Positions 1 through 64,000 of a stretch of DNA of 64,000 nt are shown here, piece after piece. The notes beneath the pieces are model-generated. The model was not told the origin of the DNA. It saw only the letters and a list, made by a program, of their open reading frames with translations, and made no database searches. The DNA comes from Acidimicrobiia bacterium (GTDB lineage: Bacteria > Actinomycetota > Acidimicrobiia > Acidimicrobiales > Aldehydirespiratoraceae). The DNA is taken from positions 62,001-126,000 of the forward strand of contig JAJEEV010000027.1 of assembly GCA_022820805.1 (NCBI GenBank), in the 5' to 3' direction. Each line of letters begins with the position of its first letter. Position 1 is the stretch's first letter. Position numbers and translations under genes: made by a program.

Positions 1-185
1 GCGCTCGGTGGCCATGGCCGCAGGCTAGTGCGCCGTCGGTTAGCCATCACGCCGTTGCACCAGCATAGTTGTCAGTGGATTTCAGGTGATGAAACTACAG
101 GCTGAGCGGTCGGCGCCGGCCCGCGCACCGGTGCCCGGCCGCCTGAACTCGCGATCGAGCCTCGGAGGCAGCAGACTGGGGAACG

Positions 186-1226
186 ATGACCGATGCGTCG
201 GAGATGCTCGAGGTCGCGTCCGCGGACCCGGACACCGTCCGGGACGTCTTCGCGCAGCGCGGCTGGGGCGACGGTCTCCCGCTGGTGGCCCCCACCGCCG
301 AGCGGGTCGACGACATGCTGGCCGGATCCGCCCGAGACCCCGATGAAGTGATCGCGGTGCTGCCCCCTCGGTCGGGCATGGCCACCCGAAGGATCATCGC
401 GGTCAACGCGGTTCTGGCCGGTTGCCGCCCCGAGCACCTGGGTGTTCTCGTCGCCGCGGTGCGGGCCCTGGCCCGCCCCGAGGTCAACCTGCGGGGCGTC
501 AACGCCACCACCCATCCGGTGGCGCCGATGCTGGTCGTGCACGGCGAGGTCGCCCGCACCGCGGGCTACAACGCCGGGCTCGGAGCCTTCGGCCCGGGCA
601 ACGTGGCCAACGCGGCCACCGGCCGGGCCCTCCGCCTGATCCTGCTGCACGTCGCGGGCGCGGTCCCCGGAGCCGGCGACGCCTCCACCCAGGGCGGACC
701 GGCCAAGTACGCCTACTGCGTGGCCGAGAACCTGGACGAGTCGCCCTGGGGCGGCTACGCCGCCAGCGTCGGGGTGGACGCGCCGTCGGCGGTGACCGTC
801 CACTGCGGGGAGGCCCCCCACAACGTGCACGACATGGAGGCGAGCGGGCCTGCGCCGATCCTCGACAAGGTCGCGTCGGCCATGACGTCGCTGGGCTCCA
901 ACAACGCGCCGGTCAGCAGCGGCGAGTTCTTCGTGATGCTGTGCCCCGAGCACGCCGCCGCCTGCGCGGCCGCGGGATGGACCCGCAGCCATGTGGCGTC
1001 CTACATCCACGAGCGGGCCCGCATCAGAGCCGGCGACCTCCGGGCCGCATTCGCGCTCAGGGCCTGGGCGCCCTGGCAGGAGGCCCTGCCCGACGACTCG
1101 GCGATGCCGGTCACCGAGCATCCCGCCAACATCAGAATCGTCGTGGTCGGGGGTCCCGGCAAGCACAGCTCGGTCATCCCCAGCTGGGGCATGACCTCCA
1201 GCGCCACGGTGCCGGTGGAGCACTAG
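186..1226 (+). CDS. Uncharacterised protein upstream of a UGSC selenoprotein
   Basis: I do not recognise a characterised function for this 346-residue protein. It has no signal peptide or clear membrane segment, so it is probably cytosolic. Five cysteines sit in short conserved-looking contexts at about residues 80 (AGCRPEH), 178, 207 (VHCGE), 253 (MLCPEH) and 260, and there are Gly-rich turns around 133-140 and 160-172. The ATG follows a GGGGA purine stretch. The stop lies 18 bases before the UGSC selenoprotein start, so the two are almost certainly co-transcribed. The pairing suggests a shared redox or thiol-handling step, but that is inferred from position only. Confidence 0.75.
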   Translation: MTDASEMLEVASADPDTVRDVFAQRGWGDGLPLVAPTAERVDDMLAGSARDPDEVIAVLPPRSGMATRRIIAVNAVLAGCRPEHLGVLVAAVRALARPEVNLRGVNATTHPVAPMLVVHGEVARTAGYNAGLGAFGPGNVANAATGRALRLILLHVAGAVPGAGDASTQGGPAKYAYCVAENLDESPWGGYAASVGVDAPSAVTVHCGEAPHNVHDMEASGPAPILDKVASAMTSLGSNNAPVSSGEFFVMLCPEHAAACAAAGWTRSHVASYIHERARIRAGDLRAAFALRAWAPWQEALPDDSAMPVTEHPANIRIVVVGGPGKHSSVIPSWGMTSSATVPVEH

Positions 1227-1244
1227 ACGCAGGAGGAACCGAAC

Positions 1245-1763
1245 ATGGAGGTCTACGCCCCCGACGGAGCAGTCGGAGCTGCGCCCACCGGCCTGGCCCC
1301 GGGCGCCGGAGTCCTGGCCGGCAAGCGGATCGGGGTACTCGACAACTCCAAGCCGAACGCGGGGCTGCTGCTGGGGCGCATGGCGGAGCGGCTCGCAGCC
1401 CGCACCGGAGCCGGCGTGGGGGTGGTGGAGCGCAAGAACGCAGCCCTGCCCGCTCCCGACGACGTGCTGGCCCGGCTGGCGGAGGCGCAGGTCGTGCTGA
1501 CCGGCTCAGCCGATTGAGGCAGTTGCACGTCGTGGAGTGTCCACGACTCCGTCAGCCTCGAAGCCGCCGGGATTCCCACCGTCCTGGTGGCCACCACCGC
1601 CTTCGAGGCCCTCGCATCTGAGGTGGCCGCCACCCTGGGAGTGCCCGATACCAGGATCGTGTCCGTCGACCACCCGCTGGGCGGCACCGACGAGGCCAGC
1701 GTCATCGATCGGGCCGACCGGGCCGTGGAGCGGACCCTGCTTCTGCTGACCGGGTCGGCATGA
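1245..1763 (+). CDS. UGSC-family selenoprotein (in-frame TGA read as selenocysteine)
   Basis: The frame starts at ATG 1245, ten bases after a strong AGGAGG ribosome site. It meets TGA at 1515-1517 and continues in the same frame to TGA 1761-1763, giving 172 residues with the internal TGA as residue 91. The sequence around it is TGSAD-U-GSCTSWSVHDS, which contains the U-G-S-C redox motif (Sec91, Cys94) that names the UGSC selenoprotein family. Both halves read as one protein: an alpha/beta N-terminal part (GKRIGVLDNSKPN near residue 26) and a C-terminal part (AAGIPTVLVATTAF) placed as in that family. A hairpin fitting the bacterial SECIS model starts 11 bases after the TGA. The substrate is unknown; the motif suggests a selenol/thiol oxidoreductase. 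Standard calling would wrongly end the protein at 1517. Confidence 0.9.
1529..1547 (+). promoter_or_regulatory. Bacterial SECIS hairpin of the UGSC gene
   Basis: GTCGTGGA (1529-1536) and TCCACGAC (1540-1547) form a perfect 8-bp stem closing the loop GTG (or a 7-bp stem with loop AGTGT). The loop begins 19 bases after the TGA and has G among its first two bases. This fits the published bacterial SECIS rules: 3-14 base loop, G near the loop start, 16-37 base spacing. It would recruit SelB with Sec-tRNA to recode the TGA. Confidence 0.8.
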
Positions 1764-1800
1764 CCGGCGAGCCGAGCGCCTGCTGCGGGGACTCCAGCCT

Positions 1801-2832
1801 GTGAGCGAACGGCTGGTCGTCGGGGTGCTCTACCCGGGGGACTTCAACGACGACTTCGAAGGGCACCTGGCGGAGTTGGCGGCGATCGACCCGAGGATCG
1901 AGATCGTCGCCGAGCCCTACGTCGAGCCGTCCGAACTCCGCTCCCAGCGGGGAGTTCCTCCCTACGACAACGCGCGCGGCCTCGCTCCCCCGCTCACGCC
2001 CGAGCAGCGGGAGGCGTTCGCCCGCATCGAGTGCTGCCTCACCCTCGACCTGCCCTTCGACGTGGTCGAGGCTGCGCCCAGGCTGCGATGGGTCCAGGCC
2101 TTGGGCGCCGGCGTCGCCCACCTCGCCTCGGCGGGGCTCGCGGAGGCGGGCATCCGGCTGACCAACGCCTCGGGAGCCAACGCCGCCTCGATCGCCGAGT
2201 TCGTGTTCGCCCGCATCCTGGGCGAGTTCAAGCAGGTTCGCCGGCTGGAAGCCAACCAGCGACAAAGGAAGTGGCTGCCGGTGTACGGCGAGGAGATCGC
2301 CGGCAGGACCATCGGCCTCATCGGCTTCGGCCCGATCAACCAGGCCGTGGCCCGCCGGGCCCGCGCCTTCGACCTGCGAGTCATTGTCCTGCGCCGCAGC
2401 GCGGCCGGATCAGAGCTGGCCGACGAGGTCGTAGGCCCCGGCGGGCTCCACGACATGCTGGGCCGGTGCGACATCGTCGTCGCGGCCGTCCCCGAGTCGC
2501 CGGAGACCCACGAACTCCTCGACGCCGCGGCGTTCGCGGCCATGCGGGACGGCTCCATGTTCGTGAACGTGGGCCGGGGGTCGCTGGTGCACGAGCCCGC
2601 TCTCGCCGGCGCCCTGGGCTCCGGGAGGCTGCGGGCCGCCGCCATAGACGTCGCTGCGGTGGAGCCCCTGCCAGCGGACTCCCCGCTATGGGACGCCCCC
2701 AACCTCTACATCTCCGCCCACTGCTCCACCGCTCCGAGCGGCTTCTTCGAAGTGGTGCACCGGGTCTTCGCCGACAACCTGGGCCGCTACCTGGCCGGCG
2801 AGCCGCTTCTCAACGAGGTCGCTCTCTCGTAG
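1801..2832 (+). CDS. D-isomer-specific 2-hydroxyacid dehydrogenase
   Basis: This 343-residue protein has the two-domain D-2-hydroxyacid dehydrogenase layout. The NAD-binding core is near residues 168-182 (IGLIGFGPINQAVARR, a Gly-x-Gly site whose third Gly is Asn). The Arg (VNVGRGSLV), Glu (VAAVEPLPADSPLW) and His (ISAHCST) catalytic positions follow in order. It would reduce a 2-keto acid or oxidise a D-2-hydroxyacid with NAD(P); the substrate cannot be told. It starts at GTG 1801, 37 bases after the UGSC stop, and may belong to the same operon. It converges with the next gene with one base between the stops. Confidence 0.88.
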   Translation: MSERLVVGVLYPGDFNDDFEGHLAELAAIDPRIEIVAEPYVEPSELRSQRGVPPYDNARGLAPPLTPEQREAFARIECCLTLDLPFDVVEAAPRLRWVQALGAGVAHLASAGLAEAGIRLTNASGANAASIAEFVFARILGEFKQVRRLEANQRQRKWLPVYGEEIAGRTIGLIGFGPINQAVARRARAFDLRVIVLRRSAAGSELADEVVGPGGLHDMLGRCDIVVAAVPESPETHELLDAAAFAAMRDGSMFVNVGRGSLVHEPALAGALGSGRLRAAAIDVAAVEPLPADSPLWDAPNLYISAHCSTAPSGFFEVVHRVFADNLGRYLAGEPLLNEVALS

Positions 2833-2833
2833 A

Positions 2834-3643
2834 TCAGAACCAGAGCCGCTGAGCGGTGCCGCCGAGGCAGGCGTCCTGCTGGGTGCCGCTGAGATCGCTG
2901 AAGGCGTCGATCCCGGCGCGGACCAGCGCCTCGTAGGGGCGGTCGTGGGTCTGGCAGTAGTCGGAGCCCCACATCAGCCGCTCAGCGCCGAATGCTCCGG
3001 CAAGCCGTCCGACGAACCCGCGGGCGGTGCCGTCGACCGCGACGGCCGCGTCGATCACGTTGGTCGTGACCTTGAGATGCAGGTTCTCGAACCGGGCCAA
3101 CGCCAGCAGCGGCTCCGGACGGGTGACATCGCAGAACCCGCAGTGATCCAGGGACACCACCGCGTCCCCGAAGCGCTCCAGCACCGAGGCAAGCTCGCCG
3201 AGCTGGCTCTCGTAGACGGTCACGATCACGTGGGCGCCGACCGCGGCCGCCTGCTCCCACAGCACCGACGTCGCCGGGTCGCTAAGCCACGACGGCGGCT
3301 GCTCGGAGAGCGCGAAGAACCGCACCCCGGCGACGCCCGGGCGATCGAGCCAGCCGCCCAATGTCCGGGCCGCATACTCCGCATACGGGTCCACACAGCA
3401 GGCAGCGGCGAGACGGGCAGGATGCGCAGCCGCGCTGGCGGCCGCGTACCGGTTGTCGAAGGAGTACGCACCGAGAGGCTGCACCAGAACGGCCCGGTGC
3501 ACCCCCGCCGCGTCCATCTCGGCCAGCATCCCCTCGGCCGAGCACGGCGACTGCAGGTACCAGCTCCCGCCCAGCGCGGCCGGCGACAGCGGATACGCCT
3601 CGTGATCGCTCGACACGATGTGGGTGTGGGCGTCGACGAGCAC
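2834..3643 (-). CDS. Amidohydrolase-family TIM-barrel protein
   Basis: This 269-residue protein starts (GTG) with the metal-binding signature LVDAHTHI near residues 2-9. It continues as the amidohydrolase-2 fold, with GVRFFAL mid-protein, a metal-site-like SLDHCGF, and the C-terminal aspartate motif LMWGSDYCQTHD. The family hydrolyses or decarboxylates small carboxylates; the substrate is not deducible. It converges on the 2-hydroxyacid dehydrogenase and is divergent from the ACT-domain gene, so it is probably transcribed alone. Confidence 0.82.
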   Translation of the reverse strand: MLVDAHTHIVSSDHEAYPLSPAALGGSWYLQSPCSAEGMLAEMDAAGVHRAVLVQPLGAYSFDNRYAAASAAAHPARLAAACCVDPYAEYAARTLGGWLDRPGVAGVRFFALSEQPPSWLSDPATSVLWEQAAAVGAHVIVTVYESQLGELASVLERFGDAVVSLDHCGFCDVTRPEPLLALARFENLHLKVTTNVIDAAVAVDGTARGFVGRLAGAFGAERLMWGSDYCQTHDRPYEALVRAGIDAFSDLSGTQQDACLGGTAQRLWF

Positions 3644-3740
3644 CGGTGAACGCTACTCGCCGCACCCGGCGCCGTTGACAGCGACCCTTCTCCCGCTTCA
3701 CAACCGGCCGGTTCTGCCCTACAGTCGGTTCCCCATCACC

Positions 3741-3761
3741 GGAGCCCGCCGATCGGGCTCC
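3741..3761 (+). promoter_or_regulatory. Hairpin in the leader of the ACT-domain gene
   Basis: GGAGCCCG (3741-3748) and CGGGCTCC (3754-3761) form a perfect 8-bp stem around CCGAT. It ends 7 bases before the AGGAGG ribosome site at 3769-3774. A TTGACA lies at 3675-3680 and TACAGT at 3719-3724, so the hairpin would be in the 5' untranslated leader. A control role on the downstream gene is inference. Confidence 0.4.
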
Positions 3762-3784
3762 ACAACCTAGGAGGACACGCACTC

Positions 3785-4180
3785 ATGTCGACATTGGCCA
3801 GCGACCTGGTGATCGAGTTGGAGAACAAACCGGGGGCGCTGGCCAGAGTGGCAACCGCCATCAGCGACGCAGGCGTGAACATCGCGGCAGCCACGTGCAT
3901 GGGCAACGGCCATACCGCCGAACTGCACATCCTCGTGCCGCACAGCGAGCCCGTCTACCGGGCGCTGGCCAACACGCACGGCCCGAGCGTCACCCGGGAG
4001 CGGGAGGTGGTCGTGGTCCAGGCCAAGGACCGTCCCGGCGAGCTGGCCGAGCTCGCCACCAAGGTCTCCGAGGCCGGTGTCAACCTCGACCTGGTCTACG
4101 TGGCCACCAACTCCAGGGTGGTGCTCGGATCCGAGAACATCGACACCCTCAAGGAAGTCCTCGACGGCTTCTCGCTCTAG
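3785..4180 (+). CDS. Small tandem ACT-domain protein
   Basis: The protein is 131 residues and essentially nothing but two ACT domains. The first begins at about residue 7 (LVIELENKPGALARVATAISDAGVNIAA) and the second at about residue 74 (VVVVQAKDRPGELAELATKVSEAGVNLDLVYV). Each has the ligand-binding loop after the first strand (NKPG, DRPG). ACT pairs usually bind amino acids and regulate a partner enzyme. No catalytic domain is attached, so this is probably a free-standing sensor. The start follows AGGAGG at 3769-3774, and a hairpin precedes the ribosome site. Confidence 0.8.
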   Translation: MSTLASDLVIELENKPGALARVATAISDAGVNIAAATCMGNGHTAELHILVPHSEPVYRALANTHGPSVTREREVVVVQAKDRPGELAELATKVSEAGVNLDLVYVATNSRVVLGSENIDTLKEVLDGFSL

Positions 4181-4195
4181 AGGCCAGACCTACGA

Positions 4196-5209
4196 TCAGG
4201 CCGCGGCCGAGGGTTGGGGCTCGGGCCTCACCATCGCCCGCCACAGCGACCGGTAGTCGGGCCACACCGCCCCCGCGGGGAGGTAGCCGTCCTCCTCCAG
4301 GGCGCGCTGCAGCTTCGGCAGGTTGCGGGCCGGCACCCCCGAGTCGACGTGGTGGGCCAGGTGGTAGCCCACGTTGTAGGGCACCAGCAGAAGCCGGGCC
4401 GCCCAGTTCTGGCGCACGTGATGGGTGGTGTTGCGGCGGTCGGGGGTGCGGGTCATCCCGCCGTGCTCGGCGATGACCCGGAGCCGGTTGGCTACCTGGT
4501 AGTAGCTGAAGTACGGCAGGGCCCACAGGACCAGGTACAGCCACGGATGCCCGGCCGCCCAGAACGCGGCCAGCACCACGGCCTGGCCGGCGAAGAACCG
4601 CAGGCTCAGCAGCAGGAACGGCGGCTTGACCAGACCGGTGAAGCGGGGCTTGACGATGCGGTAGCCCGACACCCCGAACAGGTCCCGCAGCAGCTTGCGG
4701 CGCATGGACGCCCTCGACACCGGGTAGAGGGAATAGAGCAGGAAGTCGGGCTCCTTGGGGCCGAACTCGTCGCGGTGGTGGTTGGCGTGGCCCCGCCGGT
4801 AGTGGTGGGTGCCGGTCCCGAAGGGCAGCCATCCCAGGATGCTCACACCCACGACATCGTTGATGAGCCGGTTCGAGAACAGCAGCCGGTGGGCGGCCTC
4901 GTGGTGCAGGATGAACATGCGCAGCATCACGACCCCCATGACCGGCACCGCGGCCGCGGTGGCCAGCCAATGGTCGACGGCGACGGCCGCCGCTACCACC
5001 GCCACCGCCGCGGCCAGCGTCGCCAGCACGGTGATCGCATTGATCACGTCGGGGATCCGGCGCAGCTCGGCCCGGAACTCGGGCCGGGGACGCCCGTCGG
5101 GACGAAGCCTCGCCGAGCCCGCGAAGGCGGGCAGGTCGTCGCGGGCCATACCCCCCGTCATCGTCGCCACGAGCTCGTCGTGGGACAGGGTGCTCGCGGC
5201 CTCGGCCAT
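4196..5209 (-). CDS. Membrane fatty acid desaturase
   Basis: The 337-residue protein starts at ATG 5209; the frame stays open further upstream but without plausible coding. It has three histidine boxes of the membrane di-iron desaturases: HHEAAH (102-107), HANHH (141-145) and HLAHH (283-287). Hydrophobic segments lie at about 57-78, 82-100, 195-232. It should introduce a double bond or hydroxylate an acyl chain or carotenoid at the membrane. The exact substrate is unknown; ferredoxin- or cytochrome-type electron donors are not adjacent. Confidence 0.85.
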   Translation of the reverse strand: MAEAASTLSHDELVATMTGGMARDDLPAFAGSARLRPDGRPRPEFRAELRRIPDVINAITVLATLAAAVAVVAAAVAVDHWLATAAAVPVMGVVMLRMFILHHEAAHRLLFSNRLINDVVGVSILGWLPFGTGTHHYRRGHANHHRDEFGPKEPDFLLYSLYPVSRASMRRKLLRDLFGVSGYRIVKPRFTGLVKPPFLLLSLRFFAGQAVVLAAFWAAGHPWLYLVLWALPYFSYYQVANRLRVIAEHGGMTRTPDRRNTTHHVRQNWAARLLLVPYNVGYHLAHHVDSGVPARNLPKLQRALEEDGYLPAGAVWPDYRSLWRAMVRPEPQPSAAA

Positions 5210-5285
5210 CGCCCCCACCCTACGGCATCCTCCCGCCCGCGGCGGCCGGTGTCGGACCGGTCGCCGGCAGCCTGCGCCAGTGGAG

Positions 5286-6782
5286 TCAGGACGACTCGTA
5301 GTGCTGTAGCTCGGCCCGCACCGCACCCGACGCGCTGGGAGGGATGCCGGTGACGCTGGCGGTCACACCGCCCGCTGAGACCCTCTCCATGATGCGCCGC
5401 AGCGCGACCGCCCCGGAGTAGTCGAGGCGCCCGACTCCCGATAGGTCGACCACCACCGAGGTGATGTTGTGCTCGGAGGCCAGTTCCTCACGGACTGAGC
5501 GCTCGACCTGGGGCACGGTGGCGAACCACATCACGCCCTTGGGCCTCACCGTGAGCGTGTCGTGGTTGCGCTCGCCCGGCGTGATGACCTGCATCTCGCG
5601 GTAGAGGTGCACTGCGATGGCCAGACCGATGCCCACCAGCACGCCTCGCTCCACGCGGGGCGCGAACCCGATCGTGGCGAATGTGGTCCCCGCGCCGACC
5701 AGCGCCTGGGGGAACGAGCCCCGCGGCAGGCGGGCCATCTCCTTCACGTCCACCAGCCGCAGGACGACGACGATCACGATGACGGCGAGCACCGCGGTGG
5801 GAAGGTCCTCCAGCAGCGTCACGAGCGGCAGCACGGCCAGGACGAAGGCGCCGGTGATCGCGCCCGACCAGGCGCTGGTGGCCCCGGCCTCACGGTTGAG
5901 CGAGCTGCGAGAGAACGAGCCGCCCACCGGGAAGGCGCCCGACACCGCGGCGGCGAGGTTGGCGACTCCCTGGCTGACCATCTCCCGGTTGGCGTTCCAG
6001 GGGAGGCGGTCGGCCGCCGCGAAGGTGCGGGCGATCGCGGCCGGTTCGGCGAACCCCACCAAGGCAATCACCGCAGCAGGCAGCAGCAGGCCGGGTGCCT
6101 CCGACCACGGGAAGTCCAGAGTCAGGGGGATGAACCCGCCGTTGAGGTCGCCGACCTTCGATCCTCCATAGCCGGCGGAGCCGGCCACGATCACCCCGAC
6201 GATCACCGCCACCAGCACCCCCGGGAACAGCCGGTGCATGCGACGGCCCCCGATCATCAGGGCTGCCGTGCCCGCCGCGAAGGCGATCGCCACCCAGTTC
6301 CATTCGCCGGGCCGCGCCAGTGCACGACCTGCGGCGGCCAGGACCTCGCCGTCGGGGTCGACGTCGAAGATCTTGGGCAACTGCGAGGCGATGATCACCA
6401 CCGCGGCGCCGGCGGTGAACCCGGTCACCACAGGCTCCGACAGCACATACGCCACCCGGCCCATGCGCAGCACCCCGAACAGCAGTCGCATCAGACCGAC
6501 GAGCAGGGCCAGCAGCGCGGCACTCTGGATGTAGTTGGCCTCGCCCGGCTCGGCCACTCCCGACAGCGCCCCGAGGGTGAGCAGGGCAGTAAGGGCCACC
6601 GGTCCTGTCTGCAGGTAGCGCGACGACACGAACAGCGCGGCCAGCAGCGACGGAAGCGCGGTCGCGTACAGGCCGTACTGGGCCGGCAGCCCCGCCAACT
6701 CCGCGTAGGCGAGCGACTGGGGGATGGCCACCAGCGCCACCGACACTCCGGCGATCAGGTCCCCCGTGCTCGGGCGCGTCAC
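5286..6782 (-). CDS. SulP-family anion transporter with C-terminal STAS domain
   Basis: Starting at GTG 6782 the product is 498 residues. The N-terminal signature DLIAGVSVALVAIPQSLAYAELAG is that of SulP transporters and is followed by ten or more hydrophobic segments. The last ~110 residues form a STAS domain (VVVDLSGVGRLDYSGAVALRRI). The family imports sulfate, bicarbonate or dicarboxylates; the ion cannot be assigned. A longer upstream frame to 7103 exists but overlaps the divergent gene and lacks transporter sequence, so the GTG start is preferred. Confidence 0.88.
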   Translation of the reverse strand: MTRPSTGDLIAGVSVALVAIPQSLAYAELAGLPAQYGLYATALPSLLAALFVSSRYLQTGPVALTALLTLGALSGVAEPGEANYIQSAALLALLVGLMRLLFGVLRMGRVAYVLSEPVVTGFTAGAAVVIIASQLPKIFDVDPDGEVLAAAGRALARPGEWNWVAIAFAAGTAALMIGGRRMHRLFPGVLVAVIVGVIVAGSAGYGGSKVGDLNGGFIPLTLDFPWSEAPGLLLPAAVIALVGFAEPAAIARTFAAADRLPWNANREMVSQGVANLAAAVSGAFPVGGSFSRSSLNREAGATSAWSGAITGAFVLAVLPLVTLLEDLPTAVLAVIVIVVVLRLVDVKEMARLPRGSFPQALVGAGTTFATIGFAPRVERGVLVGIGLAIAVHLYREMQVITPGERNHDTLTVRPKGVMWFATVPQVERSVREELASEHNITSVVVDLSGVGRLDYSGAVALRRIMERVSAGGVTASVTGIPPSASGAVRAELQHYESS

Positions 6783-6819
6783 GCAAGTCAGGCTACGCGG
6801 CTGGCTACCCTGCGCTGTG

Positions 6820-7221
6820 GTGACCATCCAGCCCGACTCCGCAGAGACACCGAACGTCTTCACCGACGAGTGGGTGGCATGGCTCGACGCCGCGCTGGCG
6901 CGATGCCCGGTGGACAGCGCGGTGGACCTCGTCCTCGAACACCGTGTGTCGAGCGAGGACGGTTCGGTCTTCTGCTGGCATGTGCGGGTGACCGGGGGCC
7001 GCGTCACGGCGGCGACAGGACCTGCGGCCGAGCAGCATGCCGACCGACTCGTGCGCTTCACCTCGGACCGCGAGACGGCCCGGGCGATCGCCGAGGAGGG
7101 CAAGTCCGCCCAGCGGGCCTTCGCGCAGGGCCGGCTTCATCTGGACGGCGACCCGCGGCTGCTGATCGCGGCACGACCGGCAATGGATGCGATCGGCGCG
7201 GCGCTGTCATCGCCCGCCTGA
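6820..7221 (+). CDS. SCP2-like lipid-binding domain protein
   Basis: This 133-residue protein resembles single-domain sterol-carrier-protein-2-like proteins of actinobacteria. It has a short beta-rich part (GSVFCWHVRVTGGRVTAATG), a charged helix, and the ending GRLHLDGDPRLLIAARPAMDAIG, where SCP2 domains carry G-x-(L/I)-x3-GD. GTG is possible at 6817 or 6820; the latter is chosen. A TACCCT hexamer lies a few bases upstream and no ribosome site is seen, so the mRNA may be leaderless. Only 37 bases separate it from the divergent SulP gene. Confidence 0.6.
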   Translation: MTIQPDSAETPNVFTDEWVAWLDAALARCPVDSAVDLVLEHRVSSEDGSVFCWHVRVTGGRVTAATGPAAEQHADRLVRFTSDRETARAIAEEGKSAQRAFAQGRLHLDGDPRLLIAARPAMDAIGAALSSPA

Positions 7222-7270
7222 TCCCTGCTCGAGCCCGCCCGATCCCTGCTTGAGCGCTACTTGAGGAGCC

Positions 7271-8134
7271 CTACTTGAGGAAGCGGCTGGTCGTGTTGTC
7301 AGCCAGCACCTTCCCGCCGGTCTGGCACGCCGGGCAGTAGGCCACCCGGTACCGTCGGTACTCGACGGCACGCACGGTGTCTCCGCAGGCCGGGCACTCC
7401 TCGCCCACCCGGTGGTGCACGTCGTTGGGCCGGTCCGCGGAGCGGCCCATGTCCTCGAGCAGCCGCTCCGCGGCCAGGCCCCGCTCGATGGCGGCACCGA
7501 TGGCCGAATGGAGGCGATCCGCCGCCTCGCCGTCGAGGCGCGACGTGTTGGCGAAGGGCGAGATCCCTGCGGCGTGGAGGACCTCGTTGGCCAGCAGCCG
7601 ACCGATCCCGGCCAGATGCGATTGATCGCGCAGGAAGCCGTGAACCCGCTCGCTGACCCCGGCCAGACGCTGGGCGAGCTCGTCGCGGCCGATGGCGTGG
7701 GCGTCGGGGCCGAGCCGCGCCAGCGGCTCGGCCTCAAGAGGGTCGCCCGCGACCAGCCACACTCCGGCTCGACGCTCGGTGCCGGCCTCGGTGAGCAGCA
7801 GGGCGTCGCGGTCGGCGAAGGTCCAGCGAGCCATTCCGCCCCTGGGCTTGCGGGTCTGCTGGGTGTCGACGCGCAGCCGTCCGGCCTGCATGAGGTGCAC
7901 GACGAACGTGAGGTCTGGGGCGGCGCCGTCGCCACCGGACCCTCCGAAGCGCAGCAGCAGGTACTTGCCCCGATGGCCTACCGCAGCCAGCGTCCTGCCC
8001 TCGGCCGCCGCGGGCCTGGGATCGAAGGTCTTGAGCGCGGCCGGGTGCAGCGGCTGGAACCGGGCCAGAGAAGCTCCGGAGAACGCGCTCGACAGCCGCT
8101 CGGCGTGGGCTGCCACCTCCGGCAGTTCGGGCAC
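7271..8134 (-). CDS. Formamidopyrimidine-DNA glycosylase / Nei family protein
   Basis: The 287-residue protein begins MPELPEV, the Fpg/Nei N-terminus in which Pro2 and Glu3 are the catalytic residues after removal of Met. A lysine lies in GHRGKYLLL, and the C-terminus carries a four-cysteine zinc finger (CPACG ... YCPACQ). It should excise oxidised bases from DNA and cleave the abasic site. Fpg and Nei specificity cannot be separated by eye. It is followed on the same strand, upstream, by malate dehydrogenase with a 15-base gap. Confidence 0.9.
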   Translation of the reverse strand: MPELPEVAAHAERLSSAFSGASLARFQPLHPAALKTFDPRPAAAEGRTLAAVGHRGKYLLLRFGGSGGDGAAPDLTFVVHLMQAGRLRVDTQQTRKPRGGMARWTFADRDALLLTEAGTERRAGVWLVAGDPLEAEPLARLGPDAHAIGRDELAQRLAGVSERVHGFLRDQSHLAGIGRLLANEVLHAAGISPFANTSRLDGEAADRLHSAIGAAIERGLAAERLLEDMGRSADRPNDVHHRVGEECPACGDTVRAVEYRRYRVAYCPACQTGGKVLADNTTSRFLK

Positions 8135-8149
8135 CGGGGCGCCCGCCTT

Positions 8150-9136
8150 CTAGACGAGCCCCAGGGAGGCCACGGTGTCGCGCTCGGCGGCCAGTTCGGC
8201 CACCGACGCGTCGATGCGGGACCGGGAGAAGTCATCGATGTCGAGACCGCCGACGATCTGGTAGGCGCCGCCGTCGCAGGTGGTCGGGAACGACGAGATC
8301 AGCCCCTCGGGAACGCCGTAGCTGCCGTCGGAGGGCACCGCCATCGACACCCAGTCCCCGGGCGGGGTACCCAGCATCCAGTCGCGCACGTGGTCGACCG
8401 CCGCGTTGGCGGCGGAGGCCGCCGACGAGGCCCCCCGAGCCTCGATGATGGCCGCGCCCCGCTGCTGCACGGTGGGAATGAAGGCGTCCTCGAGCCAGGC
8501 CTGGTCGTCTACGAGCGCGGCTGCGCTCCGGCCGCCCACCTCGCAGTGAAAGAGGTCCGGATACTGGGTGGCGGAGTGGTTGCCCCAGATGGTCATCCTG
8601 GCGATGTCGCCGACGGTGACGCCGAGACGGGCCGCGAGCTGGGCCTTGGCCCGGTTGTGGTCGAGGCGGGTCATGGCCGTGAACCGCTCGCGGGGCACGC
8701 CGCCGGCGTTGTTCATGGCGATCAGGCAGTTGGTGTTGGCCGGGTTGCCCACCACCAGCACCCGGACGTCGTCGGCGGCGCAGGCAGCCAGTGCCCTGCC
8801 CTGCACCGTGAAGATGGCGCCGTTGGCCTCCAGCAGGTCCTTGCGCTCCATGCCCTTGGTGCGGGGCCGAGAGCCCACCAGCAGAGCGATCTGGGCACCG
8901 TCGAAGGCCTCGTCGGGAGCGTCGCTGAGCACCATGCCGGCCAGCAGCCGGAAGGCGCAGTCGTCGAGTTCCATGGCCACGCCCCGCAGAGCGTCCATGG
9001 CCGGGGGGATCTCCAGCATCTGCAGGATCACCGGCTGGTCGGGACCGAGCATCGACCCGGAGGCGATGCGGAACAGCAGGCTGTAGCCGATCTGGCCGGC
9101 GGCACCGGTCACAGCCACTCGTACGGGATCGTTCAT
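8150..9136 (-). CDS. mdh: Malate dehydrogenase
   Basis: The 328-residue protein has the NAD-binding motif [14 protein letters not shown] at residues 7-20, the arginine-bearing substrate loop ([15 protein letters not shown]) and the catalytic histidine in [12 protein letters not shown]. This is the cytosolic/plant-like MDH branch used by many actinobacteria. It interconverts malate and oxaloacetate in the TCA cycle. Isocitrate dehydrogenase lies 3.8 kb away on the same strand. It is full length for the family and starts at ATG 9136. Confidence 0.95.
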
Positions 9137-9181
9137 GACGTCACCGTATCGGCTGCCGGCGTGCGGTCGCCGGGAGCGCGC

Positions 9182-11071
9182 TCAGCCCTGCGGGACTCCC
9201 GGGCGGGTGTTGCCCACCCAGGACTGGTGAAGCCGGGCGTACACGCCGGCTGCCTCGACGAGCTCGGCGTGGCGGCCCTGCTCCACGATGCGGCCATCGT
9301 CGAACACCAGGACCAGGTCGGCTCGCTCGGCCGTGCTGAGACGGTGGGCCACCGACACCGTCGTCCGCCCCTGGGCCAGGTGCGCCATGGCTACCGCCAG
9401 CGCTTCCTCCGTCTCGGGATCGACCGCGGAGGTGGCCTCGTCGAGCAGGAGCAGACCCGGGTCGGCGACCTGGGCCCGGGCCAGGGCCACCAGCTGGCGC
9501 TCACCCACCGACAGCCGGCCGCCGCGCTGGCCCACCGGGGTGTGCATGCCGGCCGGCAGGCCCTCCAGCCAGGGCCTCAGGCCGAGAGCCTCCACCGCGG
9601 CAGCCGCATCGGTCTCGGTGGCATCGGGCCGGCCGTAGCGGATGTTGTCCTCGATGGTGGCCGCGAACAGGAAGCCGTCCTGCGGGACCATGCGTATGCC
9701 CCGGCGGCGGGCCTCGGGCGCCACGGTGCGCAGATCGACCCCGTCGATCAGCACCTCGCCCGATGTGGGGTCAGCGAGGCGGGCCAGCAGCCGCACGAAG
9801 GTGGTCTTTCCCGAACCGGTCTCGCCCACCACGGCCACATCGGCATCGGGGGGGATGCTCACGTCGATCCCCTGCAGCACGGGACCCCCGGTGCGGTACG
9901 AGAAGTCCGCGTCGCGCACTTCAACCGCCAGCGGCCCTTCGGGCAGCGTCTCGGCCTCGGCGGGCTCCGGCTCGACCACGTCGACGGGCGTGTCCAGCAC
10001 CCCCATCACCTTCCACCAGGCCGCCAGCGCCGCCTGGGTGTTGTCGAACACCTCCCCGATCTCGGAGATCGGCCTGATCAGCAGGCGCACGAGGAACACG
10101 AACGCCACCAGCTCACCGGCGCCGATGGCCAGCTCGTCGCTCCACGTCACCCCGGCAACGATGGCCCCGGCCAGCGCCACCGAGGAGGCCAGGTCGACGA
10201 CCGGCAGCATGAACGCCCACCACTTGAAGGCCGACAGCTGGGCGTCGTACTGGCGGTCCACGGCTCCGTCGAGACGGACCCGCGCGGCGTTGCGGTACCC
10301 GTAGGCCCGGATCACGGCCGCAGCCGACACCGTCTCGCTGGTGTGGCCCATGGTCTCGGCCACCCGGTCCCGGACCCGGGAGTGGGCCGCGATCTGGCGG
10401 CGCTGGATCCAGCGCAGGAACGGCAGCAGCGGCAGGTGCAGGACCACCACCAGCACCGTGAGCTGCCAGCTGTAGTAGAGCATCACCGCCAGCGTCGCCA
10501 GGATCAGTACCGGGTTGATGGTCCACGACATGGCGCCCCACTGCATGAACAGGGCCATGGCCTCGATGTCGCTGGTCACCCGGGCCACCAGCACGCCCCG
10601 GCGCGACTCGGTGTGGGTGGCCAGGCTCAGCCGGTGGATGTGCTCGAACGCCCGGACCCTCAGCCCGAGCAGCACCGACTCTGCCATCTGCACCAGCCGG
10701 ATCAGCGCGAAGCGGCTCGCCGCAGCCACTACCAGCGTCGCGGCGAGCGCGGCCAGCGACAGGGCCCACACGATGCCGGGCCGGTACCCGCGCGGGCCGA
10801 TCACGCCGTGGTCGAGGACGAGTTGCACCATCACCGGCACGATCAGCCTTCCGACCGCCGCGAACAGGCCCACCGCGGCGATGGCCGGCAGTCCCCTGCG
10901 CAGTTCGGAGCTCATCGCGACGCCGCGGCGCAGCACCTGGAGCGCCTTGACCTCGCCCTCGGCCGATCCGTCCGTTGTCGCGCCGTTCGGTGCTCCGCCC
11001 GGAGCCGCGTCCGCGCCGGCGGGTGCGTCGCTCAACCGCGTGCGACCCAAATCGACGGCGGGGTCGCTCAT
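9182..11071 (-). CDS. ABC exporter half-transporter, subunit 2 (permease-ATPase fusion)
   Basis: The 629-residue protein has an ~80-residue charged N-terminal tail, a six-helix ABC exporter membrane domain (about 85-360) and an ATP-binding domain with Walker A VVGETGSGKTT, signature LSVGERQ and Walker B LLLLDEAT. The signature departs from LSGGQ while Walker B keeps the catalytic Glu. Its start overlaps the stop of the next half-transporter by four bases (ATGA, 11068-11071), so the two form a heterodimeric exporter. The cargo (drug, lipid or peptide) is unknown. Confidence 0.92.
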   Translation of the reverse strand: MSDPAVDLGRTRLSDAPAGADAAPGGAPNGATTDGSAEGEVKALQVLRRGVAMSSELRRGLPAIAAVGLFAAVGRLIVPVMVQLVLDHGVIGPRGYRPGIVWALSLAALAATLVVAAASRFALIRLVQMAESVLLGLRVRAFEHIHRLSLATHTESRRGVLVARVTSDIEAMALFMQWGAMSWTINPVLILATLAVMLYYSWQLTVLVVVLHLPLLPFLRWIQRRQIAAHSRVRDRVAETMGHTSETVSAAAVIRAYGYRNAARVRLDGAVDRQYDAQLSAFKWWAFMLPVVDLASSVALAGAIVAGVTWSDELAIGAGELVAFVFLVRLLIRPISEIGEVFDNTQAALAAWWKVMGVLDTPVDVVEPEPAEAETLPEGPLAVEVRDADFSYRTGGPVLQGIDVSIPPDADVAVVGETGSGKTTFVRLLARLADPTSGEVLIDGVDLRTVAPEARRRGIRMVPQDGFLFAATIEDNIRYGRPDATETDAAAAVEALGLRPWLEGLPAGMHTPVGQRGGRLSVGERQLVALARAQVADPGLLLLDEATSAVDPETEEALAVAMAHLAQGRTTVSVAHRLSTAERADLVLVFDDGRIVEQGRHAELVEAAGVYARLHQSWVGNTRPGVPQG

Positions 11072-12816
11072 GGGGCCGCAGCCTGCTCGTAGGCCGAGAC
11101 CAGCGACCGGTAGTCGTCGAGGGCCAGCAGCTCCTCATGGGTGCCGGTGGCGACGATCCTCCCACCGGCGAGGAACGCCACCCGGTCGGCGAGCTCGATG
11201 GTGGAGATGCGGTGCGCAACCACCAGCAGCGTGGTGTCGAGACCGCCGCGCAGGTTGGCGAGGATCTCGCTCTCCACCACGGGATCGACCGCGCTGGTGG
11301 CGTCGTCGAGCATGAGCAGCCGCGGCGATCGCACCAGGGCTCGGGCCAACGCCACCCGCTGCCGCTGGCCGCCTGAGAGGGTCACGCCCCGCTCCCCCAC
11401 CACGGTGGCGGCGCCGTCGGGCAGGGCGTCCACGAAGGCGTCGGCGGCTGCGGCGCCCAGAGCGGAGGTCACGTCGGCCGGGTCGAGCCCCCACTTCATG
11501 TCGACGTTCTCCACCACCGAGTCGGCGAACAGGAACGCCTCCTGGAACACCAGCGCCACGGCCTCGTGGAGCTCGCCGGAGCCGATGCGGGCCAGGTCCG
11601 TGCCCGACAGGCGGATCGAGCCTCGCGCCAGGCCATTGAGCCCGGCCACGGTCTCGAGCAGCGTCGACTTGCCCGAGCCGGTTGCCCCGACCAGAGCGAC
11701 GGTCTCGCCGGGCCGCACCTGCAGTGACACCCCGTCGAGCACCAGCCGCGAGCCGTAGCCCACGGCCAGGTCCTCGATCTCCAAGCCGAGCGGGCCCTCC
11801 GGCAGTGTCCGGGGCCCAGCGGGGGCCGGCGCGGGCACGGGCCGCTCCAGGACCCGGTCCACCCGCTGGAGCGACACCACCGAGCGGGGCATCTCCTCCA
11901 GGAAGAAGCCCACGATGAACAGTGGCAGGGCCAGCAGCGAGAACAGCGTGGCCGCGAGCACCAGGTCCCCGGGCGTGGCCGATCCCCGCCCCACCAGCCA
12001 CGCGCCCACCAGCAGCAGGGCGATGGCACCGATCGTCGGCAGCGCGTCGAGGGAGGGCTCGAAGGTGCCCCGCATCCGGCCCACCCGGATGCGCTCGTCG
12101 CGCAGCCGCTCCGACGCGGCCCGCATCCGCTCCACTTCGATGGGCTCCCGGCCCAGGGTCTTCACCACCACCGCACCGTCGAAGCTCTCATGGGCGACCT
12201 CGGACACCTCGCCGACGCGGCGCTGAACCTCGGCCGACGGGGCTTCGACCCTTCGGATGTAGACCCGGCTCATCGCCGCGAGCGCCGGGAACACGACCGC
12301 GGCGATCAGCGCCAGCAGAGGATGGGCTGCGAACAGCGCTGCCATCGTGACGACCACCAGCACCACCACGCTCACCGCGAACGCCAGAGGCTTGAGGACC
12401 ATGGTGGCCGTGTTGACGTCGGCGTCAGCGTGGGCGAGCAGTTCGCCCGGGTCGCGCTCGCGGTGGAAGTCCATGGGCAGGTCGATGTAGCGGTGCAGCA
12501 GGGCGCGCCGCCAGTCCCGCTGGGTTCGCAGCTCGGCCATGGCCAGGAACCAACGACGCATCAGCACCGACACCCCGCTGGCCACCGACACCCCGATCAC
12601 CAGCGCCGCAGCCACCGCCGGGGCGGTCCGATCGGCTTCGGTGGCGATGATCACGTTGTCGGTGATCCACCCCAGCAGCCAGGCCGCTCCGACCGTGGTG
12701 GCGACGAACCCGAGCGCGCCGATGAGGGCTACCGCGTGCGGGACGGGATGGGCCCGCACCGAGCGCATTATCAGCCGGTAGCCGCGGCGGGCGATGCCGT
12801 CGCGGGACGAGGGCAC
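11068..12816 (-). CDS. ABC exporter half-transporter, subunit 1 (permease-ATPase fusion)
   Basis: The 582-residue protein (GTG start) has the exporter membrane domain in its first ~320 residues. The ATP-binding domain has Walker A LVGATGSGKST, a canonical LSGGQRQ signature and Walker B LLMLDDAT, where the catalytic Glu is Asp. The partner has the opposite defect (LSVGE signature). This is the classic asymmetric heterodimer with one degenerate and one active ATP site. It is translationally coupled to the downstream subunit by an ATGA overlap. Confidence 0.92.
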   Translation of the reverse strand: MPSSRDGIARRGYRLIMRSVRAHPVPHAVALIGALGFVATTVGAAWLLGWITDNVIIATEADRTAPAVAAALVIGVSVASGVSVLMRRWFLAMAELRTQRDWRRALLHRYIDLPMDFHRERDPGELLAHADADVNTATMVLKPLAFAVSVVVLVVVTMAALFAAHPLLALIAAVVFPALAAMSRVYIRRVEAPSAEVQRRVGEVSEVAHESFDGAVVVKTLGREPIEVERMRAASERLRDERIRVGRMRGTFEPSLDALPTIGAIALLLVGAWLVGRGSATPGDLVLAATLFSLLALPLFIVGFFLEEMPRSVVSLQRVDRVLERPVPAPAPAGPRTLPEGPLGLEIEDLAVGYGSRLVLDGVSLQVRPGETVALVGATGSGKSTLLETVAGLNGLARGSIRLSGTDLARIGSGELHEAVALVFQEAFLFADSVVENVDMKWGLDPADVTSALGAAAADAFVDALPDGAATVVGERGVTLSGGQRQRVALARALVRSPRLLMLDDATSAVDPVVESEILANLRGGLDTTLLVVAHRISTIELADRVAFLAGGRIVATGTHEELLALDDYRSLVSAYEQAAAP

Positions 12817-12892
12817 CCCGCCCCCTACAGCCCGAACTGGCAGCAGAACGCACGCATGCCGCGCGAAACGCTGCCAATCCCCGGCAACAGCG

Positions 12893-14089
<1,197 letters not shown>

Positions 14090-14125
14090 GTATACCGAGG
14101 CTACCGGCGGCCTCGATGGGCCAGT

Positions 14126-14815
14126 TCAGCCGGCCAGGGCCTGGGCCTCGTCGAAGACGGCCTGGAGGCGCTCGCGGACCTCCTCGGAGAAGCGGCTCAT
14201 CTGGGGGCGGGTCATCCGGCCCTCGGGCGGGCGGATCGGCGGACCGGCCACCATGGCCACCCGGGTGCGCCGAGGCAGGCGCGTCCCGGGGGGCATGGCC
14301 GCCTCCGAGCCCGCGATGCCGACCGGAACGATGGCAGCTCCGGTGCGGGAGGCGAGATAGCTCATGCCGTCGAACACCGCTTCCACCCGGGGCCCCGTCT
14401 GGCGGGCGCCCTCGGGGAACACCACCAACTGCTCGCCCGCGTCCAGCATCCTGACCGCCTCCCTCATGGCCTCGCGGTCGGCCACCCCCCGGCGCACCGG
14501 GAAAGCTCCCAGCGCGGCCAGGAACGCCCCGAAGTAGCGGTTGGAGAACAGCGACTCCTTGGACAGGGCCCGCAAGCGGCGGTGTCCCAGTCCCGCCAGC
14601 AGCGGCGTGTCGAGGTTGGACCGGTGCACCGGCGCGACGATCACCGGACCATCGATGTCGAGGTACTCGCCGTTGCGGCGCTGCACCCGGAAGTAGGGGT
14701 ACAGCACCATCATGATGGTGCGACGCACGCAGCGATAGACCCACATGGAACTGCGCTTGGCCGCTATGCGCTGAGCCCTCTGCTGCAGATCCTCCACCGG
14801 ACTCCCCTCGTGCAA
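14126..14815 (-). CDS. plsC: 1-acyl-sn-glycerol-3-phosphate acyltransferase family protein
   Basis: The 229-residue protein carries the acyltransferase HX4D motif (H64-RSNL-D69) and the FPEG substrate motif near residue 133, in the order of PlsC enzymes. A hydrophobic stretch precedes the active site (MMVLYPYF), consistent with a peripheral membrane enzyme. It should transfer an acyl chain to lysophosphatidate in phospholipid synthesis. The longest start is TTG 14815; an internal GTG or the Met at residue 24 is also possible. It lies just upstream of icd on the same strand. Confidence 0.85.
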   Translation of the reverse strand: MHEGSPVEDLQQRAQRIAAKRSSMWVYRCVRRTIMMVLYPYFRVQRRNGEYLDIDGPVIVAPVHRSNLDTPLLAGLGHRRLRALSKESLFSNRYFGAFLAALGAFPVRRGVADREAMREAVRMLDAGEQLVVFPEGARQTGPRVEAVFDGMSYLASRTGAAIVPVGIAGSEAAMPPGTRLPRRTRVAMVAGPPIRPPEGRMTRPQMSRFSEEVRERLQAVFDEAQALAG

Positions 14816-14904
14816 GACGTCTAGTGCGGGTGGTTGTCTACCACTCCCCCCGCTCGCGGCTGTAATGGAGAGCAGCGCGGAGTCTCACAGACAGGAGCCA
14901 GGCA

Positions 14905-15684
14905 ATGGGGCAGCTCGAGAACAGGACGGCCATAGTCACCGGCGCGGGCGAGGGCATCGGACGGTCCGTGGCCCGCGCCCTCGTCGCCGAGGGGGCCAAC
15001 GTGCTCGTGGCCGACATCGACGAGCGCCTCGGCGCCGGCGCGGCATCGGAGTTGGGGGAGGCGTGCGAGTTCCTGCCCACCGACGTGGGAGACCGGACCT
15101 CGGTGGAGTCGATGGTGGCTCATGCAGCCGACCGTTGGGGGACGGTGGACATCCTGGTCAACAACGCCTGGGGCGGCGGCGAGATCAGCAGGGTGGAGCA
15201 CAAGACCGGGCCCGGAATGGCTCGGGCTCTCGCTGTGGGCTTCTACGGCCCGTTCTGGGCCATGGCAGCGGCCCTGCCCCTGATGAAGGCCAACGGCTGG
15301 GGCCGGGTGATCAACATGTGCTCGTTGAACGGGGTGAACGCCCACATGGGAACGGTCGAGTACAACTCGGCCAAGGAGGCGTTGCGGGCCGCCACCCGCA
15401 CCGCGGCCCGGGAGTGGGCCGGGTGGGGCATCACCGCCAATGTCGTGTGCCCGGCCGCCAAGTCGGCCAGCTTCCACCGGGTGATGGACGCCCACCCTGA
15501 GCTGCTGGCCGCGGCCGACGCCTCCAACCCGATGGGCCGCATCGGCGACCCCGACCTGGACATCGCCCCTGTGGTGGTCTTCCTGGCCTCGGACGCCAGC
15601 CGGTACGTCACCGGCAACACGCTGTTCGTGGACGGAGGAGGCCACATCAACGGCTCAGCCTGGAAACCCGACCTCGGCGACTAG
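14905..15684 (+). CDS. Short-chain dehydrogenase/reductase
   Basis: This is a classical SDR of 259 residues. The cofactor motif TGAGEGIG is at 12-19, an NNAWGGG version of the NNAG motif follows, and the catalytic triad is Ser140, Tyr153, Lys157 (YNSAK). Asp37-Asp39 after the second strand favours NAD over NADP. The ending FLASDASRYVTGNTLFVDGGG is typical of 3-oxoacyl-ACP-reductase-like SDRs. The substrate is unknown. An AGGAG-type ribosome site lies ahead of ATG 14905. The enoyl-CoA hydratase follows 80 bases downstream. Confidence 0.88.
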   Translation: MGQLENRTAIVTGAGEGIGRSVARALVAEGANVLVADIDERLGAGAASELGEACEFLPTDVGDRTSVESMVAHAADRWGTVDILVNNAWGGGEISRVEHKTGPGMARALAVGFYGPFWAMAAALPLMKANGWGRVINMCSLNGVNAHMGTVEYNSAKEALRAATRTAAREWAGWGITANVVCPAAKSASFHRVMDAHPELLAAADASNPMGRIGDPDLDIAPVVVFLASDASRYVTGNTLFVDGGGHINGSAWKPDLGD

Positions 15685-15764
15685 CCGCCGGTCACCCGGG
15701 GGCCGTCGCCGCCGGCCTCCCTTCGCTGCCCCCGGGTCCGGCCGGGCTGGTACCGTCGCCCGCC

Positions 15765-16580
15765 ATGGCATCCGCTGACGACTTCGTACTGGTAGACCAC
15801 CCGCGCCCCGACATCGCGCTGCTCACGCTCAACCGGCCCGAGCGCATGAACGCGATGGCCTTCGACGTGATGATCCCGCTGGCCGACGCGTTGCGCGACG
15901 TCAACAACGACAACAACGTGCGGGCGGTGGTGGTGACCGGCGCCGGGCACGGCTTCTGCTCGGGAGCCGACATGGTCGACTCCGGCCGGGTCCCCTACAT
16001 CGAGGGCCTGACCAGAGCGACCATCGCCCACCGGGCCGCCGACCGGCTCCACGAGGTGATCGAGCTGGTCGGCGACCTCCACCAGCCGGTGATCGCCGCC
16101 ATCAACGGCGCGGCCATCGGCGGGGGGATGTGCCTGGCGCTGGCCTGCGACATCCGGGTGGCATCAACCGAGGCCTACTTCCGGGCGGCCGGCATCAACA
16201 ACGGCCTCACCGCGTCCGAGCTGGGCCTGAGCTTCACGCTGCCGAGGGCGATCGGATCGTCGCGGGCCTTCGAGATCATGCTGACCGGGCGCGACGTCGA
16301 CGCCGGCGAGGCGGCCCGCATCGGCCTGGTGAGCGAGACCGTGCCGCCTGAGGGCCTGCTGGAGCGGTGCTACGAGATCGGGGCTCGCATCGCGGCGCTG
16401 AGCCGGCCCGGCATCGAGCTCACCAAACGGATGCTGTGGGCCGGGCTGGAGGCCTCGAGCTACGCAGCCCACATGCGTTCGGAGATGAACGCGCAGCTGC
16501 TGGTGCGCATGACCACCCGCAACTTCGAGGAGGCCGTCCTGGCCCGCTCCGAGAAGCGCCCCCCAGTCTTCGAAGACTGA
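15765..16580 (+). CDS. Enoyl-CoA hydratase/isomerase family protein
   Basis: This 271-residue crotonase-fold protein has the two oxyanion-hole segments GAGHGFCSGADM and NGAAIGGGMCLALACDIRVAS. The downstream ELGLSFTLPRAIG segment supplies an acidic residue in the usual catalytic region. It should hydrate or isomerise an unsaturated acyl-CoA in fatty-acid or related catabolism. The gene ends in a 16-base palindrome (16564-16579) that spans its last codons. Confidence 0.88.
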   Translation: MASADDFVLVDHPRPDIALLTLNRPERMNAMAFDVMIPLADALRDVNNDNNVRAVVVTGAGHGFCSGADMVDSGRVPYIEGLTRATIAHRAADRLHEVIELVGDLHQPVIAAINGAAIGGGMCLALACDIRVASTEAYFRAAGINNGLTASELGLSFTLPRAIGSSRAFEIMLTGRDVDAGEAARIGLVSETVPPEGLLERCYEIGARIAALSRPGIELTKRMLWAGLEASSYAAHMRSEMNAQLLVRMTTRNFEEAVLARSEKRPPVFED

Positions 16581-16596
16581 CCCGCCGCTTGGGCGG
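16564..16596 (+). terminator. Palindrome and hairpin at the end of the enoyl-CoA hydratase gene
   Basis: CAGTCTTCGAAGACTG (16564-16579) is a perfect palindrome over the last codons and stop. CCGCC (16582-16586) and GGCGG (16592-16596) form a second short stem right behind it. No U-tract follows, so a factor-independent terminator is only a possibility. Confidence 0.3.
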
Positions 16597-16666
16597 CTTA
16601 AGAGTTCGGATCGGGTCGGCCGCTCAATGCCAAGGTCCGCTTGTGCAATTTGTTTCAGAATATGAG

Positions 16667-16714
16667 TTGTTTCACTAACGCAGAAACGATAGTATTCCTG
16701 AGACGAATACAATC
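16667..16714 (+). promoter_or_regulatory. Promoter and overlapping operator of the AbiE-like operon
   Basis: TTGTTT (16667-16672), a 17-base spacer and TAGTAT (16690-16695) make a good sigma-70-type promoter 43 bases before the ATG. An inverted repeat, GATAGTATTC (16688-16697) and GAATACAATC (16705-16714), one mismatch, 7-base gap, overlaps the -10 element. This is the arrangement expected for autorepression by the winged-helix protein encoded by the first gene. Confidence 0.6.
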
Positions 16715-16737
16715 GTCCAGACACGAAGGGCTCGTCA

Positions 16738-17820
16738 ATGCCGGATGATCGCTTGCCTCGTGCGCGCCTCATTGCTCGCCGCGCGGAACAGTTGTTGACC
16801 GAACGCTTGCCATCGGGCTGGTCGCTACGTGCCCAACAGAAAGTGCCTGTTGGAGATGCCCGCATCGACTTGGTAATCAAGGTCGTCTCGCCGAGCGGTG
16901 CAAAGGCAGCCCTAGCCGTAGATGTCAAACGTACGATTGCGCCTCGAGACGTACGCCGAGTCTCAGACCGGATCACGTTGTTGGCTCGCGATGCGGTACC
17001 ACCTGCTGTCCCGGTCGTGGCTGCCGCCTATCTGGCGCCCCGCTCACGCGAGATGTTGGAGAGCCTAAGCGTCGGGTACATAGACACCACTGGCAATACC
17101 CAGATCGACGTGTCCGAGCCGGGGATCTTCATATCAACGTCGGGGGCCAACCGGGATCCGTGGCCCCAGGACGACGAACTCCAATCGCTGCGGGGTAGAG
17201 GAGCAGCACGCGCCCTCAGGGCGATTATTGATAGCGCTCCCCCGTTCGGTGTTCGAGAACTCGCGGCGGCCACCAGCACCTCAGCAGCAACGCTCTCCCG
17301 TGTGCTGGAGCTAATGGCGCGAGACGACATCATCATCCGTCAGCAGCGGGGTCCGGTGATCAGCATGGACTGGCAGGCTGCTATCAGAAGGTGGTCCCAG
17401 GACTATGACCAGACAACCTCCAACGCGGCGACGACCTACCTAGAGCCTCGCGGCATTCCGGCTCTCGAGACGGCACTCATGAAGTCTGGTCTCCTCTATG
17501 CCGCCACAGGGGCGTTCGCGGCGCAACGCTTCGATCCGATCGCGCCAGCCCGAATCGCGACGCTCTACGTGGACGACGCCTTCGAGGCCGCCAACCGGCT
17601 TGGTCTGCGTGAAGCCGATGCTGGCGCCAACGTTGTGTTGCTGGAGCCGTTCGATCCCGTCGTATTCGACCGATGCGCGATCCGTGATGGGTTGCGATGC
17701 GTCGCTCCCAGTCAACTCGCTGTGGATCTGCTAACGGGACCGGGGCGCGAGCCCCCGCAGGGAGCAGAACTGCTCCGCTGGATGCAGAGCAACGAAGATG
17801 CCTGGCGATCCCGACTCTGA
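16738..17820 (+). CDS. AbiEi-like regulator/antitoxin with nuclease-like N-terminal domain
   Basis: This 360-residue protein has three parts. Residues ~12-135 look like a PD-(D/E)xK nuclease-type fold: RIDLVI with Asp44, then AALAVDVK with Asp62 and Lys64, and later SVGYIDTTGN. Residues ~155-210 form a winged helix (FGVRELAAATSTSAATLSRVLELMARDDIIIR). The C-terminal ~150 residues are unassigned. The layout and partner recall type IV toxin-antitoxin AbiEi proteins. It overlaps the nucleotidyltransferase gene by 23 bases, implying coupled translation. Base composition around it looks less GC-rich than the flanks, suggesting transfer. Whether the nuclease-like domain is active is unknown. Confidence 0.65.
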   Translation: MPDDRLPRARLIARRAEQLLTERLPSGWSLRAQQKVPVGDARIDLVIKVVSPSGAKAALAVDVKRTIAPRDVRRVSDRITLLARDAVPPAVPVVAAAYLAPRSREMLESLSVGYIDTTGNTQIDVSEPGIFISTSGANRDPWPQDDELQSLRGRGAARALRAIIDSAPPFGVRELAAATSTSAATLSRVLELMARDDIIIRQQRGPVISMDWQAAIRRWSQDYDQTTSNAATTYLEPRGIPALETALMKSGLLYAATGAFAAQRFDPIAPARIATLYVDDAFEAANRLGLREADAGANVVLLEPFDPVVFDRCAIRDGLRCVAPSQLAVDLLTGPGREPPQGAELLRWMQSNEDAWRSRL

Positions 17821-18607
17821 TTATGTCCGCGCCCGTCGCGCCCTGCTGGACGCCGCCGACGCCATTGCCGTTCACCTCAACTCGGTCGTGCTGGTAGGGG
17901 CTCAAGCTATCTACCTCCACACCGGCGAGGCCGATCTGTTCGATGCCGCAGCCCCCTACACCATCGATGCTGATCTTGCTATCGGACCCACGGATCTCGC
18001 CGACTCGCCGCTGCTCGAGGAACTGCTATTCGGAAGCGGGTTCACCAACCCTGAGCATCCTGGCAGTTGGGTTAGCGCAGATGGTGTTTGCGTCGATCTC
18101 ATGGTCCCCGACGCACTTGCAGGTCCAGGATCACGCGCTGCTCGCCTTGGGGTGCATGGCAATCGTGTGGCGCGCCGGGCCAAGGGGCTTGAGGGCGCTC
18201 TGATTGATCGGCAAGCGATGGAGATCCGGGCTCTCGACCTATCCGACAGCCGTAGCGTCACCATGCATGTGGCGGGTCCGGGCGCGCTCATCGTTGCCAA
18301 GGTTCACAAGATCGCCGAACGCGTCAGCGCCAGCGACCGGATCAACGACAAGGACGCTCTCGACGTGCTTCGCCTGTTTCAGGCCACCGACACCGACGAC
18401 CTGGCCAGCCGTTTGGTTCAACTCGGGTCCCATGATCTGAGCGCCGAGGTCACAGCCGAAGCCATCGAGCACCTCAATCCGCTCTTCGGCAACCAGCGGG
18501 CAACTGGCGTCACCATGGCCGTGCGCGCCGCCGGGCGAACCGCTGACCCCGACACGGTCACCGCATCGTTCCTCGCTCTAGTGTCAGACCTGCTAGCAGT
18601 GCTGTAA
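17798..18607 (+). CDS. AbiEii-like nucleotidyltransferase (putative toxin)
   Basis: The 269-residue protein has a minimal nucleotidyltransferase core: VVLVGAQAIYLH (a variant of the GG/S motif, residues 31-41), DAD at 58-60 as metal ligands, and a third acidic residue in VCVDLM (Asp100). A Lys-rich helix (IVAKVHKIAER) and KDALDVLRL follow, as in AbiEii-type proteins. Such proteins nucleotidylate tRNA or other targets and act as toxins in anti-phage systems. It begins inside the end of the winged-helix gene, so the two form one module. The toxin role is inferred from fold and pairing, not from a close match. Confidence 0.65.
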   Translation: MPGDPDSDYVRARRALLDAADAIAVHLNSVVLVGAQAIYLHTGEADLFDAAAPYTIDADLAIGPTDLADSPLLEELLFGSGFTNPEHPGSWVSADGVCVDLMVPDALAGPGSRAARLGVHGNRVARRAKGLEGALIDRQAMEIRALDLSDSRSVTMHVAGPGALIVAKVHKIAERVSASDRINDKDALDVLRLFQATDTDDLASRLVQLGSHDLSAEVTAEAIEHLNPLFGNQRATGVTMAVRAAGRTADPDTVTASFLALVSDLLAVL

Positions 18608-18686
18608 CACTTCTTGCGAACGCTGCTGACGCGTCAAGTATTGTCCACGCCTGCGGGGACGCATCCGAGAGTTCAGGAGGCAATCG

Positions 18687-19511
18687 ATGGCCGGGCTCAC
18701 CAAGTTGCGGCGTATTGCTGTAGTCACGCTCATTGTGATCGCGGTCGGAACGCTGGCGGCAACCGCGGTAGCTCAGAGCCAGCGATTCTCCGACGTGCCA
18801 CCGGACCATCGAGCCTACGAAGCCGTGGAATGGGCCGCGGATGTCGGGCTGACGCTCGGCTATGACGACGGCACGTTCAAACCCGAACGACCGCTCAGCA
18901 AACGCCATGCGGTGGTGTTCATGGAGCGCTACTACGACACCATCCTCGGAGCCGACGAGTCACAGGACTTCACCCGAGGCGACATGATGCTGTTGTTGAA
19001 GGCCATCAATGACGCATCCACCGCCGAACTTTCAGCATGGACCGTCGACCGCGACGGAGATTGGACAATCGCCGAGACGTCCAACGAAGCGGGGTTCTTC
19101 CTGCAAGGCCGCTGCGCTGATACCGGAAGATGGAATATCCGCCTAGGACATGAAGATCCCGACTTCTCGTTCGTGGAGAATCCCGCCTCTACCAACCCCT
19201 TTGATCGCATCTTGACCGTCTATTGGCAGTTCGGGTCCAAAGCAAGGCGTCTCCTGTTCGATGCATTGATCAGTCGCCCCTCTTCGAACGGACAGCCATC
19301 TACGGCATCCAACCTTGTCTCCGTCTCAGGTGATGTCTTCGACTCAGACTTGCCTGGTCAAGAACGATTTCTTCGAGACGCCCGGCAGGACACATCCGGC
19401 GCCCTCGTCGTATCCACGTCAGACGGTGACCTAGAGTACGAGTTCTCATTTGATGTAACCGGTCCCGAGTTCGTAGACACGATCCAGGTATGCGTGGACA
19501 AGCAGGCATGA
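18687..19511 (+). CDS. Secreted protein with an N-terminal SLH domain
   Basis: The 274-residue protein has a signal peptide (KLRRIAVVTLIVIAVGTLAATAVAQS, cleavage near residue 30). An S-layer-homology repeat follows at about 32-90 (FSDVPPDHRAYEAVEWAADVGLTLGYDDGTFKPERPLSKRHAVVFM). The remaining ~180 residues are an unassigned beta-rich domain with two cysteines (GRCADTG and VCVDKQA at the very end) that could pair outside the cell. SLH domains anchor proteins to cell-wall polymers, so this is probably a surface protein. The start follows AGGAGG. Confidence 0.72.
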   Translation: MAGLTKLRRIAVVTLIVIAVGTLAATAVAQSQRFSDVPPDHRAYEAVEWAADVGLTLGYDDGTFKPERPLSKRHAVVFMERYYDTILGADESQDFTRGDMMLLLKAINDASTAELSAWTVDRDGDWTIAETSNEAGFFLQGRCADTGRWNIRLGHEDPDFSFVENPASTNPFDRILTVYWQFGSKARRLLFDALISRPSSNGQPSTASNLVSVSGDVFDSDLPGQERFLRDARQDTSGALVVSTSDGDLEYEFSFDVTGPEFVDTIQVCVDKQA

Positions 19512-19733
19512 CTCTCAGACGCGCAACCGGTCGCGTTACCGCACCGCACGACGGTCATTGGCGACAGCTAAGCATCGGCGGGATACAAGTTCGGCTCCAA
19601 CGGCCTCCACGTCAGGCGTCAAGGTGCGAGCCATGAACTCGATGACAACACGGGGATCCAGCGACCACCGCGTGCATCATCGATGTCGGATGACTCTCGC
19701 TACCACGTCCGCTGCTGCCCTCCGCCACTTGTC

Positions 19734-20525
19734 ATGAGCGCCATCGGCATGGGGTCGCCGTCAAGCCTTGACGCCGTGGTATCGGGGGCGTGGCGCTCGT
19801 TCGAGCGGGCTGCCGTGTTGGGGGCGCGGGTCTCGCCGGCAGTGCCGGTCCTGTTCTTCGGCGATGTCGCCGCCTACTCGGTATCGCCGTTGCGTGTGGT
19901 GACTGTTGGCTTGAATCCGTCGTTGAGGGAGTTCCCCTTATCGGATCCGTTCCAGCGGTTTCCGCTGGCGGTGGACACCGGTCATCAGGATCTCGGCCGG
20001 TATCTCGAAGCCTTGGCTGCGTACTTCCGCACGAATCCCTATGACAAGTGGTTTGGGAGTCTTGAGCCGCTGCTCAACGGGATGGGCGCCAGCTTCTACG
20101 ACCGAGAGTCCTCAACGGTGCTTCACACCGACATTTGCTCACCGGTGGCCACTGATCCCACATGGAGCCGCCTCAGCGAGGCCGACCGGGCGGTACTGGT
20201 GGCCGACGGAGTCCCGCTGTGGCACGAACTGCTGGAGATACTGCAGCCCAACGTCGTGGTGTTATCGGTAGCGAGACAGCACCTAGCCCGCATCGACTTC
20301 GACAAGCTTGCACCGTGGGAGTCCATCCACTGCTTTGACTACACCGCGGATGGCGCGCTTCGCGACAGGCCCTACGAAGTCGATGGCTGTTGGCATGCAG
20401 TCGGCGGCGAGCCGTCGTTGTTCGTGTTCTGCCCCGCGAGCCAGACCCCGCTCGGTTCGATCACCAAGATACAAAGACGCGAACTGGGCTCGATCCTGGC
20501 AGACACCCATCTGCGTGGCTGGTAG
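19734..20525 (+). CDS. Unrecognised protein, possibly uracil-DNA-glycosylase-like fold
   Basis: I do not recognise this protein with confidence. Starting at ATG 19734 it has 263 residues (ATG 19683 is also possible). The segment RVVTVGLNPSLREFPLSD resembles the first active-site loop of the uracil-DNA glycosylase superfamily. PNVVVLSVARQHL and FVFCPASQTPLGS sit where later strands of that fold would lie. There is no signal peptide. It stands alone in the apparently less GC-rich island, 220 bases behind the SLH gene. A base-excision or nucleic-acid role is only a suggestion. Confidence 0.5.
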   Translation: MSAIGMGSPSSLDAVVSGAWRSFERAAVLGARVSPAVPVLFFGDVAAYSVSPLRVVTVGLNPSLREFPLSDPFQRFPLAVDTGHQDLGRYLEALAAYFRTNPYDKWFGSLEPLLNGMGASFYDRESSTVLHTDICSPVATDPTWSRLSEADRAVLVADGVPLWHELLEILQPNVVVLSVARQHLARIDFDKLAPWESIHCFDYTADGALRDRPYEVDGCWHAVGGEPSLFVFCPASQTPLGSITKIQRRELGSILADTHLRGW

Positions 20526-20653
20526 CCGCTATCCGCCCGCGCATACGCCCAGTCTCCGACCAAAGGCGGCGAGCGACGGTCGGGGCCCCCTCACAGGCGT
20601 CCGTTCGTGTGATGTCCTTGGCGCGTGATACGGGTGGGGCTGGGCGACGACGA

Positions 20654-22486
20654 TCAAGTGATTTGGACGGTGTGGTGGAGGCGCTCCAGGGCGGCGGCTG
20701 CGTCGATGCCGTCGTGCCAGATCTCGTCGACACCGGCTGATCGCAACGCTGAGACGAGTTCGGCGGGGGTGCCGGGGTCGCAGACCAGGGCCAGGAAGGC
20801 CGCTCCGGCCTCGGACAGGGCGCTGGCCGTGGCCGGGCCGCGCAGGCGGTACATGTCGTCGGTGCCGGTGATGACGGCCGCGGTCAGGCCCGAGGCCGCG
20901 AAGTCGGCCGCCGCGGCGACCGGCGAATCCACACCGGCCGCGCCCCGGGCCTCGATCCCGCCCGCGGCCAGCAGGTTCTGGGCCCAGGCGCTGCGGACCG
21001 AGTGGTCCGAGGCCGATCCCAGGGCCGCCACCCACACTGCAGGCTGATCTCCGGTGAGGGCCCGGTGGCGGTCAGCGGCGTCCCGAAGGCCCTCGAAGGG
21101 CTCGGCCAGTCGCCGGATCGGCAGACCAGCGGTGCCCGGACCGGCACCGGAATCGTCGGCGACCGGCAAGGCGGGTTCGTCGAGCAGGGGGAACTCGCTC
21201 ACCCCGGTGAGCGGCTCTCTCCGGGTTCTCAGCGCTCCCAGACGGGACCGCCAACTCTCCTCGCAGGCGGCGGTCAACGCGCCGCGGTCGATCGCGGCCT
21301 CGATCCCGCCAGACGCCTCCACGTCCTGCAGCACCCGCCAGCCCTCCGAGGCCAGCTCCTCGGTAAGCGACTCCACGTAGAACGATCCGCCCGCGGGATC
21401 GGCGGCCCGGGCCAAGTGCGACTCCTCCAGCAGCAGCAGCTGGGTGTTGCGGGCCAGCCGGCGACCCAGAGCTTCGTCGGCACCAGCGGGTCCCGACGCG
21501 TGGTCGAACGGCAACACGGTCACCGCGTCGGCGCCGGCGACGCCCGCAGCCAGCGCGGCAGAGGCACCCCGCAGCAGGTTGACCCACGGATCCCGCCGGC
21601 TGTACAGGTGGGTCGCAGTGACCGCGTGCTGGTACTGGCGGGCCGCATGCGCCGAACCGCCGCTGGCCGTCACCACCCGCTCCCACATCACCCGGGCTGC
21701 TCGCAGCCCCGCGATGGTGACGAACTGGTCGGCGGTCGCCGCCAGCCGGAACCCGACCAGCCCGGCCGCGGCATCCACCGAGGCGCCTGCCTCGACCAGC
21801 GCCCGCAGGTACGCCACTCCCGTCGCGGTGGCCCAGCCCAGAGCCTGGGCCTCGGTCGCGCCGGCATCGGCGTAGCGGACGGCGTCGACACAGAAGGCCA
21901 TGACGCCTCCTCCGAGCGAGCCGGAAGCGGCCGTCCGCGCCGCCCAGGGAGCTCCGGAGTCACACTCAGCCCTGCCGCCGCGGCGGGCCCACTCCCCGAT
22001 CGGATCGAGGCCGAAGGTGCTTCCGGCTGCGAGCGGGCTGCCCCGCCGGGCCGCCAGCGCACCGAGGGCCTCGGCCGCGGCCACATCGGCGTGCGGCGCC
22101 AGCGCCACCGGAGTCTGACCCACATCGACTCCGGCCAGCATTGCGTCAAGCCCGCTGCCGCCGGACCCGTCGCCCAACGCGAGTTCGATGGAGGTCGCCC
22201 CGCCGACGAGATCGTCGTCGATCGATCGCCGCAGACCGTCCACTGCCTCACCGTCTGCGCCGTCAGCGAGACGGTGCCAGGCACGGACATCCCAGCCTCG
22301 CTCAGCCCGGGCCGGGTCCGCGTCTCGAACGGCTGCGGGGGGCGGGGGGCCGTCGGTGTAGAGCGGCTGTATCTCTATGCCGTCGCGGGTCGAGCCGAGC
22401 AGCTCGTCGATGCCCCGGCCTCGCAGCGTCCGCTCGACCAGGGCCGTCCAGTCGTCTCCGACCGGCTGCCCGCCGCCGGGAGTCAT
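20654..22486 (-). CDS. mutA: Methylmalonyl-CoA mutase small subunit
   Basis: From ATG 22486 the protein has 610 residues and matches the mutase barrel: WDVRAWHRL, SFYVESLTEELA near residue 385, and the barrel strand YADAGATEAQALGWATATG. The C-terminal cobalamin-domain fold is present (AALGSASDHSVRSAWAQNLLAAGGIEA), but the B12-binding D-x-H-x-x-G signature is not. That is the hallmark of the non-catalytic small subunit of the heterodimeric enzyme. No large subunit lies in the window. The start overlaps the preceding gene's stop (TGATG), so the two are coupled. A longer start at 22528 exists but is less likely. Confidence 0.85.
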   Translation of the reverse strand: MTPGGGQPVGDDWTALVERTLRGRGIDELLGSTRDGIEIQPLYTDGPPPPAAVRDADPARAERGWDVRAWHRLADGADGEAVDGLRRSIDDDLVGGATSIELALGDGSGGSGLDAMLAGVDVGQTPVALAPHADVAAAEALGALAARRGSPLAAGSTFGLDPIGEWARRGGRAECDSGAPWAARTAASGSLGGGVMAFCVDAVRYADAGATEAQALGWATATGVAYLRALVEAGASVDAAAGLVGFRLAATADQFVTIAGLRAARVMWERVVTASGGSAHAARQYQHAVTATHLYSRRDPWVNLLRGASAALAAGVAGADAVTVLPFDHASGPAGADEALGRRLARNTQLLLLEESHLARAADPAGGSFYVESLTEELASEGWRVLQDVEASGGIEAAIDRGALTAACEESWRSRLGALRTRREPLTGVSEFPLLDEPALPVADDSGAGPGTAGLPIRRLAEPFEGLRDAADRHRALTGDQPAVWVAALGSASDHSVRSAWAQNLLAAGGIEARGAAGVDSPVAAAADFAASGLTAAVITGTDDMYRLRGPATASALSEAGAAFLALVCDPGTPAELVSALRSAGVDEIWHDGIDAAAALERLHHTVQIT

Positions 22487-23283
22487 CACATTGTGAAGCG
22501 CAGGCTCCGGGCTGCGTGCTCGCCCCATTGCGCGTCACCGCTCCAGGAGATGGAGCCGTCATCGATCTTGGACTGGGGGTCGATGCGGCCGCAGGCCAGC
22601 ATGATGAACGTCGTCGAGTCCGCGGCCAGCACCACATCGGGCTCCGGCAGCGACGCCGGATCGACTGCCTTGGCCCTGCCGTTCACCTTCACCGCGATCT
22701 GTCGCTGGACCGGTCCGGTGATGTCGGCCCGCAGGCTCATGCCGTCAGGCAGCCCGACCTTCTTGCCCATGATGAAACCGATCGAGCCCTCAACCTGATC
22801 GAGGGTCATCTCCGCGGCCGGCCCGCTGTCGTCGGTGGCGCGCCCCAGCGGGATGGTGCAGTCGCGCACGTGGACCCACATGTCGAAGATCCGGATCCCC
22901 AGGAAGCCGCCGTAGCTCTGCACCCCCACCGGCGTCCACGACGGCCTCTCGATGTCCTCATCGCCCAGGGCGGCCAGCTCGGAGCGGCGGGCATCGAAGA
23001 TCTCCGCTACCCGCTCCCCGAAGGCGTCAGAGGACATGGCGGCGGAGGCCTCGGTCAGCGCAATCATCTTCTGGAAGGGCGGCATGTTGTCGGTGCTGAC
23101 CTCCCAGCCCGAGATCACATCCTCCACGCCGACGGCGTGACCGATGGCCTGGCGGGCCGTCCAGTCCGGACACAGCGACTGGACGGTCCACTCGTCGTCG
23201 GAGAGGTCGGCGCACAATCCCAGAATCTCGGTGAAGCATGCCTCTGTGGTGTTGATCAGGTGCTGGCGGGAGTAAGAATGCAT
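22486..23283 (-). CDS. Maleylpyruvate isomerase family (mycothiol/DinB-like) protein
   Basis: The 265-residue protein begins MHSYSRQHLINTTEACFTEI and carries the LSDDEWTVQSLCPDWTARQAIGHAVGVEDV pattern of the DinB-like four-helix domain in mycothiol-dependent maleylpyruvate isomerases. The helix with the metal-site His is included, and a small C-terminal SCP2-like part ends GEHAARSLRFTM. The reaction is unknown; such proteins use mycothiol or serve as transferases. Its stop overlaps the mutA start. It is divergent from the acyl-CoA dehydrogenase with a 55-base gap. Confidence 0.78.
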   Translation of the reverse strand: MHSYSRQHLINTTEACFTEILGLCADLSDDEWTVQSLCPDWTARQAIGHAVGVEDVISGWEVSTDNMPPFQKMIALTEASAAMSSDAFGERVAEIFDARRSELAALGDEDIERPSWTPVGVQSYGGFLGIRIFDMWVHVRDCTIPLGRATDDSGPAAEMTLDQVEGSIGFIMGKKVGLPDGMSLRADITGPVQRQIAVKVNGRAKAVDPASLPEPDVVLAADSTTFIMLACGRIDPQSKIDDGSISWSGDAQWGEHAARSLRFTM

Positions 23284-23338
23284 GGGCCAAGCATGACGCC
23301 GACCGGGCCTTGACCGCAACGTCCTCCGGAGAATCAAC

Positions 23339-24565
23339 ATGACCGCCACCGAAGTCCCCCCCGACACCGACGAGCAGACCCGCATCGCCACCGAGGCTGT
23401 GGACGCCCTTCTGGCCGCGCACGACCCGGCCGCCGAGAGCCTCGTCGAGTTCCGGGGCCACCAGTTCGACGCCGGGCTGGCCTGGGTGCACCATCCGCCC
23501 GGCTTCGGCGGCCTCGGCCTGTCCCGGCGGATGCAGCGCGTGGTGGATCGCCAGCTGCGGGCCGCGGGAGCCCAGCCCGCCGACCCGTCCACCTTCTTCC
23601 TGATGCTGATCGGCCCGACTATCCTCACCCACGGCACCGACGAGCAGAAGCGCCGCTACCTGAGGCCCATGTTCACCGGGGAGGAGCGCTGGTGCCAGCT
23701 CTTCAGCGAGCCCGGCTCCGGATCGGACTTCGCCGGGCTCGGCACTAAGGCCGAACGCGATGGCGACGAGTGGGTCGTCAACGGCCAGAAGGTGTGGAAC
23801 ACCCTGGCCCACGTGGCCGACCTCGGCATGCTGGTGGCCCGCTCCAACCCGGAGCTGCCCAAGCACAAGGGCCTGACCTACTTCGCCCTGGACATGCACG
23901 CTCCCGGCGTGGAGGTGCGTCCGCTTCGCCAGATCACCGGCGAGGCCGAGTTCAACGAGGTGTACATGACCGACGTGCGGGTGCCCGACTCGGCCCGCAT
24001 AGGGGCCGTGGGCGAGGGCTGGCGGGTGGCGCTCACCACGCTGATGAACGAGCGGACTGCCATCGGCGGCGCGGTGGGCGGCGCCACCACCGCCCAGCAG
24101 GGGCCCTTGGGCAACCTGATGGAGGCCTACCGCAACATGGACCCGTCCGTGCGCACCAAGGCCCACCGCGACGAGGTGATGCAGCTCTGGGTGCGGGGCG
24201 AGGCACTCAGGCTCACCAACGTGCGGGCCGCCCAGAACGCCCGGTCCGGCAACCCCGGACCCGAGGGCTCGGTCCCCAAGCTGATGCTGGCCGAGTTCAA
24301 CAAGGAGCTCACCGCCAAGGTGCTCGACCTCGAGGGGCCGGCCGCGATGGTGGACTACGACTACGAGTTCCGCCGGCCCACCGCGGTGTCGCTCGACGGC
24401 AAGTTCGGCGACACCCACCACGGATTCCTGCGGGCCCGGGCCAACTCCATCGAGGGCGGCACCAGCGAGATCATGCGCAACATCCTCGGCGAGCAGGTGC
24501 TGGGCCTGCCCGGCGAGCCCAGGGTGGACAAGGAGATCCCCTGGCGCGACGTGCCCCGCAACTAG
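23339..24565 (+). CDS. Acyl-CoA dehydrogenase
   Basis: The 408-residue protein has the acyl-CoA dehydrogenase order of motifs: WCQLFSEPGSGSDFAGLGTKAERDGDEWVVNGQKVW in the middle beta domain and the C-terminal NSIEGGTSEIMRNILGEQVLGLP. The Glu of IEGG lies at the usual catalytic-base position of one family branch. It uses FAD to introduce a double bond into an acyl-CoA and passes electrons to ETF. A CTCCGGAG ribosome site precedes the ATG. An amidohydrolase gene follows after 35 bases, probably in the same operon. Confidence 0.9.
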   Translation: MTATEVPPDTDEQTRIATEAVDALLAAHDPAAESLVEFRGHQFDAGLAWVHHPPGFGGLGLSRRMQRVVDRQLRAAGAQPADPSTFFLMLIGPTILTHGTDEQKRRYLRPMFTGEERWCQLFSEPGSGSDFAGLGTKAERDGDEWVVNGQKVWNTLAHVADLGMLVARSNPELPKHKGLTYFALDMHAPGVEVRPLRQITGEAEFNEVYMTDVRVPDSARIGAVGEGWRVALTTLMNERTAIGGAVGGATTAQQGPLGNLMEAYRNMDPSVRTKAHRDEVMQLWVRGEALRLTNVRAAQNARSGNPGPEGSVPKLMLAEFNKELTAKVLDLEGPAAMVDYDYEFRRPTAVSLDGKFGDTHHGFLRARANSIEGGTSEIMRNILGEQVLGLPGEPRVDKEIPWRDVPRN

Positions 24566-24600
24566 AGGCCGAGCCAGCCGGCGACGAACGGAGCGACACC

Positions 24601-25461
24601 ATGGCAATGCCCGCCGATGTGGGGATCGTCGACACGATGATCGGCTTTCCCGCCAACGACTTCGAGCACTACGAGTTCATCCGCAAGCAGCTCAAGGACA
24701 GCGAGTCGGCCGAGTTCGACTTCCCGGTGGAGTACATGTTCAAGGGCGTGCCCAAGGAGAAGTACGGCGCGACCGACCCGATAGGGCTGACCCTCGGTGA
24801 AATGGACGCCTACGGCGTGGAGTGGGGCCTGATCGGCTGCGAGGGCGAGGTCAACCGCAAGGCCCTGGCCGACCACCCCGACCGGTTCGTAGCCACCTGC
24901 CAGATCGACGCCAACGACATCATGGGCGCAGTGCGCAAGATCCGCCACTGCAAGGAGACCTACGACATCCGGGCGGTGGGCACCTTCCCGGCCGGGTGCT
25001 TCCCCCAGATCCCGATCGACGACGCCAAGTGGTACCCGGTGTACGCCACCTGCTGCGACCTCGACATCCCCGTCTTCGTCTGTGCGGGCGTTCCCGGCCC
25101 GCGCCTTCCCATGGACTGCCAGCACGTGGAGCGCATCGACCGGGTGATGTACGACTTCCCCGAGCTGACGCTGGTCACCCGCCACGGCTGCGAGCCCTGG
25201 GAGGCCCTGGCCGTGAAGCTGATGCTGAAGTGGCCCGGACTGCACTACTCCACCTCGGCGTTCGCGCCCAAGCACTACCCCCAGGCCATCATCGACTACG
25301 CCAACACCCGGGGCGCCGACAAGGTGATGTACGCCGGCTACTTCCCGATGGGCCTGTCGCTTCAGCGCATCATGGGCGAGATGCCCAACGTCGGCCTCCG
25401 CGACGAGGTCTGGCCCAAGTTCCTCCGCGAGAACGCGGCCCGGGTCCTGAAGATCACCTAG
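24601..25461 (+). CDS. Amidohydrolase-family protein lacking the N-terminal HxH
   Basis: This 286-residue TIM-barrel protein belongs to the amidohydrolase-2 group by its pattern: IGLTLGEMDAYGVEWGLI, DRFVATCQID, TLVTRHGCEPWE, and KVMYAGYFPMG where the final Asp motif would be. The usual N-terminal D-x-H-x-H metal pair is replaced by VDTMIGFP, and the C-terminal GSD by AGYF. It may therefore bind metal differently or have lost hydrolase activity. It is co-oriented with the acyl-CoA dehydrogenase (35 bases) and the MmcQ-like gene (27 bases). Confidence 0.78.
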   Translation: MAMPADVGIVDTMIGFPANDFEHYEFIRKQLKDSESAEFDFPVEYMFKGVPKEKYGATDPIGLTLGEMDAYGVEWGLIGCEGEVNRKALADHPDRFVATCQIDANDIMGAVRKIRHCKETYDIRAVGTFPAGCFPQIPIDDAKWYPVYATCCDLDIPVFVCAGVPGPRLPMDCQHVERIDRVMYDFPELTLVTRHGCEPWEALAVKLMLKWPGLHYSTSAFAPKHYPQAIIDYANTRGADKVMYAGYFPMGLSLQRIMGEMPNVGLRDEVWPKFLRENAARVLKIT

Positions 25462-25488
25462 CACCGCACTGCGGCCAGGCCACCGCCG

Positions 25489-25857
25489 ATGATCACCTTC
25501 GACGACGTCCGGCGGCTCGGGATGCAGCTGCCCGAGGTGACCGAGTCGACCTGGTACGGCACGCCCGGGCTGAAGGTCCGCAACAAGGGCTTCTGTCGCC
25601 TGTGGGGCGAGCGGGAGCACCGGCGCGACCAGGTGCACGACACCGAGGTGCTGGTGCTGTTCTGCGAGCTGGAGATGAAGCCGGTCCTGCTGGAGAACCA
25701 TCCCGGCGTGCTGTTCACCGTGCCCCACTACGACGGCCACGGCGCGGTCCTGGTGCGGATGGCCGACGCCGACACCGACGACCTCGCCGACTGGCTCGAG
25801 GACAGCTACCGGCGCGTCGCCCCGCCCACTCTCGTCCGCCAACTCGACGGCGGCTGA
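25489..25857 (+). CDS. MmcQ/YjbR family protein
   Basis: The protein is 122 residues, the normal size for the MmcQ/YjbR fold. It has the family pattern MITFDDVRRLGMQLPEVTESTWYGTPGLKVRNKGFCRLW at the N-terminus and VLFTVPHYDGHGAVLVRM in the middle. It ends with the helix DLADWLEDSYRRVAPPTLVRQL. The fold resembles a double-wing DNA-binding domain, but function is unestablished. It is the third gene of the run beginning with the acyl-CoA dehydrogenase. Confidence 0.82.
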   Translation: MITFDDVRRLGMQLPEVTESTWYGTPGLKVRNKGFCRLWGEREHRRDQVHDTEVLVLFCELEMKPVLLENHPGVLFTVPHYDGHGAVLVRMADADTDDLADWLEDSYRRVAPPTLVRQLDGG

Positions 25858-26040
25858 CATGCTCAGACACGGCATGGTGCATTCGAGAGACCTGCGCGGG
25901 TAACTGCTCTTGACGACGGGCTTCAGCCTTGAGAGGCCGCCCGGCGGTGGAACGGCTCTCGGTGAGGCCAGGAGCGGTCAGATCTGAAGAGTTGTCAAGA
26001 AGCCAAACTAGTTTGTGATCGAACTCAGCTGCAGCGCAGG

Positions 26041-27756
26041 CTATAACTCAAACCGGTGGACAAGAGCTTCGAAGAGCAGTCCGGGTCCGTACTCGACCGC
26101 TGGGCCCCGACTTGAGTCGCTGGTGCGCACCAGAGCATCTCGCTGTACCAGATCCCTCAAGATCGCCGAGGCCCGAGGCGTTCCGACATTGAAGAGGCTC
26201 CGCACGTCTGCGTTCGTGATCCGCCCATGCTCGGACACGTAAGCGACCACCTTCTCCGCTATCTCGCGTCTGGTGTGGCGGCGATGCACCACTGCCGAGG
26301 CAAGTCCAGCAGAGGTGGCACTGCTCAGCCGGTAGCGCAGTCGAGACGCACTCGTGGAGGCGTGAAGCGGCTCGATGAGCGGCGAAGGCCCCTCGGATAT
26401 CCGCCGTAGCGAACTCGCAGCCTGGTCGACCGAACGCTGGAACAAAGGTGCCATGTCGGCCGGCGAAGTGCTGTTGACCTCGCACAGGCGTCTCAGCACG
26501 AGGAGCGCCTCGACATCGTCACGCAGCGGCTCGTCCATAGAAGCGACGAAACGGGCGAAGGCTATGACTGCGCTACCACCAGCCAAAGACACCCGAACCG
26601 AGTCCGCCGACGCCTGATAGGACGGAGGTGGTTTACCTAGACGCAGCATGGATCGGTACATGCGACCTACTCCAGTGCCCAGTTCCTCGATGAGCCCGAG
26701 GCTGCGGAACGCTCGCGCTAGAAGCCGGTTGCGGGGCCTCGAAGCAGCCGTGAGGATGTTGTCGACGGTCACGCCGCTCACCAGAGCCCCGATGGAGGTG
26801 ATGGAGAGCGAATCACCGAAGTGCTCGACGTGCACCGGGTCGGGCAGGTCGAGCCTCCGATGCACGAAAGCATTGGCGAGCGCCTCCCGAACAACGTCGT
26901 CGGGATACCACTGAAGCCGCAGCTGTTGTCCGCTGCGCAGCAACAGAGGATCCCAACCGTTGCGGGCGGCAACGTGCTCAAGCGTTCTGCTGAAGGCTGT
27001 TACGAGTGGCTTCGCCAACCGCTCGCTGGAGTCGACGGGCGATCCGATGCTGGCCCGATGCTGGTAGACGGCAGCATCGGTGCTGCCAGTGCAGAAGAGC
27101 TGCTCTCCCGCAATCAATAGCTCACCGTCATCGGTCGCCAAGCCCATGGCCTTGCAGAGTTCGGGCGCGGAAAGGTCAGCCCAGCGGACTCGCTCGTCTG
27201 TGAGCTGCCGCAGGTGCTGTAGTGCGAGCGCCAATGCAGACGGATCGACCTCGGCCACCGACCGTCCACTGCGGCCTTCCGACGGGTCGCGGCCGGCGCG
27301 CTCGTCGTGGAGCGCGGCGACTTGGTCGGGAGCCAGCGGCAAGCATGACCGCCCGATCCGCCTCGCCACCTTGCCGGCTACGGCATGGACCGTCGCCCCG
27401 ATCGGCACTCCGACCAGCAAGAGTCTCGTGCTGCGGTGGTGGTGCTCCGCGACGGTAACGGTCAGGCCGGGAGTCAACGAGTCGAAGATGTAGCGGCGAA
27501 CCTCATGAATATCGATGGTCGTACCGGAGAGAGCGCCGGGGCCGATGACGGCGTCCTCTACGCCGATTACGACCGTTCCGCCCCGGCTGTTGGCCAGACA
27601 CATCGCGGCCTCGGCCACCTTGCTGAGCGTCTTACGGTGGCCACCGCTCTCCGACTTGAACTCCATCGTCTCCGACTCCAGGTCGCTCGGCCGCTGCCCT
27701 CCATCGATTTGACGCAGGGCGTCCGCAACTTCCGCTGGAGCCGGAATCAAGACCAC
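26041..27756 (-). CDS. Schlafen/AlbA_2-type ATP-binding protein with C-terminal winged helix
   Basis: From GTG 27756 the protein has 571 residues. Residues ~30-125 are an AlbA_2 (Schlafen-like) domain: ESETMEFKSESGG, then CLANSRGGTVVIGVEDA. A GHKL/ATPase-like central part follows (VREALANAFVHRRLDLPDPVHVEHFGDSLSITS). The C-terminal ~60 residues form a helix-turn-helix (ITNADVRSLFNVGTPRASAILRDLVQRDALV). Such proteins are putative transcription regulators and occur in defence neighbourhoods. It stands alone, and its ends are AT-rich relative to the flanks. TTG 27783 is an alternative start, but TACACT seven bases before GTG 27756 favours a leaderless GTG start. Confidence 0.75.
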   Translation of the reverse strand: MVLIPAPAEVADALRQIDGGQRPSDLESETMEFKSESGGHRKTLSKVAEAAMCLANSRGGTVVIGVEDAVIGPGALSGTTIDIHEVRRYIFDSLTPGLTVTVAEHHHRSTRLLLVGVPIGATVHAVAGKVARRIGRSCLPLAPDQVAALHDERAGRDPSEGRSGRSVAEVDPSALALALQHLRQLTDERVRWADLSAPELCKAMGLATDDGELLIAGEQLFCTGSTDAAVYQHRASIGSPVDSSERLAKPLVTAFSRTLEHVAARNGWDPLLLRSGQQLRLQWYPDDVVREALANAFVHRRLDLPDPVHVEHFGDSLSITSIGALVSGVTVDNILTAASRPRNRLLARAFRSLGLIEELGTGVGRMYRSMLRLGKPPPSYQASADSVRVSLAGGSAVIAFARFVASMDEPLRDDVEALLVLRRLCEVNSTSPADMAPLFQRSVDQAASSLRRISEGPSPLIEPLHASTSASRLRYRLSSATSAGLASAVVHRRHTRREIAEKVVAYVSEHGRITNADVRSLFNVGTPRASAILRDLVQRDALVRTSDSSRGPAVEYGPGLLFEALVHRFEL

Positions 27757-27769
27757 GAGTTTTAGTGTA
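27757..27769 (-). promoter_or_regulatory. Leaderless -10 element of the AlbA_2 gene
   Basis: On the minus strand TACACT (27764-27769) lies exactly seven bases before GTG 27756, the spacing typical of leaderless actinobacterial transcripts. No convincing -35 hexamer is seen. Assignment rests on spacing alone. Confidence 0.35.
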
Positions 27770-27938
27770 TCTCTAGTTTGCAATTAAGGCTATAATTCTG
27801 AGAATCCCAGACTAGAACGCCGGACTCGGGGCCCAGATTCCCCGTCGAGGTCAGGGGAGCCGCCGGACGTGCCGATAAGGGTCAGCGATTCCAGCCGGGT
27901 GCCGCTGGCCGAGGCGGTGCAGGTGGGCGGCCGAGCCC

Positions 27939-29492
27939 CTAGATGCGGCGGTCCTGGTCCTGCCAGTACTCGTCGCGCAGCAGGCGCTTGTAGAGCTTGC
28001 CGGTCTCGTCGCGGGGCAGCTCGTCGCGGAAGTCGACCGTGCGGGGGCACTTGACCGAGGCGAGGCTCGCCCGGCAGTAGTCGATCAGGTCGCGCTCCAG
28101 CGAGGCGGCGTCCTTGTCGCTGTCGGGCATCTCCATGGGCTGGATCACCGCCTTGGGCACTTCGCCCAGGTCGTCGTCGGGCACGCCGATCACGGCCACG
28201 TCCAGCACGGCGGGGTGCATGGTCAGCAGGTTCTCGGCCTCCTGCGGGTACACGTTGACCCCTCCGGAGATGATCATGTACGCCTTGCGGTCGGTCAGGT
28301 ACAGGAAGCCGTCTTCGTCCACCCGGCCGACGTCGCCGATGGTCGACCAGCCGTTGGGAAGGCGGGAACTGCGGGTCTTCTCCTCGTCGAGGTGGTACTC
28401 GAAGGTGTTGCCCGCGCCGAAGTAGATCACTCCCTCCTCCCCGGCGGGAACCTCCGTGCCGGTGGCCTCGTCCACGATGTGGACCTCGCCGTTGATCGGG
28501 ACCCCCACCGTGCCCTCGTGGGCCAGCCACTGCTCGCTGTCGCAGAAGGTCGCCCCGTTGCCCTCGGTGCCCGCGTAGTACTCGCTGATGATCGGCCCCA
28601 ACCACTCGATCATCTGGCGCTTGGCCTCCACCGGGCACGGCGCGGCCGCGTGCAGCACGCTGGTCAGCGACGAGATGTCGTAACGCAGCCGCCGCTCGTC
28701 GGGCAGCTTCAGCATTCGCACGAACATGGTCGGCACCACCTGGGTGTGGGTCACCGAGTAGCGCTCGACCGCGGCCAGGAAATGCTCGGCGTCGAAGCGC
28801 TCCATGATCACCGCGGTAGAGCCGATGACGTGGTTGGCCATGGTGAAGCGCAGCGGCGCGCCGTGGTACAGCGGTGCCGGCGATAGGTAGACCGACTCGT
28901 CGGACATGGCGATCAGCAGCACGCACATCATGGCCACCACCGACTCCGCCTCCTCGATGGGAACGGCCTCGTGTGCGGCGAGCACGCCCTTGGGGCGCCC
29001 GGTGGTGCCCGAGCTGTAGAGCATGTCGGTGCCGGCCACCCGACCCTCCAGCGGCTCCGGCGAGGCTGCGGCCAGGGCCTGCTCGTAGCTGCCGTACCCG
29101 TCGATGACGTCGTCCATCATGAGGCGCAGCTTGACGCCGTCCGTCCGGTCGACCAACTCGGCGGCCTGAGCGGCCTTGTACTGCGAGGTGACGAAGACCC
29201 GGGCCCCGCTGTTGTCGACGATGTACGCGATCTCGTCGGTGGTGAGGCGGCTGCTGATCGGCGTGTAGATCAGCCCGGCGTAGTGGGCCCCCCACATCAG
29301 CGGGAGGAAGTTGCGATGGTTCTCCAGGCACCAGGCCACATGGTCGCCCGGGGCCAGCCCGGCCTCCCGGAACAGCCGCGACACCTGGTTGGCCTCCGCG
29401 TCGAGCTGGGCGTACGTGATCGTCTCTCCCGATCCGGCCATGATGACGGCCGGCTTGTCGGGACTGGTCGCGGCGTGTGCTCCGGGGTACAT
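27939..29492 (-). CDS. AMP-forming acyl-CoA synthetase
   Basis: The 517-residue protein has the ANL-superfamily core motifs in order. These are the phosphate loop LYSSGTTGRPKG (near 160), YYAGTEGNG, GDVGRVDEDGFLYLTDRKAYMIISGGVNVYPQEAE, and the catalytic lysine region PRDETGKLYKRLLRD near the end. It activates a carboxylic acid with ATP to acyl-AMP and then acyl-CoA. It is the last gene of the minus-strand catabolic run that also holds an SDR, an MmgE/PrpD protein and a Rieske oxygenase. The substrate is unknown. Confidence 0.9.
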   Translation of the reverse strand: MYPGAHAATSPDKPAVIMAGSGETITYAQLDAEANQVSRLFREAGLAPGDHVAWCLENHRNFLPLMWGAHYAGLIYTPISSRLTTDEIAYIVDNSGARVFVTSQYKAAQAAELVDRTDGVKLRLMMDDVIDGYGSYEQALAAASPEPLEGRVAGTDMLYSSGTTGRPKGVLAAHEAVPIEEAESVVAMMCVLLIAMSDESVYLSPAPLYHGAPLRFTMANHVIGSTAVIMERFDAEHFLAAVERYSVTHTQVVPTMFVRMLKLPDERRLRYDISSLTSVLHAAAPCPVEAKRQMIEWLGPIISEYYAGTEGNGATFCDSEQWLAHEGTVGVPINGEVHIVDEATGTEVPAGEEGVIYFGAGNTFEYHLDEEKTRSSRLPNGWSTIGDVGRVDEDGFLYLTDRKAYMIISGGVNVYPQEAENLLTMHPAVLDVAVIGVPDDDLGEVPKAVIQPMEMPDSDKDAASLERDLIDYCRASLASVKCPRTVDFRDELPRDETGKLYKRLLRDEYWQDQDRRI

Positions 29493-29546
29493 CGGCCCAG
29501 ACGCTAGCCGCCCCGCCGAAACATGGTCAGCGGCTCGCGGACCCCG

Positions 29547-30335
29547 CTAGACGGTGTAGCCGCCGTCGACGGACAGGTGCTGACCGGTGATGTAGCCGGC
29601 CCGGTCCGAGGCCAGGAAGCACACCGCCTCGGCGATGTCGTCAGCCGACCCGAAGCGGCGCAGAGCGATGTTGGCCCTGGCCGCGTCGAGAGCCCGCTCG
29701 TCGAGGTCGCCCGACGCCCTCAGCCGCTCGGCCATGCCGTCGGTGAGCATTCCCGGTCCCACGCTGTTGGCTCGCACGCCGAAGCGGCCCTCCTCGGCGG
29801 CCAGTCCCCGCACCGCGGCCTCAACCGCGGCCTTGGGGACGGTGCTGAGGCCGTCGCGCACCGGGAACCGCCCGGTGCCTGCGGTGGTGACCGCCACGAT
29901 GCTGCCTCGGGCCGCGCGCAGGTGCGGCAGCGCGGCCCGGGCCGCCGAGAAGAACCCGGCCGCGTCGACATCGAGCTGCGCCCGCATGGAAGCCGCCTCC
30001 ACCCGGCTCAGATGCACCTGCGGGACGTGAGGTCCGGCGGCGTACACCATGGTGTGCAGCCCTCCCGCCGCGGCCGCCAGATCCTCGATCGCGGCGGCCA
30101 CCGACGAGTCGTCGGCAAGGTCGGCGGCCGCGGTCCAGCTCCTGCGTCCGAGCCGCTGCGCCTCTGCGGCGGAGGCTACGGCCGCGTCGGCGTTGCTGCG
30201 GTAGGTGAGGGCCACGTCGCTGCCCCGGGCGGCCAGCTCCGCGACGATCGCCGAGCCCAGTCCTCCGCTGCCACCCACCACCAGCGCGGCGCCGACCCGC
30301 TCGGCGAAGTCGGTGTTCGAGTCGGGCCCGCCCAC
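29547..30335 (-). CDS. SDR-fold protein with the catalytic tyrosine replaced
   Basis: The 262-residue protein (GTG start) has the Rossmann motif VVGGSGGLGSAI at 19-30, YAAGPH in place of NNAG, and the ending FLASDRAGYITGQHLSVDGGYTV typical of classical SDRs. In the active site, the YxxxK motif reads STVPK: Lys168 is kept but Tyr is Ser164. This predicts loss of ordinary dehydrogenase chemistry or use of another residue. Five bases separate it from the MmgE/PrpD gene upstream, so the two are co-transcribed. Confidence 0.8.
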   Translation of the reverse strand: MGGPDSNTDFAERVGAALVVGGSGGLGSAIVAELAARGSDVALTYRSNADAAVASAAEAQRLGRRSWTAAADLADDSSVAAAIEDLAAAAGGLHTMVYAAGPHVPQVHLSRVEAASMRAQLDVDAAGFFSAARAALPHLRAARGSIVAVTTAGTGRFPVRDGLSTVPKAAVEAAVRGLAAEEGRFGVRANSVGPGMLTDGMAERLRASGDLDERALDAARANIALRRFGSADDIAEAVCFLASDRAGYITGQHLSVDGGYTV

Positions 30336-30339
30336 CGCC

Positions 30340-31758
30340 TCAGCCTGCCCGCCGGGGACGGCCCGTACAACCGGAGCGCAGCAGGCGGGTCAGATCGCCG
30401 ACCGGGCGATCCGGCAAGGACCGGACCACCTCCGGGATGGCCGGGTCGAGGGAGCCTCCGGCCATCGTCCGGAACTTGCGCTCGATCTCCGCGTCGCTGA
30501 GGGGGTCGTGCATCGAGCCTTTCTGCCCGTGGATGGTCCGCTCCAGCACCCGCCCTCCGGTCAGTTCGATCTCCACCCTCGCGCCCTGCTTCCAGGCGTA
30601 GGTGGCATCGAAGGCCGGATCGGGAAGGGTTGTGGCCACCTTGGCCTGCAACGCCGCGATGGCCGGGTCGGCGATGCGGTCGCGCCGGTAAGTGGCCGGG
30701 TCGGCCGGGTCGGCCAGCACCGCGGCCGCGATGTTGAAGCGGGCCGAGTACTGGGCCGCCATCACCGACTCGGTGCCGTCCATGTCGTTGAGCTCGGCCG
30801 CCTTGGTGGTGCCGTGGACCATGATGCGTTCGATCTGGCCGGTGGCTACGCCGTGCTCCGCGACGAGCTCGGCGGTGGCCTGGATCATGGGATGCACGTC
30901 GCTGCATGCCGCGTAGGGCTTGACGGTGATCTCGTGAATCATCCAGCGCTCCCCGAGGCGCTCGGTCAACAGCTCCGGGCGGGGGTCGCTGGTGAAGATC
31001 CGGCTGAATCCGTAGGTCCCCGCTAGGCCGTCCAGCGCTCCCTCGAAGCCGTCAGCGGCCAGCGCGGCGGCCATCGTCCCGCCCTCGGCTGCCCGGGCCG
31101 CGTGTATGCGCTTGGCCATGCCGCCCGAGGATGCGAACTCCATCGTCCCCGACGCCAGAGAGGCGGCGACGCCGAAGGCGTGGTTGAGCCCTTCGGCGTC
31201 GAGGCCTCGAATATGAGCGGCCGCGGCCGCGGCGCCGAACACTCCCGACATGGACGTGGGATGGAACCCGGCGAGCATGTGCGACACCGGCCCCACCGCC
31301 AGACCGGCCCGGCCCATCGCCTCGTATCCGACCACCACGGCTTCGAGGAACGCCTGCCCCGACGCGTCGAGGTCCTCGGCCACGGCCAGCGCGGCGGGCA
31401 CCACCACTGCGCCGGGGTGGTTGATGGCCTCCTCGTGGACGTCGTCGAGCTCGAAGGCGTGCGCCGCGGCGCCGTTGGCGAAGGCGGCCATCGCCGGCGA
31501 GGCCCGGTCGGGCCGCCCGACGATCGTGCAGGGACCGCCGGCGCCGGTGGCGAGGGCGTGACGCACCGCGGCCCGCGACCATGGCTGCTCAGCCCCGAAC
31601 GCCATGACGCCGAGCGTGTCGATCACGCAGTTGCAGGCGGCCGCAACATGCTCGGGGGCGACGCTTCCGTGCAGCCCGCTGAGGAACCCGGCCAGCTCTG
31701 CGGACCGGGAGCCAGCGTCAGGCGCCGACTGATCGGGGCCGGGCCTCGCCGATTTCAC
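30340..31758 (-). CDS. MmgE/PrpD family protein
   Basis: The 472-residue protein matches the MmgE/PrpD family (2-methylcitrate dehydratase, cis-aconitate decarboxylase and relatives). It has AHAFELDDVHEEAINHPGAVVVPAALAVAE near 105-135, GFHPTSMSGVFGAAAAAAHIRGL, and SGGMAKRIHAARAAEGG. These hold the His, Asp and Lys residues that line the family's active site. It would dehydrate or decarboxylate a tricarboxylic or related acid. It begins at GTG and overlaps nothing, but is tightly followed by the SDR gene. Confidence 0.87.
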   Translation of the reverse strand: MKSARPGPDQSAPDAGSRSAELAGFLSGLHGSVAPEHVAAACNCVIDTLGVMAFGAEQPWSRAAVRHALATGAGGPCTIVGRPDRASPAMAAFANGAAAHAFELDDVHEEAINHPGAVVVPAALAVAEDLDASGQAFLEAVVVGYEAMGRAGLAVGPVSHMLAGFHPTSMSGVFGAAAAAAHIRGLDAEGLNHAFGVAASLASGTMEFASSGGMAKRIHAARAAEGGTMAAALAADGFEGALDGLAGTYGFSRIFTSDPRPELLTERLGERWMIHEITVKPYAACSDVHPMIQATAELVAEHGVATGQIERIMVHGTTKAAELNDMDGTESVMAAQYSARFNIAAAVLADPADPATYRRDRIADPAIAALQAKVATTLPDPAFDATYAWKQGARVEIELTGGRVLERTIHGQKGSMHDPLSDAEIERKFRTMAGGSLDPAIPEVVRSLPDRPVGDLTRLLRSGCTGRPRRAG

Positions 31759-31822
31759 CCCGCCCCGCCCCGCGCCGCCGACCGGTGGCGCCGGACCCGG
31801 CCGCGACCGGGCCGCACCGGCA

Positions 31823-32965
31823 TCACCCCGCGCCGCCCAGGGACTCCAGCAGCAGATCCTGGAGGTGGCGCACCGAGTTCTCGCTATGGACGCCGCACAC
31901 GCCGCTGGGATCCTCGATCAGCGGCCCCGGGGTGTAGCCCCGGCTGGCGACGCCGCGCTGCACCGACTCGACGATCCCGAAGTCCTCAGCGACGGTGTTC
32001 TCCCAGTCGTCGGAGACGAGCCGCGACTGGGCCTCGGTCAGATCAGGCGTGTCGAACCACCACTCGCGGATCAGCAGCGTCCGGTCCACCGCCAGCGGCA
32101 CCCAGCGGAACGTGTTGACGACCTGGCCCGGATAGGACTGGATGGCCGACACCGGCCACACGAAGAACGCCCGGTAGCCGTCACCGGCCCGGCCGCCGGT
32201 GCGGGATCCCGCGTCAGCCCCATTGCCGGTTCCAGTTGCCTCCGGGGCGCCGGTGCCGGTGCTGTCGCCGCCGTCACCTGTCCAGGCCGGGGGCTGACCG
32301 GGACGATCGGCGGCGTGGCGGATCACCGAGCCGCCGGAGGCGATCCGGTAGCTGCCGGGAGCCACCACACCCGACGTGAACCACTTGTGCACGTTGGGGC
32401 AGTGGTAGCACTCGTTGTAGTTCTCCACGACCACCTTCCAGTTGGCCCGCACCTCGTGGGTGCGCCGGGCCGACAGCACCCGCCGGGGCGCGTCCGGTAC
32501 CCGGGCGAGCAGCTCATCGTTCACTCCTGGGGCGGTTGCGCCCAGCCCCGCCGCACCGGCCGCGAGGTTGACGAACACGAACCCGCCCAGGGTCTCGAGG
32601 CGGACGCCCGGGACGCACACGTCGCCCACGTCCTCGCCGCGGGCGTGCAGCAGCCGTCCGTCGAGCCCGTAGGTCCAGGCGTGGTAGGGGCAGGTGATCC
32701 GGTCGAGACGGGCTGTCTCGGCGGCCACCAGCTCGTGGCCACGGTGCTGGCACACATTGAACATGGCCCGGAGCTCTCCGGCGTCGTTGGCCACCAGCAC
32801 GCTCTCATCGCCGACGCGCGCCGTGATCACCGTCCCCGGCTCGGCAACCTGCGAGACGTGGCCCACCATCACCCAGCTCCGGGCGAACACCTGGTCCATC
32901 TCCGCGGCGAACACCTCGCCGTCGGTGTAGTAGCGGGCCGCCAGCCCCGGGGTGGGCGTGGTCAC
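31823..32965 (-). CDS. Rieske non-haem iron oxygenase, alpha subunit
   Basis: The 380-residue protein has a Rieske 2Fe-2S site (Cys72-x-His74, Cys92-x2-His95) and the mononuclear iron site NYNECYHCPNVH (His188, His193). The third carboxylate is probably Asp in DDWENTVAEDFGIVESVQRG. It should hydroxylate or demethylate its substrate using electrons from a separate reductase, which is not in the window. Residues ~222-262 are a Gly/Thr/Asp-rich low-complexity insertion inside the catalytic domain, unusual for the family. The GTG start overlaps the aminotransferase stop by four bases (GTGA). Confidence 0.9.
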   Translation of the reverse strand: MTTPTPGLAARYYTDGEVFAAEMDQVFARSWVMVGHVSQVAEPGTVITARVGDESVLVANDAGELRAMFNVCQHRGHELVAAETARLDRITCPYHAWTYGLDGRLLHARGEDVGDVCVPGVRLETLGGFVFVNLAAGAAGLGATAPGVNDELLARVPDAPRRVLSARRTHEVRANWKVVVENYNECYHCPNVHKWFTSGVVAPGSYRIASGGSVIRHAADRPGQPPAWTGDGGDSTGTGAPEATGTGNGADAGSRTGGRAGDGYRAFFVWPVSAIQSYPGQVVNTFRWVPLAVDRTLLIREWWFDTPDLTEAQSRLVSDDWENTVAEDFGIVESVQRGVASRGYTPGPLIEDPSGVCGVHSENSVRHLQDLLLESLGGAG

Positions 32966-34074
32966 GGCAGGTCTGCCAGCGCGTCGACCAGGCGGTCCAT
33001 CAGCTCGGGACGGTTGACGTCGCAGCGCAGGAAGCGCTTGTGCAGGCCCCGGAACGACACCGAGCCGTCCTTGACGATCACGCCCCGCTCCAGCAGACCC
33101 TCGAACACCTCTGTGGAGTCGGTGGAGGGGTCGAGGATCTCGACCAGGAAGAAGTTCGACCGGCTCCCGGGCACCATCCGGAACCGGTCGAGCCCGGCGA
33201 AGCGGGCCCGCGCACGGGCCCGGCCCTCGGCGATCACATCCACCGCCGCATCGACGTGGTCCTTGTCGTCCAGGGCCGCAGCCGCGCCCGCGGTCTGGAG
33301 AACCCCCATGTTCCAGGTCGGCTTCACCGCCAGGCAGGCGTCGACCACCGTCCTGGGTCCCACCCCGAAGCCGACCCGCAGGCCGGCGAGGCCGAACGCC
33401 TTCGAGAAGGTGCGCAGCACCGCCAGGTTGGGGTAGTCGTCGGCCAGGTGGATGTAGCCGTCGGTGCCCGAGTAGTGCACGTAGGCCTCGTCGAGCACCA
33501 CCAGCGCCTCTGGGGCGGCCTCGACGATGCGCCTCACGTCGTGCTCGGTCATCCAGGTGCCCGAGGGGCTGTGCGGGTTGGTGACGAACACGATGCGGGT
33601 GTCGTCGTCGATGGCGTCGATGTACGCATCGACGTCCACCGACATCGTGGCGCGGTCGGTGGCCTCGTGCACCAGCACCGGGCCGCGGCCCTCGGCCTCG
33701 GCGAACAGGTGGTAGATGGGGAAGCACGGACCGGGCATCTGGATGCGCCCGCCCGGCTCGCAGAACGCCCGGATGAGCCACGAGATGAGCTCGGTCTCGC
33801 CGGCGCCGCACATCACCCGCTCGGGCTCGAAGCCGTAGACGAGCGAGACTTTCTCCCGCAACGGCTCAGCCGTCCATGACGGGTACAGGTGAACGCGGTC
33901 GAGTCGCTCCCGTATCGCCTCCACCGCCAAGGGCGACGCCCCGAGAGGATTCTCGGCCGAGCCGAGCTTGGCGATGTCGGCGGGACTCACGCCGTACCGG
34001 GCCGTCACGTAGTCGGCCGGGAGGCCGGGCACATAGAACTCCGGATCGGCAAGACCGGGATGAGATAGCCGCAT
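32962..34074 (-). CDS. Histidinol-phosphate aminotransferase-like PLP enzyme
   Basis: The 370-residue fold-type I aminotransferase has SAENPLGASPLAVEAI near 40, the VTNPHSPSGTW loop, VVLDEAYVHY, and the PLP lysine in TFSKAFGLAGLRVGFG. It resembles HisC but lies outside a his operon, so it may act on another amino acid or phosphonate. GACAGGAG forms a good ribosome site before ATG 34074. Its stop overlaps the Rieske gene start. The frame stays open for kilobases upstream, but that part is antisense to other genes and not coding. Confidence 0.85.
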   Translation of the reverse strand: MRLSHPGLADPEFYVPGLPADYVTARYGVSPADIAKLGSAENPLGASPLAVEAIRERLDRVHLYPSWTAEPLREKVSLVYGFEPERVMCGAGETELISWLIRAFCEPGGRIQMPGPCFPIYHLFAEAEGRGPVLVHEATDRATMSVDVDAYIDAIDDDTRIVFVTNPHSPSGTWMTEHDVRRIVEAAPEALVVLDEAYVHYSGTDGYIHLADDYPNLAVLRTFSKAFGLAGLRVGFGVGPRTVVDACLAVKPTWNMGVLQTAGAAAALDDKDHVDAAVDVIAEGRARARARFAGLDRFRMVPGSRSNFFLVEILDPSTDSTEVFEGLLERGVIVKDGSVSFRGLHKRFLRCDVNRPELMDRLVDALADLP

Positions 34075-34200
34075 CTCGACCTCCTGTCCTGTTGTGGCAC
34101 CGCCCCGTCGGCTCGCGCCAACAGGCGTATTGTGCCCTATCCGCGGCGGTATCGTCGCGCATTGGCAGCCGCGGCGGCGGGTTCTTGTGAAGAGAGGGGC

Positions 34201-36708
34201 ATGGTGGCTGAACGTTCCGTTGAGACCGTCGGCGCCGGTACCGCAGGAGCCGGCCTGCCGGACTCGGCTCGGGTGGTGATCGTCGGCGGCGGGATCTGCG
34301 GCGCCAGCGCGCTCTATCACCTCGCCCACGAGGGCTGGACGGACACCGTGCTGGTCGAGAAGGCCGAGTTGACGTCGGGCTCGACCTGGCACGCTGCGGG
34401 CCAGGTCACCCACTCGGTGTCGAGCTATGCGCTGGCCGAGTTCCGCCGCTACGCGTGCGAGCTGTACGCGTCCCTGGAGGCCGAGAGCGGGGTGGCCACC
34501 TCGTGGCACCGCAGCGGCAGCCTCCGCGTGGCCTACAACGCCGAGGAGGTTGACTGGCTGCGGGCCCAACTCGGCCCGGCCAGCTATGTGGGCAACGCCA
34601 TGGAGTGGGTCGACCCGGCGCGGGTCGTCGAGCTGCATCCCTTCTACGCGACCGACGGGATGCTCGGCGCGGTCCACACCCCCGACGACGGCCATGTCGA
34701 CCCCGCCGGCGCCGCCAACGCCATGGTGCGGGCCGCCCGCGACCTCGGCGCATCCGTCAGCCGGCGCAACCGGGTGCTGGGAATCCGCCGGCGCCGCGAC
34801 GGCAGCTTCGACGTGGACACCGAGCGGGGCACCGTGCACGCCGAGCACGTCGTCAACGCAGCCGGCTGTTACGCCCACCGGGTGGCCCGGATGGTCGGGC
34901 TCGACGTGCCCATCGCCAACGTGCTGCACACCTACCTGCTGACCGAGCCCGTGCCCGAGTTCGCCGATCTCGACCGGGAGCTGCCGGTCGTGCGAGACGA
35001 CTACGTGTCGGGTTACCTGCGCCAGGAGCAGCAGTCGGGCCTCATCGGCATCTACGAGCAGCACGGCGCGGAGGCGGTCTGGCACGACGCCGAGGGTCCG
35101 GACTGGTCGCTGGAGAATCCCCTCTTCGACGCGGACTTCGACCGGGTCGGTCTGTGGCTGGCCAGGGCCTTCGAGCGGATGCCGGTGCTGGAGCCGCTGG
35201 GCATCAAGCAGGTGATCTGCGGCGCCATCACCTACCCGCCCGACGGCGAGCCCCTGCTGGGCCCTTCGGGTGTGCCCAACTTCTGGCAGATGGTCGGTGT
35301 GCAGGTCGGGATAGCCGACGGACCTGGCCTGGGCCGGGAGCTGGCTCGCTGGATGGTGCACGGCGCAACCGGCGTCAGCGTGCGGGCCTACGACGCCCGG
35401 CGGCTCGGCTACATCGACCGCGGCGACATCGCGACCTACGGCCGGGTGAAGGGGACCGAGGACCACCAGTACCGCCACCAGACTCCGCTGCCCGGGCTGG
35501 AACGGCCGGCGGGGCGCCCCTACCGCCGCACTCCCCTGTACGACCGGCTGCACGGCAAGGGCGCGGTGTTCACCCAGGTCTACGGATGGGAGCGGCCCAA
35601 GTGGTTCCCGGCCGCGGCCGGGCTTCCCGCCGAGGACATGGTCTCGTTTCGCCACACCGGCTGGTTCGACGCGGTGGCCGAGGAGTGCCGGGCCGTGCGT
35701 GAGCGGGTCGGGATCCTCGACTCGAGCGCGTTCGCCAAGTTCGACCTGATCGGGCCCGACGCGGCCGCGGTGCTGGACCGCCTCACCACCAACACCGTGC
35801 CCGAGGTCGGGCGCATCGGCCTGACCTACCTGCTGACGCCGCAGGCTCGCATCGAGAGCGAGTTGACGGTCACCCGGCTGACCCCGGACCACCTCTACCT
35901 GGTGTCGGCCGCCGCCGGCGAAGGCAAGGACCGGGAGTTCTTCGAGACCCACTGGCCCGACGGCGCCGACGCGGAGCTCGTGACCAGGTCGACGGACCTC
36001 GGCGTGCTGAACGTGACCGGGCCCGCGGCCCGGCGCCTCCTGGCCGGGGTGACCAGCGCCGATCTGAGCGATGAGTCCTTCGGATGGCTGCGCGGCCGGA
36101 CCATCGACGTGGCCGGGGTGCAGGGGGTGCGAGCCCTGAGGGTGGGGTTCACCGGCGAGCTGGGTTGGGAGCTGCACCTTCCCGTCGACGACCTTGCCGC
36201 CGTCTACGACGCTCTGTGGGAGGCGGGAGAGCCTCTGGGGGTTGCCGATGCCGGCAACCATGCGCTGGACTCGCTTCGCATGGAGAAGCGCTACTTCACC
36301 AGCCGCGAGCTCACCCACGACGTCAACCCCGACGAGGCCGGGCTCCACCGGTTCGTGAAGACCGGCAAGGGCGACTTCGTGGGCCGCGACGGATTGCTGG
36401 CCCGCCGGGACCGGGCCGCGTCGGGGGACGAGCCCTACCGCTGGCGTCTGGCGTACCTCGCCGTCGAGGCCGACCACGCCGACGTTCACGCGGCCGACGG
36501 CGTCTACGCCGGCGGGCGGACGGTGGGCCTGGTCACCTCCGGCGCCTACGGGTTCCACTGCCGCCAGAGCCTGGCCTTCGCCTACCTGGCCCCCGAGCAC
36601 GCCGAGCCCGGCACCGAGCTCGAGGTGCGGGTGGTGGGCGAGCTCAGCCGAGCCCGCGTGCTGGGCGAGGCCGCCCATGATCCGACCAACGCCCGGTTGC
36701 GGGCCTAG
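34201..36708 (+). CDS. FAD-dependent dehydrogenase fused to GcvT (dimethylglycine dehydrogenase-like)
   Basis: The 835-residue protein starts at ATG 34201 behind AGAGAGGGG. Residues ~20-400 form a DAO-type FAD domain: VVIVGGGICGAS, then SGSTWHAAGQV, where the His matches the covalent-FAD histidine of dimethylglycine dehydrogenase. An FAO-middle domain follows, then GcvT N- and C-terminal folate-binding domains (ILDSSAFAKFDLIGPDA from ~505; FTGELGWELHLP; MEKRYFTSRELTHDVNPDEAGL). It should oxidatively demethylate an N-methylated amine and pass the one-carbon unit to tetrahydrofolate. It is divergent from the Rieske/aminotransferase pair, which could supply its substrate. Confidence 0.9.
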   Translation: MVAERSVETVGAGTAGAGLPDSARVVIVGGGICGASALYHLAHEGWTDTVLVEKAELTSGSTWHAAGQVTHSVSSYALAEFRRYACELYASLEAESGVATSWHRSGSLRVAYNAEEVDWLRAQLGPASYVGNAMEWVDPARVVELHPFYATDGMLGAVHTPDDGHVDPAGAANAMVRAARDLGASVSRRNRVLGIRRRRDGSFDVDTERGTVHAEHVVNAAGCYAHRVARMVGLDVPIANVLHTYLLTEPVPEFADLDRELPVVRDDYVSGYLRQEQQSGLIGIYEQHGAEAVWHDAEGPDWSLENPLFDADFDRVGLWLARAFERMPVLEPLGIKQVICGAITYPPDGEPLLGPSGVPNFWQMVGVQVGIADGPGLGRELARWMVHGATGVSVRAYDARRLGYIDRGDIATYGRVKGTEDHQYRHQTPLPGLERPAGRPYRRTPLYDRLHGKGAVFTQVYGWERPKWFPAAAGLPAEDMVSFRHTGWFDAVAEECRAVRERVGILDSSAFAKFDLIGPDAAAVLDRLTTNTVPEVGRIGLTYLLTPQARIESELTVTRLTPDHLYLVSAAAGEGKDREFFETHWPDGADAELVTRSTDLGVLNVTGPAARRLLAGVTSADLSDESFGWLRGRTIDVAGVQGVRALRVGFTGELGWELHLPVDDLAAVYDALWEAGEPLGVADAGNHALDSLRMEKRYFTSRELTHDVNPDEAGLHRFVKTGKGDFVGRDGLLARRDRAASGDEPYRWRLAYLAVEADHADVHAADGVYAGGRTVGLVTSGAYGFHCRQSLAFAYLAPEHAEPGTELEVRVVGELSRARVLGEAAHDPTNARLRA

Positions 36709-36735
36709 AGAGCCAGCCAGGGGAGGGCACCGGCA

Positions 36736-37503
36736 ATGATCCCCATACTCGTACTGTGGGCTGTTCCCCGCTCGACCTCCACCGCTTTCGAGCGGATGAT
36801 GAAGCAGCGCGGCGACCACGACTGCGTCCACGAGCCGTTCGGGGAGGTGTGGTACTCGATCGGCAACGCCACCCGCCCACCGGACAGCCACCTCCAGCAT
36901 CGACCGGACCTCAGCTACGAGTCGGTGTGGGCGGACCTGGTATCGAGGGCCAGGCAGGGTCCGGTGTTCATGAAGGACTTCCCCCACTACGTCACCCACA
37001 TGCACGGCTGGGCGGTTCCCGGCGCGGGCGCCGGCGGCGGGGACCTGCCATTCCTCGACGCCTTCAATCACTCCTTCCTGATCCGCGACCCGGCCAAGGC
37101 GCTGACCTCGATGTACGGGCAGTGGACGGACTTCACCCTGGCCGAGACCGGCTTCGCCGAGCAGCGGGAGCTGTTCGACCGGCTGACGCAGCGCTCCGGG
37201 AGCCCGCCCCCGGTCATCGACGCCGACGACCTGCTCGACGATCCCCACGGCGTGACGGCCGCATGGTGCGAGGCGCTGGGCATCGACTTCGTGCCCGAGG
37301 CGCTGCGGTGGGACACCGGCCAGGCCTCCGAAATGACCTGGTACGAGGGCGGGACCTGGCACAAGAACCTCGCCCAGTCCACCGCGCTGACCCGCCAGAA
37401 GCGCGATTATGTCCCGATCGACCACAACCAGTTCCTCGTCGACGCTCACGAAGCCTGCCTCCCCCACTACCAGGCAATGCACGCCCACCGGCTCACCGGG
37501 TGA
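36736..37503 (+). CDS. Sulfotransferase-like protein
   Basis: The 255-residue protein opens with ILVLWAVPRSTSTAFERMM, matching the phosphosulfate-binding P-loop of sulfotransferases. FLIRDPAKALTSMYGQW, the second (3'-phosphate-binding) motif, follows. PVIDADDLLDDPHGVTAAWCEALGI is also typical of this family. It probably transfers sulfate from PAPS or is a related P-loop protein. It lies 27 bases behind the FAD/GcvT gene and 6 bases ahead of the alcohol dehydrogenase, so all three are likely one operon. Confidence 0.8.
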   Translation: MIPILVLWAVPRSTSTAFERMMKQRGDHDCVHEPFGEVWYSIGNATRPPDSHLQHRPDLSYESVWADLVSRARQGPVFMKDFPHYVTHMHGWAVPGAGAGGGDLPFLDAFNHSFLIRDPAKALTSMYGQWTDFTLAETGFAEQRELFDRLTQRSGSPPPVIDADDLLDDPHGVTAAWCEALGIDFVPEALRWDTGQASEMTWYEGGTWHKNLAQSTALTRQKRDYVPIDHNQFLVDAHEACLPHYQAMHAHRLTG

Positions 37504-37509
37504 ACGCAC

Positions 37510-38634
37510 GTGTCGCCGTCCGCGCCCGACTCTGAGATTCCCGCGGTGATGCGGGCCGCGCTGCTGCTGGGCACCGGCGGACCGGAGATGCTGGTCGTGC
37601 GCGGCGACGTGGGTGTGCCCAGCCCGGGACCCGGCGACGTGCTGGTGCGGGTGGCGGCCTGCGGGATGAACAACACCGACATCAACACCCGGGTGGGGTG
37701 GTACAGCCGGTCGGTCACGTCGGGCACCTCGGGTGAGGGGTTCGCCGAGGCCGACGCCGACGACTCGAGCTGGGGACGCTCCGGCCTGTCGTTCCCCCGC
37801 ATCCAGGGTGCCGACATCTGCGGGGTGGTGGTCGCGGCCGGGGAGGGGGCCGCCACGGAGCTGATGGGGCGCAGGGTGCTGGTCGACCCGTGGCTGCGCG
37901 ACCGCGACCGGCCCGGCGACCGCGAACTGGCGGGCTACCTGGGGAGCGAACGCGACGGAGGCTTCGCGGAGTACTGCACCGTGCCCGGCGAGAACGTGTA
38001 CCCGGTCTCGGACGGGCTCTCGGACGTCGAGCTGGCCAGCTTCGCCTGCTCGTGGTCCACGGCCGAGCACATGCTGCAACGGACCGGCCTGTCCTCGGGG
38101 GAGTCGATCGCGGTTCCGGGCGCGTCCGGCGGTGTGGGCAGCGCGCTGGTGCAGCTGGCCAAGCGTCGCGGTGCCCGGGTGGTGGCCGTCGCCGGCGCGT
38201 CCAAGGTGGACGGAGTGCGAGACCTCGGTGCCGACGCGGTGGTGGCCCGAGGCTCCGATGACCCCGTGGCCGCGGCCGTCGGGGCCAACGGTGGCCGCTT
38301 CGACGTGGTCGCCGACATCGTGGGCGGAGCCTGCTTCGCGGGCTGGCTCGAAGCGCTGGGTCGCGGCGGCCGCTACGTCACGTCGGGGGCCATTGCCGGG
38401 CCCGTGGTGGACCTGGACCTCCGGACGCTGTACCTGAACGACCTGCAGCTCCACGGCGCCACCGTGTACGAGCCGCAGGTGTTCGCCGATCTCGTCGGCT
38501 ACATCGAGCGGGGCGAGGTCCGGCCCGTTGTGGGGGGCACCTACCCGCTGGAGGAGATCGGTGCCGCCCAGGAGGCCTTCGCGGCCAAGGGCCACATAGG
38601 CAGCCTGGTCATCACCGTCGCTCCGGCCGGCTAG
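37510..38634 (+). CDS. Medium-chain alcohol dehydrogenase / quinone oxidoreductase
   Basis: The 374-residue MDR-family protein (GTG start) has GDVLVRVAACGMNNTDINTR, a GroES-like N-terminal part, and the NADP-binding loop GASGGVGSALVQLAKRRGARVVAVAG near 200-225. It lacks the full zinc-ligand set of true alcohol dehydrogenases, so a zinc-independent quinone-oxidoreductase-like enzyme is likely. It ends the plus-strand run begun by the FAD/GcvT gene. Confidence 0.85.
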   Translation: MSPSAPDSEIPAVMRAALLLGTGGPEMLVVRGDVGVPSPGPGDVLVRVAACGMNNTDINTRVGWYSRSVTSGTSGEGFAEADADDSSWGRSGLSFPRIQGADICGVVVAAGEGAATELMGRRVLVDPWLRDRDRPGDRELAGYLGSERDGGFAEYCTVPGENVYPVSDGLSDVELASFACSWSTAEHMLQRTGLSSGESIAVPGASGGVGSALVQLAKRRGARVVAVAGASKVDGVRDLGADAVVARGSDDPVAAAVGANGGRFDVVADIVGGACFAGWLEALGRGGRYVTSGAIAGPVVDLDLRTLYLNDLQLHGATVYEPQVFADLVGYIERGEVRPVVGGTYPLEEIGAAQEAFAAKGHIGSLVITVAPAG

Positions 38635-38649
38635 GGATTCCCCAGCCGG
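38627..38649. terminator. Short inverted repeat between convergent genes
   Basis: CCGGCT (38627-38632) and AGCCGG (38644-38649) can pair around an 11-base loop between the convergent alcohol dehydrogenase and LRR genes. There is no U-tract on either strand, so a terminator role is uncertain. Confidence 0.25.
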
Positions 38650-38664
38650 GGCTGAGCGGGCCGC

Positions 38665-40932
38665 TCAGTTGTCGGCTGCGGCTACGTGATCCCGAGCCCG
38701 GGAGATGAACGTGGCCGCTTGGCCCCTCGTGACCACGTCGTCGGGGCAGAAGTGATCTGATCCGAGCCGGCAGCCCTGGGTGATGCCCGCAGCAGCGATG
38801 GCGTCGATGCTGGCCGCGTGCGGGTTGGAGGACTCGATGTCGACGAACCCGGCAGGAGTGCCGGACTCCAGGTCGAAGGCCCGGGCGAGAAGGCTCGCCA
38901 TCTGGGCCCTGGTGACCGGGTCATGGGGGCAGTACCGGGCGGGGTCGCCGGCACAGCCGGCCGTCACTCCCAGCTCGGCGAGCCGTTCGGCGTGCGCGGC
39001 CCATTTCAGGCCCGGGTGTACGTCCTCGAACCGGCTGGAGCCCAGCGGCCCGGGATCCTCACCGTCGATCACCCGCACCAGCCAGACGGCGATCACCCAG
39101 CGCTCGATCGCGAGACCGGGGCAGATGAGGTCGAGCCCGCACTCGGTGCCGTCGAGCACTCCGTCCGCGGCCAGCAGGCTCAGGTGCCAGCCGTGGATCG
39201 TGCCTGTCGCGTTGATGTCCCAGAAGAAGCTGTCGGGGGAGTCTCCTCGCTGCCGGTCGTGGCCGTGGATTCTCAGCCCGGACACGATCAGGTCGCGCAG
39301 CGGAGCGAAGTCCGAGATGACGTTGTCGGCCACGTACAGGTCCGTGAGCGCATTCAGGCTCGCCAGCGGCGAGACGTCGCTCACGAAGTTGTCCTCGAGC
39401 CGGAGCTCTGTGAGCGCCACGAGAGGCGCCAACGCCGACACGTCGGTGATCGAGTTGCGTCTCAGGTCGAGCTTCTCCAACGCTCTGAGGCTCGACAGAT
39501 CGGACAGCTCCGAACCGGTCAGATCCATGTCGTTCAGGCCCAGCTCGGTCAGGCCGCTCAGACCCGCCACGTCGGACAGGCCCGAGATCTGGCCGTCACC
39601 CACGTGGAGCTTCCGCAGACCCGTTCTCGATGTCAGCGAGATCGGCGAGACCAGCGGATTCCCGGTCACCCTCAGGTCGGTGAGGAAGCGGGGCAGGTCG
39701 TCGAGGGTCGTGATCTGGTTCCGGTAGGAGGCGTCGGGGGTGCTCCCCGGAGAGATCGAGCCGTTGTCGAGCCACAGAACATCCAGCTGGGTCACGGCGC
39801 TCAGATCCACCGACGCGAGCTGGTTGTCGCTCAGATAGAGCTGCCGCAGGTTGTCCAGCCCCGACAGGTCGATCGAGGAGAGGCGGTTCGTTCTCAGATT
39901 GAGGGATATGAGCGTGTCGCCGACGTCCTGCAGTCCGGTGATCTGGGTGATCTGGTTGCCACGCAGCCAGAGCCTCTGGATGCTGTCCAGCCCGGCGACA
40001 TCGACGGACGTCAGCTGGTTGTCGTTGAGGAAGGCCCTCTCCAGCCGCCAGAACGGGGAGAGGTCGATCGACGAGATGCCGGTTCCGTAGAGGTGGAGCC
40101 GCCTCAGGTCCGTCAAGGAGGAGAAGCCGGCGAGGTCCGACGTGCTGGCGATCGGGTTGTTGTTGAGGTGCAGGTAGTGGAGGTGCTCAGCGCCCGTGAG
40201 GTCGACCGATGCCAGGCGGTTGTGCTCCAGCCTGAGGCTCCAGACCGCTCCCGGCAGCTCCGACAGACCGGTGACGCTCGTCAACCGGTTCCGGTCCAGC
40301 CTCAGGCTCACGAAGTTCGGGTGGGAGGTGCCATCGGACCGGTCCCGCAGGGCGGTCAGGCCGGAGAGGTCGACCGACGTCAAGCGGTTGCTGTTGAGCC
40401 AGAGCGCGTACAGCCTGCTGGTCCGGGCGTTCTCGCCGACGCTAGTCCTCTGGCCGGAGAGATCGATCGACTCGAGGTCGTTGTTGCTGAGATCCACGAA
40501 CCTCAGGTCTGTCATGGCGGTGAGATCGATGTCTGGAATGTCGTTGCTGTACAGCACGAGAACCTGCATCCGAGCCATGTTCGCGAGGCTCGACGCGTCC
40601 GATATGGCGTTGCCCTGCAGGTAGAGGCCGCGCATGTTGACGGCATGCTCCAGGCCGTCGAGCTGTGTGATCCCCGAGTGGCCGGCGTCGAGGACGGTCA
40701 GGCGGGCCATGTCCCGTTCGGTGATCGCCTCGCCGGACTGCTTTCCCAGGGCGCTCTCGATGGCGGCGCGGAGGCTCGCGTCGGGAATCGAGACCTCGGC
40801 AGCCTGGGCTGCCGCCCCGGGCGCCAGCAGAGTCGCGATGAGCGCCAGGCAGGCCGACGCGAGCGCGGTCCGGACGGCTGGGATCCGCAGCCGCGCGTGC
40901 GGCGCGGGAGCGCGTGAACGAGATCGGCCCAT
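38665..40932 (-). CDS. Secreted leucine-rich-repeat protein with C-terminal SLH repeats
   Basis: Starting at ATG 40932 behind AAGGAAG, the product has 755 residues. A signal peptide comes first (TALASACLALIATLLAPGAAAQA, cleavage near 40). About 20 internalin/SDS22-type leucine-rich repeats of ~22 residues follow (for example LRFVDLSNNDLESIDLSG, LRQLYLSDNQLASVDLSA). A spacer with cysteine pairs precedes at least two SLH repeats (RFEDVHPGLKWAAHAERLAELGVTAGC; FVDIESSNPHAASIDAIAAAGITQGC). It should be anchored to the cell wall and display the LRR array for binding other surfaces or proteins. The SLH repeats carry extra cysteines that may form disulfides. Confidence 0.87.
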   Translation of the reverse strand: MGRSRSRAPAPHARLRIPAVRTALASACLALIATLLAPGAAAQAAEVSIPDASLRAAIESALGKQSGEAITERDMARLTVLDAGHSGITQLDGLEHAVNMRGLYLQGNAISDASSLANMARMQVLVLYSNDIPDIDLTAMTDLRFVDLSNNDLESIDLSGQRTSVGENARTSRLYALWLNSNRLTSVDLSGLTALRDRSDGTSHPNFVSLRLDRNRLTSVTGLSELPGAVWSLRLEHNRLASVDLTGAEHLHYLHLNNNPIASTSDLAGFSSLTDLRRLHLYGTGISSIDLSPFWRLERAFLNDNQLTSVDVAGLDSIQRLWLRGNQITQITGLQDVGDTLISLNLRTNRLSSIDLSGLDNLRQLYLSDNQLASVDLSAVTQLDVLWLDNGSISPGSTPDASYRNQITTLDDLPRFLTDLRVTGNPLVSPISLTSRTGLRKLHVGDGQISGLSDVAGLSGLTELGLNDMDLTGSELSDLSSLRALEKLDLRRNSITDVSALAPLVALTELRLEDNFVSDVSPLASLNALTDLYVADNVISDFAPLRDLIVSGLRIHGHDRQRGDSPDSFFWDINATGTIHGWHLSLLAADGVLDGTECGLDLICPGLAIERWVIAVWLVRVIDGEDPGPLGSSRFEDVHPGLKWAAHAERLAELGVTAGCAGDPARYCPHDPVTRAQMASLLARAFDLESGTPAGFVDIESSNPHAASIDAIAAAGITQGCRLGSDHFCPDDVVTRGQAATFISRARDHVAAADN

Positions 40933-41063
40933 CCAGACTTCCTTGGTCGGGCGCGCCGTGCTCGGCGCGACGGCTCGGACGGTAGCAAGGGCGGCTGTGC
41001 CCGTAAAGCAGGCCGGCTCCGCAGCGCCCGCGTCTGCGTGGCTGGGGAGAGTGGTTCGCTCGA

Positions 41064-41402
41064 TCAGCGGACTCGACGCATGGCGTCGAGGGCGCGCTCT
41101 TCGGCCACGCGCTTGCGGCCCACGATCGGCGTGGTGGGCGCGAATCCGGCTTCGGCCCGCTCCGACTCGCTCTCGCCTCCCCAGAAGCCGAGCTCGCGGT
41201 TCCTGCGGGCGTAGTCCCGGCACGAGATCAGCACTACGCACTGGTCGCAGATCGACCGGGCCCGAGCCTCGCGGCGGACCCTGGCTTCGGGCCGCTCGGC
41301 GAATGGGGCGAAGAACAGGTCGCTCTCCCCCGCGCATCGCCCGTGCTCCATCCAGCCCGTGGAGCCCACCGGGGCTACGGCCGTCTCGTACGCCTCGAGC
41401 AT
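41064..41402 (-). CDS. WhiB-family iron-sulfur regulator
   Basis: From ATG 41402 the protein has 112 residues with the four WhiB cysteines Cys23-x28-Cys52-x2-Cys55-x5-Cys61 and the turn GFWGGESESER (72-82), the family's sigma-factor contact motif. A basic C-terminus (VGRKRVAEERALDAMRRVR) would bind DNA. It should hold a 4Fe-4S cluster and tune transcription in response to redox. ATG 41420 and 41465 are in frame upstream, but the duplicated promoter-like sequence there favours 41402. It is the only recognisable regulator next to the LRR surface-protein gene. Confidence 0.88.
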   Translation of the reverse strand: MLEAYETAVAPVGSTGWMEHGRCAGESDLFFAPFAERPEARVRREARARSICDQCVVLISCRDYARRNRELGFWGGESESERAEAGFAPTTPIVGRKRVAEERALDAMRRVR

Positions 41403-41438
41403 CGGTATACAATTTAGCATCGGTATACAATTCTGCAA
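41398..41438 (-). promoter_or_regulatory. WhiB promoter with two 18-bp direct repeats
   Basis: The unit AGCATCGGTATACAATTT (41398-41415) is repeated as AGCATCGGTATACAATTC (41416-41433), one mismatch; each holds the palindrome GTATAC. On the minus strand TTGCAG (41433-41438), 16 bases, and TAAATT (41411-41416) form a promoter whose start would fall next to ATG 41402. The repeats therefore lie across the spacer and the transcription start, as for a regulator's tandem binding sites. Confidence 0.55.
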
Positions 41439-41526
41439 GGCGAACGTCTGAGAATATTGAAACATGAGGTCAGAGGGCAGATTCAGATGTCCGTCCGACC
41501 TTGACAAACCGCAGTCGCTCCAAAAC

Positions 41527-41552
41527 TCGGACATTTTCGTCGGACATTCTCG
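41527..41552. repeat. Tandem 13-bp direct repeat
   Basis: TCGGACATTTTCG (41527-41539) is followed directly by TCGGACATTCTCG (41540-41552), one mismatch. It lies in the gap between the WhiB gene and the CoA-transferase stop. GTCCGACC occurs shortly before. A protein-binding role is possible but unproven. Confidence 0.5.
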
Positions 41553-41573
41553 GGCGATGGTCCGGCGCTCGTG

Positions 41574-42821
41574 TCAGCTGCCGCCGGAAACCACGCCGGC
41601 GTCGTGCAGCCGGCCGATCTCGCCGGCCGAGAGGCCCAACCATCCGGTCAGAACCTCATCGGTGTGCTGGCCCAGCGCGGGTGCCGCTCCGGCATCCTCC
41701 AGCTCATCGGACCCCCGCGATTGGCCGGCTGCGAGGGACAGTGGCGAACCCGGCACCAGGTACGGGCCGATCCCGGGCTGATCCACCTCACGGAACAGCC
41801 CGGCAGCGGGCGAGCACCGGGGATCGCTGCCGACCAGCTCCGAGAAGGTCTGGTACGGCCCCCAGCACACTCCTAGCGAGTCCATGCGTTCCGCAGCCTC
41901 GGCAAAGGTCCGCTCACGGGCCCAAGCCTGCATCACGGCCTTGATCTCGTCGCGGGCCTCGAACCGGTCACCCTCGTCACTGAAGTCGAGACTCCGGGCA
42001 GCCGCGATCTCCGCGACCGCGGCTTCGCTCCCGGTGGCCTCCAGCAGCGAGGTCCACTGCCGGCCGCTGATGCCGACCGCGTAGAGGCGGCGCCCGTCGG
42101 CCGTCGACAGCTCCACTCCGAAGGCGCCGTAGAGGTCGTTTCCGCAGCGGGGCCGGATCGCGCCGTTGACCTGCACCTCGGCGATGTAACCCAGCGCGGC
42201 GGTGGCGGCCAGGGCCACGTCGCTCAGCGCGAGCATCATCACCGACCCCTCCCCCGTGAGCAGCCGGCGGCGGTCTGCGGCCAGGATCCCTACGGCAGCC
42301 GTCTGCCCGCACAGCAGGTCCCAGGCCGGCAGCACGCTGTTGATCGGATCCTCATGGTCCGCCGGACCGGTCACCATCGGGAACCCCATCGCCGCGTTCA
42401 CCGTGTAGTCGACCGCGGTGGTGCCGTCACGATTGCCGGTGACGGCCACCATCACCAGATCGGGCCGCCGGGCGGTCAGCCGGTCGGGCGCCATCCAGCC
42501 CCGGGCCGGGAAGTTGGTGAGGAAGGTGCCGGCCGCGCCGATCAGCTCGGTGAGCAACTCGTGGGCGGCCGGATCGCGCAGGTTGACAGCCAGCGACTTC
42601 TTGCCCTTGTTCAACCCGGCCCAGTACAGGGAGCGACCCTCGGCCGTGAGCGGCCACCGTCCGTAGTCGATGCCCCCGCCGAGAGGATCGAAGCGCACCA
42701 CCTCGGCTCCCAACTGGGCCAGCGCCATGCCTCCCGAGGGCGCGGCCACGAACGCCGACCCCTCGACAACCCGCAGACCGTCGAGCACCGCATTGCCGAT
42801 CACCCCCTCGAACCTAACCAC
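41574..42821 (-). CDS. Family III (CaiB/BaiF) CoA-transferase, 2-methylfumaryl-CoA isomerase-like
   Basis: The 415-residue protein has the family III CoA-transferase pattern, beginning LDGLRVVEGSAFVAAPSGGMALAQLGAEVVRFDPLGGGIDYGRWP and SLYWAGLNKGKKSLAVNLRDP. These resemble the intramolecular mesaconyl-CoA (2-methylfumaryl-CoA) transferases rather than general CaiB. The Asp in LPAWDLLCGQTAAVGI may be the catalytic carboxylate. It should move CoA between carboxylates; the isomerase assignment is from recall of the N-terminal pattern. It is divergent from GalD with a 41-base gap. Confidence 0.8.
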   Translation of the reverse strand: MVRFEGVIGNAVLDGLRVVEGSAFVAAPSGGMALAQLGAEVVRFDPLGGGIDYGRWPLTAEGRSLYWAGLNKGKKSLAVNLRDPAAHELLTELIGAAGTFLTNFPARGWMAPDRLTARRPDLVMVAVTGNRDGTTAVDYTVNAAMGFPMVTGPADHEDPINSVLPAWDLLCGQTAAVGILAADRRRLLTGEGSVMMLALSDVALAATAALGYIAEVQVNGAIRPRCGNDLYGAFGVELSTADGRRLYAVGISGRQWTSLLEATGSEAAVAEIAAARSLDFSDEGDRFEARDEIKAVMQAWARERTFAEAAERMDSLGVCWGPYQTFSELVGSDPRCSPAAGLFREVDQPGIGPYLVPGSPLSLAAGQSRGSDELEDAGAAPALGQHTDEVLTGWLGLSAGEIGRLHDAGVVSGGS

Positions 42822-42862
42822 TCAGAGAGCTTTGTCACCGGCTCGCGCGGCACACTGGCTCC

Positions 42863-43969
42863 GTGACCGAGAGCGTGCCGTGCATGCTGATGCGGGGCGG
42901 AACGTCGAAGGGCGCCTTCTTCCTCAGCCGGGACCTGCCTGACGATCCCGCCCAGCGCGACGACCTGATACTGCGCATCGTCGGCTCTCCGGACCCCCGC
43001 CAGATAGACGGGATCGGCGGGGCCCACGCGCTCACCACCAAGGTGGCTGTGATCGGTCCTCCGTCGAGGCCGGGCACCGACGTGGACTACCTGTTCCTTC
43101 AGCCCTCGGTGGATGAGCCCCTCGTCAGCGACGCCCAGAACTGCGGCAACATGCTGGCCGGTGTCGGCCCGTTCGCGGTCGAGAGGGGCCTGGTCGAGCC
43201 GGGCGGGACCGAGGCCCGGGTTCGCATCCACATGGTCAACACCTCATCGGTGGCGATCGCGACCTTCCCGCTGCGAGACGGCATGCCCGAATACTCCGGC
43301 CTGACCTCCATCGACGGCGTGCCCGGCGCCGCAGCCGCCGTGCGGCTCGACTTCGAGGATGTCGCGGGCGGCTCTTGCGGCACCCTGCTGCCCACCGGCA
43401 ATCTGGTCGACTCGGTCGAGGGAACCGACTGCACCCTCATCGACAACGGGATGCCGGCTGTGGTGATGAGAGCCCGCGATCTGGGTGTGGACGGCTACGA
43501 GGACTGCGCCACCCTCGAAGCCGACAACCGCCTGCGTGCCCGGCTGGAGCAGGTGCGAAGGGCCGCAGGCCTGCTGATGGGCCTCGGGGATGTGACCGCC
43601 TCCACCGTGCCGAAGATGACGCTGGTGGCGCCGCCGCGGACCGCCGCCGGAGACATCTGCACCCGGACCTTCATTCCCCACCGGTGCCACGAGGCGATCG
43701 GCGTGCTCGGGGCAGTGTCGGTGGCCACCGCGGCAGCGGTGCCCGGTGCCGTCGGCAACGAGATCCTGGCAGCGTCCCGTCCCGGGCCCGGACCGGGCGA
43801 AGCCTCCCGAATCGAGCGCGTCGTCACGCTGGAGCATCCGACCGGCACCTTCGAGGCCGCGGTGGACATCGCCATCCGACCAGGCGAGCCACCGACCGTC
43901 GAGAGTGCGGGAATCATCCGCACCACCAGGAAGCTCTTCGACGGCGAAGTCTTCGCGCGCCCGCGCTGA
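42863..43969 (+). CDS. galD: 4-Oxalomesaconate tautomerase (PrpF/GalD family)
   Basis: The 368-residue protein starts at GTG 42863 and opens VPCMLMRGGTSKGAFFL, the PrpF/GalD signature. DAQNCGNMLAGVGPFAVERGL and DFEDVAGGSCGTLLPTGN carry cysteines at the usual active-site places of the diaminopimelate-epimerase fold. With LigI, LigJ and LigK alongside, the specific role is tautomerising 4-oxalomesaconate between keto and enol forms. Without that context the family could equally be an aconitate isomerase. LigI follows after 19 bases. Confidence 0.83.
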   Translation: MTESVPCMLMRGGTSKGAFFLSRDLPDDPAQRDDLILRIVGSPDPRQIDGIGGAHALTTKVAVIGPPSRPGTDVDYLFLQPSVDEPLVSDAQNCGNMLAGVGPFAVERGLVEPGGTEARVRIHMVNTSSVAIATFPLRDGMPEYSGLTSIDGVPGAAAAVRLDFEDVAGGSCGTLLPTGNLVDSVEGTDCTLIDNGMPAVVMRARDLGVDGYEDCATLEADNRLRARLEQVRRAAGLLMGLGDVTASTVPKMTLVAPPRTAAGDICTRTFIPHRCHEAIGVLGAVSVATAAAVPGAVGNEILAASRPGPGPGEASRIERVVTLEHPTGTFEAAVDIAIRPGEPPTVESAGIIRTTRKLFDGEVFARPR

Positions 43970-43988
43970 CCGGCTCTGGCACCCCACC

Positions 43989-44858
43989 ATGGAGCCCACC
44001 ATCCTGCCGCCCCATCCTGATCCGCACCCGCCCTCCGCGTTCACCCCGCCACCGGACGCCTGCGACGCCCACTGCCATGTGTTCGGCCCCGCGAGCCGCT
44101 TCCCGTTCGCGGCGGGCCGCTCGTACACGCCTCCCGACGCCGGCGTCGAGCAGCTCCGGGCGCTGCATGAGCGCATGGGGCTCGGCCGGGCCGTGCTGGT
44201 GCAGGCCAGCTGCCACGGCACCGACAACTCGGCCATGGTGGACGCGCTCGAGCGGTCGCAGGGACGGTACGCCGGGGTGGCCATGATCGACGAGTCCTGC
44301 ACCGACGCCGAGCTCGACCACCTGCACGACGCCGGCGTGCGGGGCGCCCGGTTCAACTTCGTCAGGCACCTCGGTGGCGGGGACCTCGGCGCGTTCGAAC
44401 GCACCGCCCGGAGGGTGGCGCCTCGGGGCTGGCACATGGTGGTGCATCTCGACGCCGGCGACCTGCCCGACTTCGCCGGAGTGCTGCTCGCCCTGCCGTG
44501 CCCGTTCATCATCGACCACATGGCCCGCGTGCCGGCATCCGGGGGCCTCGAGCAGCCGCCGTTCGCCGCCCTGCTGGACCTGATGGACGATGAGCGAGCC
44601 TGGGTGAAGATCTCAGGAGCGGAGCGGCTCAGCGACGGCGGCCGCCCGCCCTATGACGACGTGGCCCCCCTGGCCCGGGCCCTGATCTCCGTGGCCGGCG
44701 ACCGGATCCTGTGGGGCACCGACTGGCCCCATCCCAACGTGAGGCACATGCCCGACGACGGCGACCTGGTGGACCTGCTGGCCGAGTTCGCCCCCGACGA
44801 GGCCGACCGCAACCGGATCCTGGTCGACAACCCCCAGCGCCTCTACGACTTCGCCTGA
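43989..44858 (+). CDS. ligI: 2-Pyrone-4,6-dicarboxylate hydrolase-like amidohydrolase
   Basis: The 289-residue amidohydrolase has DACDAHCHVFGPASRFPFA near residues 23-41 (the HxH plus an aromatic loop typical of LigI), FNFVRHLGGG, FIIDHMARVP, and the C-terminal ILWGTDWPHPNVRHMPDDGDLVD. These match pyrone-dicarboxylate lactonases, which open 2-pyrone-4,6-dicarboxylate to 4-oxalomesaconate without needing a metal. It starts at ATG 43989, 19 bases after GalD, and converges on LigK. Confidence 0.83.
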   Translation: MEPTILPPHPDPHPPSAFTPPPDACDAHCHVFGPASRFPFAAGRSYTPPDAGVEQLRALHERMGLGRAVLVQASCHGTDNSAMVDALERSQGRYAGVAMIDESCTDAELDHLHDAGVRGARFNFVRHLGGGDLGAFERTARRVAPRGWHMVVHLDAGDLPDFAGVLLALPCPFIIDHMARVPASGGLEQPPFAALLDLMDDERAWVKISGAERLSDGGRPPYDDVAPLARALISVAGDRILWGTDWPHPNVRHMPDDGDLVDLLAEFAPDEADRNRILVDNPQRLYDFA

Positions 44859-44881
44859 CCCCGGCTCGGCCGGGCAGTGCC

Positions 44882-45592
44882 CTATCCCTCCGGATCGTCG
44901 GCGGTGTCCACCCAGCGCACACCCATGTCGGTGAGCTTCTGGCGCAGGCCGTACATGTCCAGACCAAGCTCGCCGGCCGCCAGCCGGGCCCGAGCGTCCT
45001 CCTCGCCGGCCAGCCGCTGACGGGACATGTCCAGCGCCCAGTCCGCCTCGGAGCGGGCCACCACCACCACGCCGTCGTCGTCGGCGCAGATGACGTCGCC
45101 GGAGCTGACCGTCTGCCCGCCGACCACCACCGGCACGTTCACCGAGCCCGCAGTGGCCTTGACAGTCCCCTGGCAGGAGACATGGCGGCTCCACGCCGGG
45201 AAGCCCATGGCCCGCAGTTCGGCTGTGTCGCGCACCCCCGCGTCGATCACCAGGCCCCGCACCCCCCGAGCCTGAACGGAGGTGGCCAGCAGGTCCCCGA
45301 AGAAGCCGTGCGGAGACGGCGCGCTCACCGCCACGACCAGGATGTCGCCCGGCTGGCAGGTCTCGACCGCGGCGTGGATCATCAGGTTGTCGCCCGAGTG
45401 GCACAGTGCGGTGACCGCGCTGCCCGCTATCCGGGTGCCGGTCTGGATGGGGCGGATGTCGGGACCGAGGTAGCCCCGCCGGCCGATGGCCTCGTGGACG
45501 GTGGCGCTCCCGATCGCCGCCAGGGCGTCGACCACGGCCGGATCGGCCCGCGGCACGTTGCGAACCACCACCGGCCGGCCGTGATCACTCAT
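44882..45592 (-). CDS. ligK: 4-Carboxy-4-hydroxy-2-oxoadipate aldolase / oxaloacetate decarboxylase
   Basis: The 236-residue RraA-fold protein has the metal-site region GDILVVAVSAPSPHGFFGDLLATSVQARGVRGLVIDAGVRD, with the Arg-Asp pair of the LigK/HMG class II aldolases, and ends in the extra C-terminal helix that separates aldolases from RraA. It cleaves 4-carboxy-4-hydroxy-2-oxoadipate to pyruvate and oxaloacetate. Its ATG overlaps the LigJ stop (ATGA 45589-45592), so the two are translationally coupled and the substrate assignment is well supported. Confidence 0.87.
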   Translation of the reverse strand: MSDHGRPVVVRNVPRADPAVVDALAAIGSATVHEAIGRRGYLGPDIRPIQTGTRIAGSAVTALCHSGDNLMIHAAVETCQPGDILVVAVSAPSPHGFFGDLLATSVQARGVRGLVIDAGVRDTAELRAMGFPAWSRHVSCQGTVKATAGSVNVPVVVGGQTVSSGDVICADDDGVVVVARSEADWALDMSRQRLAGEEDARARLAAGELGLDMYGLRQKLTDMGVRWVDTADDPEG

Positions 45593-46593
45593 TGCACCTC
45601 CAAACGGGGATAGACCCGTCGAGCATTGTGTTCGAAGATCTTGGCCCCGGCCTCATCGTCGAGCGCGGCGTTGTCGATGTAGCGACGGGTGTCGTCGTAG
45701 TGGTGCCCAGTGAGAGGATCGATGCCGCGCACCGCGCCCACCATCTCCGATGCGAACAGGACGTTGTCGACGGGCATCACGTCGACGAGCAGGTCGATGC
45801 CACGCTGGTGGTACACGCAGGTGTCGAACCAGATGTGCTCCAGCAGCCCGTCGAAGTCCCAGCCGTAGTCCTGGGCCATTCCCCTGAAGCGTCCCCAGTG
45901 GTACGGCACCGCTCCCCCGCCGTGGGGGATCACCAGGCGCAGCCCCTCGAAGTCGGCCAGGAAGCCTGAGGTCAGTGCCTGCATGAAGGCGGTCGTGTCG
46001 GCGCCCAGGTAGTGCGATCCGGTGGTGTGGAAGTTCTCGTTGCAGGACGCGCTCACGTGGATCATGGCGGGGACGTCGAGCTCGCACATCGCCTCCCACA
46101 GCGGCCACCAGTAGCGGTCCGCCAGCGGCGGTCCGCTCCAGTGGCCGCCGCTCGGGTCGGGGTTGACGTTGCATCCGATGAACCCCATCTCCTCGGTGCA
46201 GCGCCTCAGCTCCCGCACCGAGGAGTCGATGGGCGCGCCCGGAGACTGCGGCAACTGCGCGACTGGGGCGAAGTTGCGGGGGTACAGGTCGCACACCCGG
46301 CGGATCAGCTCGTTCTGGTGCTGGCTCCAGAACTTGGAGGTGTGCTCGTTGCCGATGTGGTGCCCCATCCAGCTGGCCCGGGGCGAGAAGATGGTCAGGT
46401 CCGTGCCCCGCTCGCGCTGGAGGGCGAGCTGAGCGCCCTCAAGGCTCTCGCGGATCTCGTCGTCGCTGACGGCGATCTCACCCTTGGACCCCACGTGGCC
46501 GGGATCGGCGGCAACCGCCGCCTTCTGAGCCTCGCGCCACTCCCCCACCGCTGGTGGGGTGGTGGTGTAGTGGCCGTGGCAGTCGATGATCAC
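45589..46593 (-). CDS. ligJ: 4-Oxalomesaconate hydratase
   Basis: The 334-residue amidohydrolase-fold protein starts VIIDCHGHYTTTPPAVGEWR (GTG), the LigJ/GalB N-terminus. It contains FSPRASWMGHHIG, GCNVNPDPSGGHWSGPPL, LVIPHGGGAVPYHWGRFRG and NVLFASEMVGAVRGIDP. It adds water to 4-oxalomesaconate to give 4-carboxy-4-hydroxy-2-oxoadipate for LigK. It lies 9 bases downstream of the selenoperoxiredoxin gene, so peroxiredoxin, LigJ and LigK form one minus-strand operon. Confidence 0.88.
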   Translation of the reverse strand: MIIDCHGHYTTTPPAVGEWREAQKAAVAADPGHVGSKGEIAVSDDEIRESLEGAQLALQRERGTDLTIFSPRASWMGHHIGNEHTSKFWSQHQNELIRRVCDLYPRNFAPVAQLPQSPGAPIDSSVRELRRCTEEMGFIGCNVNPDPSGGHWSGPPLADRYWWPLWEAMCELDVPAMIHVSASCNENFHTTGSHYLGADTTAFMQALTSGFLADFEGLRLVIPHGGGAVPYHWGRFRGMAQDYGWDFDGLLEHIWFDTCVYHQRGIDLLVDVMPVDNVLFASEMVGAVRGIDPLTGHHYDDTRRYIDNAALDDEAGAKIFEHNARRVYPRLEVQ

Positions 46594-46602
46594 CAGGATC
46601 CG

Positions 46603-47073
46603 TTAGGAGCGGGCTGCGATGTCGGCCAGGACTTGGTCTGCGTGTGTGGCCAGGTCCTGGCCTGCGAGGTCGTAGACCGCGGCTATCTGGCCCTCGGGAT
46701 CGATCAGGTAGGTGATGCGGCGGGGCAGCCCGTACTCGTAGTAGTCCTCCCCCGGCTCGCGCTCGGCGTGGTAGCTGCGCCCAATGGACTTGTCCGCGTC
46801 GCTGATCAGCAGGTAGCCGAACCCTTCGGTGTCGGCGAATTGCCGCTGGTCCTCGACGGTGTCGAACGATGCGCCGACCACCACTGCGCCGGCTCTCTCG
46901 AACTCCGGGGCTCGATCACGGAACCCCCTGCCCTCCTTGGTTCAACCGGAGGTCGAGGCCTTGGGGTACCACCACAGCACTACCCAGCTGCCCCGGAGGT
47001 CGGTCAGGCGCACTGGGTTGCCTTGCTGGTCGGGGGCCTCGAAGTCGGGGGCCTGCGAGTTCACATCAAGCAT
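46603..47073 (-). CDS. Selenocysteine peroxiredoxin (BCP-type), TGA at the peroxidatic position
   Basis: On the minus strand the frame runs from ATG 47073 through TGA 46944-46942 and on to the stop at 46603, giving 156 residues with the internal TGA as residue 44. The protein begins MLDVNSQAPDFEAPDQQGN and reads WWYPKASTSG-U-TKEGRGFRD. BCP-family peroxiredoxins have YPKDxTPGCTxEAxxFRD there, so the TGA replaces the peroxidatic Cys and Thr41 keeps the T-x-x-C(U) spacing. The C-terminal half (GRSYHAEREP, GLPRRITYLIDPEGQI) is intact. The protein contains no cysteine at all, so it has no resolving Cys of its own. It should reduce peroxides with an external thiol. A SECIS-like hairpin follows. It is first in an operon with LigJ and LigK. 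Confidence 0.9.
46907..46927 (-). promoter_or_regulatory. Bacterial SECIS hairpin of the peroxiredoxin gene
   Basis: On the minus strand GGGGTTC and GAGCCCC pair over 7 bp (one U-G wobble) around the loop CGTGATC. The loop begins 21 bases after the TGA and has G at its second position. Spacing, loop size and G position all satisfy the bacterial SECIS model. Confidence 0.75.
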
Positions 47074-47143
47074 GGCCGGGAAGATACCGGAACCGTCAAC
47101 CGGGCCGCGACTCGGGTCCTCACCTCGACTTGCCGCGAGCCGG

Positions 47144-47187
47144 TGGCGACCAGACCCAGGAGTGGCGAGCAGACCCAGGATTAGGGT
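47144..47187 (+). repeat. Tandem 19-bp direct repeat and -10 element before the FAD-linked oxidase
   Basis: TGGCGACCAGACCCAGGAG (47144-47162) is followed immediately by TGGCGAGCAGACCCAGGAT (47163-47181), two mismatches. A -10-like TAGGGT (47182-47187) abuts the second copy and lies nine bases before ATG 47197. The repeats thus occupy the -35 region, where an activator or repressor would bind. The same 123-base gap also serves the divergent peroxiredoxin operon. Confidence 0.5.
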
Positions 47188-47196
47188 GGCCTGCCG

Positions 47197-48633
47197 ATGA
47201 CGTTCGTAGATGGGCTGCGCGCCGACCTTGGCGAGGCTGGGATCCTGACCGGGCATGATGCCGAGCCGTACCTGACCGGCCAGCGGGGCCTGTACACCGG
47301 GGAGGCTCTGGCCGTGGTGCGACCAGCGTCGGTCGACGAGACGGCACTGGTGGTCCGCGCCTGCGCGTCGGCCGGGGTGGCCATCGTGCCCCAGGGCGGC
47401 AACACCGGGATGTCCGGCGGCGCAGTGCCCGTCACCGCGGATCCTGCCGGTAACACGGCAAGACCCTCGGTCGTGCTGTCGATGAGCCGCATGAACCGGA
47501 TCGTGTCGGTGGACCCCGACCGCTGGACCATCACCGCCGAGGCCGGCGCCACCATCGAAGCGGTGCAGCAGGCCGCGGCCGCAGCCGGTCGCCTGTTCGC
47601 GCCGGACTGGGGGGCGCGGGGAACCGCCACCGTGGGCGGGGCCATCGCCACCAACGCCGGCGGCAACAACGTGGTGCGATACGGCACGATGCGCGATCAC
47701 GTGCTCGGCCTGGAGGCGGTACTGGCCGACGGGCGGGTGTGGGACGGGCTGCGGGCGCTGCGGAAGGACTCCTCGGGATACGACCTGAAGCAGCTGTTCA
47801 TCGGGGCCGAGGGCACTCTCGGTGTCGTGACGCGGGCGGTACTGCGCCTGCACCCGGCCACGCCCCACGCCCAGAGCGCGCTGGCGGCCGTCTCGGGACT
47901 CGACGGCCTCATGCCTCTGCTGGAGCTGGCCGAGGCCCGCTGCGGCGGCGATGTCACCGCCTTCGAACTCGTCCCCGATGTCGGCCTGGAGCGGGCCTGT
48001 GAGAAGTTCGGCCTCGCCCGGCCCCTGGAGGCCCGAGCCGAGTTCTACGTGCTGGTACGGCTGTCCTCGACGGAGCCGGTGTCGGACCGGCTGGGGGCGT
48101 TCCTGGACGAGGCCTCCGAGTGCGGCTGGGTGATCGACGCGGCGGTGGCGGTGACCGACGAGCACGAGGAGCGCCTGTGGACCATCCGCGACGAGCTGCC
48201 GGCCATGCGGCTATGGGACCAGCACGAGCACGGAGTCAAGCTCGACACCGCGGTGCCCATCGACCGGTTCGGCCCCTATCACGACGAGGTCCGCCGCATC
48301 GCGGCCGAACTGGCTCCGGATGCCCTGACCTACGGCTTCGGCCACGTCGGCGACGGCAACGTCCACATGTACGTCCTGCCCACCAACGATGACCAGGTGG
48401 AGCCGTTCCTAGCCGTGCGCGACGAGTTGCGGGAGCGAATCGAGGAGGCCACCTTCGCCTACGGCGGCACCCTCAGCGCCGAGCACGGCATCGGCCAGCT
48501 CCTGCGCGACCGGATCCGGCACCAGAAGCCCGAGATCGAGTGGGACCTAATGCAAGCGGTCAAGCACGCCCTCGACCCCCAAGGCATCATGAACCCCCAC
48601 AAGACCTTGCCCGCCGACCCCCGGCAAGCCTGA
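47197..48633 (+). CDS. FAD-binding oxidase (GlcD/D-2-hydroxyglutarate dehydrogenase type)
   Basis: The 478-residue protein has the PCMH/VAO-type FAD domain (AIVPQGGNTGMSGGAVP near 65-81; GTATVGGAIATNAGGNNVVRYG), LGLEAVLADG, and the C-terminal FAD-oxidase domain with GFGHVGDGNVHMYVLP and GGTLSAEHGIGQ. The histidines in the latter bind a divalent metal in D-2-hydroxyglutarate dehydrogenases. It oxidises a D-2-hydroxy acid; which one is not clear. The start is likely near-leaderless, behind a TAGGGT element and a tandem repeat. Confidence 0.88.
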   Translation: MTFVDGLRADLGEAGILTGHDAEPYLTGQRGLYTGEALAVVRPASVDETALVVRACASAGVAIVPQGGNTGMSGGAVPVTADPAGNTARPSVVLSMSRMNRIVSVDPDRWTITAEAGATIEAVQQAAAAAGRLFAPDWGARGTATVGGAIATNAGGNNVVRYGTMRDHVLGLEAVLADGRVWDGLRALRKDSSGYDLKQLFIGAEGTLGVVTRAVLRLHPATPHAQSALAAVSGLDGLMPLLELAEARCGGDVTAFELVPDVGLERACEKFGLARPLEARAEFYVLVRLSSTEPVSDRLGAFLDEASECGWVIDAAVAVTDEHEERLWTIRDELPAMRLWDQHEHGVKLDTAVPIDRFGPYHDEVRRIAAELAPDALTYGFGHVGDGNVHMYVLPTNDDQVEPFLAVRDELRERIEEATFAYGGTLSAEHGIGQLLRDRIRHQKPEIEWDLMQAVKHALDPQGIMNPHKTLPADPRQA

Positions 48634-48639
48634 GCACTA

Positions 48640-50124
48640 CTAGGAGAGCCAGTTGATGGCTTGGACCTCGGTGTAGGCCTCGATCCCCCACTTGCCCCGG
48701 TCACGGCCGATGCCCGACATCTTGAAGCCGCCGAAGGGTGCGTACATGTGGGGCTGCACCGTGTTGAGGGCCACGTTGCCCGATTCCAGCCGGCAGCCGA
48801 TCTCATAGGCCCGCTTGGCGTCGCCGGCGTACACGTAGGAGAACAGCCCGTACGACGAGTCGTTGGCCAATGCGACGGCCTCGTCGTCGCCGTCGTGGGC
48901 CAGCACCACCACGACCGGCCCGAAGGCCTCCTCGCGGGCCACCTCCATGTCGGGGGTGACGTCCACCAGCAGGGTGGGCTCCACGAAGCAGCCGGGAAGG
49001 TCGGGGCGCTGCCCGCCGCACACCGCGGTCGCCCCGGCGTCCACCCCGCCCGCGATGAAGCCCTCGACCCGGTCGCGGTGGGTTTCGGTGATGACCGGGC
49101 CGACGATCGTGCCGGGGGCCCGGCCGTCTCCCACCTTCATGAACCCGGCGAAGGCCTTGAGGGTCTCGACGGTCTGGTCAAGGATGCTGCGATGGCAGAT
49201 CACCCGGGTGGGGGCGGTGCAGATCTGGCCCGAGTGCAGCCCCCAGGTGGTGGCGATGCCCATGCAGGCCGCGTTCACGTCGGCGTCCTCGGTCATCACC
49301 AGGGCGCCCTTGCCGCCGAGTTCCATCAGCACCCGCTTCATGGTGGCCGCGCCGTCGGCGTAGATGCGGGCGCCGACGGCGGTGGAACCGGTGAAAGACA
49401 CCATGTTCACGTCGCTGGAGGCCACCAGCGCTGCGGGCGCCTCCGGCCCCGAGCCGGTGACGATGTTGACAACGCCGTCATCGAAGCCGGCCTCGGCCAC
49501 AGCCTCGCCCAGCAGCAACACGCCGAGCGGGTCCTGGGGAGCGGGTTTGATGACCACCGTGTTGCCGGCGGCCAGCGCGGGCGCGACCTTGCCGGCCACG
49601 TTCACCAGCGGCATGTTGTAGGGGGTGATGCAGGCAACCACCCCAACCGGCTGGCGCTTGACCGTCGCGCCGATCAGGCCGGCCGGCCCCAGAGCGCCCT
49701 TCTCGGCGGGCATCGGAGCAACGTCCTCGTCGACGTTTATCGGGTTGGAGTAGTAGCGGAACCGGTCGATCATCGGTCCGCCGACCTGCAGGTTCTTGGC
49801 GATCGAGGTGACCGAGCCGGTCTCGGCCTGCACCAGATCGAGCCACGACGGCGCCATCCGCTCGATGACTTCGGCCAGCGAGGCCAGGCGGCGGCCGCGC
49901 TCCTCGGGGCTGAGCCCCCGCCAGCCGCCCAGCGCCTCGCGGGCTGCCCGGGCCGCGTCGGCAGCCTGGCCCGCGGTCGCTTCGGGTGCGTGGCCCACAA
50001 CGGTGCCGTCGTTCGGGTCGATGACCGGGTAGGTCCCGGCATCGGGCTCAGTCCACTCCCCGCCGATCAGCAGTCTCCAGGATCGGTCGGTGTCAATAGC
50101 CGCTTCGTCGCTACTGTTGTGCAC
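48640..50124 (-). CDS. Aldehyde dehydrogenase
   Basis: The 494-residue protein follows the NAD(P) aldehyde dehydrogenase pattern: ITPYNMPLVNVAGKVAPALAAGNTVVIKPAPQDP, SFTGSTAVGARI, the catalytic Glu in LMELGGKGALVM and the nucleophile Cys in SGQICTAPTRV. The ending SGIGRDRGKWGIEAYTEVQAINWLS is also standard. It oxidises an unknown aldehyde to the acid. It converges with the FAD-linked oxidase (six-base gap) and is divergent from the thiolase. Confidence 0.92.
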   Translation of the reverse strand: MHNSSDEAAIDTDRSWRLLIGGEWTEPDAGTYPVIDPNDGTVVGHAPEATAGQAADAARAAREALGGWRGLSPEERGRRLASLAEVIERMAPSWLDLVQAETGSVTSIAKNLQVGGPMIDRFRYYSNPINVDEDVAPMPAEKGALGPAGLIGATVKRQPVGVVACITPYNMPLVNVAGKVAPALAAGNTVVIKPAPQDPLGVLLLGEAVAEAGFDDGVVNIVTGSGPEAPAALVASSDVNMVSFTGSTAVGARIYADGAATMKRVLMELGGKGALVMTEDADVNAACMGIATTWGLHSGQICTAPTRVICHRSILDQTVETLKAFAGFMKVGDGRAPGTIVGPVITETHRDRVEGFIAGGVDAGATAVCGGQRPDLPGCFVEPTLLVDVTPDMEVAREEAFGPVVVVLAHDGDDEAVALANDSSYGLFSYVYAGDAKRAYEIGCRLESGNVALNTVQPHMYAPFGGFKMSGIGRDRGKWGIEAYTEVQAINWLS

Positions 50125-50198
50125 CGTGCGAGCCTACGCAGGCCGCACGATGTCAGCGCATTGCGCCTGCCGCCAGCACCACAACACGAGGAGCACCC

Positions 50199-51401
50199 AT
50201 GCCCGAAGCTGTGATCGTCGCCACTGCCCGAACCCCGATCGGCCGGGCCGTCAAGGGATCGCTCACCGAAGTCAGGCCCGACGACATGTCGGCGTTCATT
50301 ATCGGCGATGTGCTGTCGAAGGTCCCTGGCCTCGACCGCAACGACGTGGAGGACGTGATCTGGGGCATCGGACAACCCGGCGGCGAGGGCGGCTACAACG
50401 TCGCCCGGGTCGCCTCCATCCTGGCCGGAGTGAACGCGCCGGGCGTGACCGTCAACCGCTACTGCTCATCGTCGCTGCAGACCATCCGCATGGCCGCCCA
50501 CGCCATCAAGGCGGGCGAGGGCGACTGTTTCGTGGCGGGAGGCGTGGAGACCGTGTCACGCTACGACAAGGGGGCTGCGGACAGCGGCCCCCACAACGGC
50601 CAGTTCGCCGACGCCCAGGACCGCACCGCCGAGCGCACCGCCGAGGGCTCCGCCACGTGGGCTCCCCCGCAGGGTCTGCCCGACATCTACATCGCCATGG
50701 GCCAGACCGCCGAGAATGTCGCCCAGTTCAAGGGCGTGTCCCGCCAGGCCCAGGACGAGTGGGGCGTGCGGTCCCAGAATCGGGCCGAGGCGGCTCGCGA
50801 CCGGGGCTTCTTCGAGCGTGAGATCACTCCGTACCCGATGGCCGACGGCTCCGAGGTCCAGAGCGACGACGGGATCCGGGCCGGCACCACCCTCGAGGGC
50901 GTCTCCCAGCTGCGGCCGGTGTTCCGTCCCGACGGCACCGTCACCGCCGGCAACTGCTGCCCCCTCAACGACGGCGCGGCCGCGGTGGTGGTCATGTCCG
51001 ACGCCAAGGCGGCGGCAGTCGGCGCCACGCCCCTCGCCCGCATCGTGGCCACCGGCGTCTCCGCTCTCAACCCCGAGATCATGGGCCTCGGCCCGGTCGA
51101 TGCCTGCCGCCAGGCCTTGGATCGGGCCGGCATGACGATGGACGACATCGACCACGTCGAGATCAACGAGGCCTTCGCGGCCCAGGTTCTGCCCTCGGCC
51201 GACGACCTCGGCATCGACTACGACAAGCTCAACCCCAACGGCGGGTCGATCGCGCTGGGCCATCCCTTCGGCATGACCGGGTCGCGCATCATGTGCACGC
51301 TGCTGAACGGCCTCGAGGACGCCGACAACACCATCGGCCTCGAGTCGATGTGCGTGGGCGGCGGCCAGGGGATGGCGATGATCGTCGAGCGCCTCAACTA
51401 A
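50199..51401 (+). CDS. Acetyl-CoA acetyltransferase / thiolase
   Basis: The 400-residue thiolase begins VIVATARTPIGRA. It has the acylated cysteine Cys89 in NRYCSSSLQTIRMAAHAI, NEAFAAQ, GGSIALGHPFGMTGSR with the catalytic His, and CVGGGQGMAMI with the second Cys near the C-terminus. It either cleaves 3-ketoacyl-CoA or condenses two acyl-CoA units. It is full length and monocistronic by spacing. Confidence 0.93.
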   Translation: MPEAVIVATARTPIGRAVKGSLTEVRPDDMSAFIIGDVLSKVPGLDRNDVEDVIWGIGQPGGEGGYNVARVASILAGVNAPGVTVNRYCSSSLQTIRMAAHAIKAGEGDCFVAGGVETVSRYDKGAADSGPHNGQFADAQDRTAERTAEGSATWAPPQGLPDIYIAMGQTAENVAQFKGVSRQAQDEWGVRSQNRAEAARDRGFFEREITPYPMADGSEVQSDDGIRAGTTLEGVSQLRPVFRPDGTVTAGNCCPLNDGAAAVVVMSDAKAAAVGATPLARIVATGVSALNPEIMGLGPVDACRQALDRAGMTMDDIDHVEINEAFAAQVLPSADDLGIDYDKLNPNGGSIALGHPFGMTGSRIMCTLLNGLEDADNTIGLESMCVGGGQGMAMIVERLN

Positions 51402-51594
51402 CGACAGGCCTCTATGCGCGCCGGGCGGCCGCGACAAGACGTCCGGCCGACCACTCGCGGGCCCCGGTATCACATCCAAGCGTGCAATCGAGGTGTTGGC
51501 GCGACGGCGTACTGCCTGGTCAGGCCCTCATCCAGGGGCGCATTCGAAATAAGCGCGACGGCGGAGATCAGAAGAATTAGGTTCGCGTCCGACC

Positions 51595-52905
51595 ATGTCG
51601 ACGTGGCCTCACCTCCCCGATCGCTTTGCCGCCGGCATCGGCGTTTGCGCAGCGCTCCTCTCGCTGGCTTCCTCATGCGCGAGCGACGCGGGTCGAGACG
51701 GCGGCGGACCGCACTTCACTGGGGAGCGCGCCGGGGCCGTCGAACCCGCTGTCTCGACCGACGCAGAGGCTGGTACGGCCCAGCAGGCGGCCACCCTTCC
51801 AGAAACCGAGGCTGCGGCGGCGCAGCCGGCACCCGCGGAGACCACCGTCGAAGCGGTGCCAGATCCGGATTCGTCACCTCCTCCGTCCACTACGACGCCG
51901 CCGATCGAGCCTGCCGTTCCAGAAGTGCCGGCCGAAGACCCCGAAACAACTTCCACACCACCTACAACCACCACACCACCAGACGAGCCCCAACCCGAAG
52001 ACCCACCAACCACAACCACAACCACAACCCCGCCCACCACCACAACCACCACACCACCAGACGAGTCCCAACCCGAAGACCCACCACCCGGCTGGGCGGA
52101 GTTGCCTGATACCGGCGAGTCCTTGTTCGAGCCCGGAGACGAGGGGCCGACTCGCCGGATGGTGGCCATATACGGCCATCCGTCGACAGGGGGTCTCGGT
52201 GTGCTGGGTGAGCAGGGGCCCGAGGCGGCAGTAGAGCGTCTTCGCTCCATAGCCGAGGGCTACGGAGCGGACGGATCAGCGGTGCTGCCCACCTTCGAGA
52301 TCATCGCCACCGTCGCCTCCGCCTCCGCCGGCGCTGACGGGGACTACTCGAGCATGACCGATCGCGACGTGATCAGGCCCTGGATCGAGACGGCGGCCGC
52401 GAACGGGGTGTATGTCGTCCTGGATCTCCAGCCGGGACGGTCGGACTTCCTCACGCAGGCGAAGTACTACGAGGAGTTCCTGCGCCTGCCCCACGTCGGG
52501 CTAGCACTTGACCCGGAGTGGAGGCTCAAGCCCGACCAGGTCCACTTGGAGCAGATCGGCACGGTGGACGCCGCGGAGATCAACCGGGTCGTGGATTGGC
52601 TGGCCGGGATCGTCAGAGAGGGGGCCCTCCCCCAGAAGCTGCTGATCGTTCACCAGTTCCGGCTCGCCATGATCACCAACCGCGAGCAGATCGAGACACC
52701 CCCGGAACTGGCCGTGCTGATCCACATGGACGGCCAGGGCTCCCTGACCGCCAAGTACAACACCTGGAACACGCTCACCGGTCTGCCGGATGCTGACCGC
52801 TTCCACTGGGGATGGAAGAACTTCTACGACGAGGACAGCCCGATGGCCGCCCCAGACCAAGTGCTGGCGCTGTCCCCCCAGATCGTGTTCGTGTCCTTCC
52901 AGTAG
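51595..52905 (+). CDS. Lipoprotein with Thr/Pro-rich stalk and unrecognised C-terminal domain
   Basis: The 436-residue protein has a signal sequence ending in a lipobox-like LASSC at about residues 24-28, so Cys28 is probably lipidated. Residues ~40-170 are a low-complexity stalk rich in Thr, Pro, Glu and Asp, with a duplicated PPDE(P/S)QPEDPP unit. The globular part (from ~180: MVAIYGHPSTGGLGVLGEQGPEAAVERL ... YVVLDLQPGRSDFL ... GLALDPEWRLKPDQ) has the strand-helix rhythm of a TIM barrel, and the acidic DPEW is reminiscent of glycoside hydrolases. No family is recognised. It is likely displayed at the cell surface. The start could be a different in-frame codon. Confidence 0.7.
   Translation: MSTWPHLPDRFAAGIGVCAALLSLASSCASDAGRDGGGPHFTGERAGAVEPAVSTDAEAGTAQQAATLPETEAAAAQPAPAETTVEAVPDPDSSPPPSTTTPPIEPAVPEVPAEDPETTSTPPTTTTPPDEPQPEDPPTTTTTTTPPTTTTTTPPDESQPEDPPPGWAELPDTGESLFEPGDEGPTRRMVAIYGHPSTGGLGVLGEQGPEAAVERLRSIAEGYGADGSAVLPTFEIIATVASASAGADGDYSSMTDRDVIRPWIETAAANGVYVVLDLQPGRSDFLTQAKYYEEFLRLPHVGLALDPEWRLKPDQVHLEQIGTVDAAEINRVVDWLAGIVREGALPQKLLIVHQFRLAMITNREQIETPPELAVLIHMDGQGSLTAKYNTWNTLTGLPDADRFHWGWKNFYDEDSPMAAPDQVLALSPQIVFVSFQ
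51964..52086 (+). repeat. 45-bp direct repeat in the lipoprotein stalk
   Basis: Bases 51964-52008 recur at 52042-52086 with one mismatch and an offset of 78 bases (26 codons). Each copy encodes the stalk unit TTPPDE(P/S)QPEDPP. The stretch is almost free of G on the coding strand, unlike the rest of the gene. Such in-frame repeats can expand or shrink by slippage, changing stalk length. Confidence 0.7.
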
Positions 52906-52944
52906 CCCAGCGCCTCAACTGACGTCGTCAGAGGCTGGACTTGG

Positions 52945-53976
52945 TTAGCCCTGGCCGCCGGAGGTCTCTTTGACTGACGCCTTGCCGGCCGATATCCACG
53001 GCATCATCGCCCTGAGCTCCTTGCCCACGATCTCGACCGGGTGGTCGTGGCCGGCCGCCTCCAGGCGCAGGAAGTTGGGCCGGCCGCCGCGGCTCTCGGC
53101 CACCCACTCCTCGGCGAACGAGCCGTCCTGCACCTCGGCCAGGATGCGCAGCATCTCGGCCCGCACCGCGTCGTTGACGATGCGCGGCCCCCGGGTCAGG
53201 TCGCCGTACTCGGCGGTGTCCGACACCGAGTAGCGCATCCCGGCGATGCCCTCCTCGTACATGAGGTCGACGATCAGCTTGAGCTCGTGCAGGCACTCGA
53301 AGTATGCGATCTCGGGCTGGTAGCCGGCGTCGACTAGCGTCTCGAAAGCGGCCTGCACCAGCGCGGTGGTGCCCCCGCACAGCACGGCCTGCTCGCCGAA
53401 CAGGTCGGTCTCGGTCTCCTCGGTGAAGGTGGTCTCGATCACCCCGGCCCGGGCTCCGCCGATAGCGTCGGAGTAGGCCAGCGCGAGGGGCAGCGCGCCG
53501 CCGGAGGCGTCCTGCTCGATCGCCACCAGGCACGGCACGCCGCCGCCCTCGACGTAGGTGCGTCGCACGAGGTGGCCGGGCCCCTTGGGGGCGACCATGC
53601 ACACGTCCACCGACTCGGGCGGCGAGATGAGCCCGAAGCGGATGTTGAACCCGTGGGCGAAGAACAGCGCGTCACCGGCCTGCAGGTTCGGCTCGACGTG
53701 CTCGGCGTAGATGGCGCCCATCTCGGTGTCGGGCATGAGCATCATCGTCAAATCGGCCTCGGCCACGGCCTCCGCGATCGAGCGGACCTCCAGCCCGGCC
53801 TCGCGGGCCTTGGCCGCCGACGAGGAGCCGTCGCGCAGGCCCACCCGCACGTCGATGCCCGAGTCCTTGAGGTTGAGGGCATGCGAATGGCCCTGGGATC
53901 CGTAGCCGAGCACGGCCACCTTGCGGCCGGCAAGGGCCGACCGGTCCACGTCCTGCTCGTAGTAGATGTTCGCCAC
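52945..53976 (-). CDS. ilvC: Ketol-acid reductoisomerase
   Basis: The 343-residue class I enzyme has the NADP-binding [18 protein letters not shown] near 23-40, [25 protein letters not shown], and the metal/substrate helices with [12 protein letters not shown] and [18 protein letters not shown]. It converts 2-acetolactate to 2,3-dihydroxyisovalerate in valine and leucine synthesis, and the homologous isoleucine step. GTG start with AGAGAGG upstream. It is the third gene of ilvBNC, 54 bases after ilvN. Confidence 0.97.
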
Positions 53977-54030
53977 GAGAGCCTCTCTTTGTGCTTGTAG
54001 GGATCGGATGTTCGGGACTGACGGTACAGA

Positions 54031-54561
54031 TCAGGAGCCCAGCGACGGCAGGGCCACCCGTCCGGTGCGCTGCAGCTGCACGATGCCGAAGGTTCGCAGG
54101 CGCTCCTCGAACTCGTCGAGCCGGGCGGGCCGGGCCGCCAGCGAGAGCATCATCTGGGACTGGTTCTCGTCGAGCACGTAGGCCCGGAAGTCGTCGATCA
54201 GCTCGAGCAGCCCGTGGCGGCGCCCTCCGGCTGCGTCCACGGCCACGGTCACCAGCATCAGTTCCCGCTCAACCGACTCGGCCGCGCTCAGCTCGCTGAT
54301 CTCGACGACGTTGATGAGCTTGTCCAGCTGCTTCACGACCTGTTCCAGGGGCGCTGAGGCCACGTCAACGGTGAACGTGATGCGGCTGAAGCGCTCGTCG
54401 GCGGTGGGCGCCACCGCCAGCGACTCGATGTTGAAGCCGCGCCGGGCGAACAGCGACGCCACCCGGGCCAGCACGCCCGGCTTGTTCTCCACCGTGGTGA
54501 CGATGGTGTGGAACCGGCGGGCCGGCGCGGACTGGCCGGTGGCGGTGGCCGCGGCGGTCAT
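54031..54561 (-). CDS. ilvN: Acetolactate synthase regulatory subunit
   Basis: The 176-residue protein has an ACT domain (HTIVTTVENKPGVLARVASLFARRGFNIESLAVAPT) and the C-terminal ALS small-subunit domain (MLSLAARPARLDEFEERLRTFGIVQLQRTGRVAL). It binds valine and adjusts the activity of IlvB. Its ATG overlaps the ilvB stop by four bases (54558-54561), giving coupled, stoichiometric translation. Confidence 0.95.
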   Translation of the reverse strand: MTAAATATGQSAPARRFHTIVTTVENKPGVLARVASLFARRGFNIESLAVAPTADERFSRITFTVDVASAPLEQVVKQLDKLINVVEISELSAAESVERELMLVTVAVDAAGGRRHGLLELIDDFRAYVLDENQSQMMLSLAARPARLDEFEERLRTFGIVQLQRTGRVALPSLGS

Positions 54562-56291
54562 CGCTGCGACGGGTCGACGACGATGTCGGAGTTGGACTGG
54601 CCCGCGGGGACCATCGGGTAGACGTTCTCGCCCGCCGAGCTTCGGAACTCCAGCACCACCGGACGGTCGTCGATCTCGTTGGCCTTGGCGATGGCCGGCG
54701 CCACCTCCTCGGGGGACTCGACCCGCAGGGCCACGCAGCCCATGGCCTCCGCCCATTTCACGTAGTCGGGGATCTCGTAGGAGAGGTAGACCTCGCTGTA
54801 GCGCTCCTCGTAGAACATCTCCTGCCACTTGCGGACCATCCCCAGGTATGCGTTGTTGAACAGCGCGACCTTGATGGGGATGCGCTCCATCGATGCGGTG
54901 ACCAGCTCCTGGGCGGTCATCTGGAAGCAGCCGTCGCCGTCGACGGCCCACACCATCCGGTCCGGCATCCCGACCTTGGCGCCGATCGCGGCCGGGACGG
55001 AGAAGCCCATGGTGCCCAGACCGCCGGAGTTGATCCAGGTGTAGGGGTGGTCGAAGCGCCAGTACTGGCTGGCCCACATCTGATGCTGGCCCACCCCGGA
55101 GGTGACGATGGTGTCGTCGGGGGTGGAGTCCCGCAGGACCTCCAGCACGTACTGGGGCTTGAGCAGTTCGCCCGGCTCGGACTGCTCGTACACCAGCGGG
55201 TAGCGCTCCTGCCAGCCGCTGATCTGCGAGCGCCAGACCCGGCGGTCGGGCTGGGCGGCGGCGCCTCCGCAGGCTCGCAGAGCCTCGATCAGCTCGGCGA
55301 TCACCAGCTTGCAGTCGCCCCGCACGGCCACGTCGGGAGTCCGTACCTTGCCCAGCTCGGCCGCGTCGATGTCAACGTGGATCACCTTGGCGTCGGGCGC
55401 GAAGCCGTCGAGGCGCCCGGTGACCCGGTCGTCGAAGCGGGCGCCCAGTGCGATCAGCAGGTCCGAGCTCTGCATGGCGGTGACCGCGGTGTAGTTGCCG
55501 TGCATGCCGGGCATGCCCAGGCACAGCTCGTGGCTGTCGGGGAAGCACCCCCGGGCCATCAGCGTGGTGACCACCGGCACGTCGATCAGCTCGGCGAGGG
55601 TCTGCAGCTCGGCCGCGGCCCGGGCCTTGAGGATGCCGCCGCCGGCGTAGATGACGGGACGCTCAGCGGCGCAGATCAGCTCGGCCGCGGCCCGCACCAG
55701 CCCGGGGTCGCCGGCGGTGGCGGGCTTGTAGCCGGGCAACTCCATGATGTCGTCGGTCGGCTCGTACCAGGTCATGGCCGAGCGCGGGTTGCGGGGGTCG
55801 ACGATGTCCTTGGGGATGTCCACCAGCACTGGACCGGGCCGGCCGGTGGTGGCGATGTGGAAGGCCTCGTGGACGATGCGGGGAATGTCCTGGGCCTCGG
55901 TGACCAGGAAGTTGTGCTTGGTGACCGCCATGGTGATGCCGGTGGTGTCGCACTCCTGGAAGGCGTCGGTGCCGATGGCCGCGTAGGGCACCTGGCCGGT
56001 GATGCACACGAGCGGGACCGAGTCCATGTAGGCGTCGCACAGCGCGGTGACCACGTTGGTGGCGCCGGGTCCGGAGGTGATCATCACCACGCCGGGACGG
56101 CCGGTGGCGTGGGCGTACCCTTCGGCCATGTGGCCGGCGCCCTGCTCGTGGCGCACCAGGATGTGGCGCACGGGCGACTCGATGATCGGGTCGTACACCG
56201 GGAGGATGGCGCCGCCGGGCAGGCCGAACACCACCTCGGTGCCCTCGCACTCGAGGGCTTTGACGAGCGCTTGTCCGCCGTTCATATCCAT
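54558..56291 (-). CDS. ilvB: Acetolactate synthase catalytic subunit
   Basis: The 577-residue ThDP enzyme starts at ATG 56291 behind GGAGG. It has VFGLPGGAILPVYD, the catalytic Glu in LVRHEQGAGHMAEGYA, GPGATNVVTALCDAYMDSVP, the FAD region, and the ThDP-Mg motif GDGCFQMTAQELVTA...NNAYLGMVRKWQEMFY. It condenses pyruvate with pyruvate or 2-ketobutyrate. Expression is very likely controlled by the attenuator in its leader (56346-56476). Confidence 0.97.
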   Translation of the reverse strand: MDMNGGQALVKALECEGTEVVFGLPGGAILPVYDPIIESPVRHILVRHEQGAGHMAEGYAHATGRPGVVMITSGPGATNVVTALCDAYMDSVPLVCITGQVPYAAIGTDAFQECDTTGITMAVTKHNFLVTEAQDIPRIVHEAFHIATTGRPGPVLVDIPKDIVDPRNPRSAMTWYEPTDDIMELPGYKPATAGDPGLVRAAAELICAAERPVIYAGGGILKARAAAELQTLAELIDVPVVTTLMARGCFPDSHELCLGMPGMHGNYTAVTAMQSSDLLIALGARFDDRVTGRLDGFAPDAKVIHVDIDAAELGKVRTPDVAVRGDCKLVIAELIEALRACGGAAAQPDRRVWRSQISGWQERYPLVYEQSEPGELLKPQYVLEVLRDSTPDDTIVTSGVGQHQMWASQYWRFDHPYTWINSGGLGTMGFSVPAAIGAKVGMPDRMVWAVDGDGCFQMTAQELVTASMERIPIKVALFNNAYLGMVRKWQEMFYEERYSEVYLSYEIPDYVKWAEAMGCVALRVESPEEVAPAIAKANEIDDRPVVLEFRSSAGENVYPMVPAGQSNSDIVVDPSQR

Positions 56292-56345
56292 TCTCGGGCC
56301 TCCGGGGCGGGTGTGTCGGTCACTGGTTGGGGCCGCACGCGAAAC

Positions 56346-56364
56346 GACCTCCCTGAGGGAGGTC
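56346..56364 (-). terminator. Terminator-like hairpin of the ilvB attenuator
   Basis: GACCTCCC and GGGAGGTC pair perfectly over 8 bp around a three-base loop, 37 bases after the leader-peptide stop and 54 bases before ilvB. Only a short GTTT follows on the minus strand, so termination efficiency is uncertain. The position fits the terminator stem of transcription attenuation. Confidence 0.6.
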
Positions 56365-56401
56365 TTGCGCACGATCGGATTGGGGTTGCGAGCGCGCGCT
56401 G

Positions 56402-56440
56402 TCAGCCAGTTACTACCACGGGCAGAGCAGCGTCGTTCAC
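56402..56440 (-). CDS. ilvB leader peptide, valine-rich
   Basis: A 12-codon frame, GTG start to TGA, encodes M(V)NDAALPVVVTG. It carries three consecutive Val codons and one Leu codon, as expected for a sensor of branched-chain aminoacyl-tRNA. The GTG lies seven bases after a -10 element, so its translation would be leaderless. A hairpin follows 37 bases downstream, then ilvB. Such peptides control ilvB operons in other actinobacteria. Confidence 0.75.
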   Translation of the reverse strand: MNDAALPVVVTG

Positions 56441-56447
56441 GGTGCCA

Positions 56448-56476
56448 ATTATGGCCGCTGATTCGATGAGCGGCAA
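56448..56476 (-). promoter_or_regulatory. ilvBNC promoter
   Basis: On the minus strand TTGCCG (56471-56476), a 17-base spacer and CATAAT (56448-56453) form a sigma-70-type promoter. Transcription would begin at about 56440, the first base of the leader-peptide GTG. Confidence 0.65.
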
Positions 56477-56505
56477 CCGAGAGGCCGAGCGGATAGGCGC
56501 GAGAA

Positions 56506-58782
56506 TCAGCCGCGGCCGAGCAAAGCCAGCAGGGCGGGACCCAGCACATCGGTGGCGAATGCCTCGGCCCGCTCGTAATCGACGTGCATGCCGTCCGAAC
56601 GCCCGTAGGCGCCCTCGTATCCGTACTGGTCCAGTACCTCGGCGGTGTCGACCAACTCGACAGGCTCCGCACCCTCGACCGCGTTGAGCTCGTCGATCAG
56701 ACTCCTGATCAGCGTGTTGTAGGCCTCGGCTCTCTCGGGATCCGTCTGGGGCTGATTGGAGGCATCCTCACCCGGCGTGGGGAGCAGCCTCGGCGCGGTC
56801 GTGAACACCACCCGGGCGCCGGCACTCCGGGCCTTCTCCACCAACTGCCGGTAGGAGTCGGCCACGTCGGAGGCCAGCTCGGGGTCGGTGATCGACGTCC
56901 AAGCGCCCTCGGCTTGCTTGTGGTCGAAGAGCACGGCGCCGTGGTCGACCACCAGCACCACGTTGGAGCCGCCCTGGATGAGGTCGTCCCGGCACGGCCC
57001 GTCCTCGATGAAACCCATGGGGTGCGCTTCGCTGATGACGTTGCCCCGCAGGTAGCGCCAGCCGCTGTCGGGGGTGCCCGCGGGCGAGCACCCGATGCGG
57101 GAGTGGTCCACCACTGCCATCAGCCGGCTGGCATTCCCCCATTCCCGCAGCCCGTCGGCGATGTAGAGGGCGGCGGAGTCGCCGAGAACCGTGACGATGG
57201 GCACCGTGAACCCGGTCTCGGGCTGCGACGGCTCGGTTGCGGGTGCTGTGGTCGGCGTCGCCGCGGCGTCGTCGGTCGCCTCGGGCGCATCCGGAGCGGA
57301 CTCCGAGGTCGGATCGGACGGTGGAGCGGAGGTCTCCGGCGCAACCGAGGACGCCGGGGGCGGCTCTGTGCTCTCTGCGGATGGTTGAGGGGTCGCAGAC
57401 GATGTCGGCGCCGTCGTCTCATTAGGTTGTGCGGGTTGCTCAGCCGAGCGCTCGACGGTGGTTGAGGGGACGGCCGGCACCGTCGACGGCGCTGCCTCGG
57501 GTGCCGTCGGCTCGGGCAGCGTGCTCGGAGCCGGCGCCGTGCCATCCACAGCCGCCTCCGCGGGTTCGGGCTCGGTGAGCCAGGCCGGCAGTTCGTCTGC
57601 GCCCTCGGCCCTCTCGGCGATGCCCCTTGCGGGTGTGGAGGCGGCCGCGGTCACCGCGGCCAGCGTCACCACCGCGGCCGCAGCCGCGGCGAGCACAGGT
57701 ATGGCGAGCCGGCCGGTGCCGCGACGCACCGGCATCTCCAGCAGATGGAACGACGCCTCGGCCAGGCCCAGGGTGACCGCGATGACCGCTACCGGGTGCC
57801 AGTCGGTCAGTTCGATCACCGGCCAGTGGAACAGGTAGATGGCATAGGAACGCAGGCCCAGCCAGCGCAGCGGCGCCCACGACATGAATCTGGCCGGCCA
57901 GCCGTCGCGCACCGCGGCGATCACCAGCACCACCCAGCACAGCGCCATCAGCTGGGGCCCGCCCCGGAACACGAATCCGTCGCTGGGGCCGAGGCGGGCC
58001 ACCGCGATCACCGTCAGCGCGGCGGCGACCGCGAGCAGCACCGCCCAAGCCACCCGCGACGAATGGGGCAGGCCGGCCGGCGGCTGGAACAGGCGGCGGA
58101 CCGCCTCGAAGCGGGCCTGCGCCACAGCGAGGCCCGCGCCGGCTGCGATCTCCAGGGCCCGCACCGGGGTGGCCACATAGGCGTCGATGGACCCCCACCA
58201 CAGCCACACTCCGCCCAGGCCGATGACCGCCATGGCGACCACCACCCGCCCGGGCCGGCGCATCAACGCCACCGCGGCCGGGAAGACCAGGTAGAACTGC
58301 TCCTCGATCGCCAGGGACCAGAAGTGAGCCAACGGCTCCGGCGCGGCGTCGAAGATCCCCGCGTAGCCGACCTCGTCGAGGGAAGCGTGCCAGTTGAACA
58401 CGTTCAGCGCGGCCGTCAGCGCGTCGATGCCCACTGTGCGCAGCGGCTGATCGTCCAGGATCGCCGTGAGGGCCAGCGTGGCCGCGATCGTCACCAGGGC
58501 AGCGGGCAGCAGGCGGCGCACCCGCCGCGACATGAACCGCCCGAGGCGCAGACCGCCCGTGGAGGCCACCTCGGCGTCGATCAGGCCCGCGATCAGATAT
58601 CCCGACAGGGTGAAGAACAGACCCACACCCAGCCAGCCGCCCCGCACCGCATCGGGCCAGAGGTGGAACGCCAGCACCCACGCCACCGCCCAGCCCCGCA
58701 GGCCGTCCAGACCCGGCAGGCGGCGATCGGCGCGCGACGGCGCACCCGATGCAGACGCTGACGCAGGCGCCGTCACGCTCAT
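56506..58782 (-). CDS. Membrane acyltransferase-3 protein with C-terminal SGNH domain (OafA/OatA type)
   Basis: The 758-residue protein has ten or more membrane helices (residues ~20-390), opening LPGLDGLRGWAVAWVLAFHLWPDAV with the conserved His, then LFFTLSGYLI and RRVRRLLPAAL. A Pro/Ser/Thr/Glu-rich linker spans ~400-520. The extracellular SGNH esterase/transferase domain has VTVLGDSAALYIADGL and the D-x-x-H of SDGMHVDYE. It should carry acyl groups across the membrane and attach them to cell-wall or exported glycans. It starts at ATG 58782, divergent from the MATE gene with a 55-base gap. Confidence 0.9.
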   Translation of the reverse strand: MSVTAPASASASGAPSRADRRLPGLDGLRGWAVAWVLAFHLWPDAVRGGWLGVGLFFTLSGYLIAGLIDAEVASTGGLRLGRFMSRRVRRLLPAALVTIAATLALTAILDDQPLRTVGIDALTAALNVFNWHASLDEVGYAGIFDAAPEPLAHFWSLAIEEQFYLVFPAAVALMRRPGRVVVAMAVIGLGGVWLWWGSIDAYVATPVRALEIAAGAGLAVAQARFEAVRRLFQPPAGLPHSSRVAWAVLLAVAAALTVIAVARLGPSDGFVFRGGPQLMALCWVVLVIAAVRDGWPARFMSWAPLRWLGLRSYAIYLFHWPVIELTDWHPVAVIAVTLGLAEASFHLLEMPVRRGTGRLAIPVLAAAAAAVVTLAAVTAAASTPARGIAERAEGADELPAWLTEPEPAEAAVDGTAPAPSTLPEPTAPEAAPSTVPAVPSTTVERSAEQPAQPNETTAPTSSATPQPSAESTEPPPASSVAPETSAPPSDPTSESAPDAPEATDDAAATPTTAPATEPSQPETGFTVPIVTVLGDSAALYIADGLREWGNASRLMAVVDHSRIGCSPAGTPDSGWRYLRGNVISEAHPMGFIEDGPCRDDLIQGGSNVVLVVDHGAVLFDHKQAEGAWTSITDPELASDVADSYRQLVEKARSAGARVVFTTAPRLLPTPGEDASNQPQTDPERAEAYNTLIRSLIDELNAVEGAEPVELVDTAEVLDQYGYEGAYGRSDGMHVDYERAEAFATDVLGPALLALLGRG

Positions 58783-58837
58783 GCCGCTCGGCCCGGCCTA
58801 GCTTTCTCGCCGTGCTCTCATCGCTCCGAGACTACTT

Positions 58838-60196
58838 ATGACGCCCCCCGGCAATGACCGCCGGGCACCGGCCTCGATGCGGCTGCGATGGAGCCGCGAC
58901 GATCGGGAGATCTGGCGGTTGGCCTGGCCGGCGCTGGGCGCGCTGGTGGCCGAGCCGCTGTATGTGCTGGCCGACACCGCCATCGTGGGCCGTATCGGCA
59001 CGCCCCAGCTCGGCGGCCTGGCCCTGGCCTCGTCGATCCTGCTGGCCGCTCACGCCATGTTCATATTCCTGGCCTACGGCACCACCGCGGCAGTGGCCCG
59101 GCTGCTGGGTGCGGGCGAGCACCGGCGGGCGGCCCATCAGGCAGTGCAGAGCATCTGGCTGGCCCTCGCCGCTGGAGTCGTGCTGGCCGCGGTAGGGCTG
59201 CTGCTGTCGCGATGGCTGGTGAACGCCCTGGGGGGCGACGACCCCGAGGTGCTCCACAATGCCCTCGTCTACCTGCGCATCTCGCTGTTCGGCCTGCCGG
59301 CCATGCTGGTGATGCTGGCCGGGGTGGGCTACCTGCGGGGCGTTCAGGACACCAAGCGACCGTTCGTGGTGGCCCTGGGCTCTGCGGTTGGGAACTTCGT
59401 GCTCGAAGTGGTGCTGGTGTACGGCTTCGACTACGGCATCGGCGCCTCTGCGCTGTCGACGGTCATCGCTCAGACCGCGGCCGCGGCCACGTTCGTCTGG
59501 TGGATCAAGCAGGCCGTGGCCCGCCACAACGTGAGCCTGCGGCCCGATCCGGCGGTCATCCGGCGCCTGGCCGTCGCCGGCTGGGACCTGCTGATCCGAA
59601 CATCGGCGCTGCGCGTCAGCCTGACCGTCACGGTGGCCATGGCGGCCAGGATCGGCACCGACGACCTGGCCGCGCACCAGATCGTCTTCGAGGTGTGGAC
59701 GATCCTGGCCCTGGTGCTGGACGCGGTGGCCATCGCCGGGCAGGCTCTCATCGGCATGGCCCTCGGCGCCGGCCAGCCCGCACGGGCCCGGGAACTGGGA
59801 CGGCGCATGATCGGTTGGGGCCTGGCTTGCGGTGTGGTGACGGGCGCGGTGGTGCTGGCCGTCTCGCCGTGGCTGCCCCATGTGTTCACGGAGGACACCG
59901 CGGTGATCGCGCTTTCGGCATTCCTGCTGCTGCACGTCGGCTTCTCCCAGCCGGCTGCGGGGGTTGTCTTTGCCCTGGACGGCGTGCTGATCGGCGCCGG
60001 CGACCTGCGCTTCCTGGCTGTGTCGATGGTCGGTGCCGGCGTGGTCCTGGTGGGAGGCGGTCTGGTTGTGGTGGCTGTCGGGGCCGGCATCGGCTGGCTG
60101 TGGGCCGCACTGCACGGCTGGATGGGTGCCCGGCTGGCCTTTATGCTGCGGCGCTTCGCCAGCCCCGCCTGGCAGGTGACCGGCGCCGACCGCTGA
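58838..60196 (+). CDS. MATE-family efflux transporter
   Basis: The 452-residue protein has twelve predicted membrane helices. The MATE pattern is visible in IWRLAWPALGALVAEPLYVLADTAIVGRIGTPQLGGLALAS and in the second-half repeat AARIGTDDLAAHQIVFEVWTILALVLDAVAIAGQALIGMALGAGQ. The twofold internal symmetry is clear. It exports cationic drugs or metabolites using a sodium or proton gradient; the substrate is unknown. It converges on gatB, with a large inverted repeat between them. Confidence 0.9.
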   Translation: MTPPGNDRRAPASMRLRWSRDDREIWRLAWPALGALVAEPLYVLADTAIVGRIGTPQLGGLALASSILLAAHAMFIFLAYGTTAAVARLLGAGEHRRAAHQAVQSIWLALAAGVVLAAVGLLLSRWLVNALGGDDPEVLHNALVYLRISLFGLPAMLVMLAGVGYLRGVQDTKRPFVVALGSAVGNFVLEVVLVYGFDYGIGASALSTVIAQTAAAATFVWWIKQAVARHNVSLRPDPAVIRRLAVAGWDLLIRTSALRVSLTVTVAMAARIGTDDLAAHQIVFEVWTILALVLDAVAIAGQALIGMALGAGQPARARELGRRMIGWGLACGVVTGAVVLAVSPWLPHVFTEDTAVIALSAFLLLHVGFSQPAAGVVFALDGVLIGAGDLRFLAVSMVGAGVVLVGGGLVVVAVGAGIGWLWAALHGWMGARLAFMLRRFASPAWQVTGADR

Positions 60197-60227
60197 GGGG
60201 AGACCGTCCGGCGCGGCTGCTCCACAC

Positions 60228-60278
60228 CGAACTTGAAGCAGTTAACCACCTCACAGGTGGTTAACCGATTGAAGTTCG
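60228..60278. terminator. Long two-part inverted repeat between convergent MATE and gatB genes
   Basis: GTTAACCACCT (60241-60251) and AGGTGGTTAAC (60255-60265) form a perfect 11-bp stem with loop CAC. An outer 7-bp stem, CGAACTT (60228-60234) with AAGTTCG (60272-60278), encloses it across a 6/6 internal loop. Neither strand has a U-tract. It could act as a bidirectional terminator or RNA stabiliser. The AT-rich inner arms stand out against the GC-rich flanks. Confidence 0.55.
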
Positions 60279-60303
60279 CGGCCAAGCCCGGCCACGAGGA
60301 CCT

Positions 60304-61770
60304 CTAAGCGGGTTCGGCCCTCTCCTGTAGCAGGCGGTTGACGGCGGCGCCGTCGGCCCGGCCCCGGGTGGCCCGCATCACCTGGCCGATGAAGAACCCG
60401 GACAGCTTCTTGCGGCCGGTGTCGTCACCGTCGCGGTAGCGAGCCCACTCGCCGGGGTTGGCGGCGATCACCTCGTCGACGGTGGCGGCCAGGTCGTCGC
60501 CCGCCATGGCCTGGAACCCGCGGCGCTCGGCGATGGAGGCCGGCTCATCGCCCGTCTCCACCATCTCGGCCAGCACCTGCTTGGCCTGGGTGGCCGTCAT
60601 CTGGCCGGAGGACTCCAGTCCGATCAGGGCGGCCAGGCTTGCGGGCGTCACCCTCGACCAGTCGTCGACGGCCAGGTCGTTGGCGACCCTGGTCGCGGTC
60701 AGGCCCGGCTCGGCACCGCCGGAGACCGCGGCCCGTACCAGCTCGTCCTGGTCCCGCTCCACCAGCAGGGCCGCGTCGGATGCCGAAACGGCGCCGGCCC
60801 CGACCGCCAGGAGCTCGGCCCGTCGGGCTGCGGGCAGCACCGGAAGCTCGGCGTCGATGGCCGCCACCTGCTCGGCCGACGGCACCAGCGGGACCAGGTC
60901 CGGATCCTGGAAGTAGCGGTAGTCCTCCGCGTCCTCCTTGGAGCGGCCCGGCGTGGTGCGTCCCTGCGCCTCGTCCCAGTGGCGGGTCTCCTGGCGGGGC
61001 CGCTCCCCGCTCGACCACAGGTCCACGTGACGGCCGGCCTCGAAGGTGATGGCCCGACCGAGGGAGCGCAGGGAGCTCAGGTTCTTGATCTCGCAGCGGG
61101 TGCGCAGCTCATCGGAGCCTGACGGCCGCACCGACACGTTGGCGTCCACCCGCATGGAGCCCTCCTCCATCCTGGCGTCGGACACGCCGACTGACAGCAA
61201 GATGGCCCGCAACTCCCGCACGTAGGCCCGGGCCTGCTCGGCGGTGCGGATGTCGGGGCGGCTGACGATCTCCACCAGCGGCACACCGGCCCGGTTGTAG
61301 TCCACCAGCGCGTAGGAGGCGTCGTGGATCCGCCCGCCCCCGCCGACGTGGGTGGTCTTGCCGGTGTCCTCCTCGATGTGGGCCCGCTCGATCCCCACGA
61401 CATGGCCGTCGGCCAGCTCGAGCCGCCCGTCGATGTTGGTGGGCTGGTCGTACTGGGAGATCTGGTAGTCCTTGGGCATGTCGGGGTAGAAGTAGTTCTT
61501 CCGGGCGAACACCGCCGGGCGGACCTCGCATCCGAGGGCCCGGCCCAAGCGCATGGCGAAGTCGACCGCGGCGGCGTTGACCACCGGCAGCGAGCCGGGC
61601 AGACCCAGGCACACCGGGCAGACGTTGGTGTTGGGCTCGTCGCCGAAACGGTTGGCGCAGCCGCAGAACAGCTTGGTGGCCGTGCTCAACTCGACGTGGA
61701 CCTCGAGGCCCACCACGAGTTCCCAGCCGTCGGGCAGGGCCGTCTCGCGCTCGGGCGCCTCACCGCTCAC
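60304..61770 (-). CDS. gatB: Aspartyl/glutamyl-tRNA amidotransferase subunit B
   Basis: The 488-residue protein starts at GTG 61770. It has the GatB core: [47 protein letters not shown] with a zinc-binding cysteine set, [21 protein letters not shown], and the C-terminal YqeY-like tail ending [25 protein letters not shown]. With GatA and GatC it converts Glu-tRNA(Gln) or Asp-tRNA(Asn) to the amide. The start overlaps the gatA stop by four bases (GTGA). Confidence 0.96.
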
Positions 61771-63263
61771 GGTGCGCTCCCCTCGCCGGTCGCGGTCCGC
61801 TCCAGCGCGGCCGCCACCCGGAAGATAAGCCGCTCCGACAGGGCCGGGCCCATGATCTGCACCCCCACCGGGAGGCCGTCGTCGCCCCGCCCGAAGGGCA
61901 CCGATATGGCCGGGTGTCCGGTGAGGTTGGACGGGATCGTGCACACGTCGTTGAGGTACATCAGCAGCGGGTCGGCGGTCTTGGCGCCCAGTTCGAACGC
62001 GGTCGTGGGCGCGGTCGGGCACAGCAGGACATCGACGTCGTTGTAGACGGCCGCGAACTCCTCCAGCATGAGGGTGCGCACCCTTAGCGCCTTGCCGTAG
62101 AAGGCGTCGTAGTATCCGGCCGACAGGGCATAGGTGCCCAGCATGATCCTGCGCTTGACCTCCGCCCCGAAACCGGCCGTGCGGGTGTTGACGTTCATCT
62201 CGGCGGCGTTGGCCGCGTCGACCCGCAGCCCGTAGCGCACACCGTCGTACCTCGCCAGGTTGCTGGAAGCCTCCGCCGGCGCGATCAGGTAGTAGGCCGA
62301 CAGGCCCAGCACTGCGGAGGGCACCGACACCGTGCGTACCTCGGCGCCGGCCCGCTCCAGGGTCTCCGCGGCGTCCCGCACCCTCGACAGGACGTCGCCG
62401 GCGACTCCCTCCACCCCACGCGAGACGTCCGCCGGCGCCCCGTTGCCGGCCGGGGCCTCCGGTGGGGCGCCGCCGCACAACTCGGCCAGCACACCGACCC
62501 TCAGGCCCTCGACGCCCTCGGCCAGCGCGTCCTCGATCGGCTCGAGCGGCTGGTCGATCGATGTCGAGTCGAGGGGGTCGTGGCCGGCGATGGCCTCATA
62601 GCAGGCGGCCGCGTCGGCCACGGTGGCCGCGAAGGGGCCGATCTGGTCGAGCGAGGAAGCGAAGGCGACGAGGCCGTAGCGCGACACCCGGCCGTAGGTC
62701 GGTTTCATGCCCACGACACCGCACAGTGCGGCCGGCTGGCGTATGGAGCCGCCGGTGTCGGACCCGAGGGCCAGCGCCGAGAAGCCGGCCGCCACCGATG
62801 CCGCCGAACCGCCGCTGGACCCCCCGGGCACCCGGCTGGTGTCATGGGGGTTGCGGGTTGGACCGAAGGCGGAGTTCTCGGTGGAGGATCCCATGGCGAA
62901 CTCGTCGAGGTTGGTCTTGCCGACCACCACCGCACCCGCGGCCCGCAGGCGCTCCACGACGGTGGCGTTGTACGGGGGCCGCCAGCCTTCGAGCATCCGG
63001 GACGAGCAGGTGGTGGGTATGCCCCTGGTGCAGAGGTTGTCCTTGAGGGCCACCGGAACTCCGCACAGCGGTCCTGGTGGCTCGCCCCGGGCCACTGCGG
63101 CGTCGACGCGGTCGGCGGCGGCGAGAGCCTCGTCGACCAGCACGAGGTTGAAGGCCCCGATCTCGCTGTCGTCGGCTGCGATGCGGTCCAGGTAGTCCTC
63201 CGCCACCGAGCGCGCGGTGCGCTCCCCGGCGGCCACCGCGGCCGCGATGGCCCCCGCGGTCAC
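61767..63263 (-). CDS. gatA: Glutamyl-tRNA amidotransferase subunit A
   Basis: The 498-residue amidase has the Ser-cisSer-Lys triad of the family: Lys in [21 protein letters not shown], and [15 protein letters not shown] with [30 protein letters not shown]. It releases ammonia from glutamine for the GatB kinase/transamidase site. A Gly/Pro-rich insertion near residues 255-275 ([16 protein letters not shown]) is longer than usual. The GTG start overlaps the gatC stop (63260-63263). Confidence 0.96.
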
Positions 63264-63562
63264 GGCGCTTCGCCCAGAATCGGCGGCACCCGGAACTGGC
63301 CGTCGGCCACCGACGGCGCCTGGGCCAGGACCTCGGCCCGGGACACCGACGGCCGCACCTTGTCGGCCCTGGCGACATCGCTGAGCGGCTGCGGATGGGA
63401 GGTGGGCTCGATGCCGGACACGTCCAGCGCCTCCACGTCGGCGGCGTGATCGAGCACGGCCGACAGCTGCGCGGCGAGTTCGTCGAGTTCTTCGTCGCTG
63501 AAGCGCAAGCGGGCCAGCCTGGCCACGTGCGCGGCCTCGTCCCGGCTGATACGACCAGACAC
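63260..63562 (-). CDS. gatC: Glutamyl-tRNA amidotransferase subunit C
   Basis: The 100-residue protein matches Gat[44 protein letters not shown], then the conserved [20 protein letters not shown] and a GQFRVPPIL ending. It wraps around GatA and stabilises the complex. GTG start at 63562. It is first in gatC-gatA-gatB, all joined by GTGA overlaps. Confidence 0.95.
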
Positions 63563-63583
63563 TGGCGCAGGTTATCCCGACCG

Positions 63584-64000
63584 CTATCCGGCCTCGGCCC
63601 GGCCGTCCGATACCAGCAGGTCCACCTCCGAACCCACCTCCAGCTCGTAGACGCCGTCCTCCACGTCGAGACCGACCACCAGGCCCGGCGGGACGATCGC
63701 GTCGTTGACGAGCGTCTCCCCGGAAGGGACGAGGCCGAGACCTTCGAGTTCGCCGGTGGCCTCCTGAAGGGTCATGCCGTACAGGAATCGCAGGTCCGAC
63801 ACCAGTATCAACGGCTCGCCCAGCGACACGAACAGGCCCAGGGTGGCGCCGTCGCCCAGGCTGGCACCGGCAGCGGGCTCGGTGCGCACCACCTCCCCGC
63901 GGCGTGTGCCCGGCTCGCGCACCAGTATCTCGTCGACCTGCCAGCCCAGATCGACCGCAACCGACGCCGCGGCCGCTCGGGTCTGACCCTTCAGTTCAGG
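63584..64000 (-). CDS. PASTA-domain protein, C-terminal part (5' end beyond the window)
   Basis: The frame is open from the window edge (64000) to the stop at 63584, about 138 codons. It contains two PASTA-like repeats of ~65 residues: [55 protein letters not shown], and [25 protein letters not shown] ... [15 protein letters not shown] repeats occur at the ends of PknB-type Ser/Thr kinases and penicillin-binding proteins and bind peptidoglycan. Which of these lies upstream cannot be seen. It may be cotranscribed with gatCAB, 21 bases away. Confidence 0.8.

Follow-up and report, generated by a model that had tools for sequence, protein, structure and literature searches.

What does a gene encode when a TGA stands exactly where a peroxiredoxin should have its catalytic cysteine, and how would the product work if it contained no cysteine at all? 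This question is raised by positions 46603–47073 of the 64,000-nucleotide stretch of Acidimicrobiia DNA analyzed here (hereafter the window), which comes from a 3.4 Mb draft genome of 53 contigs that is 94.8% complete. Working without database searches, a sequence-only reading had proposed a BCP-type peroxiredoxin with selenocysteine (Sec, U) in place of the catalytic cysteine, a full-length frame of 156 residues lacking cysteine, and a SECIS-like hairpin 21 bases further on. Its coordinates were right, but the strand was left unstated: the gene lies on the minus strand, and the plus strand over the same interval is unrelated. Translation of the minus strand from 47073 down to 46603 with TGA read as Sec yielded the predicted 156 residues, with a single UGA at codon 44 (46942–46944, minus strand), a regular stop at the end, and a cysteine count of zero.

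The protein matches the Pfam AhpC-TSA domain with 120.6 bits, and U44 falls in the context YPKASTSGUTKEG at the peroxidatic position of the motif P37-x-x-x-T41-x-x-U44, in keeping with what had been proposed for the TGA. With both the domain and the PxxxTxxU motif it belongs among the TxxU peroxiredoxins. Subfamily placement was less sharp. The best NCBIfam model, PRK09437, scored 88 bits against a cut-off of 140, the PrxU model reached only 42.6 bits against a cut-off of 270, and no NCBIfam equivalog scored above its own cut-off for this protein. PrxQ/BCP is nevertheless the nearest subfamily by both sequence and fold. An AlphaFold2 model built from 45 sequences of the clade described below had a mean pLDDT of 95.4, and its nearest solved structures were Mycobacterium tuberculosis BcpB and other PrxQ/BCP proteins, with AhpE first appearing at rank 17. 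Alignment with BCP/PrxQ homologues placed Sec at the peroxidatic site and revealed no cysteine at either of the positions where 2-Cys members of this subfamily carry their resolving residue, namely +5 or the second-cysteine position of Xanthomonas PrxQ (C84). T41, U44 and R119 were invariant in both alignments used, that of the 22 orthologues (A1) and a second one (A2).

An in-frame UGA may also be a real termination codon or an artifact of sequencing, in which case the gene would be a pseudogene or give a truncated product. A mechanical list of open reading frames indeed splits the gene, with one minus-strand frame (46942–48165) ending at the UGA and a 93-aa piece (46603–46884) following it. 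The relatives argue otherwise. Among 119 genomes, the window's own included, 22 orthologues share at least 47% identity with the window protein, and each of the 22 contains exactly one TGA, at the aligned position. A profile search of contigs with the orthologue alignment returned 155 relatives, and the best 80 of these (the named-contig loci) all have U at the site, 79 as typed by script and one (L121) by eye; because this search used two clade-typical motifs, it did not sample cysteine-containing relatives fairly. Fairer sampling was provided by a class-wide search of 395 genomes (E ≤ 1e-38), in which 43 genomes matched and 38 of the 43 had TGA. The five remaining matches had Cys (G291), Ser (G356), or Cys together with a second Cys at +5 (G102, G126 and G136), and the last three fall outside the clade in the tree. 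Downstream of the UGA, dN/dS between the window gene and eight relatives was 0.17–0.46, indicative of purifying selection. A search for truncated or decaying homologues in relatives thus turned up full-length genes that keep the UGA. The nearest named relatives are labeled Acidimicrobiia or Acidimicrobiaceae and are all metagenome assemblies, with a few of the 80 titled Proteobacteria, Deltaproteobacteria or simply bacterium; the marine actinobacterium MedAcidi-G2B (L139) is also a clade member. A scan of viral contigs gave a single short match (L063).

Bacterial SECIS elements are hairpins located just downstream of the UGA with a G in the apical loop. The hairpin that had been claimed is present and fits this rule in both position and loop G: a 7-bp stem and a 7-nt loop, CGUGAUC (together 46907–46927, minus strand), with the loop beginning 21 nt after the UGA. 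Its folding free energy is unremarkable (z = +0.67 for the window gene; a mean z of −0.05 relative to synonymous recodings over 86 distinct orthologue genes), and this measure, being uninformative, was replaced by stem pairing compared with synonymous recoding and with swapping of the stem arms. For the 86 distinct genes in a sample of 101 (L141 was left out), mean pairing was 6.65 of 7 positions; 500 synonymous recodings gave 4.88 ± 0.09 (maximum 5.13), and 500 arm swaps gave 6.07 (maximum 6.21). Six or seven pairs are formed in 80 of these genes and only two to five in the other six; inspection by eye indicated that three loci titled Deltaproteobacteria (L101, L103 and L105) are without the usual 3′ arm. 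All 86 distinct genes use CGT for Arg52, whose codon lies in the loop (46918–46920, minus strand), as compared with 44 of 523 arginine codons elsewhere in the same genes. Thirty-two further members, some of them from the same species, have CGT at this position in 30 cases and CGG in two (L214 and L224). Rfam at gathering thresholds reported nothing in the window or in five loci.

The sequence-only reading had also asked for Sec genes elsewhere in the genome, and all were present. SelA (377 bits) adjoins SelB (279 bits), and SelD (358 bits) itself has an in-frame TGA in the context SHGAG-TGA-GCK; all three score over their curated cut-offs. The tRNA-Sec match scored 68 bits, and ARAGORN identified it as tRNA-SeC with anticodon tca. 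SelA was detected in 36 of the 38 genomes with TGA from the class-wide search and was not found in the other two (G445 and G289). Three of the 22 orthologue genomes (G003, G006 and G020) gave no strong match for tRNA-Sec, though SelA was found in all three. Matches to tRNA-Sec of at least 58 bits occur in 87 of the 119 genomes, including 19 of the 22 with clade members; the correlation between the clade and tRNA-Sec is weak. Retention of the UGA in every orthologue and in the best 80 relatives, selection on the codons beyond it, and stem pairing above the null lead us to reject a pseudogene or a sequencing error, and with the Sec machinery encoded in the same genome we give that explanation almost no credence. 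The genomic record instead makes it very probable that the gene specifies a true selenoprotein, namely a PrxQ/BCP-type peroxiredoxin of the 1-Sec kind.

How might such an enzyme work? Sec44 would be inserted by SelB and tRNA-Sec together with the hairpin just after the UGA, a step for which the genomic evidence is strong. Judging from the fold and the conserved residues, the selenolate, which sits where the active-site helix begins, would attack H2O2 or organic hydroperoxides with the assistance of Thr41 and Arg119. An external thiol would probably then reduce the resulting selenenic acid, as in 1-Cys enzymes of which AhpE is an example; the donor may be a redoxin or a small thiol, mycothiol-like or of another kind.

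The case for an outside reductant depends on the cysteine content of the family. In a tree of 103 rows, built from roughly one clade gene in three together with selected others (L217 and L221 were left out), the clade formed a single branch of 53 rows with support of 100/99. Two other Sec groups among the PrxQs branch apart from it and mostly retain the +5 Cys, and the Sec label changes five times on the tree as compared with 28.2 in shuffles. Across 107 distinct Sec-containing clade proteins, T at −3 is found in all 107 and P at −7 in 105. No cysteine whatsoever is present in 74 of them. The other 33 have one somewhere, but a resolving cysteine is conserved nowhere in the clade: position +19 (18 of 107) is the only one with Cys in more than three proteins, and +5 has it in two. 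Because it is without the +5 Cys of its nearest cysteine-containing relatives, the Sec clade, as the alignment shows, is not a plain Cys-to-Sec swap; where the tree is rooted decides whether the clade lost the +5 Cys or other lineages gained it. The recurrent +19 Cys, and the presence in the same genome of a second Sec PrxQ that has a +5 Cys, could be taken to mean that the resolving partner comes from within the family, through an inter-subunit cysteine (for example at +19) or a heterodimer with a cysteine-containing paralogue. We think this very unlikely, given that more than two thirds of the clade proteins have no cysteine and that residue 63, at the start of the strand 63–69, should lie remote from U44 according to thioredoxin-fold topology. 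With no resolving Cys in the window protein and none conserved in the clade, oxidized Sec is instead expected to be reduced from outside.

Two exceptions within the class-wide search have another residue at the Sec site. The gene with Cys at the Sec site (L218, contig C1 of G291) nests inside the Sec clade, its loop arginine codon is CGC, and SelA was not found in its genome (one contig, 95% complete). It is therefore likely to be a Sec-to-Cys replacement. The gene with Ser at the site (L217, contig C39 of G356) has His-Glu in place of the usual preceding Ser-Thr and comes from a genome in which SelA is present; it was assigned to the clade by score only (167 bits), being absent from the tree, and its product is perhaps catalytically dead or repurposed.

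For the outside thiol, the sequence-only reading had suggested mycothiol; the need for an external reductant follows from the absence of cysteine, whereas mycothiol itself is only plausible. The genome encodes an MshD homologue above cut-off and two MshC-like ligases that score 408 and 397 bits, under the cut-off of 485, and mycoredoxin-1 had no match in this 94.8%-complete assembly. MshC is not a decisive mark of mycothiol here, since its model matches in 118 of 119 genomes, never above the curated cut-off, and the genome's own CysS-like protein also scores 285 bits. The MshC-like ligases besides CysS are located at C43:21588–22661 (L145) and C40:2677–3669 (L146) of the genome (G000). Many relatives likewise have three matches to the model, from which one of the ligases may make a different cysteine-containing small thiol.

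The surroundings of the gene may offer hints as to its role. Eleven window genes were tested against the 80 named loci, using flanks of up to 3 kb that were often shorter. Relatives of an aldehyde dehydrogenase gene (48640–50124, minus strand) were found near the peroxiredoxin in 43 loci, those of a WhiB-like protein gene (41064–41534, minus strand; start codon provisional) in 30, those of a CoA-transferase family III (CaiB) gene (41574–42821, minus strand; nearest model 2-methylfumaryl-CoA isomerase, 491 bits against a cut-off of 725) in 29, and those of a thiolase gene (50199–51401, on the plus strand and so divergent from the peroxiredoxin) in 18. The distance from the peroxiredoxin stop to CaiB is 10–85 nt in 26 of the 29 loci, and that from the aldehyde dehydrogenase to the peroxiredoxin is 52–196 nt in 22 of the 43 and 889–2864 nt in the other 21. 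The order peroxiredoxin–CaiB–WhiB occurs in 26 of the 80 loci; 14 of these have the aldehyde dehydrogenase before the peroxiredoxin, nine have the thiolase without the aldehyde dehydrogenase, and four have all four genes. On the other hand, 21 of the 80 loci have no match to any of the 11 window genes, and CaiB was matched in only 8 of 25 class-level loci (L192–L216, with flanks of about 1.5 kb), so that only some clade members share the gene order. Other genes, among them those for 4-oxalomesaconate tautomerase and 4-carboxy-4-hydroxy-2-oxoadipate (CHA) aldolase (both over their cut-offs), interrupt the aldehyde dehydrogenase–peroxiredoxin–CoA-transferase–WhiB order in the genus to which the window belongs. 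Positions 42863–46593 of the window, within the peroxiredoxin neighborhood, encode this tautomerase and aldolase and two amidohydrolases, which presumably belong to a pathway of the protocatechuate 4,5-cleavage type.

One could argue from the shared neighborhood and the short distance to CaiB that Sec is inserted but that the protein acts as an oxidoreductase or senses peroxide and is not a bulk peroxidase, for example by relaying oxidation to WhiB or the aldehyde dehydrogenase. The loci without matching genes, the low CaiB count at class level and the interrupted order in the window's own genus all weigh against this reading, which we judge improbable. Only slightly less doubtful, and offered as speculation, is a broader proposal in which the cysteine-free, selenium-only peroxidase would be the dedicated peroxide defense or sensor of an aldehyde/CoA-thioester cluster that includes a WhiB regulator. 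The reductant of this peroxidase would be a small thiol, mycothiol-like or even coenzyme A itself, and its dependence on Sec would be so strict that any lineage giving up Sec synthesis would have to rebuild the site.

Additional selenoprotein candidates were observed in the same genome. The second Sec PrxQ (C39:56589–56954, L002) has the motif TAGUTRQSC with Cys at +5. An AhpC-TSA-type protein with a WSSWUGC motif (C1:95250–95585, L004) is a probable selenoprotein that recalls the WAxxUGC family, and two thioredoxin-fold proteins with the motif WFWAPHUPxC (C15:19789–20115, L020, and C9:204–434, L021), both near contig ends, are probable UxxC selenoproteins. The locus points to a selenoproteome in uncultured members of Acidimicrobiia that is broken up when stop codons are taken at face value. 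Cysteine normally defines a peroxiredoxin, and a clade that mostly lacks it while retaining Sec in many species offers a natural test of the contribution of selenium. It poses the question of how peroxide is turned over without a resolving cysteine, for which the Cys replacement in G291 (SelA not found) and the Ser replacement in G356 (SelA present) are natural comparisons. The enzyme should work only if the cell has selenium and a thiol helper from outside the protein.

Mycobacterial AhpE, a 1-Cys peroxiredoxin, is reduced by mycothiol and mycoredoxin-1. It resembles the window protein in having a single peroxidatic residue and in fold (TM 0.89, rank 17), but it uses Cys and is only 27% identical. 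Closest in fold at rank 1 is M. tuberculosis BcpB (5epf; 37% identity, TM 0.88). The window protein differs from BCP/PrxQ enzymes in carrying Sec instead of Cys and in lacking a Cys at +5, and from Xanthomonas PrxQ in having no Cys at the position aligned with C84. The second Sec PrxQ group (the C39:56589 gene of the same genome and most of L149–L164) likewise has Sec at the peroxidatic position, but most of its members retain the +5 Cys (L160 and L162 lack it), and it forms a separate branch. Peroxiredoxins with Sec in PxxxTxxU, like the window protein, have been described before: the available text of the respective reports gives 43 in the Sargasso Sea set (TxxU, COG1225; PMC1088965) and 253 in the GOS set (PMC2398784), with no mention of a resolving Cys, a 2006 genome set tabulates 12, along with five conversions of Cys to Sec and none in the opposite direction (PMC1794560), and a title cited in PMC13188914 names a Sec-containing peroxiredoxin of Eubacterium acidaminophilum. 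Because the marine actinobacterium MedAcidi-G2B is a clade member, the marine sets likely include members of the Acidimicrobiia clade. A Sec peroxiredoxin from Acidimicrobiia, the 1-Sec clade or its gene order was not found in the literature searched, mostly outside subscription journals. TxxU Sec peroxiredoxins are thus known and common in marine metagenomes; the Sec-only, cysteine-poor clade, part of which has a gene order in common, appears to be a new form of them.
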